Origin: Acetobacter sicerae
GTDB taxonomy: Bacteria; Pseudomonadota; Alphaproteobacteria; Acetobacterales; Acetobacteraceae
Direction: 5' to 3'
Length of the DNA: 64,000 bases
NCBI RefSeq assembly: GCF_011516765.1
Contig: NZ_JAAABN010000010.1
Coordinates: 62,001-126,000 of the forward strand
This document shows, piece by piece, positions 1 to 64,000 of the stretch (within the stretch, counting starts at the first letter, position 1; each line of letters starts with the position of its first letter). The notes beneath the pieces were generated by a model, which worked only from the letters and a program-made list of their open reading frames with translations, did no database searches and was not told where the DNA came from. The translations under genes and the position numbers were made by a program.

Positions 1-217
1 ATGTCTGTTTCAATTCACCACAGATCCCGGAATGAACCCCGCAGGCTTCCACCCGAGACGGGCGATCTGACTGAAATACTGTCCGAAATAATCGGACCGA
101 AATGACCGGGTCCGTCACGCTTGCAAATAATTCCGCGTCCTGTTCGGCCGGACACACGGACATTCCGGTTTAAAAACAGATAAAATGATCTTTGTAGAAA
201 CTGTTTGCTGAAATGAA
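1..217. other. left-edge stretch, no supported gene
   Basis: An ATG-led frame of 34 codons begins at the first base and stops at 104, but it has no visible ribosome binding site because it touches the window edge, and it resembles no family I know. It could equally be the 3' end of a gene reading in from the left. No convincing terminator for the neighbouring minus-strand gene is visible. Confidence 0.3.
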
Positions 218-739
218 TCAGTTCAGCTTGCCCCAGGCTGCCAGCTGATCGACAACCGCCTGCGGCGTCATCTTGCTCGCATTGGACAAGGCCGCAACGG
301 TGCCTGTGTTGAGGAGTTTTCCTTCCGGGGACACAATCAGGACGGAAGGCACCGCCGTAATTTCGACACCGTAATTTTCGCCAATACCCATATTCGTGTT
401 GTGACGGGAAATATTGATCACCACCACTTCAAAATTCTGGGCGATCCATGCCGACACTGCCGGAATCGCAAGGACGCCCGACAGAGCCCAGCAGTCAGGC
501 GACCAGTTTCCTCCAAAATCCAGCAAAACCGGTTTGTCACTCACCTTGGCGCGGGCAATCGCCGCCTGAAGCTGTCCCTGCGCCATTTGAGGCGCCGGGT
601 AGGGCACCACAACCGGGTGAACCGGATCGTTACCAACCACAGGAGCCGTCGTCATTGTCCGGGCCATGGCGGCCTCCGACACCATACCAGCCAGCGTGAC
701 ACTGCACGTCAGACACAACACTAATTTCCGAAAACGCAT
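218..739 (-). CDS. exported thioredoxin-fold protein with a single active-site cysteine
   Basis: A 173-aa precursor with an N-terminal signal peptide (basic MRFRK, hydrophobic LVLCLTCSVTLAGMV, cleavage probably near AMA-RT), then a thioredoxin-like domain. The active-site region reads GGNWSPDCWAL: it has the position and the Trp of a WCxxC motif, but the first Cys is Ser, leaving one Cys (about residue 83). The later EITAVPSVLIVSPEGK supplies the cis-Pro loop typical of thioredoxin folds. With one cysteine it cannot cycle a CxxC disulfide, so a monothiol reductase, glutathione-linked or non-redox role is inferred. I chose the ATG at 739 over an adjacent upstream GTG because AAGGAG lies five bases before it. 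It appears monocistronic. Confidence 0.75.
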   Translation of the reverse strand: MRFRKLVLCLTCSVTLAGMVSEAAMARTMTTAPVVGNDPVHPVVVPYPAPQMAQGQLQAAIARAKVSDKPVLLDFGGNWSPDCWALSGVLAIPAVSAWIAQNFEVVVINISRHNTNMGIGENYGVEITAVPSVLIVSPEGKLLNTGTVAALSNASKMTPQAVVDQLAAWGKLN

Positions 740-821
740 CACATCTCCTTCCCCTCAAGTGGATCCGTGATGTCGTCTTTTCACTGTCACAAAAGACATT
801 CGCAACAAGAGAATGCAAATT

Positions 822-1757
822 TCAGAAGATTCCGTTTTCGGACCAGAAAAATGTCACTTCATGCTTGTTGTGAAACAGATGCGCGAGACGTGCGCCGGGA
901 ATGGCCGCGAACTGATCCAGAATGGCGAAATCGGTCTCACCCTGAAACTTCACGCTCATGACAATCCGCGCGGTTCGTCCTGCTTCAATCCATCGTTTGG
1001 CCAGCGTCAGAAGACGTTCCGGGTAAGCAATAACATCGGAAAACAGCCAGTCCACACGCTCTTCATTGAGCGGCTCAAGACCAAAGGCGCTTTCCTGTCG
1101 GAAACGCACACCCGGCATGGCCGCGACAGACGGTGAAAGCGGCGCACGGTCAACTGCCGTGACATTGGCGCCAAGTTTCGCAATGGCCCAGGTCCATCCG
1201 CCCGGTGTCGCACCCAGATCCAGACAGGTCTCCCCCGGCATCGGCCAACGTCCCAGTCGGGTGCAGGCTTCCCATAGTTTCAGATAGGCCCGTGAAGGCG
1301 GCCCCTCCCGATCTTCAATAAACTTCACCTCACCCATCGGAAAAGGGCTTGTCTTGGCTTGGGAAAACAGAATCCGGTCGGGAGCCAGAAGTGTCCAGCC
1401 ACCGAGCGGACTTGTTGGTGGCAACTGCGGAAACACCAGCGGCGCTGCTTTGACGGGCGGTAGCCTGTCGACAATCAGCGCGGCGCGACGGAAGAACTCC
1501 ACCGGCGCAAGCGACCAGTTCCGCTGCCTGCCTTTCAGCAGACGCGCAGCCTCGCCAATTGAAACGATCGTGTGAATTTCAGGCGTTGTCCAGACATCAA
1601 GCGCCCAGACACTGGGTACAGGAGGCGCTTCGCAGACCGCCAGCCGTCCATGCCAGAAGGCTGGCGTCACCCCAAGTCGTTCCAGCTCCTTTTGCAGGAC
1701 GCCCTCAAATCCCGGAGCGGCGACATAGACACTGCCAACAGAAATATCATCAGTCAT
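822..1757 (-). CDS. RlmM-like 23S rRNA ribose 2'-O-methyltransferase (FtsJ-fold)
   Basis: About 311 aa. The C-terminal half is a Rossmann SAM-dependent methyltransferase of the RrmJ/FtsJ type: CLDLGATPGGWTWAIAKLGA is the SAM-binding loop, followed by an acidic residue in VTAVDRAPL, WLFSDVIAYPER as the catalytic Asp region, and MSVKFQGETD carrying the catalytic Lys. The N-terminal half looks like the RNA-binding portion found in E. coli RlmM (modifies C2498), but the protein is shorter than E. coli RlmM, so the target base is inferred. The start is uncertain: ATG at 1757, or TTG at 1766, which sits four bases after AGGA. Either start overlaps the end of the upstream DUF423 gene, so translation is probably coupled. 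Confidence 0.78.
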   Translation of the reverse strand: MTDDISVGSVYVAAPGFEGVLQKELERLGVTPAFWHGRLAVCEAPPVPSVWALDVWTTPEIHTIVSIGEAARLLKGRQRNWSLAPVEFFRRAALIVDRLPPVKAAPLVFPQLPPTSPLGGWTLLAPDRILFSQAKTSPFPMGEVKFIEDREGPPSRAYLKLWEACTRLGRWPMPGETCLDLGATPGGWTWAIAKLGANVTAVDRAPLSPSVAAMPGVRFRQESAFGLEPLNEERVDWLFSDVIAYPERLLTLAKRWIEAGRTARIVMSVKFQGETDFAILDQFAAIPGARLAHLFHNKHEVTFFWSENGIF

Positions 1758-2127
1758 GACGAGCAAGAAATCCTACGCCAAGAAGAACCCATGAACAGAT
1801 CAGGAGAGAACCACCCGTCGGCGCAACGCTCCCCAGATGGTGACCGGAAAAAGCCGTCACATACAGAGCGCCGCAGAAGAGCATGATGCCGGGCAGCATC
1901 ATGCAACCAGCCAGCGCCTGCAGACGCGAGGGAGTGCGCAGGCCCATACCCAACGCCAGCAGGGCCAGCGCGTGCCACATCTGCATCTGCACCGCCTCAC
2001 GAACGATGTCTCGCCCTTCCGGCAATCCGAACCGTTCAATCGGAAGGTGGGCAGCAACAGCTCCCATGATGACAGCCGTTGCCGCCATGAAGGCGGCGGC
2101 AACGCGCCACACACGTCCTATGGTCAT
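1750..2127 (-). CDS. DUF423 family small membrane protein
   Basis: A 125-aa integral membrane protein with about four hydrophobic segments (VAAAFMAATAVIMGAVAAH; ALALLALGMGL; GCMMLPGIMLFCGALYV; LLICSWVLLGVGFLA). The GAVAAH segment near the N-terminus and the SGHHLGSVAPTGG loop followed by the last helix are typical of DUF423 (YwdK/YgdD-like), whose function is not established. The ATG at 2127 is preceded by GGAGGGG six bases upstream and gives the family's usual length; an open frame continues upstream but has no better start. Its stop lies inside the start region of the rRNA methyltransferase gene, an overlap repeatedly seen between YgdD and RlmM genes in proteobacteria. Confidence 0.85.
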   Translation of the reverse strand: MTIGRVWRVAAAFMAATAVIMGAVAAHLPIERFGLPEGRDIVREAVQMQMWHALALLALGMGLRTPSRLQALAGCMMLPGIMLFCGALYVTAFSGHHLGSVAPTGGSLLICSWVLLGVGFLARHD

Positions 2128-2316
2128 CTCAGTCCCCTCCCGAACACTCCGGTGAACTGTATGGAACTCCGTGCGTTCGGCTTTCGCGCCGTTACCATTC
2201 TCGTAATTGCCCAGATCATGAGCGTCGTCGTAACCGCGAGAAGAAGAACCGGCAAGAAACAAACCTCTGCAGACCCGCACCGCCCTCGGGGAAACCCGCA
2301 ACAAAAGAGTAGAATC

Positions 2317-2898
2317 ATGAATATCTTCAGAAAGATAACTGCCGTTGCAGCCCTTGGCGGCCTGGCCGCATGCTCAATGTCTCAGCCTCCGGCTCCCCCC
2401 ACGCCGTCGCCGCCATCTTCACTCTCCGCAGCGGACACCACGTTCGTGCAGACGGTGGCTGAAGCCAATCTGACGGAAGTGGCGCTCGGCAAGATCGCAC
2501 TGACAAACGCGGGCACCTCCGGCGTCAAGAGCTTCGCCCAGCACGCCATTTCCGAGCATACGAGCGCTGAAGATCGTCTCAGCACCATCGCATCGGCACA
2601 CGGTATTACCCTGCCCACGGCGCCGAATGCTGACGATCAGAAAATCATTACAGAGCTTGGCGGCATCAAAGGCGCAAAATTTGATAAAGGCTACATTGCC
2701 AATGCCATCACAGCGCACACAGACGCGGTACAGCTGGCAGGAGACGAAGCGGCTTCCACATCCGATGCCGACCTGAAGAGCTTCGCCACCGATTTCCAGA
2801 AAACCGCTCAGGCCCATCTGGAAGCTGCGCAGGCTCTCAAAAGTCATAAGGGACACCCCAGCGTCTATCGTGGCAAACGCCATGTTCATGCCCACTGA
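2317..2898 (+). CDS. DUF4142 lipoprotein
   Basis: A 193-aa predicted lipoprotein. Its signal sequence ends in the lipobox LAAC (Cys about residue 19), followed by a Pro/Ser-rich linker (SQPPAPPTPSPPSS) and a DUF4142 domain: a four-helix, ferritin-like bundle recognisable from AADTTFVQTVAEANLTEV, HAISEHTSAEDRL, and the C-terminal FQKTAQAHLEAAQAL. The family is abundant in acetic acid and other alpha- and betaproteobacteria; its function is unknown and an envelope-stress role is often suspected. The tail is His/Arg-rich (YRGKRHVHAH). The open frame runs far upstream, but the ATG at 2317 starts exactly at the signal peptide. A strong terminator follows. Confidence 0.85.
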   Translation: MNIFRKITAVAALGGLAACSMSQPPAPPTPSPPSSLSAADTTFVQTVAEANLTEVALGKIALTNAGTSGVKSFAQHAISEHTSAEDRLSTIASAHGITLPTAPNADDQKIITELGGIKGAKFDKGYIANAITAHTDAVQLAGDEAASTSDADLKSFATDFQKTAQAHLEAAQALKSHKGHPSVYRGKRHVHAH

Positions 2899-2914
2899 CA
2901 CCTGATATTTGTGC

Positions 2915-2949
2915 CTTCCTCCTGAAAATTTCCGGTTTTCAGGAGGAAG
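2915..2949 (+). terminator. rho-independent terminator of the DUF4142 gene
   Basis: A perfect 14-bp stem (CTTCCTCCTGAAAA with TTTTCAGGAGGAAG) closes a 7-base loop and is followed by TTTT, 17 bases after the stop codon. Confidence 0.85.
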
Positions 2950-3550
2950 TTTTACATAGCCAACTCTCCTATGCGCCTGTTCATCTGAACACGCACTGCC
3001 TCAACGCTTTCTCTGAGAAGGTTCTGATACGGGCAAGAGAAGTCTATTCTTTCCGGAAACACTTCTGATTTATATATTATTACAATATTTTGTTTCATTA
3101 TTTAAAAATGTATATTTTTACAAATAAAAACAGCAAATTAAAATTATTTCACCAAAAAAAAGTCTCTTCAGATCAAATTCATACGCTCTTATCTACACAT
3201 TCAAAAAAAGCGCTCCATAAAATATTTCTTCAACAAGAAAGATATGACTGCCATCTCAAGATAAAAATCTCTCGTTAATTACATTCATTATGAAAATAAG
3301 CATTCCATTCGATCGAGCCGAATTACGGTCATACATTTTCATCACTCGAAAGGTCTGACGATCCCGGAAACCCACCCGAAAGAGACACGACTTCAGTAGT
3401 TCACTCTAAAGTCGACTAAAATTACACAGAAGTTTTTGGTAAAGCTTTTTTCAAAAAGCTTGAGAGAGCATCGTCAAAAAAACAGCCACACAATTCCAAA
3501 ACCATATCGAGATAAAGCAGATTTCTAAAAACAGACCACTGCATTACTGC
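2950..3550. other. AT-rich intergenic region, no supported gene
   Basis: Six hundred bases, markedly AT-rich between about 3060 and 3300. A 62-codon frame at 3090-3278 is Lys/Ile/Phe-rich purely because of base composition and has no ribosome binding site, so I do not call it. Near the right end lies a compact palindrome described separately. No promoter can be assigned to either neighbour, since both transcribe toward this region. Confidence 0.5.
3442..3461. repeat. HindIII-type palindrome, possible dispersed intergenic hairpin
   Basis: AAGCTTTTT and AAAAAGCTT form a 9-bp inverted repeat with a two-base centre, preceded by AGTTTTTGGTA. The combination of AGTTTTTGG with an A/T-flanked hairpin resembles short intergenic repeats I associate with acetic acid bacterial genomes; only one copy is visible here. 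It could also act as a weak terminator for the minus-strand membrane gene that ends about 90 bases to the right. Confidence 0.4.
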
Positions 3551-4051
3551 TCAGCGCCTGATTTCCCTGAACGCAAAAGCTTCGGCAATCAAAGCGGGAA
3601 ACAGGAGCGCAGCCTCTGGCGCTCCAATCATAAAACCTGCCAGCCCGTGCATCAGAAAACACAACCAGAGAAGCCATATCTCCCGTCGTCCGATAGCCAG
3701 AACAGACAGAAGTAGACCGATGACGACCAGAGCCGCCGGGCCATAGCTATGATAAAGAACATCGGAGAAAGCGCGCGGTGGGATGGCATGTCCCACACTG
3801 GTGACAGCATCGCTGATCTGTCGTCCCGTTGTCAGCCATACAGCGAGATTGAAGAGCAGGCGGAAGGGCAGAAACAGCGCTTCCATAATGCTCTGAAGCA
3901 GGATCAGAAAACCTGAAATCAGGTTCGGCACCAGCAAGGCTGCAAGCTGGCAGGCAGAAGAGAGCACAACGATTGCACGCAGCAATCCCAGTCGCTCTTT
4001 TCTGCCAGATGAAGAATTGACCAAAGAAGAAGCGGTCAGTCTTTCCACCAT
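3551..4051 (-). CDS. multi-pass inner-membrane protein of unknown function
   Basis: A 166-aa protein with roughly four hydrophobic stretches (AIVVLSSACQLAALLVP; LISGFLILLQSIMEALFLPF; ALVVIGLLLSVLAIG; IWLLWLCFLMHGLAGFMIG) and short charged loops. I do not recognise the family. Its start overlaps the end of the upstream coiled-coil gene by 16 bases, which implies a two-gene operon with translational coupling and suggests that the two proteins work together at the membrane. Confidence 0.65.
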   Translation of the reverse strand: MVERLTASSLVNSSSGRKERLGLLRAIVVLSSACQLAALLVPNLISGFLILLQSIMEALFLPFRLLFNLAVWLTTGRQISDAVTSVGHAIPPRAFSDVLYHSYGPAALVVIGLLLSVLAIGRREIWLLWLCFLMHGLAGFMIGAPEAALLFPALIAEAFAFREIRR

Positions 4052-4695
4052 TTCACGGGTTTCTGGCCTTCTTCATCTGCGTCAACGTCACGCTGGACCG
4101 AAGCCGTTTTCGGAGAAGCAGACCGGGCCTGCTGACGGAGCGACTTGATTTCAGCGTGAGCCTGCTGGAGGGCAAGCTGTTCCCCGGCCAGTTCCATTCT
4201 CACCGCAGTCAGCTCTGCTTCACGCGTCGTGAGGCTTTCCTTGAGTTCGGCAATCAGAACCTGTGCGTGACCAAGACGGGTCTCGAGAGAACGCTGATGC
4301 GTTTCAAGTTCCTGCACCTGACGCTCAGCGTCATTGCGTGCGCGTCTTTCGGCCTCAAGAGCACGATTGTTGAGCTTTGTCTCGCTGTCCCCGGAATGCG
4401 CAGGCACGGTGCGGGCAGTCGGTCGCGAGAACGGGTTGTGCTCTACCTGCACATCTCCATCACGCACAAAGCGCCGCTTGCGAAACTGTCCTGCCGCATC
4501 CTGGCCGGAGCGCGGCGACAGACGAAGCTGCTGATCATTCTGACGCGGCGCACCGCCACCGGATGCGGGAGCGCTCGCCTTGTGTGACCCCATGCGGTTC
4601 AACGCACGCAGGGCTGCTTCTTCAGCATCATGATCCGTAAGATTGTCCTCCAGGAGGTCGGCCTGAGAGGATCTTTTCAATAATCCACTATCCAC
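4036..4695 (-). CDS. cytoplasmic coiled-coil protein of unknown function
   Basis: A 219-aa hydrophilic protein. Residues 1-110 are low-complexity and charged (ASGGGAPRQNDQQ, HNPFSRPTART); residues 112-190 form a long predicted coiled coil with heptad Leu/Ala spacing (RRARNDAERQVQELETHQRS, GHAQVLIAELKESLTTREAE). It ends in a short Trp-containing tail, KPVKWWKD. No signal peptide. The start is GTG at 4695, with no good ribosome binding site; the next ATG (residue 35) would remove a conserved-looking acidic N-terminus. It overlaps the following membrane-protein gene. The function is unknown; a scaffold or cell-envelope organiser is only a guess. Confidence 0.6.
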   Translation of the reverse strand: MDSGLLKRSSQADLLEDNLTDHDAEEAALRALNRMGSHKASAPASGGGAPRQNDQQLRLSPRSGQDAAGQFRKRRFVRDGDVQVEHNPFSRPTARTVPAHSGDSETKLNNRALEAERRARNDAERQVQELETHQRSLETRLGHAQVLIAELKESLTTREAELTAVRMELAGEQLALQQAHAEIKSLRQQARSASPKTASVQRDVDADEEGQKPVKWWKD

Positions 4696-4919
4696 TACTA
4701 TACTTTCTAATTTAAGTCAGTCCGGCCGTCAGCAAAACCAGTTCCACCGAAGCAGAAACCGCTGACGTGACGGATCACCAGATGTAACTCTGATTGTTGC
4801 CATGATCTGTGGGATTTCGCCGGGACAGAACTGAGCCGACAACCATCTTTTACGAGATTGATACGACTGGTAGCACGAAGCTTTCACTACTACAAGAAAC
4901 CCGCAGGTATTCTTTTTGT

Positions 4920-4935
4920 CATGAAAGCTTTCATG
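4920..4935. repeat. 16-bp perfect palindrome
   Basis: CATGAAAGCTTTCATG reads identically on both strands and lies in the 296-base gap between the pduO gene and the coiled-coil gene; a related GAAGCTTTC occurs at about 4877. Both could be operator half-sites for the coiled-coil operon, or part of the pduO terminator. Nothing else in this gap looks functional. Confidence 0.4.
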
Positions 4936-4991
4936 GTCATTCAGTCAGAATTTCAGTGACCAACAGACACAAACTGTCCACAAACCGGAAA

Positions 4992-5567
4992 TCAGGGTGT
5001 CTCTGCAAACAGAGCGGCACCGGGCTGCCAGAGCACATCCTGTCTGCCATCATCATTAAGATGACGCCCAAGTACAAAAAAGTAATCTGAAAGTCTGTTC
5101 AGTAACGGCACAAGAACAGGGTTGATCGTTGCTTGCTCAGACAGCGCCACAACTGCGCGCTCCGCCTTCCTGACTGCCGTGCGGGCAATATGCGCCCAGG
5201 CGGCGGGCACCGAACCACCCGGCAGGATGAAACTGGTCAGAGGCACCTGAAGCGCCCGCATTCTTTCGATCTCGGCTTCAAGCGGCACGATAACGCTGTC
5301 TGTCAGACGCTTCGCATGTCTGCTGCCTTCAGGCATGCAGAGATCGCCGCCCATGTCGAACAGCAGATTCTGGACAGCCATCAGTCGCTTCGACAAGACA
5401 GCGTCCACAACATGGCTCCTCAAGACGCCGACTGCGGCATTGGCCTCATCCAGCACGCCGATCGCCTCGACATGCAGATCAGCCTTGCTCAGCCGCGTTC
5501 CGTCTCCAAGCGACGTCTGTCCCCTGTCACCGCCCCGCGTGACGACCCGGTCTATTCTGACTGACAT
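4992..5567 (-). CDS. pduO: PduO-type ATP:cob(I)alamin adenosyltransferase
   Basis: A 191-aa protein that transfers the adenosyl group of ATP to cob(I)alamin to form adenosylcobalamin. The PduO signatures are all present: the N-terminal ATP-binding strand TRGGDRGQTSLGDGTRLSKA, GVLDEANAAVG, the segment FILPGGSVPAAWAHIARTAV with its conserved Arg residues, and LNRLSDYFFVLGR near the C-terminus. Length is typical for the cytosolic single-domain family. It lies 45 bases downstream of the lipoprotein gene and is probably the last gene of the hldD-lgt operon. No adenosylcobalamin-dependent enzyme is encoded nearby. Confidence 0.92.
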   Translation of the reverse strand: MSVRIDRVVTRGGDRGQTSLGDGTRLSKADLHVEAIGVLDEANAAVGVLRSHVVDAVLSKRLMAVQNLLFDMGGDLCMPEGSRHAKRLTDSVIVPLEAEIERMRALQVPLTSFILPGGSVPAAWAHIARTAVRKAERAVVALSEQATINPVLVPLLNRLSDYFFVLGRHLNDDGRQDVLWQPGAALFAETP

Positions 5568-5612
5568 GCGCTCTTCACTTTCCCTGCTGGAATTTCTTCT
5601 GAAACGGACAGC

Positions 5613-6542
5613 CTATTTGTTTTTCTTCGCTTCCTGAGGTTTCGGTATCGGTTTGGCGTCACGGCTCGAATACCGCGTAATCATTTCCTCCACCGCTCCT
5701 GCCGCCTCTTCCGCAGCCGCCATGGCGATATCACCCCACATGCCGTCCATCGAATGGGCCGGAATATCGTGAAGCTGGGTCGCTATACCGACTTCCTTGT
5801 CGTCCTTGTCAGTCACGCGCCAGTCGATACGGATATTCTGCTGCGGATGCCCCCGTGAGCCGGCCGGTCCGTCCGTCACTTTGACTGTCGTCGTCACGGT
5901 AAAGTCCGCATCCGTCCGGGATGTCTGGATCGTATCCTTCATTTCCCTGAACGACACCACAAAAGCACGCGCGAGCGAAATATTGCCGTCACCCGGCGCA
6001 CCCGTCACACCCTGAAAGAAAATCCGTGCACCGCGGTGCTTCAGACTTTTTGGATCTTCCTCCATGCTTTCGGCCATGACACCGGTCAGAATACTGACAA
6101 TCTGCCCCGCGCCCTGCTGCGCCGCCTCATGCAACACATCCGGACCACCCGCCGACCAGGCAACAGCCGGAACACCCGGCCCTTCCTGCGTCGCGCGGAC
6201 AGTGCCCTGAGGCGTCATCAACGAATAAAGCGGCACAATGACGTCACCCCGCTGCTCGGTATGCAGCTTCACCCACCAGTCACCCGACCGGACAGGCTGC
6301 GCCATCGCCGGGATCGACTGATCGAGCAGCGCCTGCGTCACCTGCGCCGCCCAGAGCTTTTCGCCATCCGGACTCAGGCTTTTATCTTTGGGGAGCGGAA
6401 TATCGAGACGGGAGGTCGGAGCCGTCGCCATACCGCCCTTCTGACCCTGCTTGTCATGCTCGAAAGGATGCGGCACCGAAAGACAGCCGGTCAGCAGGCA
6501 GGTCGCCGAAAGCGGAAGAAGTTTTGAAAAAATCCGTTTCAT
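5613..6542 (-). CDS. conserved outer-membrane-type lipoprotein, function unknown
   Basis: A 309-aa protein with a lipoprotein signal peptide: MKRIFSKLLPLSATCLLTGC puts the lipidated Cys at about residue 20. The mature part is hydrophilic, ends in a Lys-rich tail (KPIPKPQEAKKNK), and contains repeated beta-like segments, among them DWWVKLHTEQRGDVIVPLYS and DADFTVTTTVKVTDGP. No catalytic motif is evident. The ATG overlaps the stop of pgeF by one base (TGATG), and an adjacent upstream TTG is a less likely start. It shares an operon with lgt, which makes the diacylglyceryl modification this protein needs. I do not know the family's role. Confidence 0.7.
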   Translation of the reverse strand: MKRIFSKLLPLSATCLLTGCLSVPHPFEHDKQGQKGGMATAPTSRLDIPLPKDKSLSPDGEKLWAAQVTQALLDQSIPAMAQPVRSGDWWVKLHTEQRGDVIVPLYSLMTPQGTVRATQEGPGVPAVAWSAGGPDVLHEAAQQGAGQIVSILTGVMAESMEEDPKSLKHRGARIFFQGVTGAPGDGNISLARAFVVSFREMKDTIQTSRTDADFTVTTTVKVTDGPAGSRGHPQQNIRIDWRVTDKDDKEVGIATQLHDIPAHSMDGMWGDIAMAAAEEAAGAVEEMITRYSSRDAKPIPKPQEAKKNK

Positions 6543-7342
6543 CAACCCAGTTCCACTCCGCTTCCTGCTGCAATCACCGAGATCTGGTGCCCGATCGGAC
6601 CACCGCCTGCCAGAGTGCGCCGTCGATGACTGAAAAAGCGTCTCTCGTCTTTAAGCGTATCCAGTCCCACGGACGCCACGGCTGTCACTCCGGCGCGGCG
6701 CAGGCGATCCATGCAGTATCCGGCAAGGTCAAAATGGAAATGGCCTTCTCGCTGACCCGATACGAAAAATGACGCCGCCTGCGCATCCGCCGTTAGTGCA
6801 GCATCCCGCATGTCGGTCCCGACTTCATAACTCGCCTGAGCAATACAGGGACCGACAACAGCCACCATCTCCTCGACCGACGCGTCGAGCGCTTCCATCG
6901 CGCTGACCGTCGCTTCCAGCACACCACCGACGGCACCCCGCCAACCGGCATGAGCTGCCCCCACAATCTTTCCATCCTTCGAGGCGAACAGAACCGGCCC
7001 ACAATCCGCCGTAATGACCCCGAGCGCCACATCGGGCCGGGCGGTCACCATCGCATCCGCCTTGCCGCCCTCGCCGGGGTTCCACGGCTCGGTGACGGTG
7101 ATCACCCCGTCGCCATGCACCTGTGACACACCCAGAAGCGATTCATTCGGCAGACCGAAAAAACCGGCAACACGACAGCGGTTTTCCGTCACGGCAGCGG
7201 GGTCATCTTCCGACCGGGTTGAACAGTTCAGGCTGGCATAAGGCCCTTCCGAAACGCCCCCGATGCGTGTGAAAAATCCATGACGCACAAAGGACAGATA
7301 AGGACTCTGCACAACCGAGTCTGGTACAAGCCCAGCGCTCAT
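6542..7342 (-). CDS. pgeF: YfiH/LACC1-family purine nucleoside phosphorylase (PgeF, laccase domain)
   Basis: A 266-aa Zn-dependent enzyme. Members once called polyphenol oxidase act as purine nucleoside phosphorylase/adenosine deaminase (LACC1), and E. coli PgeF has been linked to editing of peptidoglycan precursors. The three metal ligands are visible: His76 in SQVHG, Cys114 in TADCGPVL and His131 in AAHAGWRG. The N-terminal FFTRIGGVSEGPYASLN is also family-typical. The ATG overlaps the stop of the upstream methyltransferase gene by four bases (ATGA), so this start is well supported although the frame stays open further upstream. Part of the hldD-lgt-midA operon. Confidence 0.92.
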   Translation of the reverse strand: MSAGLVPDSVVQSPYLSFVRHGFFTRIGGVSEGPYASLNCSTRSEDDPAAVTENRCRVAGFFGLPNESLLGVSQVHGDGVITVTEPWNPGEGGKADAMVTARPDVALGVITADCGPVLFASKDGKIVGAAHAGWRGAVGGVLEATVSAMEALDASVEEMVAVVGPCIAQASYEVGTDMRDAALTADAQAASFFVSGQREGHFHFDLAGYCMDRLRRAGVTAVASVGLDTLKDERRFFSHRRRTLAGGGPIGHQISVIAAGSGVELG

Positions 7343-8403
7343 TGCTGTTCTCCCGCTGTTTTTTCTGAAAATCCCGGCACAATCGTGACATCCGGCGAGG
7401 CTACAGCCAAGGCCTTGAACAAACGTCCCATCCTGTCGGGGCCGATCAGCCTGTCCAGTCCGGACCGGATCGCACCCGCCTGTTCCGGCGCACTCCGACA
7501 CAAGGCTTCCGCCCGCTGGACAGCGCCGAGAGCCCGCAGCAGTTCGCCCTGCCCAACCGGTCCATAGCACACCGCACCCGCCCTCTGCGCAGATCGCGCC
7601 ATCGACGCGAAATCGACATGCGCCGTCACATCCGCCGTACCCGCTTCGACCAGCGCCGACACCGGCCGTCCCTGTCGCAGAGCCTGCAAGGATTCACCTA
7701 CGCAGGACGTGGCCGTGCCATAATCAATAAACAACGCCACACCCGGCGCTCTGCACAGTCTCTCCGCCACATCCCGCACAAAACCAGCCGAAGCGGGCGA
7801 AATTTCGACAACGTCTCCAACAGTCGCACCACGTTCCGTCACGTCTGGCGGCACATCGCTGCAATCCTGCAAACGCCATTGCCCGTCCTGAACGAAACGC
7901 TCCTGCCAGCCCGTCTCCGTGCGGACGAACTGACGGATGGGGAGAGCATCGAGAAATTCATTCGCCACCAGAATCATCGGGCCAATCGGCACATCGGACA
8001 GGGTGTCGTGCCAGCAGACGGACACACCACACTGAGCCAACGCCCTCCCCTGCGCCTCGCGCAGACGCGGCGACGTCTCGATCAGATGCACGGACAGACC
8101 GGCCAGACAGTCCGGCGCGAGACGAACCAGAACCCGCAGCATGTCCGCCATCAGGGTGCCACGCCCCGGCCCCGCCTCCACCAGATGGACGGAAGAGCCC
8201 GACGCTATCGGCAGGCTGCGCATGACAACGGCGCACCAGGCGCCCAGAACCTCACCGAAAATCTGGGAAATTTCTGGCGCCGTCACAAAGTCCGCAAAAG
8301 GGTCACGTTGGGCGTAGTAGGCCGTATTAGCACGCCCCATGAACGCGTCCAGACGCTCGCCGGGCAACCGTTCACTATCCTGCTGCGGACCCGACACACT
8401 CAC
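7339..8403 (-). CDS. MidA/NDUFAF7-family SAM-dependent methyltransferase
   Basis: A 354-aa protein of the DUF185/MidA family. Eukaryotic members (NDUFAF7) dimethylate an arginine of a complex I subunit during assembly, so a role in NADH dehydrogenase or other complex assembly is inferred. Visible signatures: DPFADFVTAPEISQIFGE near the N-terminus, SAM-binding LVEAGPGRGTLMADMLR, LVANEFLDALPIRQFV, and ALFIDYGTA. The GTG start overlaps the lgt stop by four bases (GTGA), and the stop overlaps pgeF by four, so it is embedded in a translationally coupled chain. Length matches bacterial homologues. Confidence 0.85.
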   Translation of the reverse strand: MSVSGPQQDSERLPGERLDAFMGRANTAYYAQRDPFADFVTAPEISQIFGEVLGAWCAVVMRSLPIASGSSVHLVEAGPGRGTLMADMLRVLVRLAPDCLAGLSVHLIETSPRLREAQGRALAQCGVSVCWHDTLSDVPIGPMILVANEFLDALPIRQFVRTETGWQERFVQDGQWRLQDCSDVPPDVTERGATVGDVVEISPASAGFVRDVAERLCRAPGVALFIDYGTATSCVGESLQALRQGRPVSALVEAGTADVTAHVDFASMARSAQRAGAVCYGPVGQGELLRALGAVQRAEALCRSAPEQAGAIRSGLDRLIGPDRMGRLFKALAVASPDVTIVPGFSEKTAGEQQ

Positions 8404-9239
8404 GCGCTTTCCTGCTCCTCAATGGGCAGGCCCGCATAAACCGGCGCACGAAAGGCGTGGAGCATGAGCAGTATACCAGCCAGAATCATCGGGATGCTCA
8501 GGATCTGCCCCATGGTGACGCCAAACGGAAAATAGCCGAGGAACGCATCAGGCTCACGGAAGCACTCGCAGAAAATACGGGCGCACCCATACCCCACCAG
8601 AAACAGACCGGCCAGAAAACCGGGACGTTCACGCAGCTTCGGCTGACGCAATGCAAACAGCAGGACAAGAAAGAGAAGGAGCCCTTCGGTCAGCGCTTCA
8701 TAGAGCTGTGACGGGTGGCGCGGATGACCGTCCGTGTCGGGAAAGATCATCGCCCAGGGCAGGCTCGGGTCGGCATAACGCCCCCAGAGCTCGCCGTTGA
8801 TGAAGTTCGCTATTCTTCCGAAGCCGAGCCCGATCGGCACGATGGTCGTCACACGATCCGCAAAGGCCAGAAATTTCAGCCCATAGCGACGACAGAACAG
8901 CAGCATCGCCAGAATGACGCCGATGGTTCCGCCATGGAAGGACATGCCGCCCTGCCAGACGGCGAAGATCTGGGCCGGGTGCGCCAAAAAAGCCATTGGC
9001 TGATAAAACAGCACATAGCCAAGACGGCCACCGAGCACGATGCCCAGCGTGACCCAGACGAGAAAATCATCGGCCAGTTCCGGGGAGGCTACCCGCGGCG
9101 CCCATGTAACCAGCCTTTTCAGAAGCTGGATACCGATAACGATGCCCGCGATATAGGCCAGCGCATACCAGCGGACCGCAAGCGGGCCGAGGTGCACGAG
9201 CACCGGGTCGAACTGCGGAAACATGAGCACAGGCAGCAT
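8400..9239 (-). CDS. lgt: prolipoprotein diacylglyceryl transferase
   Basis: A 279-aa inner-membrane enzyme that transfers diacylglyceryl from phosphatidylglycerol to the lipobox Cys of prolipoproteins. The signature GRIANFINGELWGR is intact, as are WQGGMSFHGGTIG, the upstream GGRLGYVLFYQ and the periplasmic RHPSQLYEA. About seven hydrophobic helices are evident. The ATG at 9239 has AGGAAAG seven bases upstream. It sits 57 bases after hldD in an envelope operon; the lipoprotein three genes downstream, and the DUF4142 lipoprotein elsewhere in the window, are natural substrates. Confidence 0.96.
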   Translation of the reverse strand: MLPVLMFPQFDPVLVHLGPLAVRWYALAYIAGIVIGIQLLKRLVTWAPRVASPELADDFLVWVTLGIVLGGRLGYVLFYQPMAFLAHPAQIFAVWQGGMSFHGGTIGVILAMLLFCRRYGLKFLAFADRVTTIVPIGLGFGRIANFINGELWGRYADPSLPWAMIFPDTDGHPRHPSQLYEALTEGLLLFLVLLFALRQPKLRERPGFLAGLFLVGYGCARIFCECFREPDAFLGYFPFGVTMGQILSIPMILAGILLMLHAFRAPVYAGLPIEEQESA

Positions 9240-9296
9240 GCGGGAACTTTCCTGATATCCAGCCCTGCGCGGGCTCTCAACGTGATGAAGAAAAAG

Positions 9297-10280
9297 TCAG
9301 AGGTAGGGGTCGGCCTTCGAGAGGTGATCCCTGACATACTGGTGAACGCCGTCCTCAAGACTGGTGAAGGAGGCCGTATAACCGGCGGCGCGCAATCGGG
9401 ACATATCCGCCTGCGTGAACGACTGATACTGCCCGCGCAGACTGTCCGGCATGTCGACATATTCGACAGCCCGCTTCACGCCCGCCGCGTCACAGACGGC
9501 ATTGGCCAGATCGAGATAGGTCCGGGCCTCGCCTGTGCCACAGTTGAAGAGGCCGTTGACGGTCTGATTGTCATACAGCCAGAGCATGACCTTCACGACG
9601 TCACCGACCCAGATGAAATCGCGCTTCTGCTGGCCATCGGCGATGTCGGCACGATCCGAACGGAACAGGCGGGCTGGATGACCCTGCCGTACCTCGTCGT
9701 ACTTCACCTTCACGACCGAGATCATGTTGCCCTTGTGATACTCGTTGGGGCCGTAGACGTTGAAGAATTTCAGACCGGCCCATTGCGGAGGACGGGCGAT
9801 GCCCCGTTCCAGAGACCGCATCACATTCAGATCGAACGCCTGTTTCGACCAGCCATACAGATTCAGGGGCTCAAGCGAGGACAGCAGCGCCGGATCATCG
9901 GAAAACAGCGAGGGCTCGTCAGCCGCGCCATAAGTCGCAGCAGACGACGCGTAGAAGAACCGCACCCCCTGCTGCGCACACCATGACCAGAGCCGCTCGG
10001 AGAGGGAGACGTTGGTGCGCCAGACGAGGTCGCCGTCACGCGCCGTTGTCGTGCTGATCGCCCCCATGTGGAAGACGGCTTCAGCCTTGACGGTATCGTC
10101 ATTCAGGAGCGTCTCAAGGTCTTCCGGCGCAACGATGCGGACAGGGATATGACGGCGCAGATTGCGCCACTTCTCTCCATCCCGGAGACGATCGACAACC
10201 ACGATATCCAGCCCGCGTGCACAGAGCGCCGCAACCAGACACGATCCGATGAATCCGGCGCCGCCGGTGACGATAATCAT
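9297..10280 (-). CDS. hldD: ADP-L-glycero-D-manno-heptose 6-epimerase
   Basis: A 327-aa extended short-chain dehydrogenase that epimerises ADP-D-glycero-D-manno-heptose to the L-glycero form used in the lipopolysaccharide inner core. NAD(P) binding is by TGGAGFIGS (residues 5-13). The active site includes Tyr142/Lys146 in YGWSK and a second Lys in LKFFNVYGPNEYHKG. The segment HMGAISTTTARDGD is the HldD counterpart of the E. coli motif. A ribosome site AAGG lies eight bases before the ATG. It is the first gene of the envelope operon and is divergent from ubiK, so the 135-base gap between them should hold both promoters. Confidence 0.94.
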   Translation of the reverse strand: MIIVTGGAGFIGSCLVAALCARGLDIVVVDRLRDGEKWRNLRRHIPVRIVAPEDLETLLNDDTVKAEAVFHMGAISTTTARDGDLVWRTNVSLSERLWSWCAQQGVRFFYASSAATYGAADEPSLFSDDPALLSSLEPLNLYGWSKQAFDLNVMRSLERGIARPPQWAGLKFFNVYGPNEYHKGNMISVVKVKYDEVRQGHPARLFRSDRADIADGQQKRDFIWVGDVVKVMLWLYDNQTVNGLFNCGTGEARTYLDLANAVCDAAGVKRAVEYVDMPDSLRGQYQSFTQADMSRLRAAGYTASFTSLEDGVHQYVRDHLSKADPYL

Positions 10281-10415
10281 GAATTCAGCCTTATAACGAT
10301 GAGCGTGCGCAGAGGACAGAGGGTGTGGGTTGGATTAATCCTCTTTCAACGCTTATAAGTAAGACTTCACAACAGGGCTGGCCTGAACGGCCCTGCCACA
10401 CCGAGGAGCACCGGA

Positions 10416-10751
10416 ATGGCTGACAGACCGCGTATTTTTGATGATCTTGCTGGCGTTGCCGGCGGCGCGATCTCTGCCTTTGCCGGCGTGAAGGAAGAGA
10501 TCAACGCGCTGGTCCGCTCGCGCGTCGATGAAGTCCTCGGCCAGTTACAGGTCGTACGCCGCGAGGAATTCGAAGTCGTCAAGGAACTCGCCGCCAACGC
10601 CCGTATGGCCGGAGAAGAGGCCGAGCAGCGCATCGCCGCCCTGGAAAAACGTGTCGCTGATCTTGAGGAAACAAGCACAGCGCCTACGCACACCGGTCAC
10701 GATGATCAGGGTTCCGGCTGGAGCGGAGACAGCACCGCCTTTCCGAACTGA
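10416..10751 (+). CDS. ubiK: UbiK-type ubiquinone biosynthesis accessory factor (BMFP domain)
   Basis: A 111-aa protein with the membrane-fusogenic/BMFP layout: an N-terminal amphipathic helix (RIFDDLAGVAGGAISAFAGV), then a trimerising coiled coil (VRREEFEVVKELAANAR, EEAEQRIAALEKRVADLE), then a disordered acidic tail. RREEFEVVKE...A is the diagnostic family motif. UbiK helps UbiJ and the Ubi metabolon handle hydrophobic intermediates in E. coli. A GAGGAGC site lies six bases before the ATG. It starts a plus-strand group that also contains a COQ9-like gene, which strengthens the ubiquinone link. Confidence 0.85.
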   Translation: MADRPRIFDDLAGVAGGAISAFAGVKEEINALVRSRVDEVLGQLQVVRREEFEVVKELAANARMAGEEAEQRIAALEKRVADLEETSTAPTHTGHDDQGSGWSGDSTAFPN

Positions 10752-10897
10752 AAATAACAGGTCGGAGTGTCACAAAAACAGTCACGGCTCATCTTGCCGG
10801 GAACGGCACGGGTCCATAGGCTGAACAGTGTGGCGAGTCGGGTGACTGCTCGCCATTGATTCGCAGACGAAACCACTCCGTAACGGAGAAGCGTTTC

Positions 10898-11419
10898 ATG
10901 GCTTGGGAGGCCTGCATGCCCGCTCTGACGATGACCACCTCCACTCCCAACTCCAACCCGATCGATCTGATGGAACAGATCGTCTGTGGGTACGAATGGG
11001 CGTTCGACCGGCGCAATTCATCCGAGATGGCGGCCGAAGCACCCGGCAAATGGTGCGATTACGGTCTTTATTTCTCATGGTCGGCCGAACTCAGCGCCAT
11101 GCATTTCACCTGCACCTTCGACCTGAAAGTGCCGGAACCACAGCGCAAGGCTCTCTTCGAACTGATCGCCCTGGCCAATGAGCGGCTCTGGATCGGTCAC
11201 TTCGCGCTCGATGTCGAAAGCGGAACGCCCATGTTCCGCCACGCCGTTCTGCTGCGTGGCGCTCCGGGGGCTTCCATGGAGAGTCTGGAAGACATGGTGG
11301 ATATCGCCATCACAGAATGTGAGCGCTTCTACCCGGCTTTCCAGTTCGTGCTCTGGGGCGGCAAGGCTCCGGCCGAGGCGCTTGAAGCCGCCATGCTCGA
11401 CTGCATGGGCGAAGCCTGA
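10898..11419 (+). CDS. YbjN-domain protein
   Basis: A 173-aa cytosolic protein with a YbjN fold, a type III secretion chaperone-like alpha/beta domain. Typical features are WCDYGLYFSWSAELSAMHFT, FDLKVPEPQRKALFELIAL, NERLWIGHFALD, and the C-terminal CERFYPAFQFVLWGGKAPAE. The function is unresolved; E. coli YbjN affects motility and stress phenotypes. The ATG at 10898 follows GGAGAA; another ATG at 10916, after GGGAGG, is equally good, so the first six residues are uncertain. Its stop overlaps the proC start by one base (TGATG), a pairing common in alphaproteobacteria. Confidence 0.83.
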   Translation: MAWEACMPALTMTTSTPNSNPIDLMEQIVCGYEWAFDRRNSSEMAAEAPGKWCDYGLYFSWSAELSAMHFTCTFDLKVPEPQRKALFELIALANERLWIGHFALDVESGTPMFRHAVLLRGAPGASMESLEDMVDIAITECERFYPAFQFVLWGGKAPAEALEAAMLDCMGEA

Positions 11420-12246
11420 TGACGGAGCCTCTCCCTCCCCTCCTTCTGGTCGGATGCGGCCAGATGGGAGGGGCTCTCCTCGAAGCCTGGATCAAGAACG
11501 GTCTTGCGCCTTCCGTCATCATGGATCGTCACCGTGACACGGTGGCTACCCCGCACACCATCGTGCGGGAACTGTCGAAAATCCCTGAAGATTTCATGCC
11601 TGAGGCGGTGATTCTCGCGGTCAAGCCGCAGAAAGCCGCCCCGGTGATGGAAGAACTCGCAACGCTACGTCCCGATATCGCGGCGCGGTCCGTCTTCGTG
11701 TCCGTCATGGCGGGCCTGACCGCGGGTTCGATCGCAGAGCGCCTTCGCGGCAAGTCACCGGAGGCAACACCTGCCGTCGTGCGCGCCATGCCCAACACGC
11801 CCTGCTCCATCGGGCAAGGCATGACAGGGCTCTACAGGGCGCCCGGCGTTACAGATCGTCAGGAAAAACTCTGTGACCGGCTGCTTTCGGCTGTCGGCGC
11901 GACCGTCTGGGTTTCCGAAGAAGATCAGATCAACGCGGTCACAGCCATTTCCGGCAGTGGCCCCGCCTATGTCTTCCTGCTGGCCGAATTGCTGGAAGAA
12001 GCCGCTGTCGGGCTTGGGCTACCGGCTGATGTCGCACGCATACTGGCCCGCAAGACTGTCTCCGGCGCTGGAGCCCTGCTCGATCACAGCCCGGAAGACG
12101 CCGCCGAGCTCCGCCGTCGCGTAACCAGTCCCGGCGGCACTACCGCTGCGGCCCTTGCCGTGCTCAGCGCGCCGGCAAACTGGCCGTCCGCCATCCCCGA
12201 AGCCGTCGCAGCCGCCGCCCGGCGTGCTCGCGAACTCGCTTCCTGA
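11419..12246 (+). CDS. proC: pyrroline-5-carboxylate reductase
   Basis: A 275-aa enzyme for the last step of proline synthesis, reducing pyrroline-5-carboxylate with NAD(P)H. The N-terminal dinucleotide fold is LLLVGCGQMGGALLEAW. The middle VVRAMPNTPCSIGQGMTGLY and the C-terminal dimerisation domain ITAISGSGPAYVFLLAELL with VTSPGGTTAAAL are diagnostic. Length is normal. The window also ends in putA, so both the synthesis and the catabolism of proline through the same intermediate are represented. Translationally coupled to the YbjN gene upstream. Confidence 0.95.
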   Translation: MTEPLPPLLLVGCGQMGGALLEAWIKNGLAPSVIMDRHRDTVATPHTIVRELSKIPEDFMPEAVILAVKPQKAAPVMEELATLRPDIAARSVFVSVMAGLTAGSIAERLRGKSPEATPAVVRAMPNTPCSIGQGMTGLYRAPGVTDRQEKLCDRLLSAVGATVWVSEEDQINAVTAISGSGPAYVFLLAELLEEAAVGLGLPADVARILARKTVSGAGALLDHSPEDAAELRRRVTSPGGTTAAALAVLSAPANWPSAIPEAVAAAARRARELAS

Positions 12247-12273
12247 ACCTCTCCGACATCAAGAGCCTTTCCC

Positions 12274-12942
12274 ATGCCAATGGAAGAAGAAGACGACCAG
12301 TTCGACTCCACCCTGCTTGAAGCCGCGATGTCCCTCGCCGCCAGCAAGGGCTGGGGCAGCCTGTCAATGCCCGAGATCGCCCGACATGCCGGTCTGGATG
12401 TAGGGGAGGTCCGCTGCCGTTATCCGTTCAAGACGTCTGTGCTGCTGCTTCTGGGGCAACTGGCGGATCGTTCAGCGCTGATTGACGATGGTTCGCTCGG
12501 AACCTCACGGGAAATGCTCTTCGATCTGATGATGCGGCGCTTCGACGTTTTTCAGCAATATCGTCCCGGCGTGCTCTCCGTCCTGAAGACCCTGCCGTTC
12601 GATCCTCTTGTCACGATCATTCTGGGAGGCGCCACGGTTGACAGCATGCGCTGGATCGCCGGAGCGGCAGGCATACAGACCAGTGGCATTGAAGGGGCTC
12701 TACGGGTCCAGGGCGTTGTCGCCTTGTGGACCTACGCTCTTCGCTCATGGGAAAAAGATGACAGCGAAGATCTCGGCCTGACGATGATCGCTCTTGAGTC
12801 CGGTCTGGACCGCGCCGAGAGAATGGGGCTTTTCCGCAATGCGGTGGCCCTGAAGTCTGAGACCGGCGGTGACGAGACGTCAAACCTCCTGACGTCTGAA
12901 GCTGGCGATGCCAGTTTCAATGATTTTCAGGACGGGAAATAA
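12274..12942 (+). CDS. TetR-fold, COQ9-like protein
   Basis: A 222-aa protein. Residues 12-60 form a TetR-type helix-turn-helix (LLEAAMSLAASKGWGSLSMP, then IARHAGLDVGEVRCRYPFK). The C-terminal region has LWTYALRSWEKDDSEDLGLT followed by IALESGLDRAERMG, which matches the layout of COQ9 proteins (Trp/Asp-rich helix, then the final lipid-binding helix). COQ9 is a TetR-fold lipid-binding protein needed for ubiquinone synthesis. Proximity to ubiK supports COQ9 over a true repressor, but a transcription factor cannot be excluded. It starts 27 bases after proC with a weak ribosome site. Confidence 0.65.
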   Translation: MPMEEEDDQFDSTLLEAAMSLAASKGWGSLSMPEIARHAGLDVGEVRCRYPFKTSVLLLLGQLADRSALIDDGSLGTSREMLFDLMMRRFDVFQQYRPGVLSVLKTLPFDPLVTIILGGATVDSMRWIAGAAGIQTSGIEGALRVQGVVALWTYALRSWEKDDSEDLGLTMIALESGLDRAERMGLFRNAVALKSETGGDETSNLLTSEAGDASFNDFQDGK

Positions 12943-13002
12943 GACAAAATCACTCTTTACGCAGGCGTGGAGCCAGATTAGAACATCTCCACGAACTGCT
13001 TA

Positions 13003-13077
13003 TGGGGTGTAGCCAAGCGGTAAGGCAGCGGATTTTGATTCCGCCATGCGGAGGTTCGATCCCTCCCACCCCAGCCA
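13003..13077 (+). tRNA. tRNA-Gln (anticodon TTG)
   Basis: A full cloverleaf: acceptor TGGGGTG pairs with CACCCCA, discriminator G, CCA encoded. The D arm is GCC...GGC; the anticodon stem GCGGA/TCCGC encloses loop TTTTGAT with anticodon TTG, reading CAA (and CAG); the T arm GGAGG TTCGATC CCTCC is perfect. It lies 60 bases after the COQ9-like gene and may be read through from that operon. Confidence 0.95.
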
Positions 13078-13083
13078 GAAAGC

Positions 13084-13112
13084 GGTATGACGGTTGATTA
13101 AACCGTCATACC
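13084..13112. terminator. bidirectional terminator between tRNA-Gln and HU
   Basis: A perfect 12-bp stem GGTATGACGGTT/AACCGTCATACC with a five-base loop lies seven bases after the tRNA CCA and nine bases beyond the HU stop on the other strand, so it probably serves both convergent transcripts. T-tracts are short on both sides. Confidence 0.7.
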
Positions 13113-13121
13113 AATCCTTCT

Positions 13122-13391
13122 TCAGACAGCTTTCTTCAGGTTCGGGCTTGCCTTGAAACGCACTGTCTTGCCAGCCTTCACCTTGACCGGCTCACCCGTA
13201 CGCGGGTTCAGGGCCTTGCGGGCCTTGGTCTTCTTGACCGTAAAAGTACCGAAAGACGGAAGTGTAAACCCGCCGTCCCGCTTCAGTTCCTTCACAATTG
13301 CATCCATAAGATCAGCAGCAGCCTTATTTGCGGCCACCCCTGTGCAATTGATCGAATCCTGGATGACCGCAGCAATAAAAGCTTTACTCAT
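13122..13391 (-). CDS. HU-family nucleoid DNA-binding protein
   Basis: An 89-aa basic protein of the bacterial histone-like family, which bends DNA as a dimer. The DNA-binding arm and signature GTFTVKKTKARKALNPRTGE, then KAGKTVRFKASPNLKK, are intact. The segment ALNPRTGEPVKVKAGK shows it is an HU rather than an IHF subunit. The N-terminal helices (AFIAAVIQDSINCTGVAANK) carry a Cys that is unusual for HU. Several HU/IHF paralogues normally exist, so a gene name is not assigned. Confidence 0.92.
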   Translation of the reverse strand: MSKAFIAAVIQDSINCTGVAANKAAADLMDAIVKELKRDGGFTLPSFGTFTVKKTKARKALNPRTGEPVKVKAGKTVRFKASPNLKKAV

Positions 13392-13621
13392 GGACCACTC
13401 ACGCTCCTGGGATGCTTACCAAGACCAGCGGCATGGATCACTGCTGTCCATAACGCGCCACTGGCCAATAACGCGGTTATTAGCGTGGACATTTTAAAGA
13501 AACCAGAAAAAAATACCGAAAAATGCCAACTCGCCATAAAAAATCGAAAGAAAAGCTCATCGCGTAGCTTGAACGTCACGTTTTATAATGGATATCAGAC
13601 CCGCTGGACGGCCATTTTCGT

Positions 13622-14497
13622 GTGAGGATCATATTCGTGTCAGACGCCATCTGCCTCTTTGCCTCATACGAGCCGACAGGACATATCCCACCCCATACCG
13701 CTTATTACTTATCCGAACTGACCCGCTGCGGCTTCACCGTACATCTCGCTCTGTCTGGCTGCGAGGATATCCCTGCCGACACTCTGGATTTCTGCCAGAG
13801 CACCACAATAACACCCTGGATCCGTCCGAACTCGGGTCATGATTTTGGCGCATGGAAAGACCTGATCCTATGGGGGTGCGCCGAGCAGGCCTCCCGGATC
13901 TTACTGGCTAACGACAGTGTCTTTGGCCCATTTTCATCGCTCTCAAAACTGTTTGCACGCATGGAACAGAGAGAAGCTGATGTCTGGGGCGTTGTTGAAT
14001 CTCTTGATGTCCTGCCCCATCTCCAATCATGGTTTGTCTGTTTCGAGCATCACAGCTTTCACGCCCCGGCCATCCAGCGTGTTCTTCTTCAGGATTTCAC
14101 GCATATGACACGGCAAGAACTGATCTGGCACGGCGAAATGGGACTGGCGGTTGCCTGTCAGACAGAGAACCTGCGAACAGCAGCCGCCTGGAGCGATAGA
14201 GAAAGCATCCTGTCCAGAACGATAAAAAAAACTAACGCAATGCATTTACGCTGGCGGAATCTCCTACAGACCGAGGCCGTGCCCTTCATCAAAACCGAGT
14301 TGCTGCGGGATAATGTTTCTCGACTTGCGTCAGTCAGGCACTGGAAAGACGCCCTTCCGGAACAAAGTGTTTTCCAGACGAGTTGGATCGAAGAGTACCT
14401 GAAACAGAACCCTCCACGCCCCAACCGACCACAAATCAACTTAAAAGGTCGGCTGTTCTATAATCTTGCCGAACACATTACTGGAAGATCCTCTTAA
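13622..14497 (+). CDS. RgpF-like (rhamnan synthesis F) glycosyltransferase-type protein
   Basis: A 291-aa protein with the hallmark segments of the rhamnan synthesis protein F family: RPNSGHDFGAWKD at residues 69-80, then LLANDSVFGPFSSL at 94-107, and a conserved QSWFVCFEHHSF region. RgpF members act in rhamnose-polymer or O-antigen assembly and show GT-A-like features. It is shorter than streptococcal RgpF and may be the catalytic domain alone. The start is uncertain: GTG at 13622, or GTG at 13637; neither has a good ribosome site. Codons look less GC-biased than in flanking housekeeping genes. It converges with the ATP-grasp gene, only four bases separating their ends. Confidence 0.75.
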   Translation: MRIIFVSDAICLFASYEPTGHIPPHTAYYLSELTRCGFTVHLALSGCEDIPADTLDFCQSTTITPWIRPNSGHDFGAWKDLILWGCAEQASRILLANDSVFGPFSSLSKLFARMEQREADVWGVVESLDVLPHLQSWFVCFEHHSFHAPAIQRVLLQDFTHMTRQELIWHGEMGLAVACQTENLRTAAAWSDRESILSRTIKKTNAMHLRWRNLLQTEAVPFIKTELLRDNVSRLASVRHWKDALPEQSVFQTSWIEEYLKQNPPRPNRPQINLKGRLFYNLAEHITGRSS

Positions 14498-14501
14498 CCG
14501 G

Positions 14502-15710
14502 TCATGACATGCTGTACGTTGTGTCTTTTTCCACAGGCACACCAGCATGCGCATGTTTATCGATCATGCGCTCAAAAGCCTGTCTGATCCGCGTGATACA
14601 GGCGCTTTTATACGGAAAGATATCGTCTGGATCGCGATCATGCACGATCATGGCCGTCTCTACTTCAAACACGACCAGCGTTTCATCCTGCAGAACACCG
14701 AAATCCAGTCCAAAATAATCCAGTCCAATACGCTGAGGAATCCCATAAAGCGCCTCCATCACCGAAGATGGAAAAATGGCTGTCATATCCAGCATGAACC
14801 GCGCTTCTTCCGCCCGCCTCTCAGGAAACTGCTCCATTTTCGCGTTATAATACCAGATAGCCCAGTCATCATGGATAGCGAGGTGAACGGGATACGGCAC
14901 ACCATCAACGAAAACGACCCTGTACTTCCTGTAGAGTCCGTCTTTACTCACATAATCAATGAACTGGGTCACGTAATAAGACCCGGACGCACCCGTTTCA
15001 TGGACATAGCGATCAAAGTCCGCACGATTATCAATACGGGCCAGACTGTCTCCCGCATGGGACGAAACAGGTCTTACCAGCAAGGGGAAACTGGGAAGCG
15101 TATCAAAAGGTGCGCAGACCACGCGGCAGGCCGGCACTAAAAGTCCCGGGATGTTTTCCAGAATTTCCGGCACCATTGAGCGCGCCATCTGCATGATGCG
15201 CTCTTCCCCATTCAGAACGGGAACTCCTGAAGTCCTGCCAATAGCTTCCGCTTCAAGGATTGCAGCCGTCTGACGGGCATCCTCGCCCATTGCGAGGACA
15301 ACCGCATCGGGTTTCAGTTTTCTTATTCTTTCCGCCAACTCTTCGCGTCTGTCCGGCTCACCTGAGACCCACATCGTGTAAAGGGCGGTACTGTCATCCA
15401 GCAGCATGGCAAGAGGGGCATTGGCCTGAAACGTGCCGGGCACATTCAGCACGACAATCCGTCGCACAGCGCCCTCGTCAGATCTGTCCGGTCGTTGGAC
15501 AGGGTCCAGATGCATCGCAGCCTTGAGATGACTCAGGGCAGCCGCCTCATCACCACAAGCCTGACACATTTCCCATAAGCGGTAATGGAGTTGCGCCTGC
15601 TCCCCTGCCGTCCCGGCAACTTTCAGTCGGGCAAGCAGGGTTTCGCGTGCAAGCAAAGGATCATTGGAGAATTCAGCGAGATCAAGCATGACCCTAGAGT
15701 AATCGGGCAC
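14502..15710 (-). CDS. TPR plus ATP-grasp-like protein of a glycan island
   Basis: A 402-aa protein. Residues 15-70 look like tetratricopeptide helices (QLHYRLWEMCQACGDEAAAL). Residues 85-180 resemble a pre-ATP-grasp Rossmann domain (RRIVVLNVPGTFQANAPLAM, KPDAVVLAMGEDARQTA). Residues 205-385 resemble an ATP-grasp fold: FPLLVRPVSSHAGDSLAR for the nucleotide-binding Arg/Gly loop, RKYRVVFVDGVPYPVHLAIH, and the metal-binding strand GLDYFGLDFGVL...VVFEVETAM, where the usual E-x-N is E-x-E. It would activate a carboxylate with ATP to make an amide, peptide or ester bond; the substrate is unknown. The start is GTG at 15710, or ATG at 15689, both with poorly spaced ribosome sites. Confidence 0.65.
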   Translation of the reverse strand: MPDYSRVMLDLAEFSNDPLLARETLLARLKVAGTAGEQAQLHYRLWEMCQACGDEAAALSHLKAAMHLDPVQRPDRSDEGAVRRIVVLNVPGTFQANAPLAMLLDDSTALYTMWVSGEPDRREELAERIRKLKPDAVVLAMGEDARQTAAILEAEAIGRTSGVPVLNGEERIMQMARSMVPEILENIPGLLVPACRVVCAPFDTLPSFPLLVRPVSSHAGDSLARIDNRADFDRYVHETGASGSYYVTQFIDYVSKDGLYRKYRVVFVDGVPYPVHLAIHDDWAIWYYNAKMEQFPERRAEEARFMLDMTAIFPSSVMEALYGIPQRIGLDYFGLDFGVLQDETLVVFEVETAMIVHDRDPDDIFPYKSACITRIRQAFERMIDKHAHAGVPVEKDTTYSMS

Positions 15711-15781
15711 CCCTCAACGGAGAGTAAACTCCCTCCCCGTCATCGCTGTCTTCAGACGCATAGAACCGGCAGCACAAGCGC

Positions 15782-18523
15782 CTAATGGACCACGGACTGA
15801 AGAAACTGTTTCAGTTCTTCTGCCTGCCCACGAAATTTCGGCAGATCACCTTTCATGGGATTCACATAGGAGTCCAGCATGTCGGGTCGCGCCAGAATCC
15901 CCTCCACCGCTGTCTTCAAAGGCTCTGGCCGACCATCCAGCGGAATGAGGTTACCATTGACGCCGTCAACGATATCTTCAGCCTGACCACCGGGCGCGGT
16001 TGAAATGACCCAGACATCACGGGCAAGAGCTTCACGCACCGTCAGACCGTAACTTTCCATCCACTGAGAGGGGAACAACAGCACATCGATGGAATTAAAG
16101 AAGGCATCACGCGTTGCATCGCCATAGGCTGGCTGAATGGTGATCCTGCCTTTTACTTTCCAGCCCGAAACATCCATCGACGCAAAGCCGAGATTAAGCG
16201 TGTTATCGATCAGAACCAGTTCCCAGTCGGCGCTCTCCAGCCCCTCAAACACCTCACGGACCAATGGAAAACCCTTCACGGCTTCCTGTCCGCCCACAAA
16301 ACCAAAACGAAGCGGCGTCTTTGGCTGATGTGGCTTATGCGCCACTTTAGGCCAGCTGAAGCCGTTTCTATTCACTTTCACCAGTTCAGGGGCAAAACCG
16401 TTGGCCAGATAAAGAGCACGATGGGACTCGCTCGGGGCCAGAAGCAATGAGGCTTCTTTCAGCATCGAAAGCATCATGTCCTGGCGCACCTTGAGGTGCA
16501 TGGCACCCGGCAGACACGCCCCACAGACCTTAAGATCAATGTGGCGCTGGAAACAATAACGTCCGTTGGGTTTGACCATGAACTGTCGTTCACACAGCCA
16601 CCATGCGTCATGAAGCGTCACAACAAACGGCACGCCCTCTTCCAGACAGGCCTGCAGCATCCCCAGCCCCAGTCCCTGTATTGAATGAAAATGCACGACA
16701 TCCGGCCGGAATGCTTTCACCCATGAAATAAACTGGGCTGTACAGCGGGGGTTATCGAGTCCTGCAATCGGGTCGATGTGTGTGGACAAAGGCGACCCGA
16801 CGACAGGCAATCCTTCGATTTCATAGCGAAGAGAGGACGAAAACAGCTCGGGGATCTGTTCATAGGACGTGAATATGGCGACGTCAGTTTCAAGAGCTGA
16901 CAAATGCGTCGCCATTTCTTCAGCCACAAGAGTAGCGCCACCGAAAGACCGTGGCTTGAAGAATATGTTGACCGCCATGACACGCAGGCGATCCGTTTTA
17001 CGTCGCTCCGGCGATGGAAACTGCGTAGCAACCTGCTGTTGCGCTATCGCCTCAGGCCGGTAGCGCAGCAGCACATCCTGCCTGGCCTGCCGCCCGATGC
17101 GTTCGCGGAGAGCTTCATCACGAGCCAGCGCAAGAAGTGTATCTCTCCAGCCAGTTTCGTCTTTCGCAAGAAAACCGTTTTTATTGTCCTCAACCACGAC
17201 ACGGAATGTGTCACTGGGCGAACAGACCGCTGGCAACTGAAGGATAGCGGCTTCAAGAAATTTGATATTGCTTTTGGCGTCATTGAAAATTGAAGGCTCA
17301 AGCGGTGCGATAGCTATATCCGCTGCGGCGAGAACCGCCATGTAACCCGCATAATCACGTCCCTCCAGATATTCCACGCGGGAACCGAATCTCTGGAATT
17401 CATCAGGCAGTGTGAGTTCGCCAATAATCTGCAGAACCAATCGCGGCTCTGCATCCATGGCGGCGGCCAGCCCCGCCGCACATTCCACGAAGTCCTGATC
17501 GTGTGTGCGCGTTCCCGACCCATAAACAATGACGATGTCATCGTTTTTCCTCGGAAGGTTCCCCGCTCCCAGCAACTGGTCCGCAATTCTCAGGGTTTCA
17601 CCATCGAATGCATTTTCAATAATGCAGACGTCTTTGATACCCGCCCGCTGCATGATTTCACCGAGAACACGGGTGGAGGCGATGCCCCTGCCGCAAAGCT
17701 GAAGACACTCCCGGTAAAGCTTCGCCCCTTCAAGCAGGCCCTCCTGCTCTGCTTTACTTAGAGAGAGTAAGTTACTGTTCTGGCCATAGAGTTCGAGATC
17801 AAAAATAAGATCATCGACTTCCCACCAAGGTGCAATACCAAAGCGCTTTGCTTCCCTGATCAGCGTCTGAATGACTGAAACCGCCGGGGTACGATAGAAA
17901 ATAACTTCCCAGCTTGTCTGCATAGCCGACAAGGCACCCTGCGGATCGTGCCAGTTTACAACTTCAACTTCCCAGCCGAGGAATTCCAGTTCCTCTTTTC
18001 TTTGCCATACCCGATATTTCGCGCATTGCGGGATACTGAGTTCGGCAACAATCAATATTTTAGGTGTGAGGCCCAAATCTCGTGCGGACGGCACCGGCTG
18101 TCTATACGGATTTAATAACTTTTCTTTATTGGCCGATGATGCCGTCTCATTTTTATTGAGCCTTTTTTTCACCCTCGGCCGAGACTGAAAGCGCGCATCC
18201 AGACGCCTTTTCACACGATAGCAAAGGCTCCTGACACCATCTTTTTCCACAATTTCCCGTGCTCTCTGGAAAACTTTCTTCAGGGGCCATCCTTCAGCGG
18301 TCTGTCCATTAACGAGAAACCAGCCACCACGAAGAACACGCCCTACACGGGATAAACGGCTTTTATTCCATCCAAAGAGAAGATGACGCACATGCGCTGC
18401 ATCGTGTGCATTTACATCAGCTCTTATACTGTGAAGAAAAGCTGCCCCTTTATAGCATTCCAGCAACGACTCGACATGACGAAGACGTTTTTCGAGAATT
18501 TCTCGAGGGAGCTTTTCAGTCAC
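15782..18523 (-). CDS. double GT-B (GT4-like) glycosyltransferase
   Basis: A 913-aa protein with two glycosyltransferase modules in one chain. After a basic N-terminal region (1-145), module 1 spans about 150-505 (starting KILIVAELSIPQCAKYRVWQ, with IVIVYGSGTRTHDQDF and KSNIKFLEAAILQLPAVCSP as the donor-site region). Module 2 spans about 520-905 (FFKPRSFGGATLVAEEMATH, DVVHFHSIQGLG, LLAPSESHRALYLANGF, and an E-x7-E motif in MESYGLTVREALA). The second module has the complete donor signature; the first is more divergent. Such fusions often add successive sugars to one glycan. GTG start with a weak ribosome site. It is upstream of, and collinear with, the ATP-grasp gene (71-base gap). Confidence 0.85.
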   Translation of the reverse strand: MTEKLPREILEKRLRHVESLLECYKGAAFLHSIRADVNAHDAAHVRHLLFGWNKSRLSRVGRVLRGGWFLVNGQTAEGWPLKKVFQRAREIVEKDGVRSLCYRVKRRLDARFQSRPRVKKRLNKNETASSANKEKLLNPYRQPVPSARDLGLTPKILIVAELSIPQCAKYRVWQRKEELEFLGWEVEVVNWHDPQGALSAMQTSWEVIFYRTPAVSVIQTLIREAKRFGIAPWWEVDDLIFDLELYGQNSNLLSLSKAEQEGLLEGAKLYRECLQLCGRGIASTRVLGEIMQRAGIKDVCIIENAFDGETLRIADQLLGAGNLPRKNDDIVIVYGSGTRTHDQDFVECAAGLAAAMDAEPRLVLQIIGELTLPDEFQRFGSRVEYLEGRDYAGYMAVLAAADIAIAPLEPSIFNDAKSNIKFLEAAILQLPAVCSPSDTFRVVVEDNKNGFLAKDETGWRDTLLALARDEALRERIGRQARQDVLLRYRPEAIAQQQVATQFPSPERRKTDRLRVMAVNIFFKPRSFGGATLVAEEMATHLSALETDVAIFTSYEQIPELFSSSLRYEIEGLPVVGSPLSTHIDPIAGLDNPRCTAQFISWVKAFRPDVVHFHSIQGLGLGMLQACLEEGVPFVVTLHDAWWLCERQFMVKPNGRYCFQRHIDLKVCGACLPGAMHLKVRQDMMLSMLKEASLLLAPSESHRALYLANGFAPELVKVNRNGFSWPKVAHKPHQPKTPLRFGFVGGQEAVKGFPLVREVFEGLESADWELVLIDNTLNLGFASMDVSGWKVKGRITIQPAYGDATRDAFFNSIDVLLFPSQWMESYGLTVREALARDVWVISTAPGGQAEDIVDGVNGNLIPLDGRPEPLKTAVEGILARPDMLDSYVNPMKGDLPKFRGQAEELKQFLQSVVH

Positions 18524-18672
18524 GATAATGCGGTCTCTTTCTTGTAAGACGTCAAAGGTTAATCAGTTTTAACATTTTATGCCGCCTCTGACAGGTAGCA
18601 TATCGCATGCTTATCAGCACACTTCATAGCCTTTCAAAAACAAATGCCGTTAGCAGTAAATCCAGGATTTGA

Positions 18673-18706
18673 ATAAAAAAAAACCGGACCCTTTCAGGTC
18701 CGGTTT
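18673..18706 (-). terminator. terminator of the RTX-like gene
   Basis: A perfect 10-bp stem AAACCGGACC/GGTCCGGTTT with a six-base loop is followed, on the minus strand, by an uninterrupted T run. It lies 20 bases after the stop codon and separates the RTX-like gene from the glycosyltransferase gene. Confidence 0.9.
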
Positions 18707-18725
18707 CATTTTCAAAATCTGAAAC

Positions 18726-20120
18726 TTACCAGATCTGGAAATCACCTGAATTCAGGCTGGTAACATTCTGGAACAGAATGGTTGTGCCATCATCCAGCTT
18801 AAGGGTCGTGGAGCCACTCTGGTTCGTCTGATCTGCCAGCGCATTCTGCAGTTCAGTATTCGAATACTGATACAGGGCAACAGTGTTACCAGCAGCAGAG
18901 TTGAAGTCAGTGATAACATAGTTGCCGCCAGCAATACCATCACGGAAAGCAAAGATGTTAGATGCACCAGAACCGCCGGTCATCGTCGCGTCACCAACAC
19001 CGGCGACGAGAGTATCGGCACCTGTGCCACCGATAAACACCTGCGTGCCTGTCGTGCCCGCATTATTACCGAACGCCGCGACACCGTTAGTCGAACCAGC
19101 AGCATTCAGAGTTTCGTTACCCGTGCCACCAGAGAACAGCGTTTGACCCGAACCCGTGCCATTCACGATGACATTCATCGAGTCGGCACCGAAGATCGTG
19201 CTCTGTCCTGCTGTAATGGTGCTTGTGCCATAACCGCCGACGAAGGTCAGAGAGCCAGCAACACTGACATCAGCATTGACAGCATACTGCACCCAGGCAT
19301 CGCCGCTTGCAGAGATCGTATCGCCCACGCCCGTAAGAACCGTGGAAATACCACCATTCAGAGAGATTTTGTCGTCGGTACCGCCAACAACGGTGGAACC
19401 GCCACCAACTGTGATCGAGTTGTCGCTACCTGCGCCAGCAACATTTTCGACGTAGGAGTCCTTGCCAACCGTTACAAAGGAGCTGCCGCCATAAAGCGAA
19501 ACTGTCTGATTGCTGGCGCAGTCACCACCATAAATGGTGTCATGGCCGTAGGAATAAACCGTGTTTGTGCCATTGCTGACGTTGACAAAGTTATCACCGG
19601 CACCAGCGTTGATCGTGTTCTGACCTGCACCTGCGATAACCGTGTCGTTGCCGGAACCCGCGAACACCATCCAGTTGCCAGCATTGGAAAGCTGATCACC
19701 CGTGAAGGCATTGTTGCCTGCGCCAGCGACGAAAAGACCAGCCGAGCTGCCAGCCTGAAACTGAACACCGCCGGTCGTGCCGCCTTCGACGCTCACAAAG
19801 CTGGAAGTCACACCGGACGCGTCAATCTGCGTGTGAACACTGGGGACGCCCGATCCGACTGCACCACCGAAAACGATCGCGCCAACGCCACCCGTTACCG
19901 AGTAGGAACCTGCGACGGTAGCGACGCCGTAGCCCACTCCGTTGCCTGTGAAAGCCGTTGAACCCGGAACAAGATTGACACCGTCAACCCCACCGATCTC
20001 TCCGGTAAGCGTATTGCTGAAATCTGTGACCAGAGTAGCGAGCTGGTCAGTGAGAGCCCCATCAACGGTGACGACTACATGCGCCCCTGCAGATGCACCC
20101 TGAACGGTGATCAATGCCAT
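18726..20120 (-). CDS. RTX-like glycine-rich repeat protein, probably secreted
   Basis: A 464-aa acidic, Gly/Ser/Thr/Asn-rich protein with almost no Lys or Arg and no signal peptide. Degenerate RTX nonapeptides (GGxGxDxLx type) occur throughout: GSGNDTVIAGAGQNTINAGAG, GGTGNETLNAAG, and GGTGADTLVAGVGDATMTGG. The C-terminus has the family-typical FRDGIAGGNYVITDFNSAAG, then VTSLNSGDFQIW. RTX proteins fold as Ca2+-binding beta-rolls and leave the cell through type I secretion using an uncleaved C-terminal signal. No ABC exporter is encoded here. AAGGA lies eight bases before the ATG, and a long AT-rich leader precedes the gene. A surface-layer or biofilm role is inferred from the adjacent glycosyltransferases. 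Confidence 0.75.
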   Translation of the reverse strand: MALITVQGASAGAHVVVTVDGALTDQLATLVTDFSNTLTGEIGGVDGVNLVPGSTAFTGNGVGYGVATVAGSYSVTGGVGAIVFGGAVGSGVPSVHTQIDASGVTSSFVSVEGGTTGGVQFQAGSSAGLFVAGAGNNAFTGDQLSNAGNWMVFAGSGNDTVIAGAGQNTINAGAGDNFVNVSNGTNTVYSYGHDTIYGGDCASNQTVSLYGGSSFVTVGKDSYVENVAGAGSDNSITVGGGSTVVGGTDDKISLNGGISTVLTGVGDTISASGDAWVQYAVNADVSVAGSLTFVGGYGTSTITAGQSTIFGADSMNVIVNGTGSGQTLFSGGTGNETLNAAGSTNGVAAFGNNAGTTGTQVFIGGTGADTLVAGVGDATMTGGSGASNIFAFRDGIAGGNYVITDFNSAAGNTVALYQYSNTELQNALADQTNQSGSTTLKLDDGTTILFQNVTSLNSGDFQIW

Positions 20121-21059
20121 ACGTCAGTTCCTTTGTTGCACCCACATGACCCGTCGCAGCAACTCACGTAGGCAGTATTCTGTCTATGGCCCTTGTATTA
20201 AAAGAAAGACAGGTAGGCAACAAAAAAGAAGATGAGACGACCAAAAAAAAAGCGTGACAAACAAGGTCACCTGACCGCTCTTTAAATTGAATAAGGTGTA
20301 TTTAAAAATACACAAAAATTCATATAAAATAAAAACAAAGAATAGTCATCACAAAAAAAATAAAAATAGTTAAAATTCGTTGTATTATTTATTTACAGGC
20401 AAAGATATTTATACATATAAATAATTAAAATTCATTTCAAAACATCATAAATACATAAAAACACATTTACTAAACTACTTCAATTTTCACATCGTGTTTT
20501 TACGACCAAAAGCTCCGCATCTTCGTTTGCCACATCACGCCAAAAGTTCCCCTTCCGTTCTCCTCTTCCGCAATCTCTGCACTCCGGAGCATGAGGATTT
20601 GTCTGACTGACCTGAACATTTCAGATGAAGCTGGATCTCAGCCCAACACCATCATCACTTCCCGCGTCTTTATGCCGTCCGCACTAGAGAAAACGGCCCT
20701 CGCCCCGTCTTCATGAGCCTGCAAAAACAGGCTCACCTGCGATTCCCCGAACACGGATCGAGTCGTGCCCAACCTCGATCGGCTAGCCAACATGATTCGC
20801 AAAAATGTATCGCCGGGAGAAATGCTGACGGGTCTAACCCCGCAGAAACACGACAGATCACGCGTCTGCCTTGGTCAGGACGCCGCCAGACCGCCCACAG
20901 GAAGCGTCACACCATCAGGCACATGCACCTCGGGTGGCATGACTAGAAGGCCTCCTCCCCATCACGCATCGCAATAGAGAGTCGTGCCAAAATTTTATCC
21001 TGAGAACAGATAGGACAGGCCACTCCGGAATGCGGAATGGCTATCCTGAGTGAAAAGCC
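20121..21059. other. long intergenic region with AT-rich leader and a possible gene remnant
   Basis: The left part, to about 20500, is very AT-rich with homopolymer runs and should hold the promoter of the RTX-like gene; it includes the palindrome GTGTATTT-AA-AAATACAC at 20296-20313. The right part has ordinary composition. On the minus strand, between about 20620 and 20880, an open frame without a good start ends in REVMMVLG and contains SVFGESQVSLFLQAHEDGA; on the plus strand two short frames (20713 and 20765) are low-complexity. I recognise none, and a decayed gene is possible. Confidence 0.4.
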
Positions 21060-21929
21060 TCAGTTTCCGGAAGGAAGATGCTTTGCAATGTAAGGTGGCA
21101 GATTGAAGGAGCCCACGTGAATCTGGGGCGTCCAATACTGTGTATTACCCAGAACACCCGCCTGCTCGGCACGTGCTTTTACTGAAGCCACATCCTGCTT
21201 TGTCGGATCGACGCCTTTGGAAGCGATACCCAGCGTCATGAATCCACCCACATACGTCGGCACAGCCGCGACGTAGGCGGAGACCTGCGGGAAGAACTTC
21301 GCCCGACGAAGACTCGTCTCATACAGTTCATCCGCCTGCATGAACGGCACACCACACTGATTCACGATCAGGCCGTTCGGCCCGAGAATACGGGCGCAAT
21401 GCTCGTAGAAGGAATCGGTGAACAGTACTTCGCCCACGCCAATCGGATCAGTGCTGTCGACAATGATGACATCAAATGAGGCATCGGGGGCTTCCGCCAC
21501 GTAAGCGATACCGTCCCCGACGATCACTTCCGCACGAGCGTCATTCCATGCATCACCGGCAATCTTCGGCAGGTGCTGCTTGGACAGCTCAATGACCGCA
21601 CCGTCGATTTCCACCATGACGGCCTTCTCCACAGCCCTGTGCTCAAGCACACGCCGCAGAACGCCGCCATCGCCCGCACCGATGATCAGCACCCGACGCG
21701 GATCGGGATGCGTGAACAGCGGAACATGCGTCAGCATTTCCTGATAGACGAACTCGTCCGCTTCCGTGATCTGCACCACACCGTCGAGCATGAGCACGCG
21801 GCCGTGGGAATCACTTTCAAAAACGACGATGTCCTGGAACGGACTTTTGACACGGGCCAGCTCTTTGCGAACCCGGAATCTCTGTCCCCAGCTCTCGTAC
21901 AGTTCTTCGTTCAGCCACTGCTCAGACAT
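21060..21929 (-). CDS. speE: spermidine synthase (polyamine aminopropyltransferase)
   Basis: A 289-aa enzyme that transfers the aminopropyl group of decarboxylated S-adenosylmethionine to putrescine. The signature is intact: VLMLDGVVQITEADEFVYQE, the nucleotide loop VLIIGAGDGGVLRRVLEH with acidic VEID downstream, GDGIAYV, and the catalytic VDSTDPIGVGEVLFT. The C-terminal VAAVPTYVGGFMTLGIASKG is also typical. It lies 105 bases downstream of speD, which supplies its co-substrate, but a hairpin at the end of speD may uncouple the two genes. Confidence 0.95.
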   Translation of the reverse strand: MSEQWLNEELYESWGQRFRVRKELARVKSPFQDIVVFESDSHGRVLMLDGVVQITEADEFVYQEMLTHVPLFTHPDPRRVLIIGAGDGGVLRRVLEHRAVEKAVMVEIDGAVIELSKQHLPKIAGDAWNDARAEVIVGDGIAYVAEAPDASFDVIIVDSTDPIGVGEVLFTDSFYEHCARILGPNGLIVNQCGVPFMQADELYETSLRRAKFFPQVSAYVAAVPTYVGGFMTLGIASKGVDPTKQDVASVKARAEQAGVLGNTQYWTPQIHVGSFNLPPYIAKHLPSGN

Positions 21930-22023
21930 GCAGCCTCCATAGATTCATGACAGCCGCAAATGACCCGCCCAGACCTTACGGTCTGAGCAGAACAATATTG
22001 CAGCTGAAAATATGAATGATATT

Positions 22024-22044
22024 TCCGGTCTGGATCAGACCGGA
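22024..22044 (-). terminator. hairpin overlapping the speD stop codon
   Basis: TCCGGTCTG and CAGACCGGA form a perfect 9-bp stem with a three-base loop that contains the speD stop. A second, weaker hairpin CAGACC-TTAC-GGTCTG at 21970-21985 repeats the same stem sequence. There is no T-tract, so partial termination, or mRNA stabilisation between speD and speE, is more likely than full termination. Confidence 0.5.
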
Positions 22045-22499
22045 ACGCGACCCCGACGCTGCTCGTCAACCAGCACACGTCCGGCCTGAAACAGGCGCTG
22101 CATCACGGGAATGGACAGGTGCGGATCACATTCACCGCACATGAAGATGTCCACAGCCGCAAAATTGCGCTCCGGCCACGTATGGATGGAGATATGGCTT
22201 TCCGCCAGCACCACCACACCCGACACACCACCATTCGGAGAAAAGTGGTGGAAATGACTGTGCAGGATTGTAGCCCCGGCTGCGAGAGCAGCTTCACACA
22301 GCGTAGCATCGATCTTTGCCGGATCGTCGAGGTTTGTAGCCTCCCACAAATCCACAAGCAGATGCGTGCCTGCAAATTTCTCGCCGTCGCGTTCGACGAA
22401 GTAATCCTTGCGCTCGTCCTCACAGGACTCAGCGTTAGCGACAGTCTGGTTATTTCTCGGGAGTTCCGAGACCATCCCCAGTTGAGCAAGTGCGTTCAT
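22035..22499 (-). CDS. speD: S-adenosylmethionine decarboxylase proenzyme
   Basis: A 154-aa pyruvoyl-dependent enzyme that makes decarboxylated S-adenosylmethionine for SpeE. It is made as a proenzyme that cleaves itself before a Ser: the site is visible as VVVLAESHISIHTWPE, with cleavage between about Glu100 and Ser101, leaving the pyruvoyl group on the larger chain. The family Cys (FMCGECDPH) is present. The short length marks it as the prokaryotic class 1B type, with an N-terminal extension of about 35 residues. The ATG at 22499 follows GGGG at a suitable distance. It leads the polyamine pair and is divergent from the glycine-cleavage locus. Confidence 0.95.
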   Translation of the reverse strand: MNALAQLGMVSELPRNNQTVANAESCEDERKDYFVERDGEKFAGTHLLVDLWEATNLDDPAKIDATLCEAALAAGATILHSHFHHFSPNGGVSGVVVLAESHISIHTWPERNFAAVDIFMCGECDPHLSIPVMQRLFQAGRVLVDEQRRGRVPV

Positions 22500-22892
22500 G
22501 ACGTACCCCAAAACCAGTAGACAGCCTGTTGGGCAATATTGCCCCCTTGGGCTAGGAAGCGCGGTGGATAAGGCGTTTATTCTTCACACGCAAGAAAATT
22601 CTGCTTTATTTTTAATGACACTTTCAAGGCATCACATAACCGGCCAGAATGGTTTGCAAAACTGGAAAATATATTCTCATCAATACTCTGGATCGACAGT
22701 CTCTGCTGAACCCTCTCCGCCCCGATGCGACCTTCCCAGTGAGCCTGACCGCCTGCTCCTCTGTCGATCTTCAATTGAACAGATTGCAAGAAAATCGCAT
22801 TCACCTCCCGCCCGTTCCCTGCTGCCGAAACTGTTGTCCAATCGTCAGGATTTGTTTGACAGCGACAGGCCGGAATGCGAGATGATCAGACA
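22500..22892. other. divergent promoter region between speD and the glycine riboswitch
   Basis: Nearly 400 bases separate the speD start from the first aptamer. Long open frames cross it but also run through the structured riboswitch, so I treat them as chance. The stretch around 22560-22700 is comparatively AT-rich and is the probable site of the speD promoter; that of gcvT should lie closer to 22850 (TTTGACAGCGACAGG). No operator-like palindrome stands out. Confidence 0.4.
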
Positions 22893-23050
22893 TCACAGTG
22901 GGAGAGACCGGTTTCTTGACCGGCGCCGAAGGAGCAACCGCCCTGGAAACTCTCAGGCAGAAGGACCCTGTGACACAACATTCTGGAGAGTGGCGCTTCG
23001 AGCGCCCGCCGACGGGATAGCGATCTCAGGCAAACGGACAGAAGGGGCGC
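22893..23050 (+). promoter_or_regulatory. tandem glycine riboswitch
   Basis: Two consecutive glycine aptamers are visible. Aptamer I is closed by TCACAG (22893) pairing with CTGTGA (to 22973) and contains GTGGGAGAGACCGG, CCGAAGGAGCAA and ACTCTCAGGCAGAAGGACC. Aptamer II, closed by TTCT (22981) with AGAA (to 23043), contains GGAGAGTGG, GCCGACGGGATAG and ATCTCAGGCAAACGGACAGA. The linker between them is only a few bases, as in other tandem glycine riboswitches. An expression platform of about 80 bases precedes gcvT. In known cases glycine binding turns expression of the glycine cleavage genes on. Confidence 0.93.
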
Positions 23051-23131
23051 TGAACCGAACCGGGCATCCGGAAGTGGGAGCGTTCTTATGTCGTATGCAG
23101 CAGTTTTCTTCCGTGTCTCCAAGGTGCTTCC

Positions 23132-24265
23132 ATGAGCGAAACGCTTCTGCAGACACCCCTCTTTTCCCTGCATGAAGAATGCGGCGCCAGAATGGTGCCG
23201 TTCGCCGGTTACGCCATGCCGTTGCAGTATGCCGACGGCATCATGGCGGAGCACCAGCACACCCGCGCTCATGCCGGGTTGTTTGATGTCTCTCACATGG
23301 GACAGGTCGCGCTCCGCCCCATCGATGGCGATATGAACCGGGTGGCGCTCGCGCTGGAACGGATCGTGCCTGTTGATGTTCTGGGCCTGAAACCCGGACG
23401 CCAACGCTACGGCTTTCTGACAAATGAAACAGGCGGAATCCTTGATGATCTTATGATCGTCAACATGGGATCGTGGTTTCTTGTTGTCGTCAACGCAGCC
23501 TGCAAGGCTCAGGACATCGCCCTGATGCAGCGCGAACTGTCCTCAGACTGCACGGTTGAACCACTGGAAGACCGGGCGCTTCTGGCGTTGCAGGGGCCGG
23601 AAGCTGAGGCGGCGCTGGCACGGATTGCTCCGGACGTGACGACCATGAAATTCATGGACGCAAAAGCGGTCACTCTGGATGGCGTTGAAGCAATCGTCAC
23701 ACGCTCCGGCTACACGGGCGAAGATGGCTTTGAAATCAGTGTTCCAGCAGACAGGGTCGAACAGGTTGCAAGAAGTCTGCTGGCCCAGCCGGAAGTAAAA
23801 CCGATCGGCCTTGGCGCTCGTGACAGCCTGCGGCTTGAAGGCGGTCTCTGCCTCTACGGCTCTGACCTAGACGAGACGACATCGCCCGTGGAAGGTGCGC
23901 TGGAATGGGCGATCCAGAAAGCCCGTCGCAACGGCGGCGCACGCGCAGGCGGTTTCCCCGGAGCCGATCTGATTCTGGCGCAGCTTGAGCATGGCACAAG
24001 CCGCCGGCGCGTCGGACTGCTGGCCGAAGGCCGCGCCCCTGTCAGGCATGGCGCCGAACTGTTCGCAGAGGGCGAAGGCGGCACCCCTATTGGCGTTGTC
24101 ACGTCCGGCGCCTTTGGGCCGACGCTGCAGGCTCCTGTCGCCATGGGCTATGTCGAAACAGCTTTTACACCGGTGGGCACGAAAGTTTTCGCTGAACTGC
24201 GCGGCCGTCGCATTCCGGTGACGGTGGCCGCCATGCCGTTCGTGCCAGCGGGTTTCAAACGCTGA
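23132..24265 (+). CDS. gcvT: glycine cleavage system T protein (aminomethyltransferase)
   Basis: A 377-aa tetrahydrofolate-dependent aminomethyltransferase. It takes the aminomethyl group from lipoyl-GcvH and gives methylene-THF and ammonia. Characteristic segments: MVPFAGYAMPLQY, AGLFDVSHMGQV (which includes the catalytic-region Asp), GILDDLMIVN, TRSGYTGEDGFEIS, LGARDSLRLEGGLCLYGSDL and the C-terminal GVVTSGAFGPTLQAPVAMGY. Length is typical. AAGGTG lies five bases before the ATG. It is the first gene after the riboswitch. Confidence 0.96.
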   Translation: MSETLLQTPLFSLHEECGARMVPFAGYAMPLQYADGIMAEHQHTRAHAGLFDVSHMGQVALRPIDGDMNRVALALERIVPVDVLGLKPGRQRYGFLTNETGGILDDLMIVNMGSWFLVVVNAACKAQDIALMQRELSSDCTVEPLEDRALLALQGPEAEAALARIAPDVTTMKFMDAKAVTLDGVEAIVTRSGYTGEDGFEISVPADRVEQVARSLLAQPEVKPIGLGARDSLRLEGGLCLYGSDLDETTSPVEGALEWAIQKARRNGGARAGGFPGADLILAQLEHGTSRRRVGLLAEGRAPVRHGAELFAEGEGGTPIGVVTSGAFGPTLQAPVAMGYVETAFTPVGTKVFAELRGRRIPVTVAAMPFVPAGFKR

Positions 24266-24357
24266 GCCCTGTCGTGCGGCTCAGGTTTTCGTCCTGACAG
24301 GCAAAAAGATTTTCATCTCTGAAGCAATGGACGCTCAGAGAACGTGGAGAGGGTGGG

Positions 24358-24723
24358 ATGACGCTTTACTTTACAAAAGAGCACGAATGGCTGCGCGTTG
24401 AAGGCGATGTCGCGGTTGTCGGCATCACGAAACATGCCGCCAGTGAACTGGGTGAAATCGTATTTTTCGAACTGAACGTCTCGGCCAACGATCTTCAGCA
24501 GGGGGATTCCGTCGCCGTTGTGGAATCCGTCAAGGCGGCGTCCGATGTGTACGCACCCGTCGATGGCGTGATCGTCGAAGGCAACCCGGATCTTGCGAAC
24601 AATCCTGAACTGATCAGCAGCGATCCGGAAGGCAATGGCTGGATGCTGAAGATGACGCTGACAAACAAGGCTCAGCTTGCGGACCTGATGGACGCCGATG
24701 CCTACGCCAAGCTGATCGGCTGA
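24358..24723 (+). CDS. gcvH: glycine cleavage system H protein (lipoyl carrier)
   Basis: A 121-aa carrier whose lipoyl arm shuttles the aminomethyl group among P, T and L proteins. The lipoylation motif is [17 protein letters not shown], with the lipoyl Lys at about residue 59. The N-terminal [18 protein letters not shown] and the C-terminal [11 protein letters not shown] are typical. GGAGAGGGTGGG immediately precedes the ATG. It lies 92 bases after gcvT in the same transcription unit. Confidence 0.96.
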
Positions 24724-24782
24724 CTCCGAACGGCCTCTTCAAGCTACGTTGTGAAACCTTCTTTCTGATACGGGGACGATCC

Positions 24783-27650
24783 GTGCCATCCTGGTCCAGC
24801 CTTCTGCCGCCTTCCGACGCTTTTGCTTCCCGTCATATCGGTCCACGCGAAGCTGAAATCACGGCCATGCTGGAGGCCGTCGGCGCTTCCAGCGAAGAAG
24901 CGCTGCGTGAAGAAACAGTGCCGGCCTCCATCCGTTCGAAAGAGCCGATGGGGATCGGGCGTGGCTGGTCGGAAGTCGAAGTGCTGGCGCGTCTGCGCGA
25001 GATCGCCGGACGCAACAGGGTCATGACCTCCCTGATCGGTCAGGGCTATTACGGCACGGTGCTGCCGGGAGTGATCCAGCGGAACATTCTGGAAAATCCT
25101 GCGTGGTACACAGCCTATACGCCGTATCAGCCGGAAATCAGTCAGGGCCGTCTGGAAGCGCTGCTGAACTTCCAGACGCTGGTGACGGAACTGACCGGAC
25201 TCGACATCGCCAACGCTTCCCTGCTGGATGAAGCGACGGCGGTGGCGGAAGCCATGGCGCTGGCTAGGCGCGTGGCGAAGAACAGGTCGAACGTATTCTT
25301 CGTCGATGCCGATACGCATCCTCAGACACTGGCCGTCCTGCGGACCCGTGCGGAGCCGTTCGGTTTCGAGATTATCGTTGGAAATCCCGAGCGTGATCTG
25401 GATGCGTCCACTGTGTTCGGGGCGCTGTTTTCCTATCCCGGCACGTCCGGCGCGGTGCGCGATCCGAGCGAGGCCATCACAGCCCTGCACGATGCAGGCG
25501 CAATTGCCGTCATGGCGGCCGATCCTCTGGCGCTCACCCTCCTGAAATCACCCGGTGAGCTCGGGGCGGATATCGCCATCGGCTCCATGCAGCGCTTCGG
25601 CGTGCCTATGGGCTTCGGCGGTCCGCACGCGGCTTACATGGCGGTACGTGACGCCTACAAACGCAGCATGCCCGGCCGTCTGGTCGGCGTGTCGGTGGAT
25701 GCTGCGGGACAGCCTGCCTACCGTCTGGCGCTTCAGACCCGCGAACAGCATATCCGCCGCGAGAAAGCGACATCCAATATCTGCACGGCGCAGGTTCTGC
25801 TCGCCAATATCGCCGCCATGTATGCCGTCTATCACGGCCCGGAAGGTCTGAAGGCCATCGCGGAACGCGTTGCGGGACTGACAGCGGCTCTGGCCTCCGG
25901 CCTGCGTGCGCTCGGGGTCGATGTGGCGACAACAGCCGTGTTCGACACACTGACTGTCCGTGTTGCTCCTGAAAAATCCGAAGAGATTCACCAGCGCGCC
26001 GTTGCTGAAGGCATGAACTTCCGTCGCGTGGGAGACGGTGTGATCGGTCTCTCCCTTGACGAGACCACCACGCCGGAAGTGATTGAGGCTGTCTGGCGCT
26101 GCTTTGATCCGGATTGTCCGACGGAAGCCCTCGCTGCGGCGGCGGACCCGGCGCCGGGGCTGTCCTCCGACATTCCCGACGATCTGTGCCGTGAAAAGCC
26201 GTTTCTGCAGCAGGCTGTCTTCTCATCCTACCGTTCCGAGACGGACATGCTGCGCTATCTGCGTCGCCTCGCCGACAAGGATCTGGCGCTGGACCGCACG
26301 ATGATCCCGCTCGGCTCCTGCACGATGAAGCTGAACGCCACGGTCGAGATGACACCGATCACATGGCCCGGCTTCTGTGATCTGCATCCCTTCGCGCCAG
26401 CCGACCAGACGGAAGGTTATGCCGAACTGTTCCGTGATCTTCAGTCATGGCTCTGCGCCATCAGTGGATATGATGCGGTCTCTCTACAGCCGAACTCCGG
26501 CGCACAGGGCGAATATGCCGGACTGCTGGCCATTCGCGGCTACCATCGCGCACGCGGTCAGGAGCAGCGCGATGTCTGTCTGATCCCGGCCTCCGCTCAC
26601 GGCACTAATCCGGCGTCCGCCCAGATGGCGGGCATGAAGGTCGTCGTCGTGAAATGCGATGATGAGGGCAACGTCGATATGGACGACCTGAAAACCAAGA
26701 TCGCGCAGCACGCCGACACGCTGGCGGCGATCATGATCACCTACCCTTCCACGCACGGCGTGTTTGAAGAGTCCGTGCGCGATATCTGCGCGCTGGTGCA
26801 TGAGGCGGGCGGTCAGGTCTATCTCGACGGCGCGAACATGAACGCGCAGGTCGGCCTGTCGCAGCCGGGCAAATACGGCGCGGATGTCAGCCACTTCAAC
26901 CTGCACAAAACCTTCTGCATTCCGCATGGCGGCGGTGGTCCGGGCATGGGACCGATCGGTGTGCGTGAGCATCTTGCCCCCTTCCTGCCGGGACGTCCGG
27001 AACAGGGCGAGGCCCATGCCGTATCCGCCGCTCCGTTCGGCTCGGCTTCCATCCTGCCGATCTCATGGGCCTATATCCGCCTGATGGGCGATGAAGGACT
27101 GGCGCGCGCAACCACTCTCGCCATCCTGAATTCGAACTACATCGTGGCGCGCCTTTCCGACGCCTACCCCATCCTGTATCGCGGCGCGAACGGGCGTGTC
27201 GCACATGAGTGCATCGTCGATCTGCGTCCGATCAAGGATGCGACGGGCGTGACGGTGGATGACATCGCCAAGCGTCTGGTGGATTTCGGCTTCCATGCGC
27301 CGACAGTGAGTTTTCCGGTTCCCGGCACGTTCATGATCGAACCGACGGAATCTGAAGGCAAACACGAACTGGACCGGTTCTGCGATGCGATGCTGACGAT
27401 CCGTGAGGAAATCCGGCAGATCGAGAACGGAAAGATCGCTGTCGAGGCTTCGGCTTTGCGTCATGCGCCCCATACAGCGCGTGATCTGGCCGTAACCGAA
27501 TGGAATCGGCCTTATGAGCGTGCGGAAGGATGCTTCCCTGCTGGCGTCGCTCCTGCAACGAAATACTGGCCACCGGTTGGACGTATCGACAACGCTTACG
27601 GTGATCGCAATCTGGTCTGCTCCTGCCCGGAACTCTCTGCATATATCTGA
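24783..27650 (+). CDS. gcvP: glycine dehydrogenase (decarboxylating), single-chain P protein
   Basis: A 955-aa PLP enzyme that decarboxylates glycine and loads the aminomethyl group on GcvH. It is the fused form that joins the GcvPA- and GcvPB-like halves. The PLP Lys is about residue 709 in [18 protein letters not shown]. The N-terminal half carries [13 protein letters not shown] and [20 protein letters not shown]; the C-terminal half carries [16 protein letters not shown] and [21 protein letters not shown] start preceded by GGGGACG. The fourth component, the L protein (lipoamide dehydrogenase), is not encoded here, as usual. Confidence 0.97.
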
Positions 27651-27703
27651 GTTTTATCTGGTCAGGCGCGTAATTCTGGCGCTTTTTCGGGATAAGCAAA
27701 TCA

Positions 27704-28078
27704 ATGACAAAGGCGCCCTCTGCCCTCGGAGCACGTTTGGGCAGTCAGGAAACTTTAGGACAGCGGATCAGAGCATTGCGGCACTATGCCGGAATGACTC
27801 AGGTGGGAGTCGCTGAGGCTTTGGGGCTTTCACGCAGCGCGATCGCTCACTGGGAGACGGACCGGGACGGGCGCGTAAAGGAATATCTCCCACGCCTTGC
27901 TGAACTGTTCCAGGTTCCTGTGGAGGTCTTTCTGACAGGGATGGCCACGCAGGAAGCCGTCGTGCAACTGACGATCGATGAGATTGATCTGTTGCGGCTC
28001 TATCGCAGCCTCGATGTCGGAGAGCGTCTTTCCGTGCAACGCTCCATTACACGGATGCTGGATCGCAAGAAGAAATAA
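27704..28078 (+). CDS. XRE-family transcriptional regulator
   Basis: A 124-aa protein with an N-terminal Cro/CI-type helix-turn-helix at about residues 18-72: LGQRIRALRHYAGMTQVGVA, then EALGLSRSAIAHWETDRDG, then LPRLAELFQVPVEVFLTG. The C-terminal 45 residues (IDEIDLLRLYRSLDVGERLS) form a short helical extension rather than a ligand-binding domain. It follows gcvP by 53 bases on the same strand and may be co-transcribed, suggesting, but not proving, control of glycine or one-carbon genes. Confidence 0.82.
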   Translation: MTKAPSALGARLGSQETLGQRIRALRHYAGMTQVGVAEALGLSRSAIAHWETDRDGRVKEYLPRLAELFQVPVEVFLTGMATQEAVVQLTIDEIDLLRLYRSLDVGERLSVQRSITRMLDRKKK

Positions 28079-28179
28079 CGACTCCGAACAGGGTATGACG
28101 GGCAATCAGAACTGGCAGCCCATCAAAATCGGAATCGCTTTACGGGACTTTGCCCCGTGACCCGACGATTTGCGATGCA

Positions 28180-28207
28180 AAAAATCCTTCTTCACGCTGT
28201 GAAGAAG
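28180..28207 (-). terminator. terminator overlapping the stop of the Rieske oxygenase gene
   Basis: CTTCTTCAC and GTGAAGAAG form a perfect 9-bp stem with loop GCT; on the minus strand it is followed by GATTTTTT. The stop codon of the oxygenase gene lies inside the stem. The same hairpin faces the end of the XRE transcript from the other side. Confidence 0.85.
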
Positions 28208-29241
28208 TGACTCAGCCCCATATCCCGTAGCGCCCGGCGATAGGCAATCGAACTCCGATCCGCCATGACGTGCGCTTCCAGCGTCGGGTCCAGCGGCAGG
28301 TTTTCGGGTTTCTGCGCCTCCACCAGCGCACGATCCTCTTCAAACACCCGCCGATTGAACTCGTAAACGGCCTCGACATCGCCATTCGTATCGAAATTAC
28401 GGCAGATCGGCGCGAACATCCGCGTCATGCGCGCCGACACTGGCGAGGCGGCGTTCATGATAACCAGCCGCTCCTCGTTCGGAAAGTGGATTTCCAGAGT
28501 GGCCGTGAACGGCACATGCACCCGGAAATGACGCAGCCACTCAAATCCCTCCGGGGCCGTATTTTCTATTTCATGCGGGTAATTGGCGACTGAACTGCGA
28601 TATTCCGCTTCAAACCCATAGGACGTTCTTTTGGGCATGTAGCTCGGCACAACAGGATTTTCAGGATCTGCGAATGTCGCCGTGTGCACGAAAGCGAAGT
28701 GCGCAACATCGATGAAGCCTTCCACCTGCCGTCCAGCGAACCCTGCAATATCGATCCATGGACAGGTGATCTGCTGATAGGTCGGATCATCCCAGTGGGG
28801 CATGTCCGCAATCTTCAGTTCACTTCCATCCGGACGCAGGCAGATCCAGATCAGCCCATAGCGCTCAACCGCTGGATAGGTACGCAGATTCAGCTTTTTG
28901 GGAATAGCGCTGTCCGGGTGAGCCGGAACATGCACACACCGACCCGCCGCGCCGAACTCAAAACCGTGATAGGCGCAGGCCAGCGTATCGCCCCTGCATT
29001 TTCCCATGCTGAGCGGAACGCCGCGATGGGGACAGAGATCGTCCGCGACGACAATGGCGTGTCCGCTGCGATAGAGCACCAGCGGCGCATCCAGCAGGGT
29101 CACACCAAGAGGCGCGCTGTGTGTCAGTTCGCGTGAGAGAGCCACGGGATGCCAGCAGGCTGCCAGAATAGTCCAGTCAGAGGCATCAAAGGTGCAGTGT
29201 CGTGGCAGACCTGCGGACTGGATGGCGGAGACTGTGTCCAT
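28192..29241 (-). CDS. Rieske-type ring-hydroxylating oxygenase, catalytic subunit
   Basis: A 349-aa Rieske non-heme iron oxygenase of the vanillate demethylase/pheophorbide-oxygenase-like branch. The [2Fe-2S] cluster ligands are Cys70 and His72 in CPHRG and Cys89 and His92 in CAYHG. The mononuclear iron site is EGFIDVAHFAFVHTATF, giving His181, His186 and the bridging Asp178. It needs an electron-donating reductase; none is encoded next to it. The substrate cannot be told from sequence. GGGAG lies eight bases before the ATG. It is divergent from the aldehyde dehydrogenase across a 458-base gap, so linked control is possible: demethylases release aldehydes. Confidence 0.88.
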   Translation of the reverse strand: MDTVSAIQSAGLPRHCTFDASDWTILAACWHPVALSRELTHSAPLGVTLLDAPLVLYRSGHAIVVADDLCPHRGVPLSMGKCRGDTLACAYHGFEFGAAGRCVHVPAHPDSAIPKKLNLRTYPAVERYGLIWICLRPDGSELKIADMPHWDDPTYQQITCPWIDIAGFAGRQVEGFIDVAHFAFVHTATFADPENPVVPSYMPKRTSYGFEAEYRSSVANYPHEIENTAPEGFEWLRHFRVHVPFTATLEIHFPNEERLVIMNAASPVSARMTRMFAPICRNFDTNGDVEAVYEFNRRVFEEDRALVEAQKPENLPLDPTLEAHVMADRSSIAYRRALRDMGLSHFFTA

Positions 29242-29699
29242 GTACGTCGCTCCCGCAAAAGATAACGGAAACAGAATGACACGAGTGGAAGCGACACGGA
29301 ATAGTCGTTCTGCCCCATCTCCGGATAGAGGCGCTCGGCTTGTCGGGAACGCGTGAACGGGCGCTCCGGGACACGCTGTTTCTTCCTTCAGACAGGCGCT
29401 TTCTACCGGTCAGGACGATTGAGACTCGTCTTTCGCAAAGAGGGCGACTGATATGACATCACTTCAGAAAATTTTCTGGATCACAGAAATATTTCACATA
29501 TCATATTGATATAAAACAATATTTATTGTCAACATAATGACACTGAGTGTCACCAATCACAATTATGTTACCCGTCGGCACGTTGCTGTGTCACCCTCGT
29601 CCATATATCTCGGTATACAGTTATCAAGACCAAAGCAGTCCTGATTACATTTCTGCCGTCGCTTCCCCAGGCAGCACACCAGACATACGGAGTTTACCC
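29242..29699. other. divergent regulatory region with two perfect palindromes
   Basis: The part 29480-29570 is AT-rich and carries ACAATATTTATTGT (29516-29529) and TGACACTGAGTGTCA (29538-29552), both perfect inverted repeats nine bases apart. The aldehyde dehydrogenase frame is open through the second site, but the protein clearly starts at 29700, so these are best read as operators or a promoter in its leader. The regulator is unknown; the TetR gene 3 kb downstream is one candidate. Confidence 0.5.
29516..29552. promoter_or_regulatory. paired palindromic operator-like sites upstream of aldehyde dehydrogenase
   Basis: ACAATA-TT-TATTGT and TGACACT-G-AGTGTCA stand 148 to 184 bases before the aldehyde dehydrogenase start. 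Perfect dyads of 14 and 15 bp close together in an AT-rich spacer suggest binding by one or two dimeric regulators. Confidence 0.5.
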
Positions 29700-31205
29700 A
29701 TGTCGGTTAACCAGGAACCCCCTTTCAAATCCCGTTACGGTAATTATATCGGCGGTGAGTGGAAAGCGCCCGTAAAGGGCGAATACATGAAGAACATTTC
29801 ACCCGTGGACGGACGCACGCTGTGCGAAGTGCCGCAGTCCACGGCGGAAGATGTCGAACTGGCTCTGGATGCCGCTCACAAGGCGTTCAAAGGCTGGGCC
29901 CGCACCTCCATCACCGATCGCTCCAACGTCCTCCTCAAGGTCGCCGATCGCATGGAGGCCAATCTGGAGCTTCTGGCGCGCGCCGAGACCTGGGATAACG
30001 GCAAGCCGATCCGTGAAACGATGAACGCCGACATCCCGCTGGCGATCGATCATTTCCGTTACTTCGCCGGATGTATCCGCGCTCAGGAAGGCGGCATCAC
30101 CGATATCAATGAAGATACGGTCGCCTATCACTTCCACGAGCCGCTTGGTGTGGTCGGTCAGATCATCCCCTGGAACTTCCCGCTGCTGATGGGTTCATGG
30201 AAACTGGCTCCGGCTCTGGCCGCAGGCAACTGCGTCGTCATGAAGCCCGCCGAAACGACACCGGCCAGCATGCTGGTGCTGATGGAGCTCATCGGTGACC
30301 TGTTCCCGCCTGGAACGCTGAACATTGTCAACGGTCTGGGCCGTGATGTCGGCGCGGCGCTGTCCAACAGCACCCGTATCGCCAAGATCGCCTTCACCGG
30401 TTCGACACCGACCGGCAAGATGATCGCGCACGCCGCTGCTGAAAACCTGATCCCGGCCACGCTGGAACTGGGTGGCAAGTCACCGAACATCTTCTTCGCC
30501 GACGTCATGGATCATGACGACGACTATCTCGACAAGGCGCTGGAAGGCTTCACCCTGTTCGCGCTCAATCAGGGTCAGATCTGCTCCTGCCCGAGCCGTG
30601 CGCTGGTTCAGGAATCCATCTACGAGAAGTTCATCGAACGCGTCATCCCGCGCGTGAAGGCCATCAAGCAGGGCAATCCGCTTGATCCCACCACGATGAT
30701 GGGCGCCCAGAACTCGCTGATGCAACAGAACAAGATTCTGGAATACATCGACATCGGACGCGACCAGGACAAGGCGCAGCTTCTGGCTGGCGGTTCCAAG
30801 CCTGATCTGGGCAACGCCTTCAAGGACGGCTTCTACGTTGAGCCGACCGTGTTCCGTGGCGACAGAAACATGCGCATTTTCCGCGAGGAAATCTTTGGCC
30901 CGGTTCTGGCTGTCACGACCTTCAAGGATGAAGCCGAGGCGCTCGCGATCGCCAACGACACCGAGTTCGGTCTGGGTTCAGGCGTCTGGTCGCGTAACGG
31001 AAACATCTGTCACCGCACCGCCAAAGGCCTTGAAGCCGGTCGCGTCTGGGTGAACTGCTATCATGTGTATCCGGCGGGCGCTGCGTTCGGCGGTTATAAA
31101 AAGTCCGGCATCGGACGTGAAACTCACAAGATGGTTCTTGAACATTATCAGCAGACGAAGAACATTCTCACCAGCTACTCCGAGAAGAAGCTTGGTTTCT
31201 TCTGA
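29700..31205 (+). CDS. NAD(P)+-dependent aldehyde dehydrogenase (AldB/ExaC type)
   Basis: A 501-aa aldehyde dehydrogenase closely resembling E. coli AldB and Pseudomonas ExaC, which oxidise acetaldehyde to acetate. Catalytic Cys is about residue 295 in [11 protein letters not shown] and the general-base Glu about residue 256 in LELGGKSP. Also visible are [20 protein letters not shown], the NAD-site FTGSTPTGK and the C-terminal [17 protein letters not shown]. An in-frame extension of 51 codons exists upstream, but the ATG at 29700 begins at the family's [20 protein letters not shown] region. Cytosolic acetaldehyde disposal fits ethanol-oxidising acetic acid bacteria. Confidence 0.94.
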
Positions 31206-31289
31206 TACAGCAGAGGGGAAGCGTGTCTGCGCGCTTTCCCTCGCCTACACCCTTTATCCGACGTTCCACAGCGAGTACAGGAAAGAGTC

Positions 31290-32573
31290 ATGAGTAAAAA
31301 ATCCGAAATCCTGATCGTTGGCGGTGGCGTCGCGGGTCTGGCGCTGGCAACCCGTCTGGGCAATTCGCTCGGCAAACAGGGGCAGGCGCGGATCACCCTG
31401 ATCGACAAAAGTTTCTCTCACGTCTGGAAGCCGATGCTGCATTGTTTCGCGGCAGGCACGGCCCAGAACGAGAATGACCGCATCAGCTTCATGGCGCAGG
31501 CCAGCGAGCATCATTTCGAATTCTGGCCCGGCGAGGTCATCGGTGTAGACCGCGACAAGCGGGAGGCTGTTCTCGGCCCGCTCCATAGCTCCGACGGCGC
31601 TGTGGTTCTGGAAGGCCGCACCGTCGAATATGACGCGCTGATCCTGTCCATCGGCAGTTGCGCCAATGATTTCGGCACGCCCGGCGTTTCCGAGCACTGC
31701 CTGTTCATCGACAATCTTGTCGAGGCCAACGGCTTCAACGAAAAGTTCCGCATGGAGCTGCTCCGCGCCTATGCAGGCGACGGCGCGCTCGACATCGCCA
31801 TCGTCGGCGGCGGCGCCACGGGAACCCAGCTTGCCGCGGAACTGCACAAGGCGCTGGAGCTGGTCGGGCTGCACAGTTTCTCCCAGACACCCCCTGCCCT
31901 GAACATCACGCTGCTGGAAGCCGGTCCCCGTATCCTGCCAGCCTTCCCGGAAGCTGTTTCCGAGGCCGCCCAGAAGGAACTGGAGCGCATCGGCGTGAAA
32001 GTCCGCACTTCGGCGATGGTGTCCGGCGCTGATGAAAACGGTTTCAGCCTGAAAGACGGCAGCCACGTGCCAGCCACCCTCCGGGTCTGGGCTGCCGGTG
32101 TGAAGGCTCCGGAAGTGACCAGCGGTTTCGGCGGCCTGTCGCTCAGCCGTTCCGGTCAGATCCTGATCAACCCCAATCTGCAGACCGTCGACGATCCGGC
32201 GATCTTCGCCATGGGCGATTGCAGCTACATCGTGAACGATCCGCTTCCCCCGACCGCGCAGGTCGCCCGTCAGCAGGCGCACCATCTGGCGCGTCATCTG
32301 CCGGCATGGCTGCGTGACAAGCGGGAAATCCCGTCCTGCGTGTTCAACAACAAGGGCGCGATTGTCGCTCTCGGCAATTACAATGGATGGGGCACGCTAC
32401 CGGGTGGCACCGTCTTTGGCGGCGGCATTTTCCACGGCCTGTCCGCCCGTCTGGGTCATCTGGCGCTCTACCGTCAGCATCAGATTGAACTGTACGGACT
32501 TACCCGTGGCCTGATGTCCTGCTTCTCGGACTGGGTGGACTCCCTTGTCCGTCCTTCCGTCAGACTCGACTGA
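31290..32573 (+). CDS. ndh: type-II NADH dehydrogenase (NDH-2)
   Basis: A 427-aa single-subunit flavoprotein that passes electrons from NADH to ubiquinone without pumping protons. FAD-binding ILIVGGGVAGLALATRLG, the NADH-binding IAIVGGGATGTQLAAELHKA and the second FAD motif DDPAIFAMGDCSYI are intact. The C-terminal region (LYRQHQIELYGLTRGLMSCF) matches the membrane-anchoring segment of NDH-2. It lies 84 bases after the aldehyde dehydrogenase and probably shares its transcript, which would re-oxidise the NADH made by that enzyme. Confidence 0.92.
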   Translation: MSKKSEILIVGGGVAGLALATRLGNSLGKQGQARITLIDKSFSHVWKPMLHCFAAGTAQNENDRISFMAQASEHHFEFWPGEVIGVDRDKREAVLGPLHSSDGAVVLEGRTVEYDALILSIGSCANDFGTPGVSEHCLFIDNLVEANGFNEKFRMELLRAYAGDGALDIAIVGGGATGTQLAAELHKALELVGLHSFSQTPPALNITLLEAGPRILPAFPEAVSEAAQKELERIGVKVRTSAMVSGADENGFSLKDGSHVPATLRVWAAGVKAPEVTSGFGGLSLSRSGQILINPNLQTVDDPAIFAMGDCSYIVNDPLPPTAQVARQQAHHLARHLPAWLRDKREIPSCVFNNKGAIVALGNYNGWGTLPGGTVFGGGIFHGLSARLGHLALYRQHQIELYGLTRGLMSCFSDWVDSLVRPSVRLD

Positions 32574-32619
32574 TACGGAACAGGGCCCCTTCCTGAGAGA
32601 GGGTCTTGTATGGGGAGGA

Positions 32620-32690
32620 TTTGCGGGGCTCTGCCCCGCTCCCCACAAAGGGACATCGTCCCTTTGATCCCGGTTTATTAAACCCGTTCC
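32620..32690. repeat. three-hairpin REP-like intergenic element
   Basis: Three consecutive inverted repeats in 70 bases: GCGGGGC-TCT-GCCCCGC (32623-32639), CAAAGGGAC-ATC-GTCCCTTTG (32646-32666), and GGTTTATTAAACC (32672-32684). The combination of a GGGGC-TCT-GCCCC hairpin with an AAAGGGAC/GTCCCTTT hairpin is a recurring intergenic pattern I associate with acetic acid bacteria. It sits between the convergent ndh and tetR genes and could also terminate both. Confidence 0.7.
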
Positions 32691-32706
32691 TGTTTTTCGA
32701 CGTGCG

Positions 32707-33360
32707 TCAGTCGTCCCTGAAGCAGGCGATCTGCAGGGCGAGCACGCGCCGGATGAGGGTCACCAGCCCGACGCGTCCTTTCACATGGATCCATTCATCA
32801 ACAGCGGTCCGGAAAGCGGCAATGCCCGATCGGGCGGCCACTCTCGCCGCCAGGGCCCTGCCTTCAATGTCCGGAAGGCGTTGTTCCAGCACGGTCGCCA
32901 GACTGTCCTCCCAGCAGGAATATTTATGCAGGCTGACGGACCGCAGGCCGGGGTCCTGCTCAATCAGGCGGACAAAGGCCAGCGCCTCCTCCCGGGTCTT
33001 GGCCATATGAGGAACGACAGCCTCCAGCGCGACCCGGATCACCTCCTGCGGCGACATTTCGGGAGGACAGGCCTGCACCCGTTCACTGAGAACGTCCGTC
33101 ATCTGCTGGGTCCAGGCCGTAACCAGATCCGCCTTGGTCGGAAAGTGGCGAAACAGCGTGCGTCGGGAAATACCGGCAGCAGCAGCGATTTCGTCAGTTG
33201 TCGTTCCCTCGAATCCCTTCTCGGCAAGCAACCGCATCGCAGCCTCGATCAGGGCATCCTGCGTCTGTCGTCTGCGTTCTTCACGACGTGAAAGGACCGG
33301 GGCTTCACCACGGGTTCCGGGAGACAAGACAGAATCAGGCAAAACACGACTTTCAGACAT
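32707..33360 (-). CDS. TetR-family transcriptional regulator
   Basis: A 217-aa repressor-type protein. The DNA-binding domain spans about residues 24-80: RREERRRQTQDALIEAAMRL, then EKGFEGTTTDEIAAAAGISR, then RTLFRHFPTKADLV. The C-terminal domain resembles those of MftR-like regulators (IRVALEAVVPHMAKTREEAL, RVAARSGIAAFRTAVDEWI). The ATG at 33360 is preferred over an upstream GTG, which would add 14 residues with no family likeness. It converges with ndh. The ligand is unknown. Confidence 0.85.
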   Translation of the reverse strand: MSESRVLPDSVLSPGTRGEAPVLSRREERRRQTQDALIEAAMRLLAEKGFEGTTTDEIAAAAGISRRTLFRHFPTKADLVTAWTQQMTDVLSERVQACPPEMSPQEVIRVALEAVVPHMAKTREEALAFVRLIEQDPGLRSVSLHKYSCWEDSLATVLEQRLPDIEGRALAARVAARSGIAAFRTAVDEWIHVKGRVGLVTLIRRVLALQIACFRDD

Positions 33361-33608
33361 AAATCTAAGGTGCTGAATGCACTTCGCACTGTGCAGCCAC
33401 ACGGGAAGCGACAGAATAGCGAATAAAATTCATGCCGTCAGTGACGTAAGTGTCTGGCAGCTACTCGATCGCACGAAAACATCGGTGTATCGCACCCACG
33501 GCAACACGCTGTTTTCTTCTATTCTTTGTGATCTACTCAGGCGTTATTTAGGACAGGCATCTATAAAGAAAAATCTTTATGTCCGGCTGTTCCTGCAGAC
33601 CCTGATGA

Positions 33609-36230
33609 TCACTGAAGCTGCGCACGTTTGCGTAATTCATCTTCCGGGGATGTGACGAGAAGCGTGAAGATGCGCTGACGCTCGGTGCTCATCCGTCGCC
33701 CCCCCACCCATTCACGCAGTCGATCCAGAGTACTCCAGTCATTGGCGCGGGCGGCGTCTGTTGCGAGACGGATGGCGAGTTGCTGTTGCTCGGGAGTCAG
33801 AGAGCCCACTTCCGGGAGATTCTTTGTCGCAAGCCGTCCAACCACGAGCACTGCTTCCGGCCAATTACGCTGCTCTTCCAGAATGCGGCCTTTCAGATCA
33901 AGAGAAGCATCGCTTTCATCCTCCGCCAGAAGCTGCAACGCCTGATCACGACTGCCCTCCCGGGCCAGAAGGCCTGCCGTAATCACACGTCGACGCGATG
34001 CCAGCGTCGCGTCCGCTCCCGGATCCTGTGTTTCATCCAGAGCCCGACGCGCCTGCCCCAGACGCTGCGCATCAATATCAGCCTGCGCCAGTTCGGCACC
34101 CAACGCTGCACGTTGCGCATCGTCAGAGGCGAGAGGCAGCGCCCGTTCAAAGGCAATAGCTGCCTTTCCCGGCAACCCAAGCCCCTGCAGCTTGCGCGCA
34201 AGGCCAGCCAGAATCTTTCCCTTGGCAGGACCATCCGGTATCTGATCGATGTGGCTCTCGATCATGGCAACCGCATCAATCAGTTCAACAGGTTTCGCCC
34301 CACCCGCCTGACCGTCTGACTCCGCAAGATGTTGCAGAATCTGCTCGATCTGAGGCGCAAGAGCAATGCGATCTTCCGGGAACAGACGCAGATCGTCATC
34401 GACCGAGATGAGCGCTCTTGGCCATTCACCGGCCTGCATCAGCGCTGCGATCAGATTGTGCCTGACCTCCTTCTCAACTCCCGCCTGACGGGCCGCAAAG
34501 AGCAGTTTTTCATATCCGGCGGCAGCTTCCGCCGGACGAATACGACCAGCGGAGCGCTTCGTGTCCAGAACCTGTTCGGCTGCTACAACGGCGACTTCCG
34601 GTTTCCTGTCGGAAGCAAGGCGCGAGAACATCGTCAGCGCCTTGTCCTGATCGCCCGCTTTCAAAGTCATGAAAGCACGGGCAAGATCAAAACGTCCCTC
34701 AGCGGGTAGCGGTTCGAGCACGGAACGATCTTCATCCGAACCATAGCGTGCAATGAATGTCGCCACTTCCGGCTGAATCTGCTTTTTCAAAGAATCCGGA
34801 TAGCTCTGCAGATTTGAGAAACCCTGCGCCATCAGGGTTGCCGCCTTGGCCGGATTTCCTCCACTCCGGGCCATGTAGAGCCCCCGCCAGAGCACGCCGT
34901 CAGAACCCGCCTCCGGATTTGCCAGAGCCGATGCCGCCTCGGCGTTCCCAGTCAGCAGGCTGGAAGCAGCCTGCAGAAATGTCACGTTGGGCTGAAGAGC
35001 CAGTTCCGGATTATCTTCGATTGCCGTTCCGAGAATCGCCTTTGCTTCTCGTGCATCGCCCATCGCGAAGGCGGCTCTGGCTGCTTCCAACCGGGCTTCG
35101 CCACGGTTTTCAGGAGGCTGCATGGCCGCCTGCGTCCAGCGGCGACGGTAGTCTTCCTTCAGCACTGTGGGATTCAGGGAGCGCAATCCGAGCCAAGACC
35201 AGTCCACCCGATCATCCGCCACAGCACCCTCGGCACTTGACGCCACAGGAATGCCGTCCTTGCCAAGAATATCGAGAAAGGCGCCCCCATTTCCTTTGCG
35301 CACTTCGATCTGGTCAGATTCGAGGGCGAAAACCAGTCCCTGCACCGAAGGCCAGATTTCGTAACCGAGCTTATGACGACGCAGCAGGGGACCGGGACAT
35401 TCCTCCACGGATGTCGCCACAAGCAGACGGGCACCCGATGCAGGATCGGAGAGTTCAATCACACGCCCCGACTGCGGCATGGGATAAAGAAGACCGCCAT
35501 CTTTCGTCTGCGGCGTAATCACGGCGTGACGCCTTGCTTCGTTTTCCGCCCTGACAGCCAGAATCCAGCCACCCGGCTGTTTATGCATTTCCAGTGGAAT
35601 CAACTGATTGAAATGAAAGGCGACAATCGTTGTGTTGCCTACGGTCTGAACTGTCGCGGCAGAAAACACGCCCGTTCCCTGCAGGGCCGAGGTATCCATC
35701 TGCGTGGCACGGTCAGAAACAATGATAAAATCGTTCCCGCTCCAGAACGCACCGATGCCCGCTCCGTCTCCCATAGGCAGAAAGATCTTGTTGACGGCGG
35801 CAGCCTTGTTTTCTTCCGGCGACGAAGGTGCAGGAGCTTTCGCTGGAGCTACAGAAGGCCCGTTCGTTTTCGCAGGTGCATTGTCTGCCGGTTTCTGTGG
35901 CTCAACATCGGATTGCGTGCTGAAACGCTCTGACCGCCAGCCTTCTGGCAGGTTTCCGGTGGACGCTGATGGCTGCGCCTTCTCGGTGGCAGAGGGAGCA
36001 GGGACAGGGGGAGCCGCAGGTTTTTCCTTCCTGCTCCTGTGTCTGCGAACAGAATGGCGAACAACCGGCTGTTCTGAAACAGCAACAGATCCATCTGCTG
36101 GCGGAGTGACTGCTTCATTATCATGCGGCACAAGCAGGCGCGCCGCAGTGCTCGACTCTTCTGCATAAGAAGAAACGGGAAAAGTCAGGCACGTTGCAAG
36201 CCATAACGTCAAAGAGAATCTAATCCGCAC
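33609..36230 (-). CDS. exported 873-aa TPR-like protein of the flagellar operon
   Basis: A very long protein with a signal peptide (MRIRFSLTLWLATCLTFP, cleavage near SYA-EE), then a disordered Pro/Lys/Ala-rich region (about 40-135), a beta-rich domain (about 145-345; IGAFWSGNDFIIVSDRATQM, GNTTIVAFHFNQLIPLEMHK), and from about 360 to the end repeated helical pairs of the tetratricopeptide type (EARLEAARAAFAMGDAREAK, FDLARAFMTLKAGDQDKALT, GLGLPGKAAIAFERALPLAS). It follows motE by 73 bases in the fliL-fliM-motE operon; the GTG start is the only one that retains the signal peptide. A periplasmic role in motor or stator assembly is inferred from location only. No enzyme motif was found. Confidence 0.75.
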   Translation of the reverse strand: MRIRFSLTLWLATCLTFPVSSYAEESSTAARLLVPHDNEAVTPPADGSVAVSEQPVVRHSVRRHRSRKEKPAAPPVPAPSATEKAQPSASTGNLPEGWRSERFSTQSDVEPQKPADNAPAKTNGPSVAPAKAPAPSSPEENKAAAVNKIFLPMGDGAGIGAFWSGNDFIIVSDRATQMDTSALQGTGVFSAATVQTVGNTTIVAFHFNQLIPLEMHKQPGGWILAVRAENEARRHAVITPQTKDGGLLYPMPQSGRVIELSDPASGARLLVATSVEECPGPLLRRHKLGYEIWPSVQGLVFALESDQIEVRKGNGGAFLDILGKDGIPVASSAEGAVADDRVDWSWLGLRSLNPTVLKEDYRRRWTQAAMQPPENRGEARLEAARAAFAMGDAREAKAILGTAIEDNPELALQPNVTFLQAASSLLTGNAEAASALANPEAGSDGVLWRGLYMARSGGNPAKAATLMAQGFSNLQSYPDSLKKQIQPEVATFIARYGSDEDRSVLEPLPAEGRFDLARAFMTLKAGDQDKALTMFSRLASDRKPEVAVVAAEQVLDTKRSAGRIRPAEAAAGYEKLLFAARQAGVEKEVRHNLIAALMQAGEWPRALISVDDDLRLFPEDRIALAPQIEQILQHLAESDGQAGGAKPVELIDAVAMIESHIDQIPDGPAKGKILAGLARKLQGLGLPGKAAIAFERALPLASDDAQRAALGAELAQADIDAQRLGQARRALDETQDPGADATLASRRRVITAGLLAREGSRDQALQLLAEDESDASLDLKGRILEEQRNWPEAVLVVGRLATKNLPEVGSLTPEQQQLAIRLATDAARANDWSTLDRLREWVGGRRMSTERQRIFTLLVTSPEDELRKRAQLQ

Positions 36231-36303
36231 GCCTTATTCCCGCTCCGCCATGCGACTTCCTATAAAACTGAAGTCACGGCATATAATCCAGTTTTCAAAC
36301 GAT

Positions 36304-37074
36304 CTAGCCGTTTGATCCAATCCGAACCACAGGAGACCTGCGCGGTACACCGGCAAGCAACTGTGTAGCCATCATCGCCCGTTCAGGCACCATTCCCGCT
36401 AGAATCGCAGAAGCCTTTCTCGGGTTCATTTTTGTCATCACCGGTACCACTACTTGAAAATCAAGTACATTGAAAATGGATGCGGCATCCCGTGGCGCCA
36501 TTGCCTCATAAATTTTCACCAGACGATCAACATCAGCATCGCTTAATTGTTGCTTCTGTTTTGCCTGATTTTTGACAACAGCCTGTTGTTCTGAATATTT
36601 CTGCATCCGCTGCTCCAGAACGGCCTGGGACGCATCAATGCTTCTTTTTAATTCTTCAAGACTTTTACTTTCCTGATCGAGCTGCTTCGTACGACCCGCC
36701 AGATCCTGCAGCAGTCCTGTCCGTGCTTCATCGGCTTTATGGTCGACGTCCAGCTCAGGTTTATTCTGCTGCCCGATACAGGTCATTCCTTCGGAACAGG
36801 GAGATTTCACGGCGTGAGCCTGCTCGTTACCGGACTTTGCTGAAACACCACCCTCCGGCGCAGAGGCCGGAGCAGCGCCTGCGCTACTGACAGAAGGTGC
36901 GGACCCAGTTGTTCCCGCAGCCTGACTGCTTCCCTGCGCTGCAATCGCCGCCGCCCCGTCAGGCGTATTGGCGAACAGGAGTGAACTCGTCAGAAGATAC
37001 AGCTTCAGTGACAGCAGTCCGCCCATAAGGCAGGACGAGAGCTGAAAAATACGGGAAAAAGGCAGTTTCGGCAT
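36304..37074 (-). CDS. MotE-like periplasmic stator/chaperone protein
   Basis: A 256-aa protein with one N-terminal membrane segment (LSSCLMGGLLSLKLYLLTSS), an Ala/Ser/Gly-rich linker (35-90), a coiled coil (115-170; QLDQESKSLEELKRSIDASQ) and a C-terminal MgtE-N-like domain: LSDADVDRLVKIYEAMAPRD, VVPVMTKMNPRKASAILAGM, and VPERAMMATQLLAG. This layout matches MotE, the periplasmic chaperone of the flagellar protein MotC in Rhizobium. It lies four bases after the DUF6468 gene. No motC is present in this window. Confidence 0.83.
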   Translation of the reverse strand: MPKLPFSRIFQLSSCLMGGLLSLKLYLLTSSLLFANTPDGAAAIAAQGSSQAAGTTGSAPSVSSAGAAPASAPEGGVSAKSGNEQAHAVKSPCSEGMTCIGQQNKPELDVDHKADEARTGLLQDLAGRTKQLDQESKSLEELKRSIDASQAVLEQRMQKYSEQQAVVKNQAKQKQQLSDADVDRLVKIYEAMAPRDAASIFNVLDFQVVVPVMTKMNPRKASAILAGMVPERAMMATQLLAGVPRRSPVVRIGSNG

Positions 37075-37078
37075 TCGA

Positions 37079-37609
37079 CTAGCTCATCCGTAACGCTCGG
37101 ATCAAATCCTGTTCGGCCGCCGTCCGCTGGCGCAGTCTTTGTTCATAAGGACGAACGCCCGGTGTGGGGCTGGCTGGCAGAGACGGTAATGCGCCTCTTT
37201 CAACATTCGCAGTCTGATCGGGCGACACGACCGCAGCCGGCGCAGGCGTCACTTCTTCCACGACAGCTTTTTCCTGTTCAGGAAACTTGTTTTCACGAAT
37301 CAACGTTTCCAGACGTTCGGCTACCGAGTCCGCTCTTGTGGAAAGAGCTTCAAGCTCACCCTGCAGCATCCGGGACTGATCGATCATGCGCCCCAGTGAA
37401 CGACCGCTGACTTCTCCTGCCGTCTGCAGTTTCTCCACGCCATCTTCAGCGCGTCGCCCGCTCTCATCCAGACGCGCCACCAGATCGGCCAGTTCCCGGC
37501 GATCCCTGCGCAACACGGCGAGAGCCCGTCCAAGGTGAATACTGTAGAAAATTCCGAAACCAAGCAGAATGCAAAGCGCTATTTCAATAGTGTATTCAGA
37601 TGCAGTCAT
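37079..37609 (-). CDS. DUF6468 flagellar-operon membrane/coiled-coil protein
   Basis: A 176-aa protein with one N-terminal transmembrane helix (IEIALCILLGFGIFYSIHLG), a coiled coil (RRELADLVARLDESGRRAE; EALSTRADSVAERLETLIRE) and a Pro/Ala-rich linker ending in a basic tail (YEQRLRQRTAAEQDLIRALR). DUF6468 genes are repeatedly found between fliM and motE in alphaproteobacteria; the function is unknown. It starts 15 bases after the fliM stop and is clearly part of the operon. Confidence 0.78.
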   Translation of the reverse strand: MTASEYTIEIALCILLGFGIFYSIHLGRALAVLRRDRRELADLVARLDESGRRAEDGVEKLQTAGEVSGRSLGRMIDQSRMLQGELEALSTRADSVAERLETLIRENKFPEQEKAVVEEVTPAPAAVVSPDQTANVERGALPSLPASPTPGVRPYEQRLRQRTAAEQDLIRALRMS

Positions 37610-37624
37610 AATATACCCTCCATA

Positions 37625-38761
37625 TCAGGAGTACACCCCTTCCGGGGACTGGAACATTGTACGGGCAACCAGAAGGTCTTCTTCAATCTTTATGGCCATC
37701 TGTTCTTTTTTCCGGCCCGATTTCCCCATAAAAAGAGAAACAGATCCGCATCGAAGATCAATTGGCGCTCCAATTTCCTGTTCCAGAATAAGAACAGATC
37801 CCGGTTTCAGGTCAGAAACTTCGGAAAATTTCATGGTCTGCTCAGAGAGAACCGCATCAAGCACGATATCCGTGTCCTGGAGGTGGTCGATGAGGTTGGT
37901 TTCCCATACCGGGTCCCTGCCGAACTTCTCTCCCATGAACTGCTGCACCAGAAGCTCGCGCACCGGTTCCAGCGTGGCATACGGCAGAATGACATCGATA
38001 TTTCCACCACGGTCATCCATTTCCACGCGCATCCGCGCCATGAAAACCGCGTTTGACGTACGGCAGATCGTGGCGAACCGTGCGCTCACTTCAAGCCGCT
38101 CGAACTTGAAATTGACAGCACAGATCGGATCGAATCCTGCGCTCAGATCCGCGAGGACGATCCGGACCATCTTCTCGACAAGAGCGCGTTCAATCGTGGT
38201 GTGCGCGCGCCCTTCGACATTCAGCGGCCGAGGATTTCTCGCCCCCCCGAGAAGCACATCCACCATGGAGTAGGTCAGTGATGAATCAATCACCATCAAC
38301 CCGTAATTCTCCCACTCCTCCGCTTTGAAGACCGCAAAAATGGAGGAGGTCCTCGCCGAATTCAGATAGTCACCGAACCGCAGCGAACTGATCCCGTCCA
38401 GAGAGACTTCCACGTTGTCATTCGTGAAACTTCTCAGGGACGTGGACACAATGCGCATGAGACGGTCAAAAACCACCTCAAGCATCGGCAGGCGTTCATA
38501 GGCCACCAGCCCCGCGCCGATGATCCGTTCCAGCCCGCTGACCGGCTCCTTGTTCTCATCCGACATGAGAACACTGCCAAGAAGGTCATCGATTTCCGAC
38601 TGGTCCAGAGGACGCTCAAAAGCGCCTTCATCCCCGCCATCCTGCCCGGCTTCACTGTCCGCCGAGGCTGCGGCCTCCTCTTCCCGACTGCGCTCATTCA
38701 GAGCCGCTGTCGGCTCCGGGCGCGGGATGGAAGCGTTGACCGTGTCCTGCGCACCGCTCAT
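37625..38761 (-). CDS. fliM: flagellar motor switch protein FliM
   Basis: A 378-aa component of the cytoplasmic C-ring that binds phosphorylated CheY to switch rotation. The N-terminal peptide QSEIDDLLGSVL (about 54-65) is the CheY-binding motif, placed unusually far in because the protein starts with a 50-residue acidic, low-complexity extension (REEEAAASADSEAGQDGGDE). The CheC-like middle domain (FGDYLNSARTSSIFAVFKAE, MVDVLLGGARNP) and the C-terminal SpoA domain (LSEQTMKFSEVSDLKPGSVL) are intact. The ATG overlaps the fliL stop by four bases. Confidence 0.94.
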   Translation of the reverse strand: MSGAQDTVNASIPRPEPTAALNERSREEEAAASADSEAGQDGGDEGAFERPLDQSEIDDLLGSVLMSDENKEPVSGLERIIGAGLVAYERLPMLEVVFDRLMRIVSTSLRSFTNDNVEVSLDGISSLRFGDYLNSARTSSIFAVFKAEEWENYGLMVIDSSLTYSMVDVLLGGARNPRPLNVEGRAHTTIERALVEKMVRIVLADLSAGFDPICAVNFKFERLEVSARFATICRTSNAVFMARMRVEMDDRGGNIDVILPYATLEPVRELLVQQFMGEKFGRDPVWETNLIDHLQDTDIVLDAVLSEQTMKFSEVSDLKPGSVLILEQEIGAPIDLRCGSVSLFMGKSGRKKEQMAIKIEEDLLVARTMFQSPEGVYS

Positions 38762-39234
38762 TGGATCAGAAACTCCGTGAAGAGAATATCTCTCACTTCA
38801 ATCGGAGCGAGCTGTATGGCAATGCGGTCCAGCAGGGCCTCACGCAGGCGATAGATTCCATTACCGTTCAGATCTGCCTGTGAACTTTCGTGCAGATAGG
38901 ACTGAAAGATATTCTGCACCTCCGGCATCTGCGCCATGACCTGCTGCTGGGTCGCGCCCCTTACCTGTAGCTTGGCCGTGAGCTTCACGAAGACCGGTCG
39001 TCCCGATGAACTTTCGAGATTGGAGATCACTGTCGGAATATCGACGAGAAACGGCTCCTCCTGCACAACCGGCACGTCTTTTTTCACCTCACGCGCAGCA
39101 TGTTGTTTGTAATACCATCCGCCACCACCAAGCAGCACGACACCCAGCAATGCTCCAACAAGCATCACCAGCTTCTTCTTGCTCTTTTTGGGAGGCGGTG
39201 CCTCAGCACCAGCCGTCTCAGCTTCTTCCGCCAT
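38758..39234 (-). CDS. fliL: flagellar basal-body protein FliL
   Basis: A 158-aa bitopic membrane protein that sits beside the stator and supports torque or stator stability. Its layout is a short Lys-rich cytoplasmic N-terminus (PPKKSKKK), one membrane helix (LVMLVGALLGVVLLGGGGWY), and the FliL periplasmic domain (PFLVDIPTVISNLESSSGRP, VFVKLTAKLQVRG, and C-terminal RLREALLDRIAIQLAP...ILFTEFLIQ). The ATG at 39234 follows GGGGAACGG; a GTG nine codons upstream is less likely. First gene of the flagellar operon. Confidence 0.93.
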   Translation of the reverse strand: MAEEAETAGAEAPPPKKSKKKLVMLVGALLGVVLLGGGGWYYKQHAAREVKKDVPVVQEEPFLVDIPTVISNLESSSGRPVFVKLTAKLQVRGATQQQVMAQMPEVQNIFQSYLHESSQADLNGNGIYRLREALLDRIAIQLAPIEVRDILFTEFLIQ

Positions 39235-39261
39235 CCGTTCCCCGAAACTGCGTGACCTCAC

Positions 39262-39534
39262 CTCCGACGGGACATGTCTGCGCTCAGGCAGTCACACATC
39301 CCCGTTTCATCAACAGAAGGTTCTGTCGATACAGTCGGCTATGGGACCCACAGGTAAGGTGTGAGGCTTAAGAATCATCTAATTTCACGAGATATACGCC
39401 GCAAATGAGGATTCCGGCAGGAATCGGCAGAGCAGCACACAAAGCTCATCCAGCCGCACGTCATGGCCAGGAGGAACATTGCACATTCCACGGTTATGAC
39501 ACGCAGGAACGGAGGATTTATTTTTCTGGAATAA
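39262..39534. other. promoter region of the flagellar operon
   Basis: A gap of about 270 bases between fliL and the tRNA-Lys gene, which lie on the same strand. It must hold the fliL promoter, but no flagellar sigma-type motif is clear by eye. A short plus-strand frame overlapping the tRNA is not a gene. Confidence 0.35.
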
Positions 39535-39610
39535 TGGTGAGCCGGGTGGGACTCGAACCCACGACCATTCGATTAAAAGTCGAATGCTCTACCGGCTGAG
39601 CTACCGGCTC
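39535..39610 (-). tRNA. tRNA-Lys (anticodon TTT)
   Basis: On the minus strand the gene reads GAGCCGG TAGCTC ..., with acceptor GAGCCGG pairing with CCGGCTC, discriminator A and encoded CCA. The anticodon stem TCGAC/ATCGA holds the loop CTTTTAA with anticodon TTT; the T arm GTGGG TTCGAGT CCCAC is perfect. It reads AAA and AAG. Confidence 0.96.
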
Positions 39611-39689
39611 GCCACGGGCAATCGGGTAACGATGGCTGCCGCTCATGTCAACAGCCATCGCCATAAAAACCTGAAATCAGGCCTCTGAA

Positions 39690-40172
39690 TCAGGCTTCAG
39701 CAGAGGCTGGGCGCATCTTCAGAATCTTGTCCGGATCCTTGACGGTGCCGCCTGCGCCGGAGCCGCGCTTGATCTTGTCGACCAGATCCATGCCTTCGGT
39801 CACTTCACCGACGATGGTGTACTGGCCATCCAGATGCGGGGAAGGCTCGAACATGATGAAGAACTGGCTGTTGGCGCTGTCCGGGTTCATCGTGCGCGCC
39901 ATGCCGATCGTGCCACGCTCGAACTTCGCCGCACGGGTGAACTCGGCCTTCAGGTCCGGCAGCTTGCTGCCGCTGGTGCCGGTGCCGGTCGGATCGCCGC
40001 CCTGCGCCATGAAGCCCTCAATCACGCGATGGAACGGCGTGTTGTCATAAAAGCCCTCGGCGGCCAGCGTACGCATACGCTCGGCGGCCAGAGGAGCAAG
40101 ATCCGGACGCAGACGGATCACCACGCGTCCGCTAGCCAGATCCATGTTCAGAATATCATTTTTGTCAGTCAT
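39690..40172 (-). CDS. cyclophilin-type peptidyl-prolyl cis-trans isomerase
   Basis: A 160-aa cytosolic cyclophilin without a signal peptide. The conserved core FHRVIEGFMAQGGDPTGTG contains the catalytic Arg, followed by NSQFFIMFEPSPHLDGQYTI and GEVTEGMDLVDKI. The E. coli-type PpiB length is typical. The ATG at 40172 is used here; an ATG four codons upstream is possible and neither has an ideal ribosome site. It lies about 100 bases after coaD on the same strand and is probably co-transcribed with it. Confidence 0.93.
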   Translation of the reverse strand: MTDKNDILNMDLASGRVVIRLRPDLAPLAAERMRTLAAEGFYDNTPFHRVIEGFMAQGGDPTGTGTSGSKLPDLKAEFTRAAKFERGTIGMARTMNPDSANSQFFIMFEPSPHLDGQYTIVGEVTEGMDLVDKIKRGSGAGGTVKDPDKILKMRPASAEA

Positions 40173-40273
40173 GTGCCTATCCATTCACGTACAGGAACCC
40201 GGCGCTCCGCACAGACAGAAGCACCGGCTCCGAACGGCTTACGGCACAAAGCCCGAATCGCAAAGTTCCGGAA

Positions 40274-40775
40274 TCAGCGCCCCAGACGTGCAGTCACCCG
40301 CGCAGCCGCCCCCGGCGGCGTGAACTCCCTGATATCGCCGCCATAATGGGCGATTTCCCGCACCATCCGCGAGGAGATGAACTGTGTCCGTTCTGACGCC
40401 ATCAGGAAAATCGTCTCGATCTCAGGCGCGAGCCGCCGGTTGGCGCCAAGCATCTGCGCCTCATAGTCGAAATCCACCAGAAGCCGCAGCCCCCGGACAA
40501 TCATGGTCGCACCGGAGCGTCGCACCGCGTCGACCAGCAGTTCGTTGAAGGGCATGACCACAATCTCGCAGTCGGACCGTTCCGCCAGCGGTGGCACTGC
40601 CTCCTCAATGGACGCGACACGCTCCTCAATGGACAGCAGCGGGCTTTTACCCGCATTCACCGCGACGCCGATCACCAGCCGGTCAACCAGCCGGGCCGCT
40701 CTCTCGATGACATCCAGATGCCCGAATGTCACAGGATCAAACGTGCCCGGATAGAATCCGACCCGTGCGGGTCTC

Positions 40776-40786
<11 letters not shown>
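40274..40786 (-). CDS. coaD: phosphopantetheine adenylyltransferase
   Basis: A 170-aa nucleotidyltransferase for the fourth step of coenzyme A synthesis (4'-phosphopantetheine + ATP to dephospho-CoA). The T/HxGH motif is TFGH at residues 20-23 in [19 protein letters not shown]; the second nucleotide motif is [17 protein letters not shown]. The start is set at the ATG at 40786, which matches the family N-terminus and overlaps the gyrA stop by 11 bases; a longer frame upstream runs inside gyrA. Probably expressed from the gyrA transcript. Confidence 0.95.
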
Positions 40787-43568
<2,782 letters not shown>

Positions 43569-44132
43569 GGCTCTTCCGTCATGTCACGGCCTGCACGGCC
43601 TGCTGTGGATCAAGGACTGTTGCTGATAGCACAGAGCGCGTCCGGCTGTAAGGGCGGTGGCATCTCCCTTCCGGGCATCAGGCGCGATCAGGTCAGACCG
43701 ACAGGTGTTCCACAGACATTCAACCGGGATGATACCGCCCGTCACCCGGTCATCATGGAACATGGCTCAGAAACATGGCCCGGGCTCGCCGCATCATCGT
43801 CCCGCGGATGCCAGCCCAGAGCCACGACCTTCTGCCGTCCGGTGATTTTCCCTTCACACGCCGCCATTGTTTCACCTGTCGCCAGAGCGCGCCCGACTGA
43901 CTGGATCAATCGCGGCCCAGTAATGAAGGCCTGCCTCGATCCCATTTCCTTCACGACCTGAAGAACCAACAACAGATTACGATCTCCGCACGCCACCAGC
44001 AAAGCTACTTTCCATTAACTTCCTTGCTGTACCCCTGACAGACAGAGCCAGAAATTTCTTTTTTTCGGAGCCTTTTGTCCACCATTCCCCACGGCAACGA
44101 CCCCCGAAAGACACAAACGCAGGTTACTGTCC
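43569..44132. other. intergenic region upstream of gyrA
   Basis: A 564-base spacer between the divergent gyrA and Hint-domain genes. It should contain both promoters. Apart from the weak minus-strand frame listed separately, short frames here show no family likeness. The last 100 bases before 44133, with TTTCTTTTTTTCGG, look like the leader of the Hint-domain gene. Confidence 0.4.
43742..44002 (-). CDS. possible small protein upstream of gyrA, unidentified
   Basis: An 86-codon frame with plausible coding character (VALLVACGDRNLLLVLQVVK, then GSRQAFITGPRLIQSVGRAL, then KVVALGWHPRDDD). GGAAAG lies four bases before the TTG; no ATG initiates it in frame before residue 20. It is on the gyrA strand, about 175 bases upstream. 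I recognise no domain; it may be spurious. Confidence 0.3.
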   Translation of the reverse strand: MLVACGDRNLLLVLQVVKEMGSRQAFITGPRLIQSVGRALATGETMAACEGKITGRQKVVALGWHPRDDDAASPGHVSEPCSMMTG

Positions 44133-47100
44133 ATGACGACCCTTTCCAGCGGCGATTCAACGACCAGCACCGCCGTTACGGCTGCGGATCCGCTAACTGT
44201 CGAAAATGGAGCAACCGTCACGGCGCTGACCGTCAGCAGCGGCGGCGTCGCGATCATCTCAGGAAACAGTGTTTCCGGAACGGTCCAGAACAGCGGCTCC
44301 CTGCAGATCGTGTCCGGCGGCGTCGCCAGCGCAACGACCCTCTCCAGTGGCGGCCATGAAGTCGTCAGCAACGGCGGGCTGGACTCCAGCGCGATCGTCC
44401 AGCCCTTCGGGATAATCGATATTGCCGATGGAGGCGTGGCGTCCGCCATCCTCCTCAATTCCGGCGCGGCGCCAACCTATTACAGGAGTGGTGGTTACAC
44501 GTCCGACGGAGCAAACGTCGTCGGACTGGACAGCGCCACCTCCATCAGCGGTCCCATCGCCGCAATCGTCGAAGGCGGCGGCCTGCTGAACAGCGCCACG
44601 ATGGGCGACGCCACGCTCATCGTGTCATCCGGAGGAAGCGCCACCAATATCATCATGCAGTCCGCCGATCTCAGCGGTCCTGCGGCTGACAACGGCGTCT
44701 ACGCCACCCTCATCGTGAGTAGCGGCGGCTCCATCTCCAATGTTTCCATCAGCGATAACGATGAAATCTACGAGTATGGAACGGAAACCAATATCACCGT
44801 TGGAGGCAACGGCGCCTACAATCTGCCCACCGGTGTCTTCGCCGGTCGCGCAACCAATACCTATGATGAACTGGCATCTCCCACGGCCCGGGCCGAGAAC
44901 GACACTGTCTCCAGTGGTGGTGCCCTGATTATTAAGCAGGGTTCAGCCCTCGACACAGAAGTGACTGATGGGGGCACATTACAGATTCAGGGAGGGATGG
45001 TCTCCGGCGTCACCTTTATCACCAGCAATAGTGACGCCACCATCACCTCGCTGCAGGGTGCCGAAGCAAATTTCGCGGGAGGCACAACGAGCAACGTCAC
45101 GGCGCATTACGCCTATCTGTATGTCCATGGCTCCTCGACGTCCGTCACCGATATCACTGTGGATTCCCGCGGCTGGCTGAATGCTTACGATCAGGGCACG
45201 GTCATGTCCACGACACTGAGCGGCGGCGCTTCCGCGACAGTCAGTGGTAGTGCGCTACTGGAAAGCGGCAGCGCTACGGGAAGCGGCACGTCGCTCACGG
45301 TTGCTGGCGCCAGCATCAACGATTTCCAGATCAGCGACAGCGCCACCGCCACAGTCTCATCGGGCGGCATCCTGAAACAGACCGCTCTCGACACAAACGC
45401 CTCGGCATCCGTTCTGTCTGGCGGCCTGACCGTTTCGGTCACTCTCTCCGCCAGCACTTCAGAAGACGTCGAGAGCGGCGGTACGGCAAGCGGCACGCTG
45501 GTGAATGGTGGCAACGAAACGCTGTTTTCCGGCGGCATCGAGAGCGGTGGCACGGTCGACGACGGCGTCCTTACCGTCAGTTCTGGCGGGTCCGCCGTCA
45601 GCGTCACTCTGACAGCCACCGACACTGCATTCGGCTCTGCCGTGATCTCCTCCGGCGGCGTGACCAGCAACACGACTGTCGTCGGCCCCGAAGACACCAC
45701 CATAAACTATGCTTTCTGGGTCAGTGCGGGAGGAACCGCCTATAACACCGTCGTTTCTCACGAAGTCATGGTCGTGGATTCAAGCGCGTATGCCTCCGGC
45801 GTCACGCTCAATGACGCGAGCATCACCGTCAAAGGGTCGGCGGATAATGTGACAATTGCCCCTCAGGACAACAGTTACTACGGCCTGTTTATCGATGGCG
45901 GAACGGTTTCCGGCATCGTCGCATCACGGGGCCACATCGAAGTCTATAACAACGGTTCGATCTATGGCGACACGATCGAAAGCGGCTCCGTAGAATATGT
46001 CTACAGCAGCGGCACCGGTGGCGCGACATCCTATGACGCCGATGTCCAGTCCGGCGGTCGTCTTTCCACGTTCGATGTGGACGCTACAGTCATCTCCGCA
46101 ACCGTCGAAGCAGACGGCATGCTTCAGGTCAAAGAGCAGGCCATTGCGAGCAATGCCTCTGTCAACGGCACGATGACAATCAGCAGCAACGGCTCCGCCA
46201 TCGACACACAGCTTCTGTCCGGCGGCGTGATGACGATCAACGCCTCCCTTGGTGAAAACACCATCGTTTCTTCTGGCGGCGAAATGACCCTCTCCTCGGG
46301 GGGCGTCGGCAGCAACACGCTGGTCAGTCTCGGCGGACAGGAAATTGTTTCGTCCGGCGGCATGGAGAGCGGCGGCACGATCAGCGGAGATCTGTCGCTG
46401 ACCGGTTCCAGCGCGCTGGGCCAGCAGATCACCCTGCTCGACGGTGGCACACTGGAGATCACAGACAACGCTGTCGTTTCCGGCCTGAATGCCGTCAACG
46501 GCGTGATCACCGTGGACAGCGGCGCGAGCGTCAACAACCTCTCGGCACAGGGTGGCGTCCTTACGATAACCGGTTCGGGCATCCTTTCCGGCGGCGTCCT
46601 GTCCGCAAACACGTCTCTTCATCTTGCTTCCGGCGCGCTCGTCCAGGACCTGACCTTCTCCAGCGGCACGATCACAAGCGTAACGGATACGGCACTCCTC
46701 AGCGCGGCCCGACTGTCATCCGACACCGTCACCACAATCGCCTCGACCGGCTCCGGTCAGGATCTGACGGTGTCTGGTGGACAACTCCTTGTTTCCGCAG
46801 GCGGCATTGTCAGCGCCGCGACCGTCAGTGACAGCGGTGACATCCACATCTATGGCGGACAGGTCTCCAGCGTCACGCTTGCAGGCGGCTCATTGGAAAT
46901 CGATGACGACGGTTACGCCGCCGACACACAGGTTCTCTCCGGCGGCCTGCTCGCAGTCGGCGACCCGTCCATCAGCGAAAACGCGATCGTCTCTTCCGGT
47001 GGCGTGATGACTGTCTCCTCGGGCGGCGTCGGCAGCGGCACGTTTGTGGAATCCGGCGGCCAGGAAAGCGTCTTTTCCGGCAGTCTCGAAAGCGGTGGCA

Positions 47101-48569
47101 CGGTCAGCGGCGGCCTGCTGACCATCGGGCCCGGCGGGTCCGCCATCAGCGTCACCCTGGCCACCACCGACGCGACGTCGCCTTCCACGCTCGTCGTTGC
47201 AAGCGGAGGCATCGCCAGTTCAACGCTGATTGAGGACCAGAGCGTCGCCCTTGTCGCCGGCTCCACGGTGTCGGATACGATCAGCGGCGCGACCGCGCAG
47301 GAAATCGTCTCCTCGGGTGGCATCGCCTCCGGCGCCACGATTGATGGCGGCGGCACGCTGACCGTTCTCAACGACGGACAGGCTTCCAGTGTCACAGTGG
47401 AAAATGGCACGCTGTCTCTAAGCGGTACGCACGCTTCCGCCAGTTCCGTAACACTGGAATCATCCGGTCACATCACGCTGGCTGATGGTGCTGTCCTCAA
47501 CGGCTCCATTTCTGACGCCGGAACAATGACGGTACAGAGCGGCGGCACGGTCTCCAATCTGACCATTCTGTCCGGCGGACGTCTGACCATCAGTTCCGGA
47601 GGCACCGGACTGGGAACGACCCTCGAGTCCGGCGCGGTTCTGGTGGGTGAGGAGGCCGCCACGGTCGACGGCACCACGATCAGCAGCGGCGCTCTTCTCC
47701 AGATCGACAGCGCCGCTATCAGCAGTGATACGTATCTGACATCCGGCGGCTCCATCGAACTGCTCAACACGTCATGGTCAGACACGGACACTGTCAGTTT
47801 CACCGACGATATTCTGACGATTGACGATGACGGCACAGCGATCACCCTCAACCTGTCCGCCGCAGATAATGCCTATTTCACCAAGGATTTCGTTCTGTCC
47901 CAGGCGGATACGGACCCGCTTTTCGCCAACAGCAAAGACATCCTCATTACGCTCGCGCCGGTCGCCTGTTTCTGCCGGGGCACCCTGATCGAAACAGAAT
48001 TCGGCCCGATGCTGATTGAAAACATTCTGGAAGGAACAGGAATTCTGACACGTGACGGCAACATGGCGACGCTCCGCTGGAAAGCCGTCAGACGGTACAG
48101 TCACAGGCAGATGGTTCTTGGAGCGGCACTGCGACCGCTGGTCATCCGGGCCGATGCGCTGGGTGATGGTCTCCCGCGTCGGGATCTGCATGTTTCACAA
48201 CTGCACATGCTCCTCATTGATGAGCGGTTCATCCCGGCCGCAGCCCTGATCAATGATCGCACCATCTTCATCAAGCCAAATGTCACCGCCATGGACTATT
48301 ATCATCTCGATATTGGTGCCCAGGACATCATTTTCGCTGAAGGTGTAGAAACAGAATCCCTGACCGATGACGATGGATCGCGCCGTGGTTTCGATAACTA
48401 CGATCAGTCCGTCGCCGCTCTGCCGTCTTCACCGGATGTTGTCATGGCGGCTCCCCTGATAAGGGAAAGCGATGTTATCGCAACGCTTCAGGCGCGCTAT
48501 GCACGACGGGCCGCGCTCCTCGGAGCGCCCTTCCAACGAATATGTGAAAATGATCTTCTCCTTCTATAG
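44133..48569 (+). CDS. giant AIDA-repeat surface protein with C-terminal Hint_2 domain
   Basis: A 1478-aa protein. About residues 25-1245 are an array of imperfect 15-22-residue repeats of the AIDA-I/passenger type (VSSGGVAIISGNSVSGTVQN, VVSNGGLDSSAIV, VLSGGLTVSVTLSASTSEDV), predicted to form a long beta-helix. At Cys1279 begins a Hint (hedgehog/intein) domain: ACFCRGTLIETEFGPMLIEN, LRWKAVRRYSH, then IRADALGDGLPRRDLHVSQL, then HMLLIDERFIPAAAL and YYHLDIGAQDIIFAEGVETE. This is the Hint_2 pattern. No signal peptide, autotransporter barrel or downstream extein is visible, so self-cleavage or ester formation at the Cys, and type I-like export, are inferred. Confidence 0.85.
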   Translation: MTTLSSGDSTTSTAVTAADPLTVENGATVTALTVSSGGVAIISGNSVSGTVQNSGSLQIVSGGVASATTLSSGGHEVVSNGGLDSSAIVQPFGIIDIADGGVASAILLNSGAAPTYYRSGGYTSDGANVVGLDSATSISGPIAAIVEGGGLLNSATMGDATLIVSSGGSATNIIMQSADLSGPAADNGVYATLIVSSGGSISNVSISDNDEIYEYGTETNITVGGNGAYNLPTGVFAGRATNTYDELASPTARAENDTVSSGGALIIKQGSALDTEVTDGGTLQIQGGMVSGVTFITSNSDATITSLQGAEANFAGGTTSNVTAHYAYLYVHGSSTSVTDITVDSRGWLNAYDQGTVMSTTLSGGASATVSGSALLESGSATGSGTSLTVAGASINDFQISDSATATVSSGGILKQTALDTNASASVLSGGLTVSVTLSASTSEDVESGGTASGTLVNGGNETLFSGGIESGGTVDDGVLTVSSGGSAVSVTLTATDTAFGSAVISSGGVTSNTTVVGPEDTTINYAFWVSAGGTAYNTVVSHEVMVVDSSAYASGVTLNDASITVKGSADNVTIAPQDNSYYGLFIDGGTVSGIVASRGHIEVYNNGSIYGDTIESGSVEYVYSSGTGGATSYDADVQSGGRLSTFDVDATVISATVEADGMLQVKEQAIASNASVNGTMTISSNGSAIDTQLLSGGVMTINASLGENTIVSSGGEMTLSSGGVGSNTLVSLGGQEIVSSGGMESGGTISGDLSLTGSSALGQQITLLDGGTLEITDNAVVSGLNAVNGVITVDSGASVNNLSAQGGVLTITGSGILSGGVLSANTSLHLASGALVQDLTFSSGTITSVTDTALLSAARLSSDTVTTIASTGSGQDLTVSGGQLLVSAGGIVSAATVSDSGDIHIYGGQVSSVTLAGGSLEIDDDGYAADTQVLSGGLLAVGDPSISENAIVSSGGVMTVSSGGVGSGTFVESGGQESVFSGSLESGGTVSGGLLTIGPGGSAISVTLATTDATSPSTLVVASGGIASSTLIEDQSVALVAGSTVSDTISGATAQEIVSSGGIASGATIDGGGTLTVLNDGQASSVTVENGTLSLSGTHASASSVTLESSGHITLADGAVLNGSISDAGTMTVQSGGTVSNLTILSGGRLTISSGGTGLGTTLESGAVLVGEEAATVDGTTISSGALLQIDSAAISSDTYLTSGGSIELLNTSWSDTDTVSFTDDILTIDDDGTAITLNLSAADNAYFTKDFVLSQADTDPLFANSKDILITLAPVACFCRGTLIETEFGPMLIENILEGTGILTRDGNMATLRWKAVRRYSHRQMVLGAALRPLVIRADALGDGLPRRDLHVSQLHMLLIDERFIPAAALINDRTIFIKPNVTAMDYYHLDIGAQDIIFAEGVETESLTDDDGSRRGFDNYDQSVAALPSSPDVVMAAPLIRESDVIATLQARYARRAALLGAPFQRICENDLLLL

Positions 48570-48785
48570 AAGGCCGTTTCGCAATAACATATTGACACCC
48601 AAAAGGACCCATATATTTCTCTTTTAAAAACCCTTCGTTTTATAAGAATTTTTTGAAAATACTATCAAAATATTCTTCGTGTTTTACAGTGGGTTTACGA
48701 AAATCTGCCCCTACCAAAAATTTCCAGGCAGAAACTCCTGCGAAACCATCCCTGTATAACTGGAGCGTTTCAAACTACAGACACC
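48570..48785. other. AT-rich spacer after the Hint-domain gene
   Basis: About 215 AT-rich bases containing weak A/T-flanked stems such as AAAAC-CCTTC-GTTTT near 48630, but no clear G/C-rich terminator. The genes on both sides converge here, so termination may be factor-dependent. Confidence 0.3.
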
Positions 48786-49181
48786 TCACCGCTTTGCGGC
48801 TGAGGCCGGGGCATGTTCGCTCTTGTAAGACTGTGGCTCAACAGCCTTTGTAAGATGCGGCAGTGTCGGTGCGTCCGGCGCGGTCTGTGGCGTCAGCGCC
48901 GACCGATAGGGTCCACCGATCCGCTCAGGACGGGAAGACCGTGTATTGCTTCTTTCCAAAGAGGCCGAAGGCGTCGTCTGAACAGTCCGGGATCGTGGTA
49001 TTGATCTTGATATGCCGCTCTGACGGTACCCTTCGGTCCGACTGGCTGTCGAGGAAGCGCGTCCGTTATAGCGGCTCTGCGCGTCTGCGACGCCGGATTG
49101 GAACACCATGCCGGAGACCAGAACCAGACCTGAAAGCAGCACCACGAAAGAGCTGTTTTTCAAAATGCGTTCATCCGTCAT
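48786..49181 (-). CDS. small exported basic protein at the tail of the riboflavin operon
   Basis: A 131-aa precursor with a clear signal peptide (SSFVVLLSGLVLVSGMVFQS, cleavage probably VADA-QS). The mature part is low-complexity, rich in Ser, Arg, Pro and Thr (YNGRASSTASRTEGYRQSG; SRSIPRSRTVQTT), with no Cys and no recognised domain. GGGAG lies nine bases before the ATG. It starts 18 bases after the ribH stop, so it is probably read with the rib genes; nusB, the usual neighbour of ribH, is not here. Function unknown. Confidence 0.6.
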   Translation of the reverse strand: MTDERILKNSSFVVLLSGLVLVSGMVFQSGVADAQSRYNGRASSTASRTEGYRQSGISRSIPRSRTVQTTPSASLERSNTRSSRPERIGGPYRSALTPQTAPDAPTLPHLTKAVEPQSYKSEHAPASAAKR

Positions 49182-49199
49182 GATGTTCCACTCCCTATT

Positions 49200-49682
49200 T
49201 CAGCCCTTGATACGACGCAGCAGCGCAATCGACTCAACGCAGGCAGCAGCGGCTTCACGCCCCTTGTTGTGCTCATCCCCACGCGAACGGGACACGGCCT
49301 GAACCTCGGTATAGGTCGTCAGAATGCCGAAGGCGATCGGCGTTTCCGTCGCCAGCGAAGCCTGCTGGATACCGACCGTCGCGCCAAGACTGATGAACTC
49401 GAAATGCGCCGTGTCACCCTTGATGACGCAACCAAGGCAGATCACGCCTTCATACTTGCCGGTCTTCGCCAATGTCTGAGCCAGCAGCGGCAGCTCGAAC
49501 GCACCCGGCGCAAGGAATACATCCTCGTCCGCGACTGAAATGCCATGCTCGCCCAGCCACTCGATGGAGCCGTTGCGCAGACCGCCCGTCACGTCTTCAT
49601 TGAAACGGCTCACAACCAGCGCCAGACGTGGAGCCGGTGTCAGGTGAAGGGAAGGCATGGATTCAGGAGAACGTGTGCTCAT
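49200..49682 (-). CDS. ribH: 6,7-dimethyl-8-ribityllumazine synthase
   Basis: A 160-aa enzyme that condenses dihydroxybutanone phosphate with the ribitylamino pyrimidine to make lumazine, assembling as pentamers or 60-mers. Family motifs: VVSRFNEDVTGGL, VFLAPGAFELPLLAQTLA, VICLGCVIKGDTAHFEFISL with the catalytic His, and IAFGILTTYTEVQA. The C-terminal basic segment (NKGREAAAACVESIALLRRI) is normal. It lies 27 bases after ribBA. Confidence 0.95.
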   Translation of the reverse strand: MSTRSPESMPSLHLTPAPRLALVVSRFNEDVTGGLRNGSIEWLGEHGISVADEDVFLAPGAFELPLLAQTLAKTGKYEGVICLGCVIKGDTAHFEFISLGATVGIQQASLATETPIAFGILTTYTEVQAVSRSRGDEHNKGREAAAACVESIALLRRIKG

Positions 49683-49709
49683 GTCAGAGAAAAACCTTTT
49701 TGGAGAAAA

Positions 49710-51017
49710 TCAGCGAACGACAGCCGGTGCAGGAACGGACTCCGCCTGCAGGGCATGGCCCATGCGTTTCCGCTTGGCGTCAAGATAGGCGCGGTTGAAC
49801 GGATTGGGCGTGACTTCCAGTCCGATGCGCTTGCGCACGGTGAAACCACGCTCTTCCAGCGCCCTGACCTTGGCGGGATTGTTGGTCAGCAGATCCAGCG
49901 TCGTCACACCCAGATCACGCAGGATGGCCGATGCCGCCGCCCAGTCACGTTGATCGGTCTCGAAACCGAGTTCGTGGTTGGCGTCGATCGTATCCAGCCC
50001 CCGATCCTGCAAGGCGTAGGCCCGGATCTTGTTGCCCAGTCCGATGCCACGCCCCTCGTGCCCACGGACGTAAAGCAGCACGCCACTCTCCGCCTGTCCG
50101 ATTTCACGCAGCGCCTTCTGAAGCTGATTGCCGCAGTCGCAACGCATTGAACCCAGCGCGTCGCCCGTCACACATTCGGAATGCATCCGTACGAGCGGCA
50201 CAGCGCCTTTCGCCGCCGGATCGCCTTTCACCAGCGCCACATGCTCGACGCCTTCAGCATCGCGGAAAGCGTGGATTACCAGATCCTCGCCGCCATATAC
50301 AGTTGGCAGACGCGCTTCGGCCAGTTCCGCCACGACAGACGCAGGCACCGGATCGACATCCACAGTCTCGCTCAGGACAGGAGCCGTTCCATGCTGGCGC
50401 ACCCACGCCGTCAGTTCAGCGATCGAGACGATCGGCAGATCGTGCTTGCGCCCGAACACTTCCAGTTCCGGACGACGCGCCATCGTGCCGTCTTCACTCA
50501 GGATTTCGCAGATCACCGCAGCAGGCGCGCAACCCGCCAGACGCGCGATGTCGATGGAGCCTTCCGTATGACCGTCGCGTTCCAGCACGCCACCTGATGC
50601 TGCGCGCAGCGGGAAAATATGACCTGGCGAGACGAGATCAGCCGGTTTCGCATCCGGCGCGACGGCGGCCAGCACTGTGCGGGCGCGGTCATGAGCGGAA
50701 ATACCCGTGGTCACACCTTCATGCGCTTCGATGGACACCGTGAAGGCTGTGCTGCGCGGGGCGTTGTTGACCTTCACCATCATCGGCAGGGCAAGCTGCT
50801 CGACACGCTCCGGCGTGAGCGGCAGGCAGACAAGCCCGCGCCCATGCGTCACCATGAAGTTCATCGCCTTTGGCGTCATGAACTCAGCCGCCATCACCAG
50901 GTCGCCTTCGTTCTCACGGTCTTCATCATCGACCATGATGACCATGCGACCCTCACGGATTGCCTCGACCGCCCGCATCAGCGAGAGAGGCATCCTGTCT
51001 TTTATCGATACTGACAT
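49710..51017 (-). CDS. ribBA: bifunctional dihydroxybutanone-phosphate synthase/GTP cyclohydrolase II
   Basis: A 435-aa protein making both riboflavin precursors. The RibB half (1-205) has [20 protein letters not shown], the metal and substrate loop, and [14 protein letters not shown]. The RibA half (220-435) keeps the Zn ligands in [19 protein letters not shown] (three Cys) and the catalytic [20 protein letters not shown], so both activities look intact; some alphaproteobacterial RibBA proteins have lost the RibA residues. GGAGAG lies three bases before the ATG. It overlaps the end of ribE by 16 bases. Confidence 0.94.
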
Positions 51018-51604
51018 ACGCTCTCCACATATTTTGCAATCACGTCGACCTCGACATTCACTGGATCACCCGATGAAAGCGCGCCAAGCGTGGTGTGGTC
51101 CCATGTGTGGGGAATAATCATCACCTCAATGGTGAATTCCCCGTCCTTTGGCTCGCTCACGGCGTTCAGCGTCAGGCTGATGCCGTCCAGCGTGATCGAT
51201 CCCTTCTCGACCATGTAACGGCGCAGTGCTTCGGGCACCGCGAAGACCAGCTTCCGCGCATCCCCCACCAGATCCGCCGTGCAGAAGGTCGCGATACCGT
51301 CCACATGGCCCTGCACGATATGACCTGACAGGCGCGTGGCGGGTGTGACAGCGCGTTCCAGATTGACGCGGGAGCCTTCCTTCAGCCGTCCGAGCGCCGT
51401 GCGATCAAGACTTTCCGAGCTGACAAAGAAGCGGACACGGCCCTCCTCATTGAACTCTGTCGCGGTCAGACAGACCCCGTTCACGGCAATGCTCTCGCCG
51501 AGGATCACGTCGGTTATCCCCGTGTCGATATCGAGGATACAGGACGCGTTTCCCGGCTGAACCGCTGCGACCGTCCCCAGATGTTCGATAATTCCTGAAA
51601 ACAT
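51002..51604 (-). CDS. ribE: riboflavin synthase alpha chain
   Basis: A 200-aa enzyme that dismutates two lumazine molecules to riboflavin. It has the two tandem lumazine-binding repeats of the family: repeat 1 [12 protein letters not shown]...[16 protein letters not shown] and repeat 2 [13 protein letters not shown]...[20 protein letters not shown] lies four bases before the ATG at 51604. It sits eight bases after ribD and overlaps ribBA. Confidence 0.95.
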
Positions 51605-51612
51605 ACGTCCTC

Positions 51613-52659
51613 TCACACACATTCACTTCGACCGGCGATCACGGCCCCGGCCAGCTCATCGAAGAGCGCCAGCGGTGTCGCGTCATGACGCCGTTCAACT
51701 GAAAAATCCTCGTTGCCATCGGGACGTACGGCAATCCGCAGCCAGTCATCCCACAGGCTCCGCGCCCGCAGTTCGCCGAGCAGCGTCGGTCCGGCTTCCA
51801 CCAGCGCCCACAGCACACCCGCTTCCGCGAGCTTTTTCGGAACCTCTTCGACAGAATCAGAAAAGATCACGTCGAAACGCCGCTCCGCCATACTCAGCCA
51901 GTTCGACGGCACTTCCCGTGTGCGGGAACAGACGACCAGCATACGGGGCTTCCGTCCCATGTGATCGTCAATACGCCGGACATCCAGCCCCGGCAGATCA
52001 GCACGGACGGTTCCGCCGGCCGTGACGACCGCGTCTGTCGCACGACGCAAACGATGCGCGAGATCCAGAGCTGCATTGGAGGTAAAGGTTGTCCGACCAG
52101 TGGGCGGCACCATCAGTCCGTCGATGTTGACGGCCTGCTTAACCGTCAGCCAGGCGCGCTGCTCCACGCTCCAGCGAATGAACGGCGCAATCAAGCCCCG
52201 GCACTGCGTGAGCAGGACTGGACCATCGGGAATATGGTGCTGTTCACGCTCCAGCCAGCGCACTTCACGACCGTCCGCTTCCAGTCTGGCCGCGCCGCCA
52301 CCCGCCACTTTCGGGTTGGGATCAGCGCAGGCAATCCAGACGGTTTTCACCGGTGTCGCGAGCAGCCCTTCGGAACATGGCGGTGTCCGCCCCGTGTGAT
52401 TACAGGGCTCCAGAGTGACAATGGCTGTGGCAATGCGGTCGGTCAGACCACGTTCGGCGCAGGCCCGCAGAGCATTGGCCTCAGCGTGCGGCGTTCCGGC
52501 CCGATGATGCGCCGCCACGGCGAGGATCGTTCCTTCCGCATCAAGCAGGGCGCAGCCAACAGGCGGGTTGGGCGCAGTGGCGCCAACAAAACGGCGCGCT
52601 TCCGCGATCGCCGCATGGAACGCTTTTCCAGCCTGAAGATATACAGAACGATTGGTCAT
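51613..52659 (-). CDS. ribD: bifunctional pyrimidine deaminase/reductase
   Basis: A 348-aa riboflavin-pathway enzyme. The N-terminal deaminase domain has the Zn ligands His58 (HAEANAL), Cys86 and Cys95 (PCNHTGRTPPCSEGL). The C-terminal reductase domain contains VKQAVNIDGLMVPPTGRTTF, the substrate loop RRATDAVVTAGGTVRADLPG and LVEAGPTLLGELRARSLWDD. Length is typical. It is the first gene after the FMN riboswitch, 97 bases from it. Confidence 0.95.
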   Translation of the reverse strand: MTNRSVYLQAGKAFHAAIAEARRFVGATAPNPPVGCALLDAEGTILAVAAHHRAGTPHAEANALRACAERGLTDRIATAIVTLEPCNHTGRTPPCSEGLLATPVKTVWIACADPNPKVAGGGAARLEADGREVRWLEREQHHIPDGPVLLTQCRGLIAPFIRWSVEQRAWLTVKQAVNIDGLMVPPTGRTTFTSNAALDLAHRLRRATDAVVTAGGTVRADLPGLDVRRIDDHMGRKPRMLVVCSRTREVPSNWLSMAERRFDVIFSDSVEEVPKKLAEAGVLWALVEAGPTLLGELRARSLWDDWLRIAVRPDGNEDFSVERRHDATPLALFDELAGAVIAGRSECV

Positions 52660-52756
52660 TCACCTCGTCCGCCACCACGACACACAACACACGTCGAATC
52701 AGGGCAGACGCACGGCAGCATTCACAGGACACACGAAGGATGTCTGTTCTGCTCCG

Positions 52757-52908
52757 CTGTTCTCTCTCATCCGGACTATACCGTCGGCTCCGGAATTACA
52801 CCGGATCTGCTGACCCTGCCTCGCAAAAGACAGGCGCTCGCGGGCTTCCGCTCCCTTTCGGGAACGATTACCGCCGGTGGGGAATTGCACCCCGCCCTGA
52901 GAACGTCC
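52757..52908 (-). promoter_or_regulatory. FMN riboswitch (RFN element)
   Basis: On the minus strand the conserved RFN core is visible from right to left: CTCAGGGCGGGGTGCAATTC, CCACCGGCGGTAATCG, AGCCCGCGAGCGCCTG, CAGCAGATCCGGTGTAATTC, and CCGGAGCCGACGGTATAGTC ending CCGGATGAGAGAGAAC. This is the six-helix FMN aptamer; its ends GTTCTC and GAGAGAAC pair as P1. About 100 bases of leader separate it from ribD. FMN binding should repress the ribD-ribE-ribBA-ribH unit. Confidence 0.96.
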
Positions 52909-53092
52909 TCAACTATGTGACCCTGAATCGGGAAAATGCAAGAAACTTTTCATGAAGCGTCACTTCACAATGATTTAACTATCGCGGTTTCGTCCTGAAC
53001 TGTCCGTTTGCCGACATGCGTGCAGAACCGTTGCCAAGGAGAAACATCTGTGATGCGGTATTGGCCTCCTTTGCAGCCAGACAGGAAACGTC

Positions 53093-54013
53093 ATGCTTCT
53101 TCACACCGTGCGCACATCCATGCGCAGCCTGCTCGCCACAGGAACCGTGCTGATCGCCCTTGCTTCGGGCGCCTGCGCCCAGACTGACACGGCTTCGGGC
53201 GTACCGTTGTGGAAAACCCTCCCTCCAACGCCCGTGGCCCTGTCCGCCGACGCCAATGGCCTGCCGGTCCAGAGCGGTCATGTCCGCATGGATGACGGCG
53301 CGAAGATCTATTACGCGCAGGCGGGAGAAGGCGAACCCGTTCTGCTGCTGCATGGCGGCCTCGCCAATTCGGACTATATGAGTGGTCTGGCCCGCGCCCT
53401 GCTGGCTGCGCATTATCAGGTGATCGTCGTGGACTCCCGTGGTCACGGACGCAGTTCGCTCGGCAGGACACCCATCGGCTATGATCGCATGGCGGATGAC
53501 GCCGTGGCCGTGCTCACGCATCTGAAGATCGAGCGGGCGGCAGTCGTCGGCTGGAGCGATGGCGGCATCCAGGGCATTGATCTGGCGCTACGCCATCCCG
53601 ACCGCATCACCCGTGTCTTCTCCTTCGCCCCGAATATCACCACGGATGGTGTGGACACCTCGGCGGAGAATACTCCGACAGTGAAGGCTTTCATCGCCCG
53701 CACGAAACAGGAATACCGCCATCTTTCGCCCTCACCGGGACGTTTTGGAAAATTTGAAGCCAGCATTGAACATATGTGGTCGGACCAGCCGAACTGGAGC
53801 GATGCGCAGGTGGCGGCCATCACCACGCCGATGTGGATTGTGGATGGCGATCATGACGAGATGATCCATCTCCCGCACATCCAGCACATCGCGCAGGTCG
53901 TTCCTCAGGCGGGACTGCTGATCCTGCCGAACACCAGTCACTTCGCTTTCCTGCAGAATCCTGAACTGTTTTCAGAGACGGTGATCAATTTCCTGAAACT
54001 TCCAACACCGTAA
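53093..54013 (+). CDS. exported alpha/beta hydrolase
   Basis: A 306-aa precursor with a signal peptide (SLLATGTVLIALASGACA, cleavage before Q30) followed by an alpha/beta-hydrolase fold. The catalytic triad is Ser155 in GWSDGG, an Asp in VDGDHDE (about 255) and His283 in NTSHFAF; the oxyanion-hole HGG is at LLLHGGLANS. The nucleophile motif and cap resemble esterases and epoxide-hydrolase relatives, but the substrate is unknown. AGGAAA lies six bases before the ATG; the promoter must lie between this start and the FMN riboswitch. Confidence 0.85.
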   Translation: MLLHTVRTSMRSLLATGTVLIALASGACAQTDTASGVPLWKTLPPTPVALSADANGLPVQSGHVRMDDGAKIYYAQAGEGEPVLLLHGGLANSDYMSGLARALLAAHYQVIVVDSRGHGRSSLGRTPIGYDRMADDAVAVLTHLKIERAAVVGWSDGGIQGIDLALRHPDRITRVFSFAPNITTDGVDTSAENTPTVKAFIARTKQEYRHLSPSPGRFGKFEASIEHMWSDQPNWSDAQVAAITTPMWIVDGDHDEMIHLPHIQHIAQVVPQAGLLILPNTSHFAFLQNPELFSETVINFLKLPTP

Positions 54014-54143
54014 GACCCTGGTCGGTCCTTTCCACCCGGACAGGACCGATCAGGTGAACACGGAGCATCGCTGGACGCATCCTCTCCTGAGTGCCATCAC
54101 GGACGCACCTCCATGATGGTCACAGACAAGGATGCGAACAGTC

Positions 54144-55070
54144 ATGCGCCTGCCGGATTTCGAAGCCTGGGCCATTTTCGTCAAGGTTGCCGAGCACGGT
54201 TCGTTCGCGAGAGCGGCTGAGGCCATCCAGCTTTCCACGCCCACGGTCTCCAAGGCCGTCAGCAGGCTGGAAGCACATCTCGGCATTGCGCTGTTCAACC
54301 GCACTTCCCGACAGCTTTCACTCACCGAAACCGGTCGTGACACACTGCTTCATGCCCAACGTATGCTGACGGACGCCGAAGCCGCGGAAAGCGAGGCTCG
54401 TGACAGCACACGTATTCCTTCCGGCGTCGTCAGGATCGCAGCCCCGATGACATTCGGGACAGAGCATCTTTCTCCCATGCTCCCTTCCCTGCTGACCGAC
54501 TACCCGGATCTTGAACTCGACATTCACTTCAGCGACGCGCTGACGGATCTGGTCGCGGACGGTTTTGACATGGCGATCCGTATCGCATCCCTTGCGGATT
54601 CAACACTGAAAGTACGAAAACTCTGCTCGGTGCGACTGATGCTTGTCGCGACCCCAGTCTGGCGTGACAGGGTCGGCCCCATTGCACATCCGGAAGACCT
54701 TTCAAAACTGAAAGGCTTTGTCTACACGAACACAAATACACCCGGCAGCATGAAACTGGTCCACCAGAGTGGCGATGTTGTCGCGTTCTCCCAGCACCCC
54801 CTGATACGCGCCAACAACGCAGAAGCGTTTCTGCCTTCTCTCGAAGCAGGTCTGGGCTACGGGATTTTTCCTGAATTCATGATCTGGGAGGGATTGCGGG
54901 ATGGGCGTTTCATTCCGCTTCTACCCGACTGGAGCGTCCCCGCGATCGGGATCTATCTGGTCACGCCCCCCAGCACGCGCCGTCCGCTGCGAGTCACCAC
55001 TGTCATGGACTATCTGACGCAGGCTTTCACCACCATGCCGTGGGCTCAGGAGAGTGAAGCCTCCAGCTGA
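54144..55070 (+). CDS. LysR-family transcriptional regulator
   Basis: A 308-aa regulator. The winged helix-turn-helix is at residues 4-62 (EAWAIFVKVAEHGSFARAAE, then AIQLSTPTVSKAVSRLEAHL, then IALFNRTSRQLSLTETG). The effector-binding domain (VRIAAPMTFGTEHLSPMLP, LEAGLGYGIFPEF) is of the type seen in regulators of oxidoreductase genes. An ATG four codons upstream is possible, but AAGGA overlaps it. It lies 131 bases after the hydrolase and converges with wrbA. Confidence 0.88.
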   Translation: MRLPDFEAWAIFVKVAEHGSFARAAEAIQLSTPTVSKAVSRLEAHLGIALFNRTSRQLSLTETGRDTLLHAQRMLTDAEAAESEARDSTRIPSGVVRIAAPMTFGTEHLSPMLPSLLTDYPDLELDIHFSDALTDLVADGFDMAIRIASLADSTLKVRKLCSVRLMLVATPVWRDRVGPIAHPEDLSKLKGFVYTNTNTPGSMKLVHQSGDVVAFSQHPLIRANNAEAFLPSLEAGLGYGIFPEFMIWEGLRDGRFIPLLPDWSVPAIGIYLVTPPSTRRPLRVTTVMDYLTQAFTTMPWAQESEASS

Positions 55071-55109
55071 GTGTGGGAACATGGTTTTGACCATGCTCCC
55101 GCTCGGTAT

Positions 55110-55709
55110 TCAGCCGTGCAGTTTGGACGCAATTCCTGCCACATGACCGCCCAGATACTTTGCGCCGTCCAGTTCGATGGTGCTTGGCTGACGCGAGCCA
55201 TCGCCTGAAGCGATGGTCGTCGCGCCGTAAGGCGAACCGCCCGCGACCTCGTCCACCGTCAACTGTCCCTGAAAACTGTAAGGCAGGCCCGTGATCACCA
55301 TGCCGTGGTGAATCAGGTTGCTCAGGATGGAATAGAGCGTGGTTTCCTGACCGCCATGCTGGCTGGCCGTTGACGTAAACGCTGCGCCGACCTTCCCAAC
55401 CAGAGCGCCCTTTGCCCACAGTCCTCCGGTCTGGTCCCAGAAATTCGCCATCTGGGAAGGAAGACGTCCGAAACGTGTCGGCGCGCCGACGATGATGGCG
55501 TCATATTCGACCAGCTCAGCCGTGCTTGCGATGGGAGCTGACTGCTCCAGCTTGAAGTGGCTGTTTTTCGCTATCTCTTCCGGCACCAGCTCCGCCACCC
55601 GCTTGATGTCGACTTCCGCTCCGGCAGCCCGCACGCCTTCCGCCACTGCGTGGGCCATTGTTTCGATATGACCGTAAGAGGAGTAATAAAGAACGAGAAC
55701 TTTGGTCAT
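55110..55709 (-). CDS. wrbA: WrbA-family NAD(P)H:quinone oxidoreductase
   Basis: A 199-aa flavodoxin-fold enzyme that reduces quinones by two electrons with FMN and NAD(P)H. The N-terminal [20 protein letters not shown] binds the FMN phosphate; [20 protein letters not shown] and the tail [20 protein letters not shown], then [18 protein letters not shown], are diagnostic of WrbA. The ATG at 55709 follows AGGTGATC; an in-frame ATG three codons upstream is less likely. It would relieve quinone and oxidative stress. Confidence 0.93.
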
Positions 55710-55810
55710 CAAGATCACCTGTCAGCAAGTCGGCCTCAGACGGCCCGACCGGCCCCTGATCCTTCCGACGTTTTCAGCTTCGCACCATATCCCGCTCTCC
55801 GTTCACGACC

Positions 55811-55849
55811 AGCGAAAAACCGGAAGCGCTGCGTTTCCGGTTTTTCGCT
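55811..55849. terminator. bidirectional terminator-like hairpin upstream of wrbA
   Basis: A perfect 15-bp stem AGCGAAAAACCGGAA/TTCCGGTTTTTCGCT with a nine-base loop. The A5 and T5 tracts within the outer stem give terminator form in both directions. No annotated gene ends here, so it may close an unrecognised transcript or insulate wrbA. Confidence 0.6.
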
Positions 55850-56263
55850 TGGCAGCTCACAGCGTGACGACTGCGTTCACATCACTTTGTTAGACACAAA
55901 TTTTTTGAGCAACTTTTCTTCCAAAAAAAGCGTCGTTTTTCTGGAATCTTTTGGAAAATCTTTCTCAATGACTCTTAAGAATCTGTCCCGTGTCACGAAC
56001 AGCTTTTATTTCATTGTCTTTCAGCACACATTTAAACCTGACGTCGTCTTGTTGGAACTACAAGGCTGTTCCTCAAGCATACTTTCAAAATGCGCAGCAG
56101 ATCATATCTCATGGGCAAAGATAATTGGCCTATTGCCTATCACCACTTCCCTGCATCTGACGAAAGACTACTTTGGTCCTCTTCATCCATCTTGAATGAT
56201 TTTTATAAATCAAACAAAATATAAAAAATTCTCATTTCACAAAAAGTAGTTATTCTGTTGAAT

Positions 56264-56281
56264 TTGCAACCTCTGTTGCAA
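56264..56281 (+). promoter_or_regulatory. TTGCAA-type dyad before the binding-protein gene
   Basis: TTGCAA-CCTCTG-TTGCAA is at once a direct and an inverted repeat and contains GCAAC-CTCT-GTTGC; it lies 13 bases before the ATG and directly abuts the ribosome site AAGGG. Regulator binding here would block transcription or translation. Confidence 0.4.
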
Positions 56282-56293
56282 TAAGGGTGCCCC

Positions 56294-57226
56294 ATGTCCA
56301 TTAGTCGCCGCGTCTTTCTTGCAAGCCTGTTCTTGACTTCAAGCTTATCTATTCGACAGGCGCATGCAACCACGCCATTACGCGTGGGGGACCAGAAAGG
56401 GGGAGCCCGTGCGCTTCTGACAGCAGCAACCCTGATAGACCAGGCTCCCGTATCACTACAATGGAGTCTGTTCGCTGGCGCTCCGATGCTGATACAGGCA
56501 CTGACCGCCGGAGCTATTGATGTCGGCGTTATCGGCGACGCGCCTCTCGTCTTCGCTCAGGCGGGAGGAAGTCCGCTCAAAGCCGTCGCGGCGATCCAGA
56601 CGGACGGCACAATGACAGCCATCGTGGTCAACAGGAATAGCCCTGTCCGCACAATACGTGACCTCAAGGGACGGTCTGTTGCCACGTTGAAAAGCCAGAC
56701 CGGACATTATCTGGCGCTTGCCGCATTACGTGAAGCCGGCCTGCGTGATGACGATGTTCACTTTGTTTTCATTCCCCCCACTGCCGCAAAGATGGCGCTA
56801 CAAAACGGTAGCGTCGATGCGTGGGCGACCTGGGGACCTTATATTGCTGAAGCAAAAACAAATGATGGAGCAAGAGAAATTATAAATGGAGGTCACCTGA
56901 TGAGTGGCCTGAGCTACGTTGTGGCCACGACCGACGCAATCCGGACGCGGCGGGAAGACATTGTGATCTACAACCGTCTTTTGCGGGATAGCCACCAGTG
57001 GATGTTGAATCACACTGAAGAATACGCGGCTGCCTGGAGCCAGGAAACGGGCCTGTCTCTCCCGGTCGCACGTGAAGTCATCAAGACCATGCGGGCGACC
57101 ATCCTGCCGATCGATCAGGACATCATAAGAAAGCAGCAGATCGTTTCAGATTTTATGACTGAAACGAAAATGATTCCAAATCAGTTGACTGCAACTGCCG
57201 TATTCGATCCGTCCGTAATATTTTAA
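56294..57226 (+). CDS. SsuA-like substrate-binding protein
   Basis: A 310-aa periplasmic binding protein with a signal peptide of possible Tat form (SISRRVFLASLFLTSSL; cleavage at AHA-TT). The mature part follows the aliphatic-sulfonate/nitrate binding family (SsuA/NMT1-like): LRVGDQKGGARALLTAA, ALTAGAIDVGVIGDAPLVFA, DLKGRSVATLKSQTGHYLAL and NGSVDAWATWGPYIAEAKT. AAGGG lies five bases before the ATG. It is not accompanied by ABC permease or ATPase genes, unlike ssuEADCB. It is followed 12 bases later by a flavin monooxygenase. Confidence 0.85.
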   Translation: MSISRRVFLASLFLTSSLSIRQAHATTPLRVGDQKGGARALLTAATLIDQAPVSLQWSLFAGAPMLIQALTAGAIDVGVIGDAPLVFAQAGGSPLKAVAAIQTDGTMTAIVVNRNSPVRTIRDLKGRSVATLKSQTGHYLALAALREAGLRDDDVHFVFIPPTAAKMALQNGSVDAWATWGPYIAEAKTNDGAREIINGGHLMSGLSYVVATTDAIRTRREDIVIYNRLLRDSHQWMLNHTEEYAAAWSQETGLSLPVAREVIKTMRATILPIDQDIIRKQQIVSDFMTETKMIPNQLTATAVFDPSVIF

Positions 57227-57238
57227 AGGCAAACGGAA

Positions 57239-58561
57239 ATGATACGATCCAGAAAAGAACAAACTCCTTTTGCACTGGGCGCCTATTTCACTGGTGGCGC
57301 AACAAATGGAGATGCCTGGCGCGCTCCCGAGGAAGACACAGACGCCGACATAGAATTTCAACGTTATAGCGACTACGTCGCAGTTCTGGAAAAAGGGCGG
57401 TTTGACGCCATTTTTCTTTACGACAATGTACTGCCTATACCTGATCCATCACTCATCGCACGTACCCCCACGTTGGCGCGGTGGGATACATTCACTCTTC
57501 TGGCCGCTCTGGCCGTAACATCCTCACATATCGGCCTGATAGGCACGGCTTCAACAACTTTCAACGAGCCGTATAATATCGCCCGCCGTGTCGCTTCGCT
57601 GGATCGGCTAAGCGGTGGACGAGCAGGATGGAATGTCGTCACTGCGACTGGTGGCGGAGAAAACTTCAATCTGGCCTCGCATGTCGATCATGAATTACGC
57701 TATGAGCGTGCGCAGGAATTCGTTGATGTGGTCAAGGGACTATGGAAAACAGTCGAACCAGATGCCTTTATTCGCGACAAACGGAGTGGAGAGTGGCTCA
57801 ATGCCACTCATGTTCATCCACTAAATCATAAGGGACGTTTTTTTCAGGTCGCGGGTCCGCTAAATGCACCTCCGACAATCCAGCGCCCTCCAGTTGTGGC
57901 GCAGGCCGGAGCATCCGGCCCCGGAAAAGAACTTGCCGCACGTATCGGAGAAATTATCTATACCGCCGAATACGATATCAACGCAGGGCGTGACTACCGT
58001 TCCGATATTCTTGATCGAGCTGTGCGTTACGGACGTGATGACCGTCACATTCGTATCCTGCCAGGACTGGCTCCGATAGTCGCGCTCACTGAAAGCGAGG
58101 CAAAGGCGAAATTTGAACACTATCTGACCTATCTCGATAAAGCCGATATACTCCGAGGCCTTTCTTTTTATGCCAGTCTGGGAACAGACCTCTCCAAATG
58201 GCCGGATGACAGACCTGTCGAACTTCATTGTGTTGAAGAAACCAACAGTCACAAAAGCCGTCAATCTCTGATTGTAGACTGGATCCGAAAAACACATCCC
58301 ACTAAAGAAGATATTTTACGCACTTTCACACGTGGCGGTCATCGATTACTGGTTGGAACACCTGCATCCATCGTGGATGAAATGGAGGAATGGTACCAGA
58401 CAGGAGCCGCCGACGGGTTCAACATCATGTTTACATCTTCTCCTTCCGGTATAAATGATTTCGTTGAAATGGTTATTCCAGAACTTCAACGTCGAAAAAT
58501 TATGAGATCCTCCTATGCAAGTCGTAACCTGCGAGAGAATCTTATAATTCCACCAACGTAA
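57239..58561 (+). CDS. NtaA/SnaA/DszA-type flavin-dependent monooxygenase
   Basis: A 440-aa two-component LLM-class monooxygenase using reduced FMN from a partner reductase (none here). The family start is seen in FALGAYFTGGATNGDAWRAP; other typical parts are RFDAIFLYDNV, TSSHIGLIGTASTTFNEPYN, ARRVASLDRLSGGRAGWNVV and VVAQAGASGPGKELAAR. Relatives oxidise nitrilotriacetate, pristinamycin precursors, dibenzothiophene sulfone and other organosulfur compounds. With an SsuA-type binding protein next to it, desulfonation or C-S cleavage for sulfur supply is the best inference. Codon usage is AT-richer than in neighbouring housekeeping genes. Confidence 0.9.
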   Translation: MIRSRKEQTPFALGAYFTGGATNGDAWRAPEEDTDADIEFQRYSDYVAVLEKGRFDAIFLYDNVLPIPDPSLIARTPTLARWDTFTLLAALAVTSSHIGLIGTASTTFNEPYNIARRVASLDRLSGGRAGWNVVTATGGGENFNLASHVDHELRYERAQEFVDVVKGLWKTVEPDAFIRDKRSGEWLNATHVHPLNHKGRFFQVAGPLNAPPTIQRPPVVAQAGASGPGKELAARIGEIIYTAEYDINAGRDYRSDILDRAVRYGRDDRHIRILPGLAPIVALTESEAKAKFEHYLTYLDKADILRGLSFYASLGTDLSKWPDDRPVELHCVEETNSHKSRQSLIVDWIRKTHPTKEDILRTFTRGGHRLLVGTPASIVDEMEEWYQTGAADGFNIMFTSSPSGINDFVEMVIPELQRRKIMRSSYASRNLRENLIIPPT

Positions 58562-58851
58562 ACTTTATTTTCCATTTGTTTTAAAAGATTTTTTATATAT
58601 AATTTCAATCAATACTTCGGAATAAAAAATAATTATATACCTGCCAGAGACGCTTCTCTCAATGGAAACTGCCAAACAAAAATATACAGACATAATTTCA
58701 AATAATTTCTTTTTCATATGGCACTTTAGATTTTTGAATACACTTTATGATTGCGAATAAAGTTTTTCAAACATTACATTTTGCAAAACTTGTTTGTTAG
58801 GAACAGCCATTGAAACAATAATAAACCACCCAAAATCCATCGGTGTAATCA
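58562..58851. other. AT-rich spacer upstream of the TonB receptor gene
   Basis: A 290-base, very AT-rich gap with homopolymer runs and no gene. It probably holds a promoter for the TonB-dependent receptor, so that gene may not be strictly co-transcribed with the monooxygenase. Confidence 0.4.
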
Positions 58852-61410
58852 ATGAAAAATAATTTTATATTTTCTGTTTACAGCGGAGACAGAAAAGCCA
58901 TCCTCCCCGTTGTCCTGCTTTCCAGCGTAATGTTCCCTGTGGAATCCCGGTCTGAAACAGTTCAAAGCACTACATCCCAGTCCAATGAGGCTGTGATCGT
59001 GACAGGAACACGCTCTGCCGTGAAAGCGTCCAGAAGCATGGCGCCGATCGCCATCTTCACAGCGGCAGATCTGAAAAGAACGGGTCAGACCAGTCTGAAA
59101 AATGCTATTGTTGCTCTTGATCCTTCAGCCAGCAACACACCAGGTTACCCCGGTCAGTTGGGTTTCACCACCAAAACCATGTCGCTGCGCGGTCTTGGCG
59201 CCAATGAGACTCTTGTTCTGGTTAATGGAAAACGTCGCCACACAATGTCTTCAGTTTTCTACGGCGGGGCTATGCAGGGGCAATCTCCCGTCGATCTCGA
59301 CATGATTCCAATGAGTGCTGTTGATCACGTCGAAATTCTCAAGGATGGCGCCGCAGCCCAGTATGGATCTGACGCCATTGCGGGAGTAGTCAACATCATT
59401 CTTAAATCAGCCGATCATGGTGGTTCTCTGGATGTTGGTTACAATCAATATGGCTGGAGTGTTGGCACACTGGGCGATTTCGGGAAAGGCGGTAACCTGA
59501 ACTACAATCAGGGCTTCAAGATAGGCCACGATGGCTTTCTGAACATTACGGCAGAATTTGTCGGCAATCAGTCAACAAATTACGGAGGGTATGTCCCCAA
59601 AACGCAAGGTGGCAGTGCAGTTCTTCTGTATCCACGACTGGCCGATGACTCAGAAGACCCACGGGAAAATGGAAATCGCTACCGACAGATTTCGGGCAGC
59701 CCTGAATCAGAACGACAGAGCATCTCATATAATCTTGAAATTCCCATTGGAAAATCAACACGATTTTATTCCTACGCGACATACACACACCGTACCGCTT
59801 TTGTCGCTGCCTGGTACAGACCATCCAATTCCCAACAGAATATCATGAGTGTTTATCCAGACGGTTATCTGCCGACCGATACGACGGAAGATCATGACTT
59901 TCAATTTACCAGCGGTTTCAAGGGAGATAATTTTTTCGGCTGGCACTGGGATGGAAGCATCAATTACGGACGGAACAACAGCAGTATCGGTATCCAAAAT
60001 ACCATTAACAACTCGCTGGGACCAAACAGTCCTCATGATTTTCATCTGCAGTCTCTTGCCAATTCAGAACTTACTGCTGATTTCGACATCCGCCGTCCAT
60101 TTCACACAGGTCTTTTCAAAAATCCCTTACAGGTCGCTGCAGGTCTTGAATACCGATATCAGCAGTATCAGGTCAGCGCCGGAGAATGGGCTGCGTGGGC
60201 TGATGGTGGGTATATCAATCCCGCCAGTTATGTTTTCCCTACTCCGACCGCAGCTCTTCCATTCGCCTCCGGTCTGGGCGCAACCTCTCCATCCCAGGCA
60301 GGCACGCACGACCGTATGAATGGAGCTTTCTATCTCGATCTGACCCAGAAAATAACAGACAGAATAACGGTAGCGCTCTCAGGACGGGATGAACAGTACA
60401 GCGATTTCGGCAACGCCTTAAGTGGAAAAGCTTCCCTGCGTTACCAGGTCACTCCATGGATCGCCCTGCGGGGATCAGCCAGTAACGGCTTCCATGCCCC
60501 TACCCTGCAACAGGAATATTTCCAGAGCACAGCACTTTATTATTCAATACTGCCAAGCACGAACCAACTCGTGCAGTCCTATACCAATTATGCTTCAGTG
60601 AACAATCCAGGGGCCCGTGCGCTTGGAGCAACTGCGCTCAAACCCGAAACCTCCCATAATTTCAGCGTTGGTTTCGTTCTGACCCCTCTGAAACGACTTG
60701 ATATTTCCCTGGACGCCTATCGTATCGACATTTTCAATCAGATCGTACCCATATCAGTGTCTGGTGCGGGTGTTTCCGGGGCCACTGTTCTCGATATTCT
60801 CCATCAGGCTGGCGTAGTCCCGAATGACGGGCGTTACTATGGCTATACTTATGAGCGGAATGCCGCGCATACCCGCGCCATGGGATTGGATCTTCAGGCT
60901 CATTACCTAAGCAGTTTCGGTAAAGCCGGAACCGTTGTGTGGACCGTCATGATGAATCAGCAACAGCACCAGATCATGCGGACCAACCCCTTAAACGTCA
61001 ATCTTGGTGCGGGTGTCACAGCATTATATCGCAGTCAGATCGGTAACATGACAGCAATCTATCCACGCAATACATTGCGGTTGAGTGCGACATGGAACAT
61101 CGACGCCTGGAGTACTACAGTCAGAGTTTCACGCTATTCAAAAACCCAACTCTGGAGTGATCGGGGAGCAGCATACGATCAGACAGTCGCACCCGCATGG
61201 CTTGTTGATTTCGATGTTTCCTACACATTCCCGAACAGAATCAGGCTCTCTGCTGGAGGAAACAATGTTTTTAACCATCGGCCCCAGAGTCTCAGCAGTC
61301 TGGCGCAAGGCGCTCAATCCTTACTCCAGGTCAATCCCAATTATAGCTATGCTTCGGCCTATGGTTTGGAGGGGGGGTACTTCTATGGTCGCCTCAATTA
61401 CACATGGTAA
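58852..61410 (+). CDS. TonB-dependent outer-membrane receptor
   Basis: An 852-aa receptor. Signal peptide (AILPVVLLSSVMFPVESRS), TonB-box-like NEAVIVTGTRS, plug domain about 50-170 (LRGLGANETLVLVNGKRRHT, VEILKDGAAAQYGSDAIAGV, VNIILKSADHGGSL) and a 22-strand-type barrel, ending with the aromatic-terminal YGRLNYTW. This iron-siderophore-like branch includes many receptors for other ligands. Its position after a sulfonate-type binding protein and monooxygenase suggests uptake of an organosulfur compound. Start is the ATG at 58852; the leader lacks a strong ribosome site. Confidence 0.92.
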   Translation: MKNNFIFSVYSGDRKAILPVVLLSSVMFPVESRSETVQSTTSQSNEAVIVTGTRSAVKASRSMAPIAIFTAADLKRTGQTSLKNAIVALDPSASNTPGYPGQLGFTTKTMSLRGLGANETLVLVNGKRRHTMSSVFYGGAMQGQSPVDLDMIPMSAVDHVEILKDGAAAQYGSDAIAGVVNIILKSADHGGSLDVGYNQYGWSVGTLGDFGKGGNLNYNQGFKIGHDGFLNITAEFVGNQSTNYGGYVPKTQGGSAVLLYPRLADDSEDPRENGNRYRQISGSPESERQSISYNLEIPIGKSTRFYSYATYTHRTAFVAAWYRPSNSQQNIMSVYPDGYLPTDTTEDHDFQFTSGFKGDNFFGWHWDGSINYGRNNSSIGIQNTINNSLGPNSPHDFHLQSLANSELTADFDIRRPFHTGLFKNPLQVAAGLEYRYQQYQVSAGEWAAWADGGYINPASYVFPTPTAALPFASGLGATSPSQAGTHDRMNGAFYLDLTQKITDRITVALSGRDEQYSDFGNALSGKASLRYQVTPWIALRGSASNGFHAPTLQQEYFQSTALYYSILPSTNQLVQSYTNYASVNNPGARALGATALKPETSHNFSVGFVLTPLKRLDISLDAYRIDIFNQIVPISVSGAGVSGATVLDILHQAGVVPNDGRYYGYTYERNAAHTRAMGLDLQAHYLSSFGKAGTVVWTVMMNQQQHQIMRTNPLNVNLGAGVTALYRSQIGNMTAIYPRNTLRLSATWNIDAWSTTVRVSRYSKTQLWSDRGAAYDQTVAPAWLVDFDVSYTFPNRIRLSAGGNNVFNHRPQSLSSLAQGAQSLLQVNPNYSYASAYGLEGGYFYGRLNYTW

Positions 61411-61502
61411 ATACACACCATACCAAGGAAACAATTTTCCAGAAAAATCTATTGTGATACTTCTGAAAACGCGCTTCACGGTATCATCATGCAATACAAA
61501 AA

Positions 61503-61533
61503 AAGACTACAGCAGCGTTCGTGCCGTAGTCTT
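61503..61533. terminator. bidirectional terminator between TonB receptor and putA
   Basis: AAGACTAC and GTAGTCTT form an 8-bp stem with further imperfect GC pairing inside (AGCAGCGTTCGTGCC). It is preceded by an A run (AATACAAAAAAAG), which is a T-tract on the putA strand, and lies 26 bases after the putA stop. Confidence 0.75.
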
Positions 61534-61558
61534 CTCAACTTCAGAGAGGAAAGGTTTC

Positions 61559-64000
61559 TTACCCCAGCGTCATCAGGCTCGCGTTTCCACCTGCCGCCGT
61601 TGTGTTGGTGCTGCGGGACTGCTCCTCCAGCACGCTTTCGGAATGCGGCAAAGATGTTCCGGTCAGATAAGCCGGGACAATCGGCCCGTTGCCTTCCGCC
61701 AGTTCCTTGCGGGCCTGACGGAAAATCGCATTATCTTCCTCACCCAGCAGGACCGCACAGGGCTCGGCAGTCGCACTCGCAACAAGGCGGATAAAAGGAT
61801 TCAGTCTGAAAGGCAGCGTCCCGATCCATCCCGTCAGGTCGGCAGGCGCAAGGATCAGCACCTCGTTGCCTCCCGACAAGGCGAATGAAATCTGGTCGAA
61901 CAGTCCTTCCTGCGTGACAGGAATGCACAGCACCGCGCCACGCGACGTCAGACGATAGAGATTCTGCTCACCGACCGGCCCCGGCAGGACGCGTTCCTCG
62001 CCGAAAAGAGACCGACCTGAGCAGTCCCGGGAAACCTTCTGGGCCCGGACATCCCCCCGACCGCACAGCCAGTCCGTCCACATCGTCTTTTCCGGTGTCA
62101 CCTGACTCACTCCCGTCTTTTCGACAGCGGGCGCCTCCGACAGCAGACGACGCAGGATCAGTGGGCCACCCGCCTTCGGTCCCGTCCCGGAAAGCCCACG
62201 TCCACCGAACGGCTGCACACCAACGACAGCGCCAATGGTGTTTCGATTGACGTAGAGATTTCCAGCATCAATACGCGACAGCACATGACGGACCATGGAA
62301 TCCAGACGGGTGTGCAGACCGAATGTCAGGCCATAGCCGGTGCCATTGATGTCATTGAGCAGATCATCGAGACGGTCGCGCTGGTAACGCACCACATGCA
62401 GGACAGGACCAAACACCTCCGGACCGATCTCACGGATACTGTGCACCTCGATCAGGGTCGGAGGAACAAAGCTGCCGTTGGCGCAGTCCTGTGGCAGGTT
62501 CAGAGAAGTGACCGGCGCTTTACGCTTGCGGAACACCTCAATGTGTTTCGTGATTCCTGCCGCAGCTTCCGCCGTGATGACCGGTCCGACATCGCAGGAC
62601 AGTTCCGCCGGATTACCGATCCGCAGTTCGTCCATTGCGCCACGCAGCATGGTCAGAACGTGATCGGCGCAGTCCTCCTGCACGCAGAGAACACGCAGCG
62701 CCGAACAGCGCTGACCAGCACTGTCGAAAGCGGAAGCCAGCACATCGACAACCACCTGTTCCGCAAGAGCGGAAGAGTCGACGATCATCGCATTCTGGCC
62801 GCCGGTTTCAGCAACAAACGGCACCGGCTGCCCTGTCGTGGTCCGGCGGCCCTCAAGCTGACGGTTGATCAACTGCGCCACCATCGTCGAGCCGGTGAAC
62901 ATCACGCCCATCACACGCTCGTCGGCCACAGCAGCGGCCCCGACATCGCCTTCTCCCGGCAGAAGATGCAGCACATCCACAGGAACGCCTGCTTCGTGCA
63001 TGATTTTCACAGCTTCGGCTGCAATCAGAGGTGTTTCTTCAGCCGGTTTTGCAATGACCGCATTGCCTGCCGCCAGAGCCGCCGAGACCTGCCCAAGGAA
63101 AATCGCTAGCGGGAAGTTCCACGGGCTGATGCAGGTCACTACACCCAGTGGCTTGTGTGTGTCGTTGTTGAAATCCCGTCGGATCGTCGCGCCGTAGTAG
63201 CGCAGGAAATCGACAGCCTCGCGCACTTCGGCCACGGAGTTCGGCAGGGATTTCCCGGCCTCGCGTCCGAGGAGAGCCATAAGCGCCGGATGACGTTCTT
63301 CCAGAATATCCGCAGCTTTTGCAAGAATGGTCGCACGATCGTCCGGGCTTGTTTCCGCCCATGCCGTCTGACCTTTCACGGCGGCGTCGACAGCCTGCGT
63401 CACCACCTCCGGCGTCGCCCAGACGACTGTCCCTACAACGTCCCGCCGGTCAGCAGGATTGGTCACATCCTGCTTCGGACCAGTGGAGATCGTTTTACCT
63501 GAGACAATCGGACCAGCGTCCAGTGTGCGGGGCGCATTGCGGATGCCCGCCTCCAGTTCGGACAGAACACGCTCGTCGGCCAGATCCACACCCGCCGAGT
63601 TTGTCCGCTCCGGCGCAAACATGTCCTGTGGCTTGCGAATTTCCGAATGTGGCGCACCATACGGTGTGTAGCGCCGCGCCACTTCAATCGGATCTTCAAT
63701 CAGCCTGGCAACAGGAATGGCAGCATCGCCAATCTGGTTCACGAAGGACGAATTCGCACCGTTTTCCAGCAGACGACGCACAAGATAGGCCAGCAGGGTC
63801 TTGTGCGTGCCGACTGGTGCGTAAATGCGAGCCGGGCGGTTCAGCTTGTCCGCACCGACCACCTGTCGGTAAAGCGGCTCGCCCATGCCGTGCAGGCACT
63901 GAAACTCGTAGGACCCGACATGAAAGTCTTGGCCTGCCAGCGTGTAGATGGTCGCCAGAGTGCGGGCGTTATGCGAGGCGAACTGCGGAAAGATCGCATC
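61559..64000 (-). CDS. putA: bifunctional proline dehydrogenase/P5C dehydrogenase PutA, 3' part (truncated by window edge)
   Basis: The C-terminal 813 residues of PutA, which oxidises proline to glutamate in two steps. The frame is open to the window edge: upstream of an internal Met it reads DAIFPQFASHNARTLATIYT, then YEFQCLHGMGEPLYRQVVG, which is the flavin-binding end of the proline dehydrogenase barrel. The aldehyde dehydrogenase domain follows (about 115-630 of the visible part) with VTCISPWNFPLAIFLGQV, FTGSTMVAQLINRQL and catalytic Cys in GQRCSALRVL. The C-terminal arm ends SRSTNTTAAGGNASLMTLG, as in other PutA proteins. Whether an N-terminal DNA-binding domain exists cannot be seen. 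Confidence 0.95.
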   Translation of the reverse strand, partial: DAIFPQFASHNARTLATIYTLAGQDFHVGSYEFQCLHGMGEPLYRQVVGADKLNRPARIYAPVGTHKTLLAYLVRRLLENGANSSFVNQIGDAAIPVARLIEDPIEVARRYTPYGAPHSEIRKPQDMFAPERTNSAGVDLADERVLSELEAGIRNAPRTLDAGPIVSGKTISTGPKQDVTNPADRRDVVGTVVWATPEVVTQAVDAAVKGQTAWAETSPDDRATILAKAADILEERHPALMALLGREAGKSLPNSVAEVREAVDFLRYYGATIRRDFNNDTHKPLGVVTCISPWNFPLAIFLGQVSAALAAGNAVIAKPAEETPLIAAEAVKIMHEAGVPVDVLHLLPGEGDVGAAAVADERVMGVMFTGSTMVAQLINRQLEGRRTTTGQPVPFVAETGGQNAMIVDSSALAEQVVVDVLASAFDSAGQRCSALRVLCVQEDCADHVLTMLRGAMDELRIGNPAELSCDVGPVITAEAAAGITKHIEVFRKRKAPVTSLNLPQDCANGSFVPPTLIEVHSIREIGPEVFGPVLHVVRYQRDRLDDLLNDINGTGYGLTFGLHTRLDSMVRHVLSRIDAGNLYVNRNTIGAVVGVQPFGGRGLSGTGPKAGGPLILRRLLSEAPAVEKTGVSQVTPEKTMWTDWLCGRGDVRAQKVSRDCSGRSLFGEERVLPGPVGEQNLYRLTSRGAVLCIPVTQEGLFDQISFALSGGNEVLILAPADLTGWIGTLPFRLNPFIRLVASATAEPCAVLLGEEDNAIFRQARKELAEGNGPIVPAYLTGTSLPHSESVLEEQSRSTNTTAAGGNASLMTLG

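Follow-up and report, generated by a model that had tools for sequence, protein, structure and literature searches.

We propose that the gene at 44133..48569 (+ strand) of the window, the 64,000-nucleotide stretch of DNA that was analysed, encodes an adhesin-like passenger that is heptosylated and in which a C-terminal module takes the place of the autotransporter barrel, and that this passenger would be exported and then released or attached through a thioester at the first cysteine (Cys1) of a Hint_2 domain. We give this reading a probability of roughly 45%. The 1478-residue protein, which begins with ATG, matches two Pfam families, AIDA (PF16168) and Hint_2 (PF13403), with no third family at E ≤ 1, and is best explained, as judged from its sequence, as a surface or secreted adhesin-like protein.

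The passenger (residues 1-1278; 44133..47966, +) is a predicted strand-loop-strand beta-helix with a period of 19. Pfam places AIDA repeats in 10 stretches and NCBIfam places the strand-loop-strand repeat TIGR04415, an O-heptosyl target, in 15, which makes this an AIDA-type passenger. At period 19, and also at 18, 37, 38 and 56, glycine and large hydrophobic residues beat the best of 200 shuffles; serine periodicity does not rise above that level. The region is 16% serine, lacks cysteine, and holds 117 Asp plus Glu versus 14 Lys plus Arg. When residues 1-1278 are compared with solved structures by sequence, they match TibA (4q1q, E 7.4e-13) as well as Ag43- and AidA-I-type chains. The likeness to the AIDA-I and TibA autotransporters thus covers both the repeats and the beta-helix, but our protein ends in Hint_2, and inspection of its N-terminus by eye reveals no signal-peptide-like stretch. 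A Pfam profile search finds the autotransporter barrel (PF03797) neither in the protein nor in the whole genome, and we reject an AIDA-type autotransporter on this ground.

The first step of the proposed route would be heptosylation of serines in the repeats by an AIDA O-heptosyltransferase (BAHT) in the cytoplasm, which we consider likely. The genome has two BAHT genes, one overlapping a Hint_2 sister by 4 bp and the other (C7) with no Hint_2 gene alongside. As in the AIDA-I/TibA systems, the active-site residues of TibC are present: the Hint_2-overlapping BAHT keeps Asp110, Lys230, Arg286, Trp305 and the four C-terminal cysteines, with Thr226 changed to Ser (roles of the numbered residues as given in PMC4358343). 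Hint_2 occurs in 119 of 150 sampled Acetobacteraceae genomes, the richest with at least 24 matches, in keeping with the earlier note's statement that such fusions recur in acetic acid bacteria. All 40 genomes with a BAHT over the cut-off have Hint_2, as do 79 of the other 110. Within the genus Acetobacter, a BAHT over the cut-off is found in 33/33 Hint-rich versus 1/16 other genomes (n = 49), a comparison that ignores kinship and splits the genomes at four Hint hits, a point chosen post hoc. Among 20 BAHT neighbourhoods, which are high-scoring places and in several cases shortened by contig ends (L180 spans 4,487 bases), 10 contain a Hint_2 gene, and in 8 of these it directly adjoins BAHT in the same orientation; in 8 others we found no Hint_2 gene and no SGG-rich ORF. 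Here the AIDA-I/TibA systems differ, since the repeat genes found adjoining BAHT encode Hint_2, apart from two scanned cases that have no Hint and no barrel. This pairing offers a testable biochemical context for the Hint_2 family, for which our literature searches found no functional study.

The Hint_2 domain (residues 1279-1413; 47967..48371, +) scores 115.6 bits (E 3.2e-33) against a Pfam curated cut-off of 28.4, and the earlier description of an AIDA-repeat protein with a Hint_2 domain starting at Cys1279 is borne out. Its relation to the Hint fold emerges from profile comparison: a profile of 58 Hint_2 domains matches the BIL domain 2lwy (E 5.8e-5) and the intein PI-SceI 1gpp (E 0.0018), with both matches confined to some 40 positions of block A, and the Hint_2 Cys1 aligns with that of PI-SceI. 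A single-sequence search of the PDB with the C-terminal 240 residues gives no match at E ≤ 1. Structural alignment, which uses a poor AlphaFold model (mean pLDDT 46, about 55-69 in the Hint core), begins at model residue 100, which is Cys1279, against residue 1 of inteins and residue 258 of Hedgehog 1at0. The domain thus falls in the Hint fold superfamily with Cys1 at its start, and the equation of Cys1279 with Cys1 stands.

Conservation was assessed in 84 distinct Hint_2 domains (83 from Acetobacter, 1 from Paracoccus) plus 20 from other Acetobacteraceae, 104 in all. The former came from 88 searched sources, of which L145 and L150 gave no match and a short L068 piece (<100 model positions) was excluded; two duplicate pairs (L065/L079 and L067/L078) count double in the 86-row figures and once in the 84-row figures. 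The conservation figures may be overstated because the Acetobacter rows were hand-picked, mostly down a ranking, and the family rows come from the top-scoring part of the Hint_2 scan of the 150 family genomes. In inteins, the catalytic set is Cys1, His and Ser/Thr. Cys1279 (codon 47967..47969, +), preceded by Ala, is conserved in 86/86 rows (84 distinct) and 20/20 family rows. At the block-B equivalent, Ser1355-x-x-His1358 (48195..48206, +), His is found in 86/86 rows, next to Ser in 65 and Thr in 21, and the family sample has Ser and His in 20/20. The earlier note had set the loss of catalytic His/Thr equivalents beforehand as refuting its proposal, and these block-B residues are instead intact and strongly conserved. 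The motifs that it listed (CFCRGT, GDGLPRRDL and HMLL) are all present, although conservation within CxC is limited to its first Cys and the position two after that Cys varies among relatives.

Two further positions set the domain apart. Glu1408-Ser1409 (48354..48359, +) belongs to a Glu-Ser/Thr pair present in 104/104 domains close to where inteins have their block G Asn/+1; this register follows from the motif and, with low confidence, from where the alignment ranges end. Gln1397 (48321..48323, +) replaces a block-F-type His that is found in 79/84 and 20/20 domains; the 5/84 with Gln are our gene, its three closest orthologues and L142. This His presumably served steps that are not performed without the intein His-Asn. 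The dN/dS of Hint among the four closest orthologues is 0.10-0.21. Taken together, the invariant Cys1, block-B Ser/Thr and His, and Glu-Ser/Thr pair suggest that the domain is probably active, of the cleave-or-transfer kind and without intein splicing; the Hint fold, the Cys1 equivalence and the intact block-B residues make self-cleavage or ester formation plausible. Probably, an N-S acyl shift at Cys1279, aided by His1358 and Ser1355, would yield a passenger thioester, which either water would resolve, giving free passenger, or a nucleophile, giving attachment to a surface molecule.

What lies behind the Hint domain bears on this last choice. The earlier note described a protein with no C-extein and no transporter barrel; the latter is correct, but 65 residues (1414-1478; 48372..48566, +) follow the Pfam Hint match. 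This tail is short, and most sampled Acetobacter relatives have a further domain here: 78 of 84 sampled genus-level relatives continue for at least 128 residues past the Asn1422 position, whereas tails of at most 63 residues are not rare in the family sample (6 of 20). Many sisters carry a GW domain, a class-B domain or a glycosyltransferase behind Hint, which may supply the acceptor. The GW and class-B domains have no Pfam name (L013 scanned) and no NCBIfam name (L012, L013, L017 and L021), and a carbohydrate role for them is our guess. The GW domain matches the glycosyltransferase of a type I operon at 12.9 bits in a four-protein search, which is only suggestive of a GW domain in that enzyme. 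Our own protein lacks such a domain, and for it hydrolysis or a separately supplied acceptor is the likelier outcome.

Simple self-release, in which hydrolysis by Hint after export would free the passenger without attachment, is a possible though doubtful alternative. It suits the short tail without a further domain and the Ala, rather than Pro, before Cys1, but it leaves unaccounted for both the long post-Hint regions of most genus relatives (short tails in the family sample notwithstanding) and the strict Glu-Ser/Thr pair. Hedgehog is attached to cholesterol, and its sterol-recognition region sits behind its Hint domain. No such region is seen in our protein, whose tail has no Pfam match. 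As a distinctly speculative extension, which we think improbable, the Acetobacteraceae could have swapped the AIDA adhesin barrel for Hedgehog-like conjugation: the tail domain would present a sugar or sugar-lipid to the Hint_2 thioester, the adhesin would end up covalently on a cell-surface glycan, and the Glu-Ser/Thr pair would activate or relay the acceptor. Our short-tailed protein would then rely on an acceptor acting in trans, or would have reverted to release.

A different reading, which we regard as unlikely, is that Hint_2 is catalytically silent and that its fold and tail form a C-terminal export or surface-attachment module, with the conserved residues keeping the fold. Pro at -1 is poor for intein cleavage, and Pro precedes Cys1 in 41/84 domains and in 16/20 from other family genomes, which fits a silent domain with no known processing. 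Likely structural residues (Trp1316, Pro1335, Pro1348 and Leu1372) are likewise invariant. However, the intein catalytic set is itself invariant in 104/104 while the position two past Cys1 varies. Pro is reported as a slow ligation site (PMC5458133). This frequent Pro, like the lack of an adjacent exporter and the poor structure model, counts against the thioester reading; our protein itself has Ala there.

For export, the thioester reading would have a type I exporter carry the protein out with no need of a Sec signal, a step to which we give about even odds. Some traits would suit a type I substrate: the protein is acidic, shows no signal by eye, and has exporter genes in its genome, although none of them is adjacent. 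The search for a co-occurring type I exporter that the earlier note proposed did yield a candidate, the C9 ABC/HlyD operon elsewhere in the genome, whose genes co-occur with Hint within the genus, but it is not adjacent and has exceptions. HlyD (TIGR01843) is over the cut-off in 31/33 Hint-rich versus 3/16 other genomes, and a strong autotransporter barrel (E < 1e-30) is found in 8/33 versus 12/16 (n = 49, genus Acetobacter only). As to the exceptions, G185, with 8 Hint hits, has no close match to the C9-type ABC beyond a 46% fragment where a contig ends, the C9-type ABC of G153 has stop codons, and G160, G172 and G195 have the exporter yet only 1-3 Hint hits. The C8 HlyD, which lies beside a Hint_2 sister, is probably not the passenger's exporter because it groups with a C39-peptidase exporter and a double-glycine-like leader peptide (identified by eye). 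Export through a partner barrel in trans, in a type V-like manner, would agree with AIDA passengers being type V cargo elsewhere and would fit the Hint-rich genomes with a strong barrel, but the lack of PF03797 in our own genome and of a visible Sec signal makes it highly unlikely.

A splicing intein, or a type A BIL cleaving at both ends, is scarcely credible: inteins and a BIL domain are the nearest solved structures and Asn1422 is frequent (65/84 domains), but this Asn is not invariant and is followed by no conserved Cys, Ser or Thr, and all 104 domains have Glu-Ser/Thr (register inferred) rather than His-Asn plus Cys/Ser/Thr.

Type B BIL domains, described in PMC4031507 as lacking intein block G, are closer in sharing the Hint fold and Cys1 without that block. 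Unlike them, our Hint belongs to another Pfam family, ends very large repeat proteins and has the invariant Glu-Ser/Thr pair. This pair, the bacterial origin, the short tail and the missing sterol-recognition region likewise separate it from the Hedgehog Hog domain. Rhodobacteraceae Hint_2 proteins share the Pfam family and are fused to RTX repeats, whereas in Acetobacteraceae the domain goes with AIDA passengers and BAHT. Hint and RTX are both enriched in bloom-forming Rhodobacteraceae, according to PMC12487129. If Hint_2 processes or conjugates heptosylated adhesins, AIDA-type proteins would have another route onto the surface, bacteria would have a counterpart of Hedgehog lipidation, and the domain might serve as a tool for ligation.

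The gene stands alone between gyrA and orf131-ribH, and we discarded a function-telling neighbourhood since these flanks include no exporter; none adjoins the gene here or at the orthologue loci of G188, G184 and G151 either. Searches for viral relatives gave 31 pattern matches in viral_contigs, 0 of them confirmed. The genome has 10 further Hint_2 sister genes, and a relative at Paracoccus locus L080 shows 34% identity over query residues 30-172. The earlier note had not foreseen these sisters, the domains behind their Hint, the link to heptosyltransferases or the candidate exporter. The orthologue is flanked by gyrA and orf131 in G188, G184 and G151 as well, with ribH, ribAB and ribE nearby in G188 and G184 only.

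The AIDA-repeat/Hint_2 gene (44133-48569, + strand) encodes 1478 residues, of which 1279-1413 match Hint_2 in a Pfam scan (E 3.2e-33). AIDA matches cover ten stretches of the protein, and the NCBIfam model TIGR04415, a strand-loop-strand O-heptosyl-target repeat, covers 15. The Pfam scan returned no other family at E <= 1, and inspection by eye revealed no signal peptide at the N-terminus. The passenger (residues 1-1278) is 16% Ser, has no Cys and carries 117 acidic versus 14 basic residues; the solved TibA and Ag43 chains are among its sequence matches. Gly and the large hydrophobic residues recur in it with a period of 19 that exceeds the best of 200 shuffles, a level that Ser does not reach at this period.

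In the sampled genomes such proteins co-occur with AIDA-type O-heptosyltransferases (BAHTs). Eleven Hint_2 matches, this gene counted, occur in its own genome, where all 12 AIDA matches fall in frames also carrying a Hint_2 match and the PF03797 barrel has no match. Of 49 Acetobacter genomes, 34 score above the cut-off of the BAHT model TIGR04414 (TibC/AAH family). With the genus split at four Hint hits, a threshold chosen post hoc, and related genomes treated as independent, BAHT is present in 33/33 Hint-rich versus 1/16 Hint-poor genomes, HlyD over cut-off in 31/33 versus 3/16, and an autotransporter barrel with a strong match (E < 1e-30) in 8/33 versus 12/16. Across 150 family genomes, Hint_2 is found in all 40 with BAHT over cut-off versus 79 of the 110 others.

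We sampled 20 BAHT neighbourhoods from 20 genomes and 17 genera, some shortened by contig ends. Ten contain a Hint_2 gene, the same-strand neighbour of BAHT in eight of them; two (L171, L176) have an adjacent AIDA protein lacking both Hint and barrel; and eight showed no Hint_2 gene and no SGG-rich ORF. The AIDA-repeat proteins of L171 (3526-9270) and L176 (10688-18253) are giant, the latter ending in Big_13 and FG-GAP repeats. In our gene's genome, one BAHT gene shares a 4-bp overlap with a Hint_2 sister, and a second (contig C7) has no adjoining Hint_2 gene. The overlapping BAHT scores 368 bits against TibC and, by alignment reading, keeps TibC Asp110, Lys230, Arg286, Trp305 and four C-terminal Cys; Thr226 is replaced by Ser.

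Individually, Hint domains, AIDA passengers and BAHTs are already known. PMC8776678 reports that Asaia has hint-domain proteins and that one group of polyketide clusters from acetic acid bacteria contains O-heptosyltransferase genes, and makes no functional link between the two. Among the open-access literature matches listed, none describes BAHT paired with AIDA-Hint_2 proteins instead of autotransporters, or Hint_2 followed by a glycosyltransferase, which does not imply absence from print.

We classed 84 sampled Hint_2 proteins by residue count behind the Asn1422 position. Tails of 51-57 residues (6/84) belong to the clade of our gene and a Paracoccus locus. Those of 128-171 (20/84) hold one GW domain, those of 187-206 (21/84) are class B, and one of 307 (1/84) has two GW domains. 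Tails of 514-714 (36/84) combine GW with a glycosyltransferase, assigned by a scan for L013 and by length and by eye for the remaining members. The L013 tail is over the Pfam cut-off for Glyco_trans_1_4; GW and class-B domains received no family name from Pfam (L013) or NCBIfam scans. L013 (7331-10990, contig C6 of our gene's genome) is one polypeptide running from repeat passenger through Hint to C-terminal glycosyltransferase, domains by Pfam; L071-L073, L076 and L077 have the same order, judged by eye. In the family sample (n=20), tails span 40 to 199 residues, with 63 or fewer in 6/20.

Pro precedes Cys1 in 41/84 sampled and 16/20 family-sample domains. Because Pro is a slow ligation site, according to PMC5458133, cleavage in such relatives may be slow or absent. 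Ala occupies this position in 5/5 genes of our gene's clade, and before Cys1279 it is a more permissive residue than the relatives' Pro.

For export, a strong HlyD (contig C9) lies behind an HlyB-like ABC transporter gene (TIGR01846, 531 bits, under the cut-off of 726), and a large glycosyltransferase that weakly matches the GW domain comes next. This exporter type co-occurs with Hint-richness, except in genomes G153, whose ABC gene contains stop codons, and G185, which has no close match to it. Because of these exceptions, and because the exporter is not adjacent to our gene, type I export of the protein is a candidate only. The C9 locus (L089, 8367-18514) encodes the type I exporter components ABC and HlyD, then a TPR/GT2/GT4 glycosyltransferase and an unknown 379-aa protein. 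Contig C8 of this genome (L016, 10814-14945) encodes a 132-aa protein whose leader is double-glycine-like, together with HlyD and a C39-peptidase ABC exporter, in divergent orientation to a class-B Hint_2 gene. HlyD also lies near a Hint_2 gene in L136 and L143.

In a quick tree, the five-member clade of our gene forms a long branch on the GW/glycosyltransferase side. Three other genomes have orthologues of 1909, 2517 and 2738 aa with gyrA and orf131 as flanking genes, and a more distant A. conturbans relative (758 aa) lies at another genomic place. In A. conturbans, L068 8941-9477 (contig C2 of G155) shares 49% identity over 179 residues with our protein's Hint and tail, and is an apparent truncated second copy of them. 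Adjoining our gene, 48786-49181 (- strand) is an unknown 131-aa ORF, conserved at 70-79% identity next to the gene in three other Acetobacter genomes.
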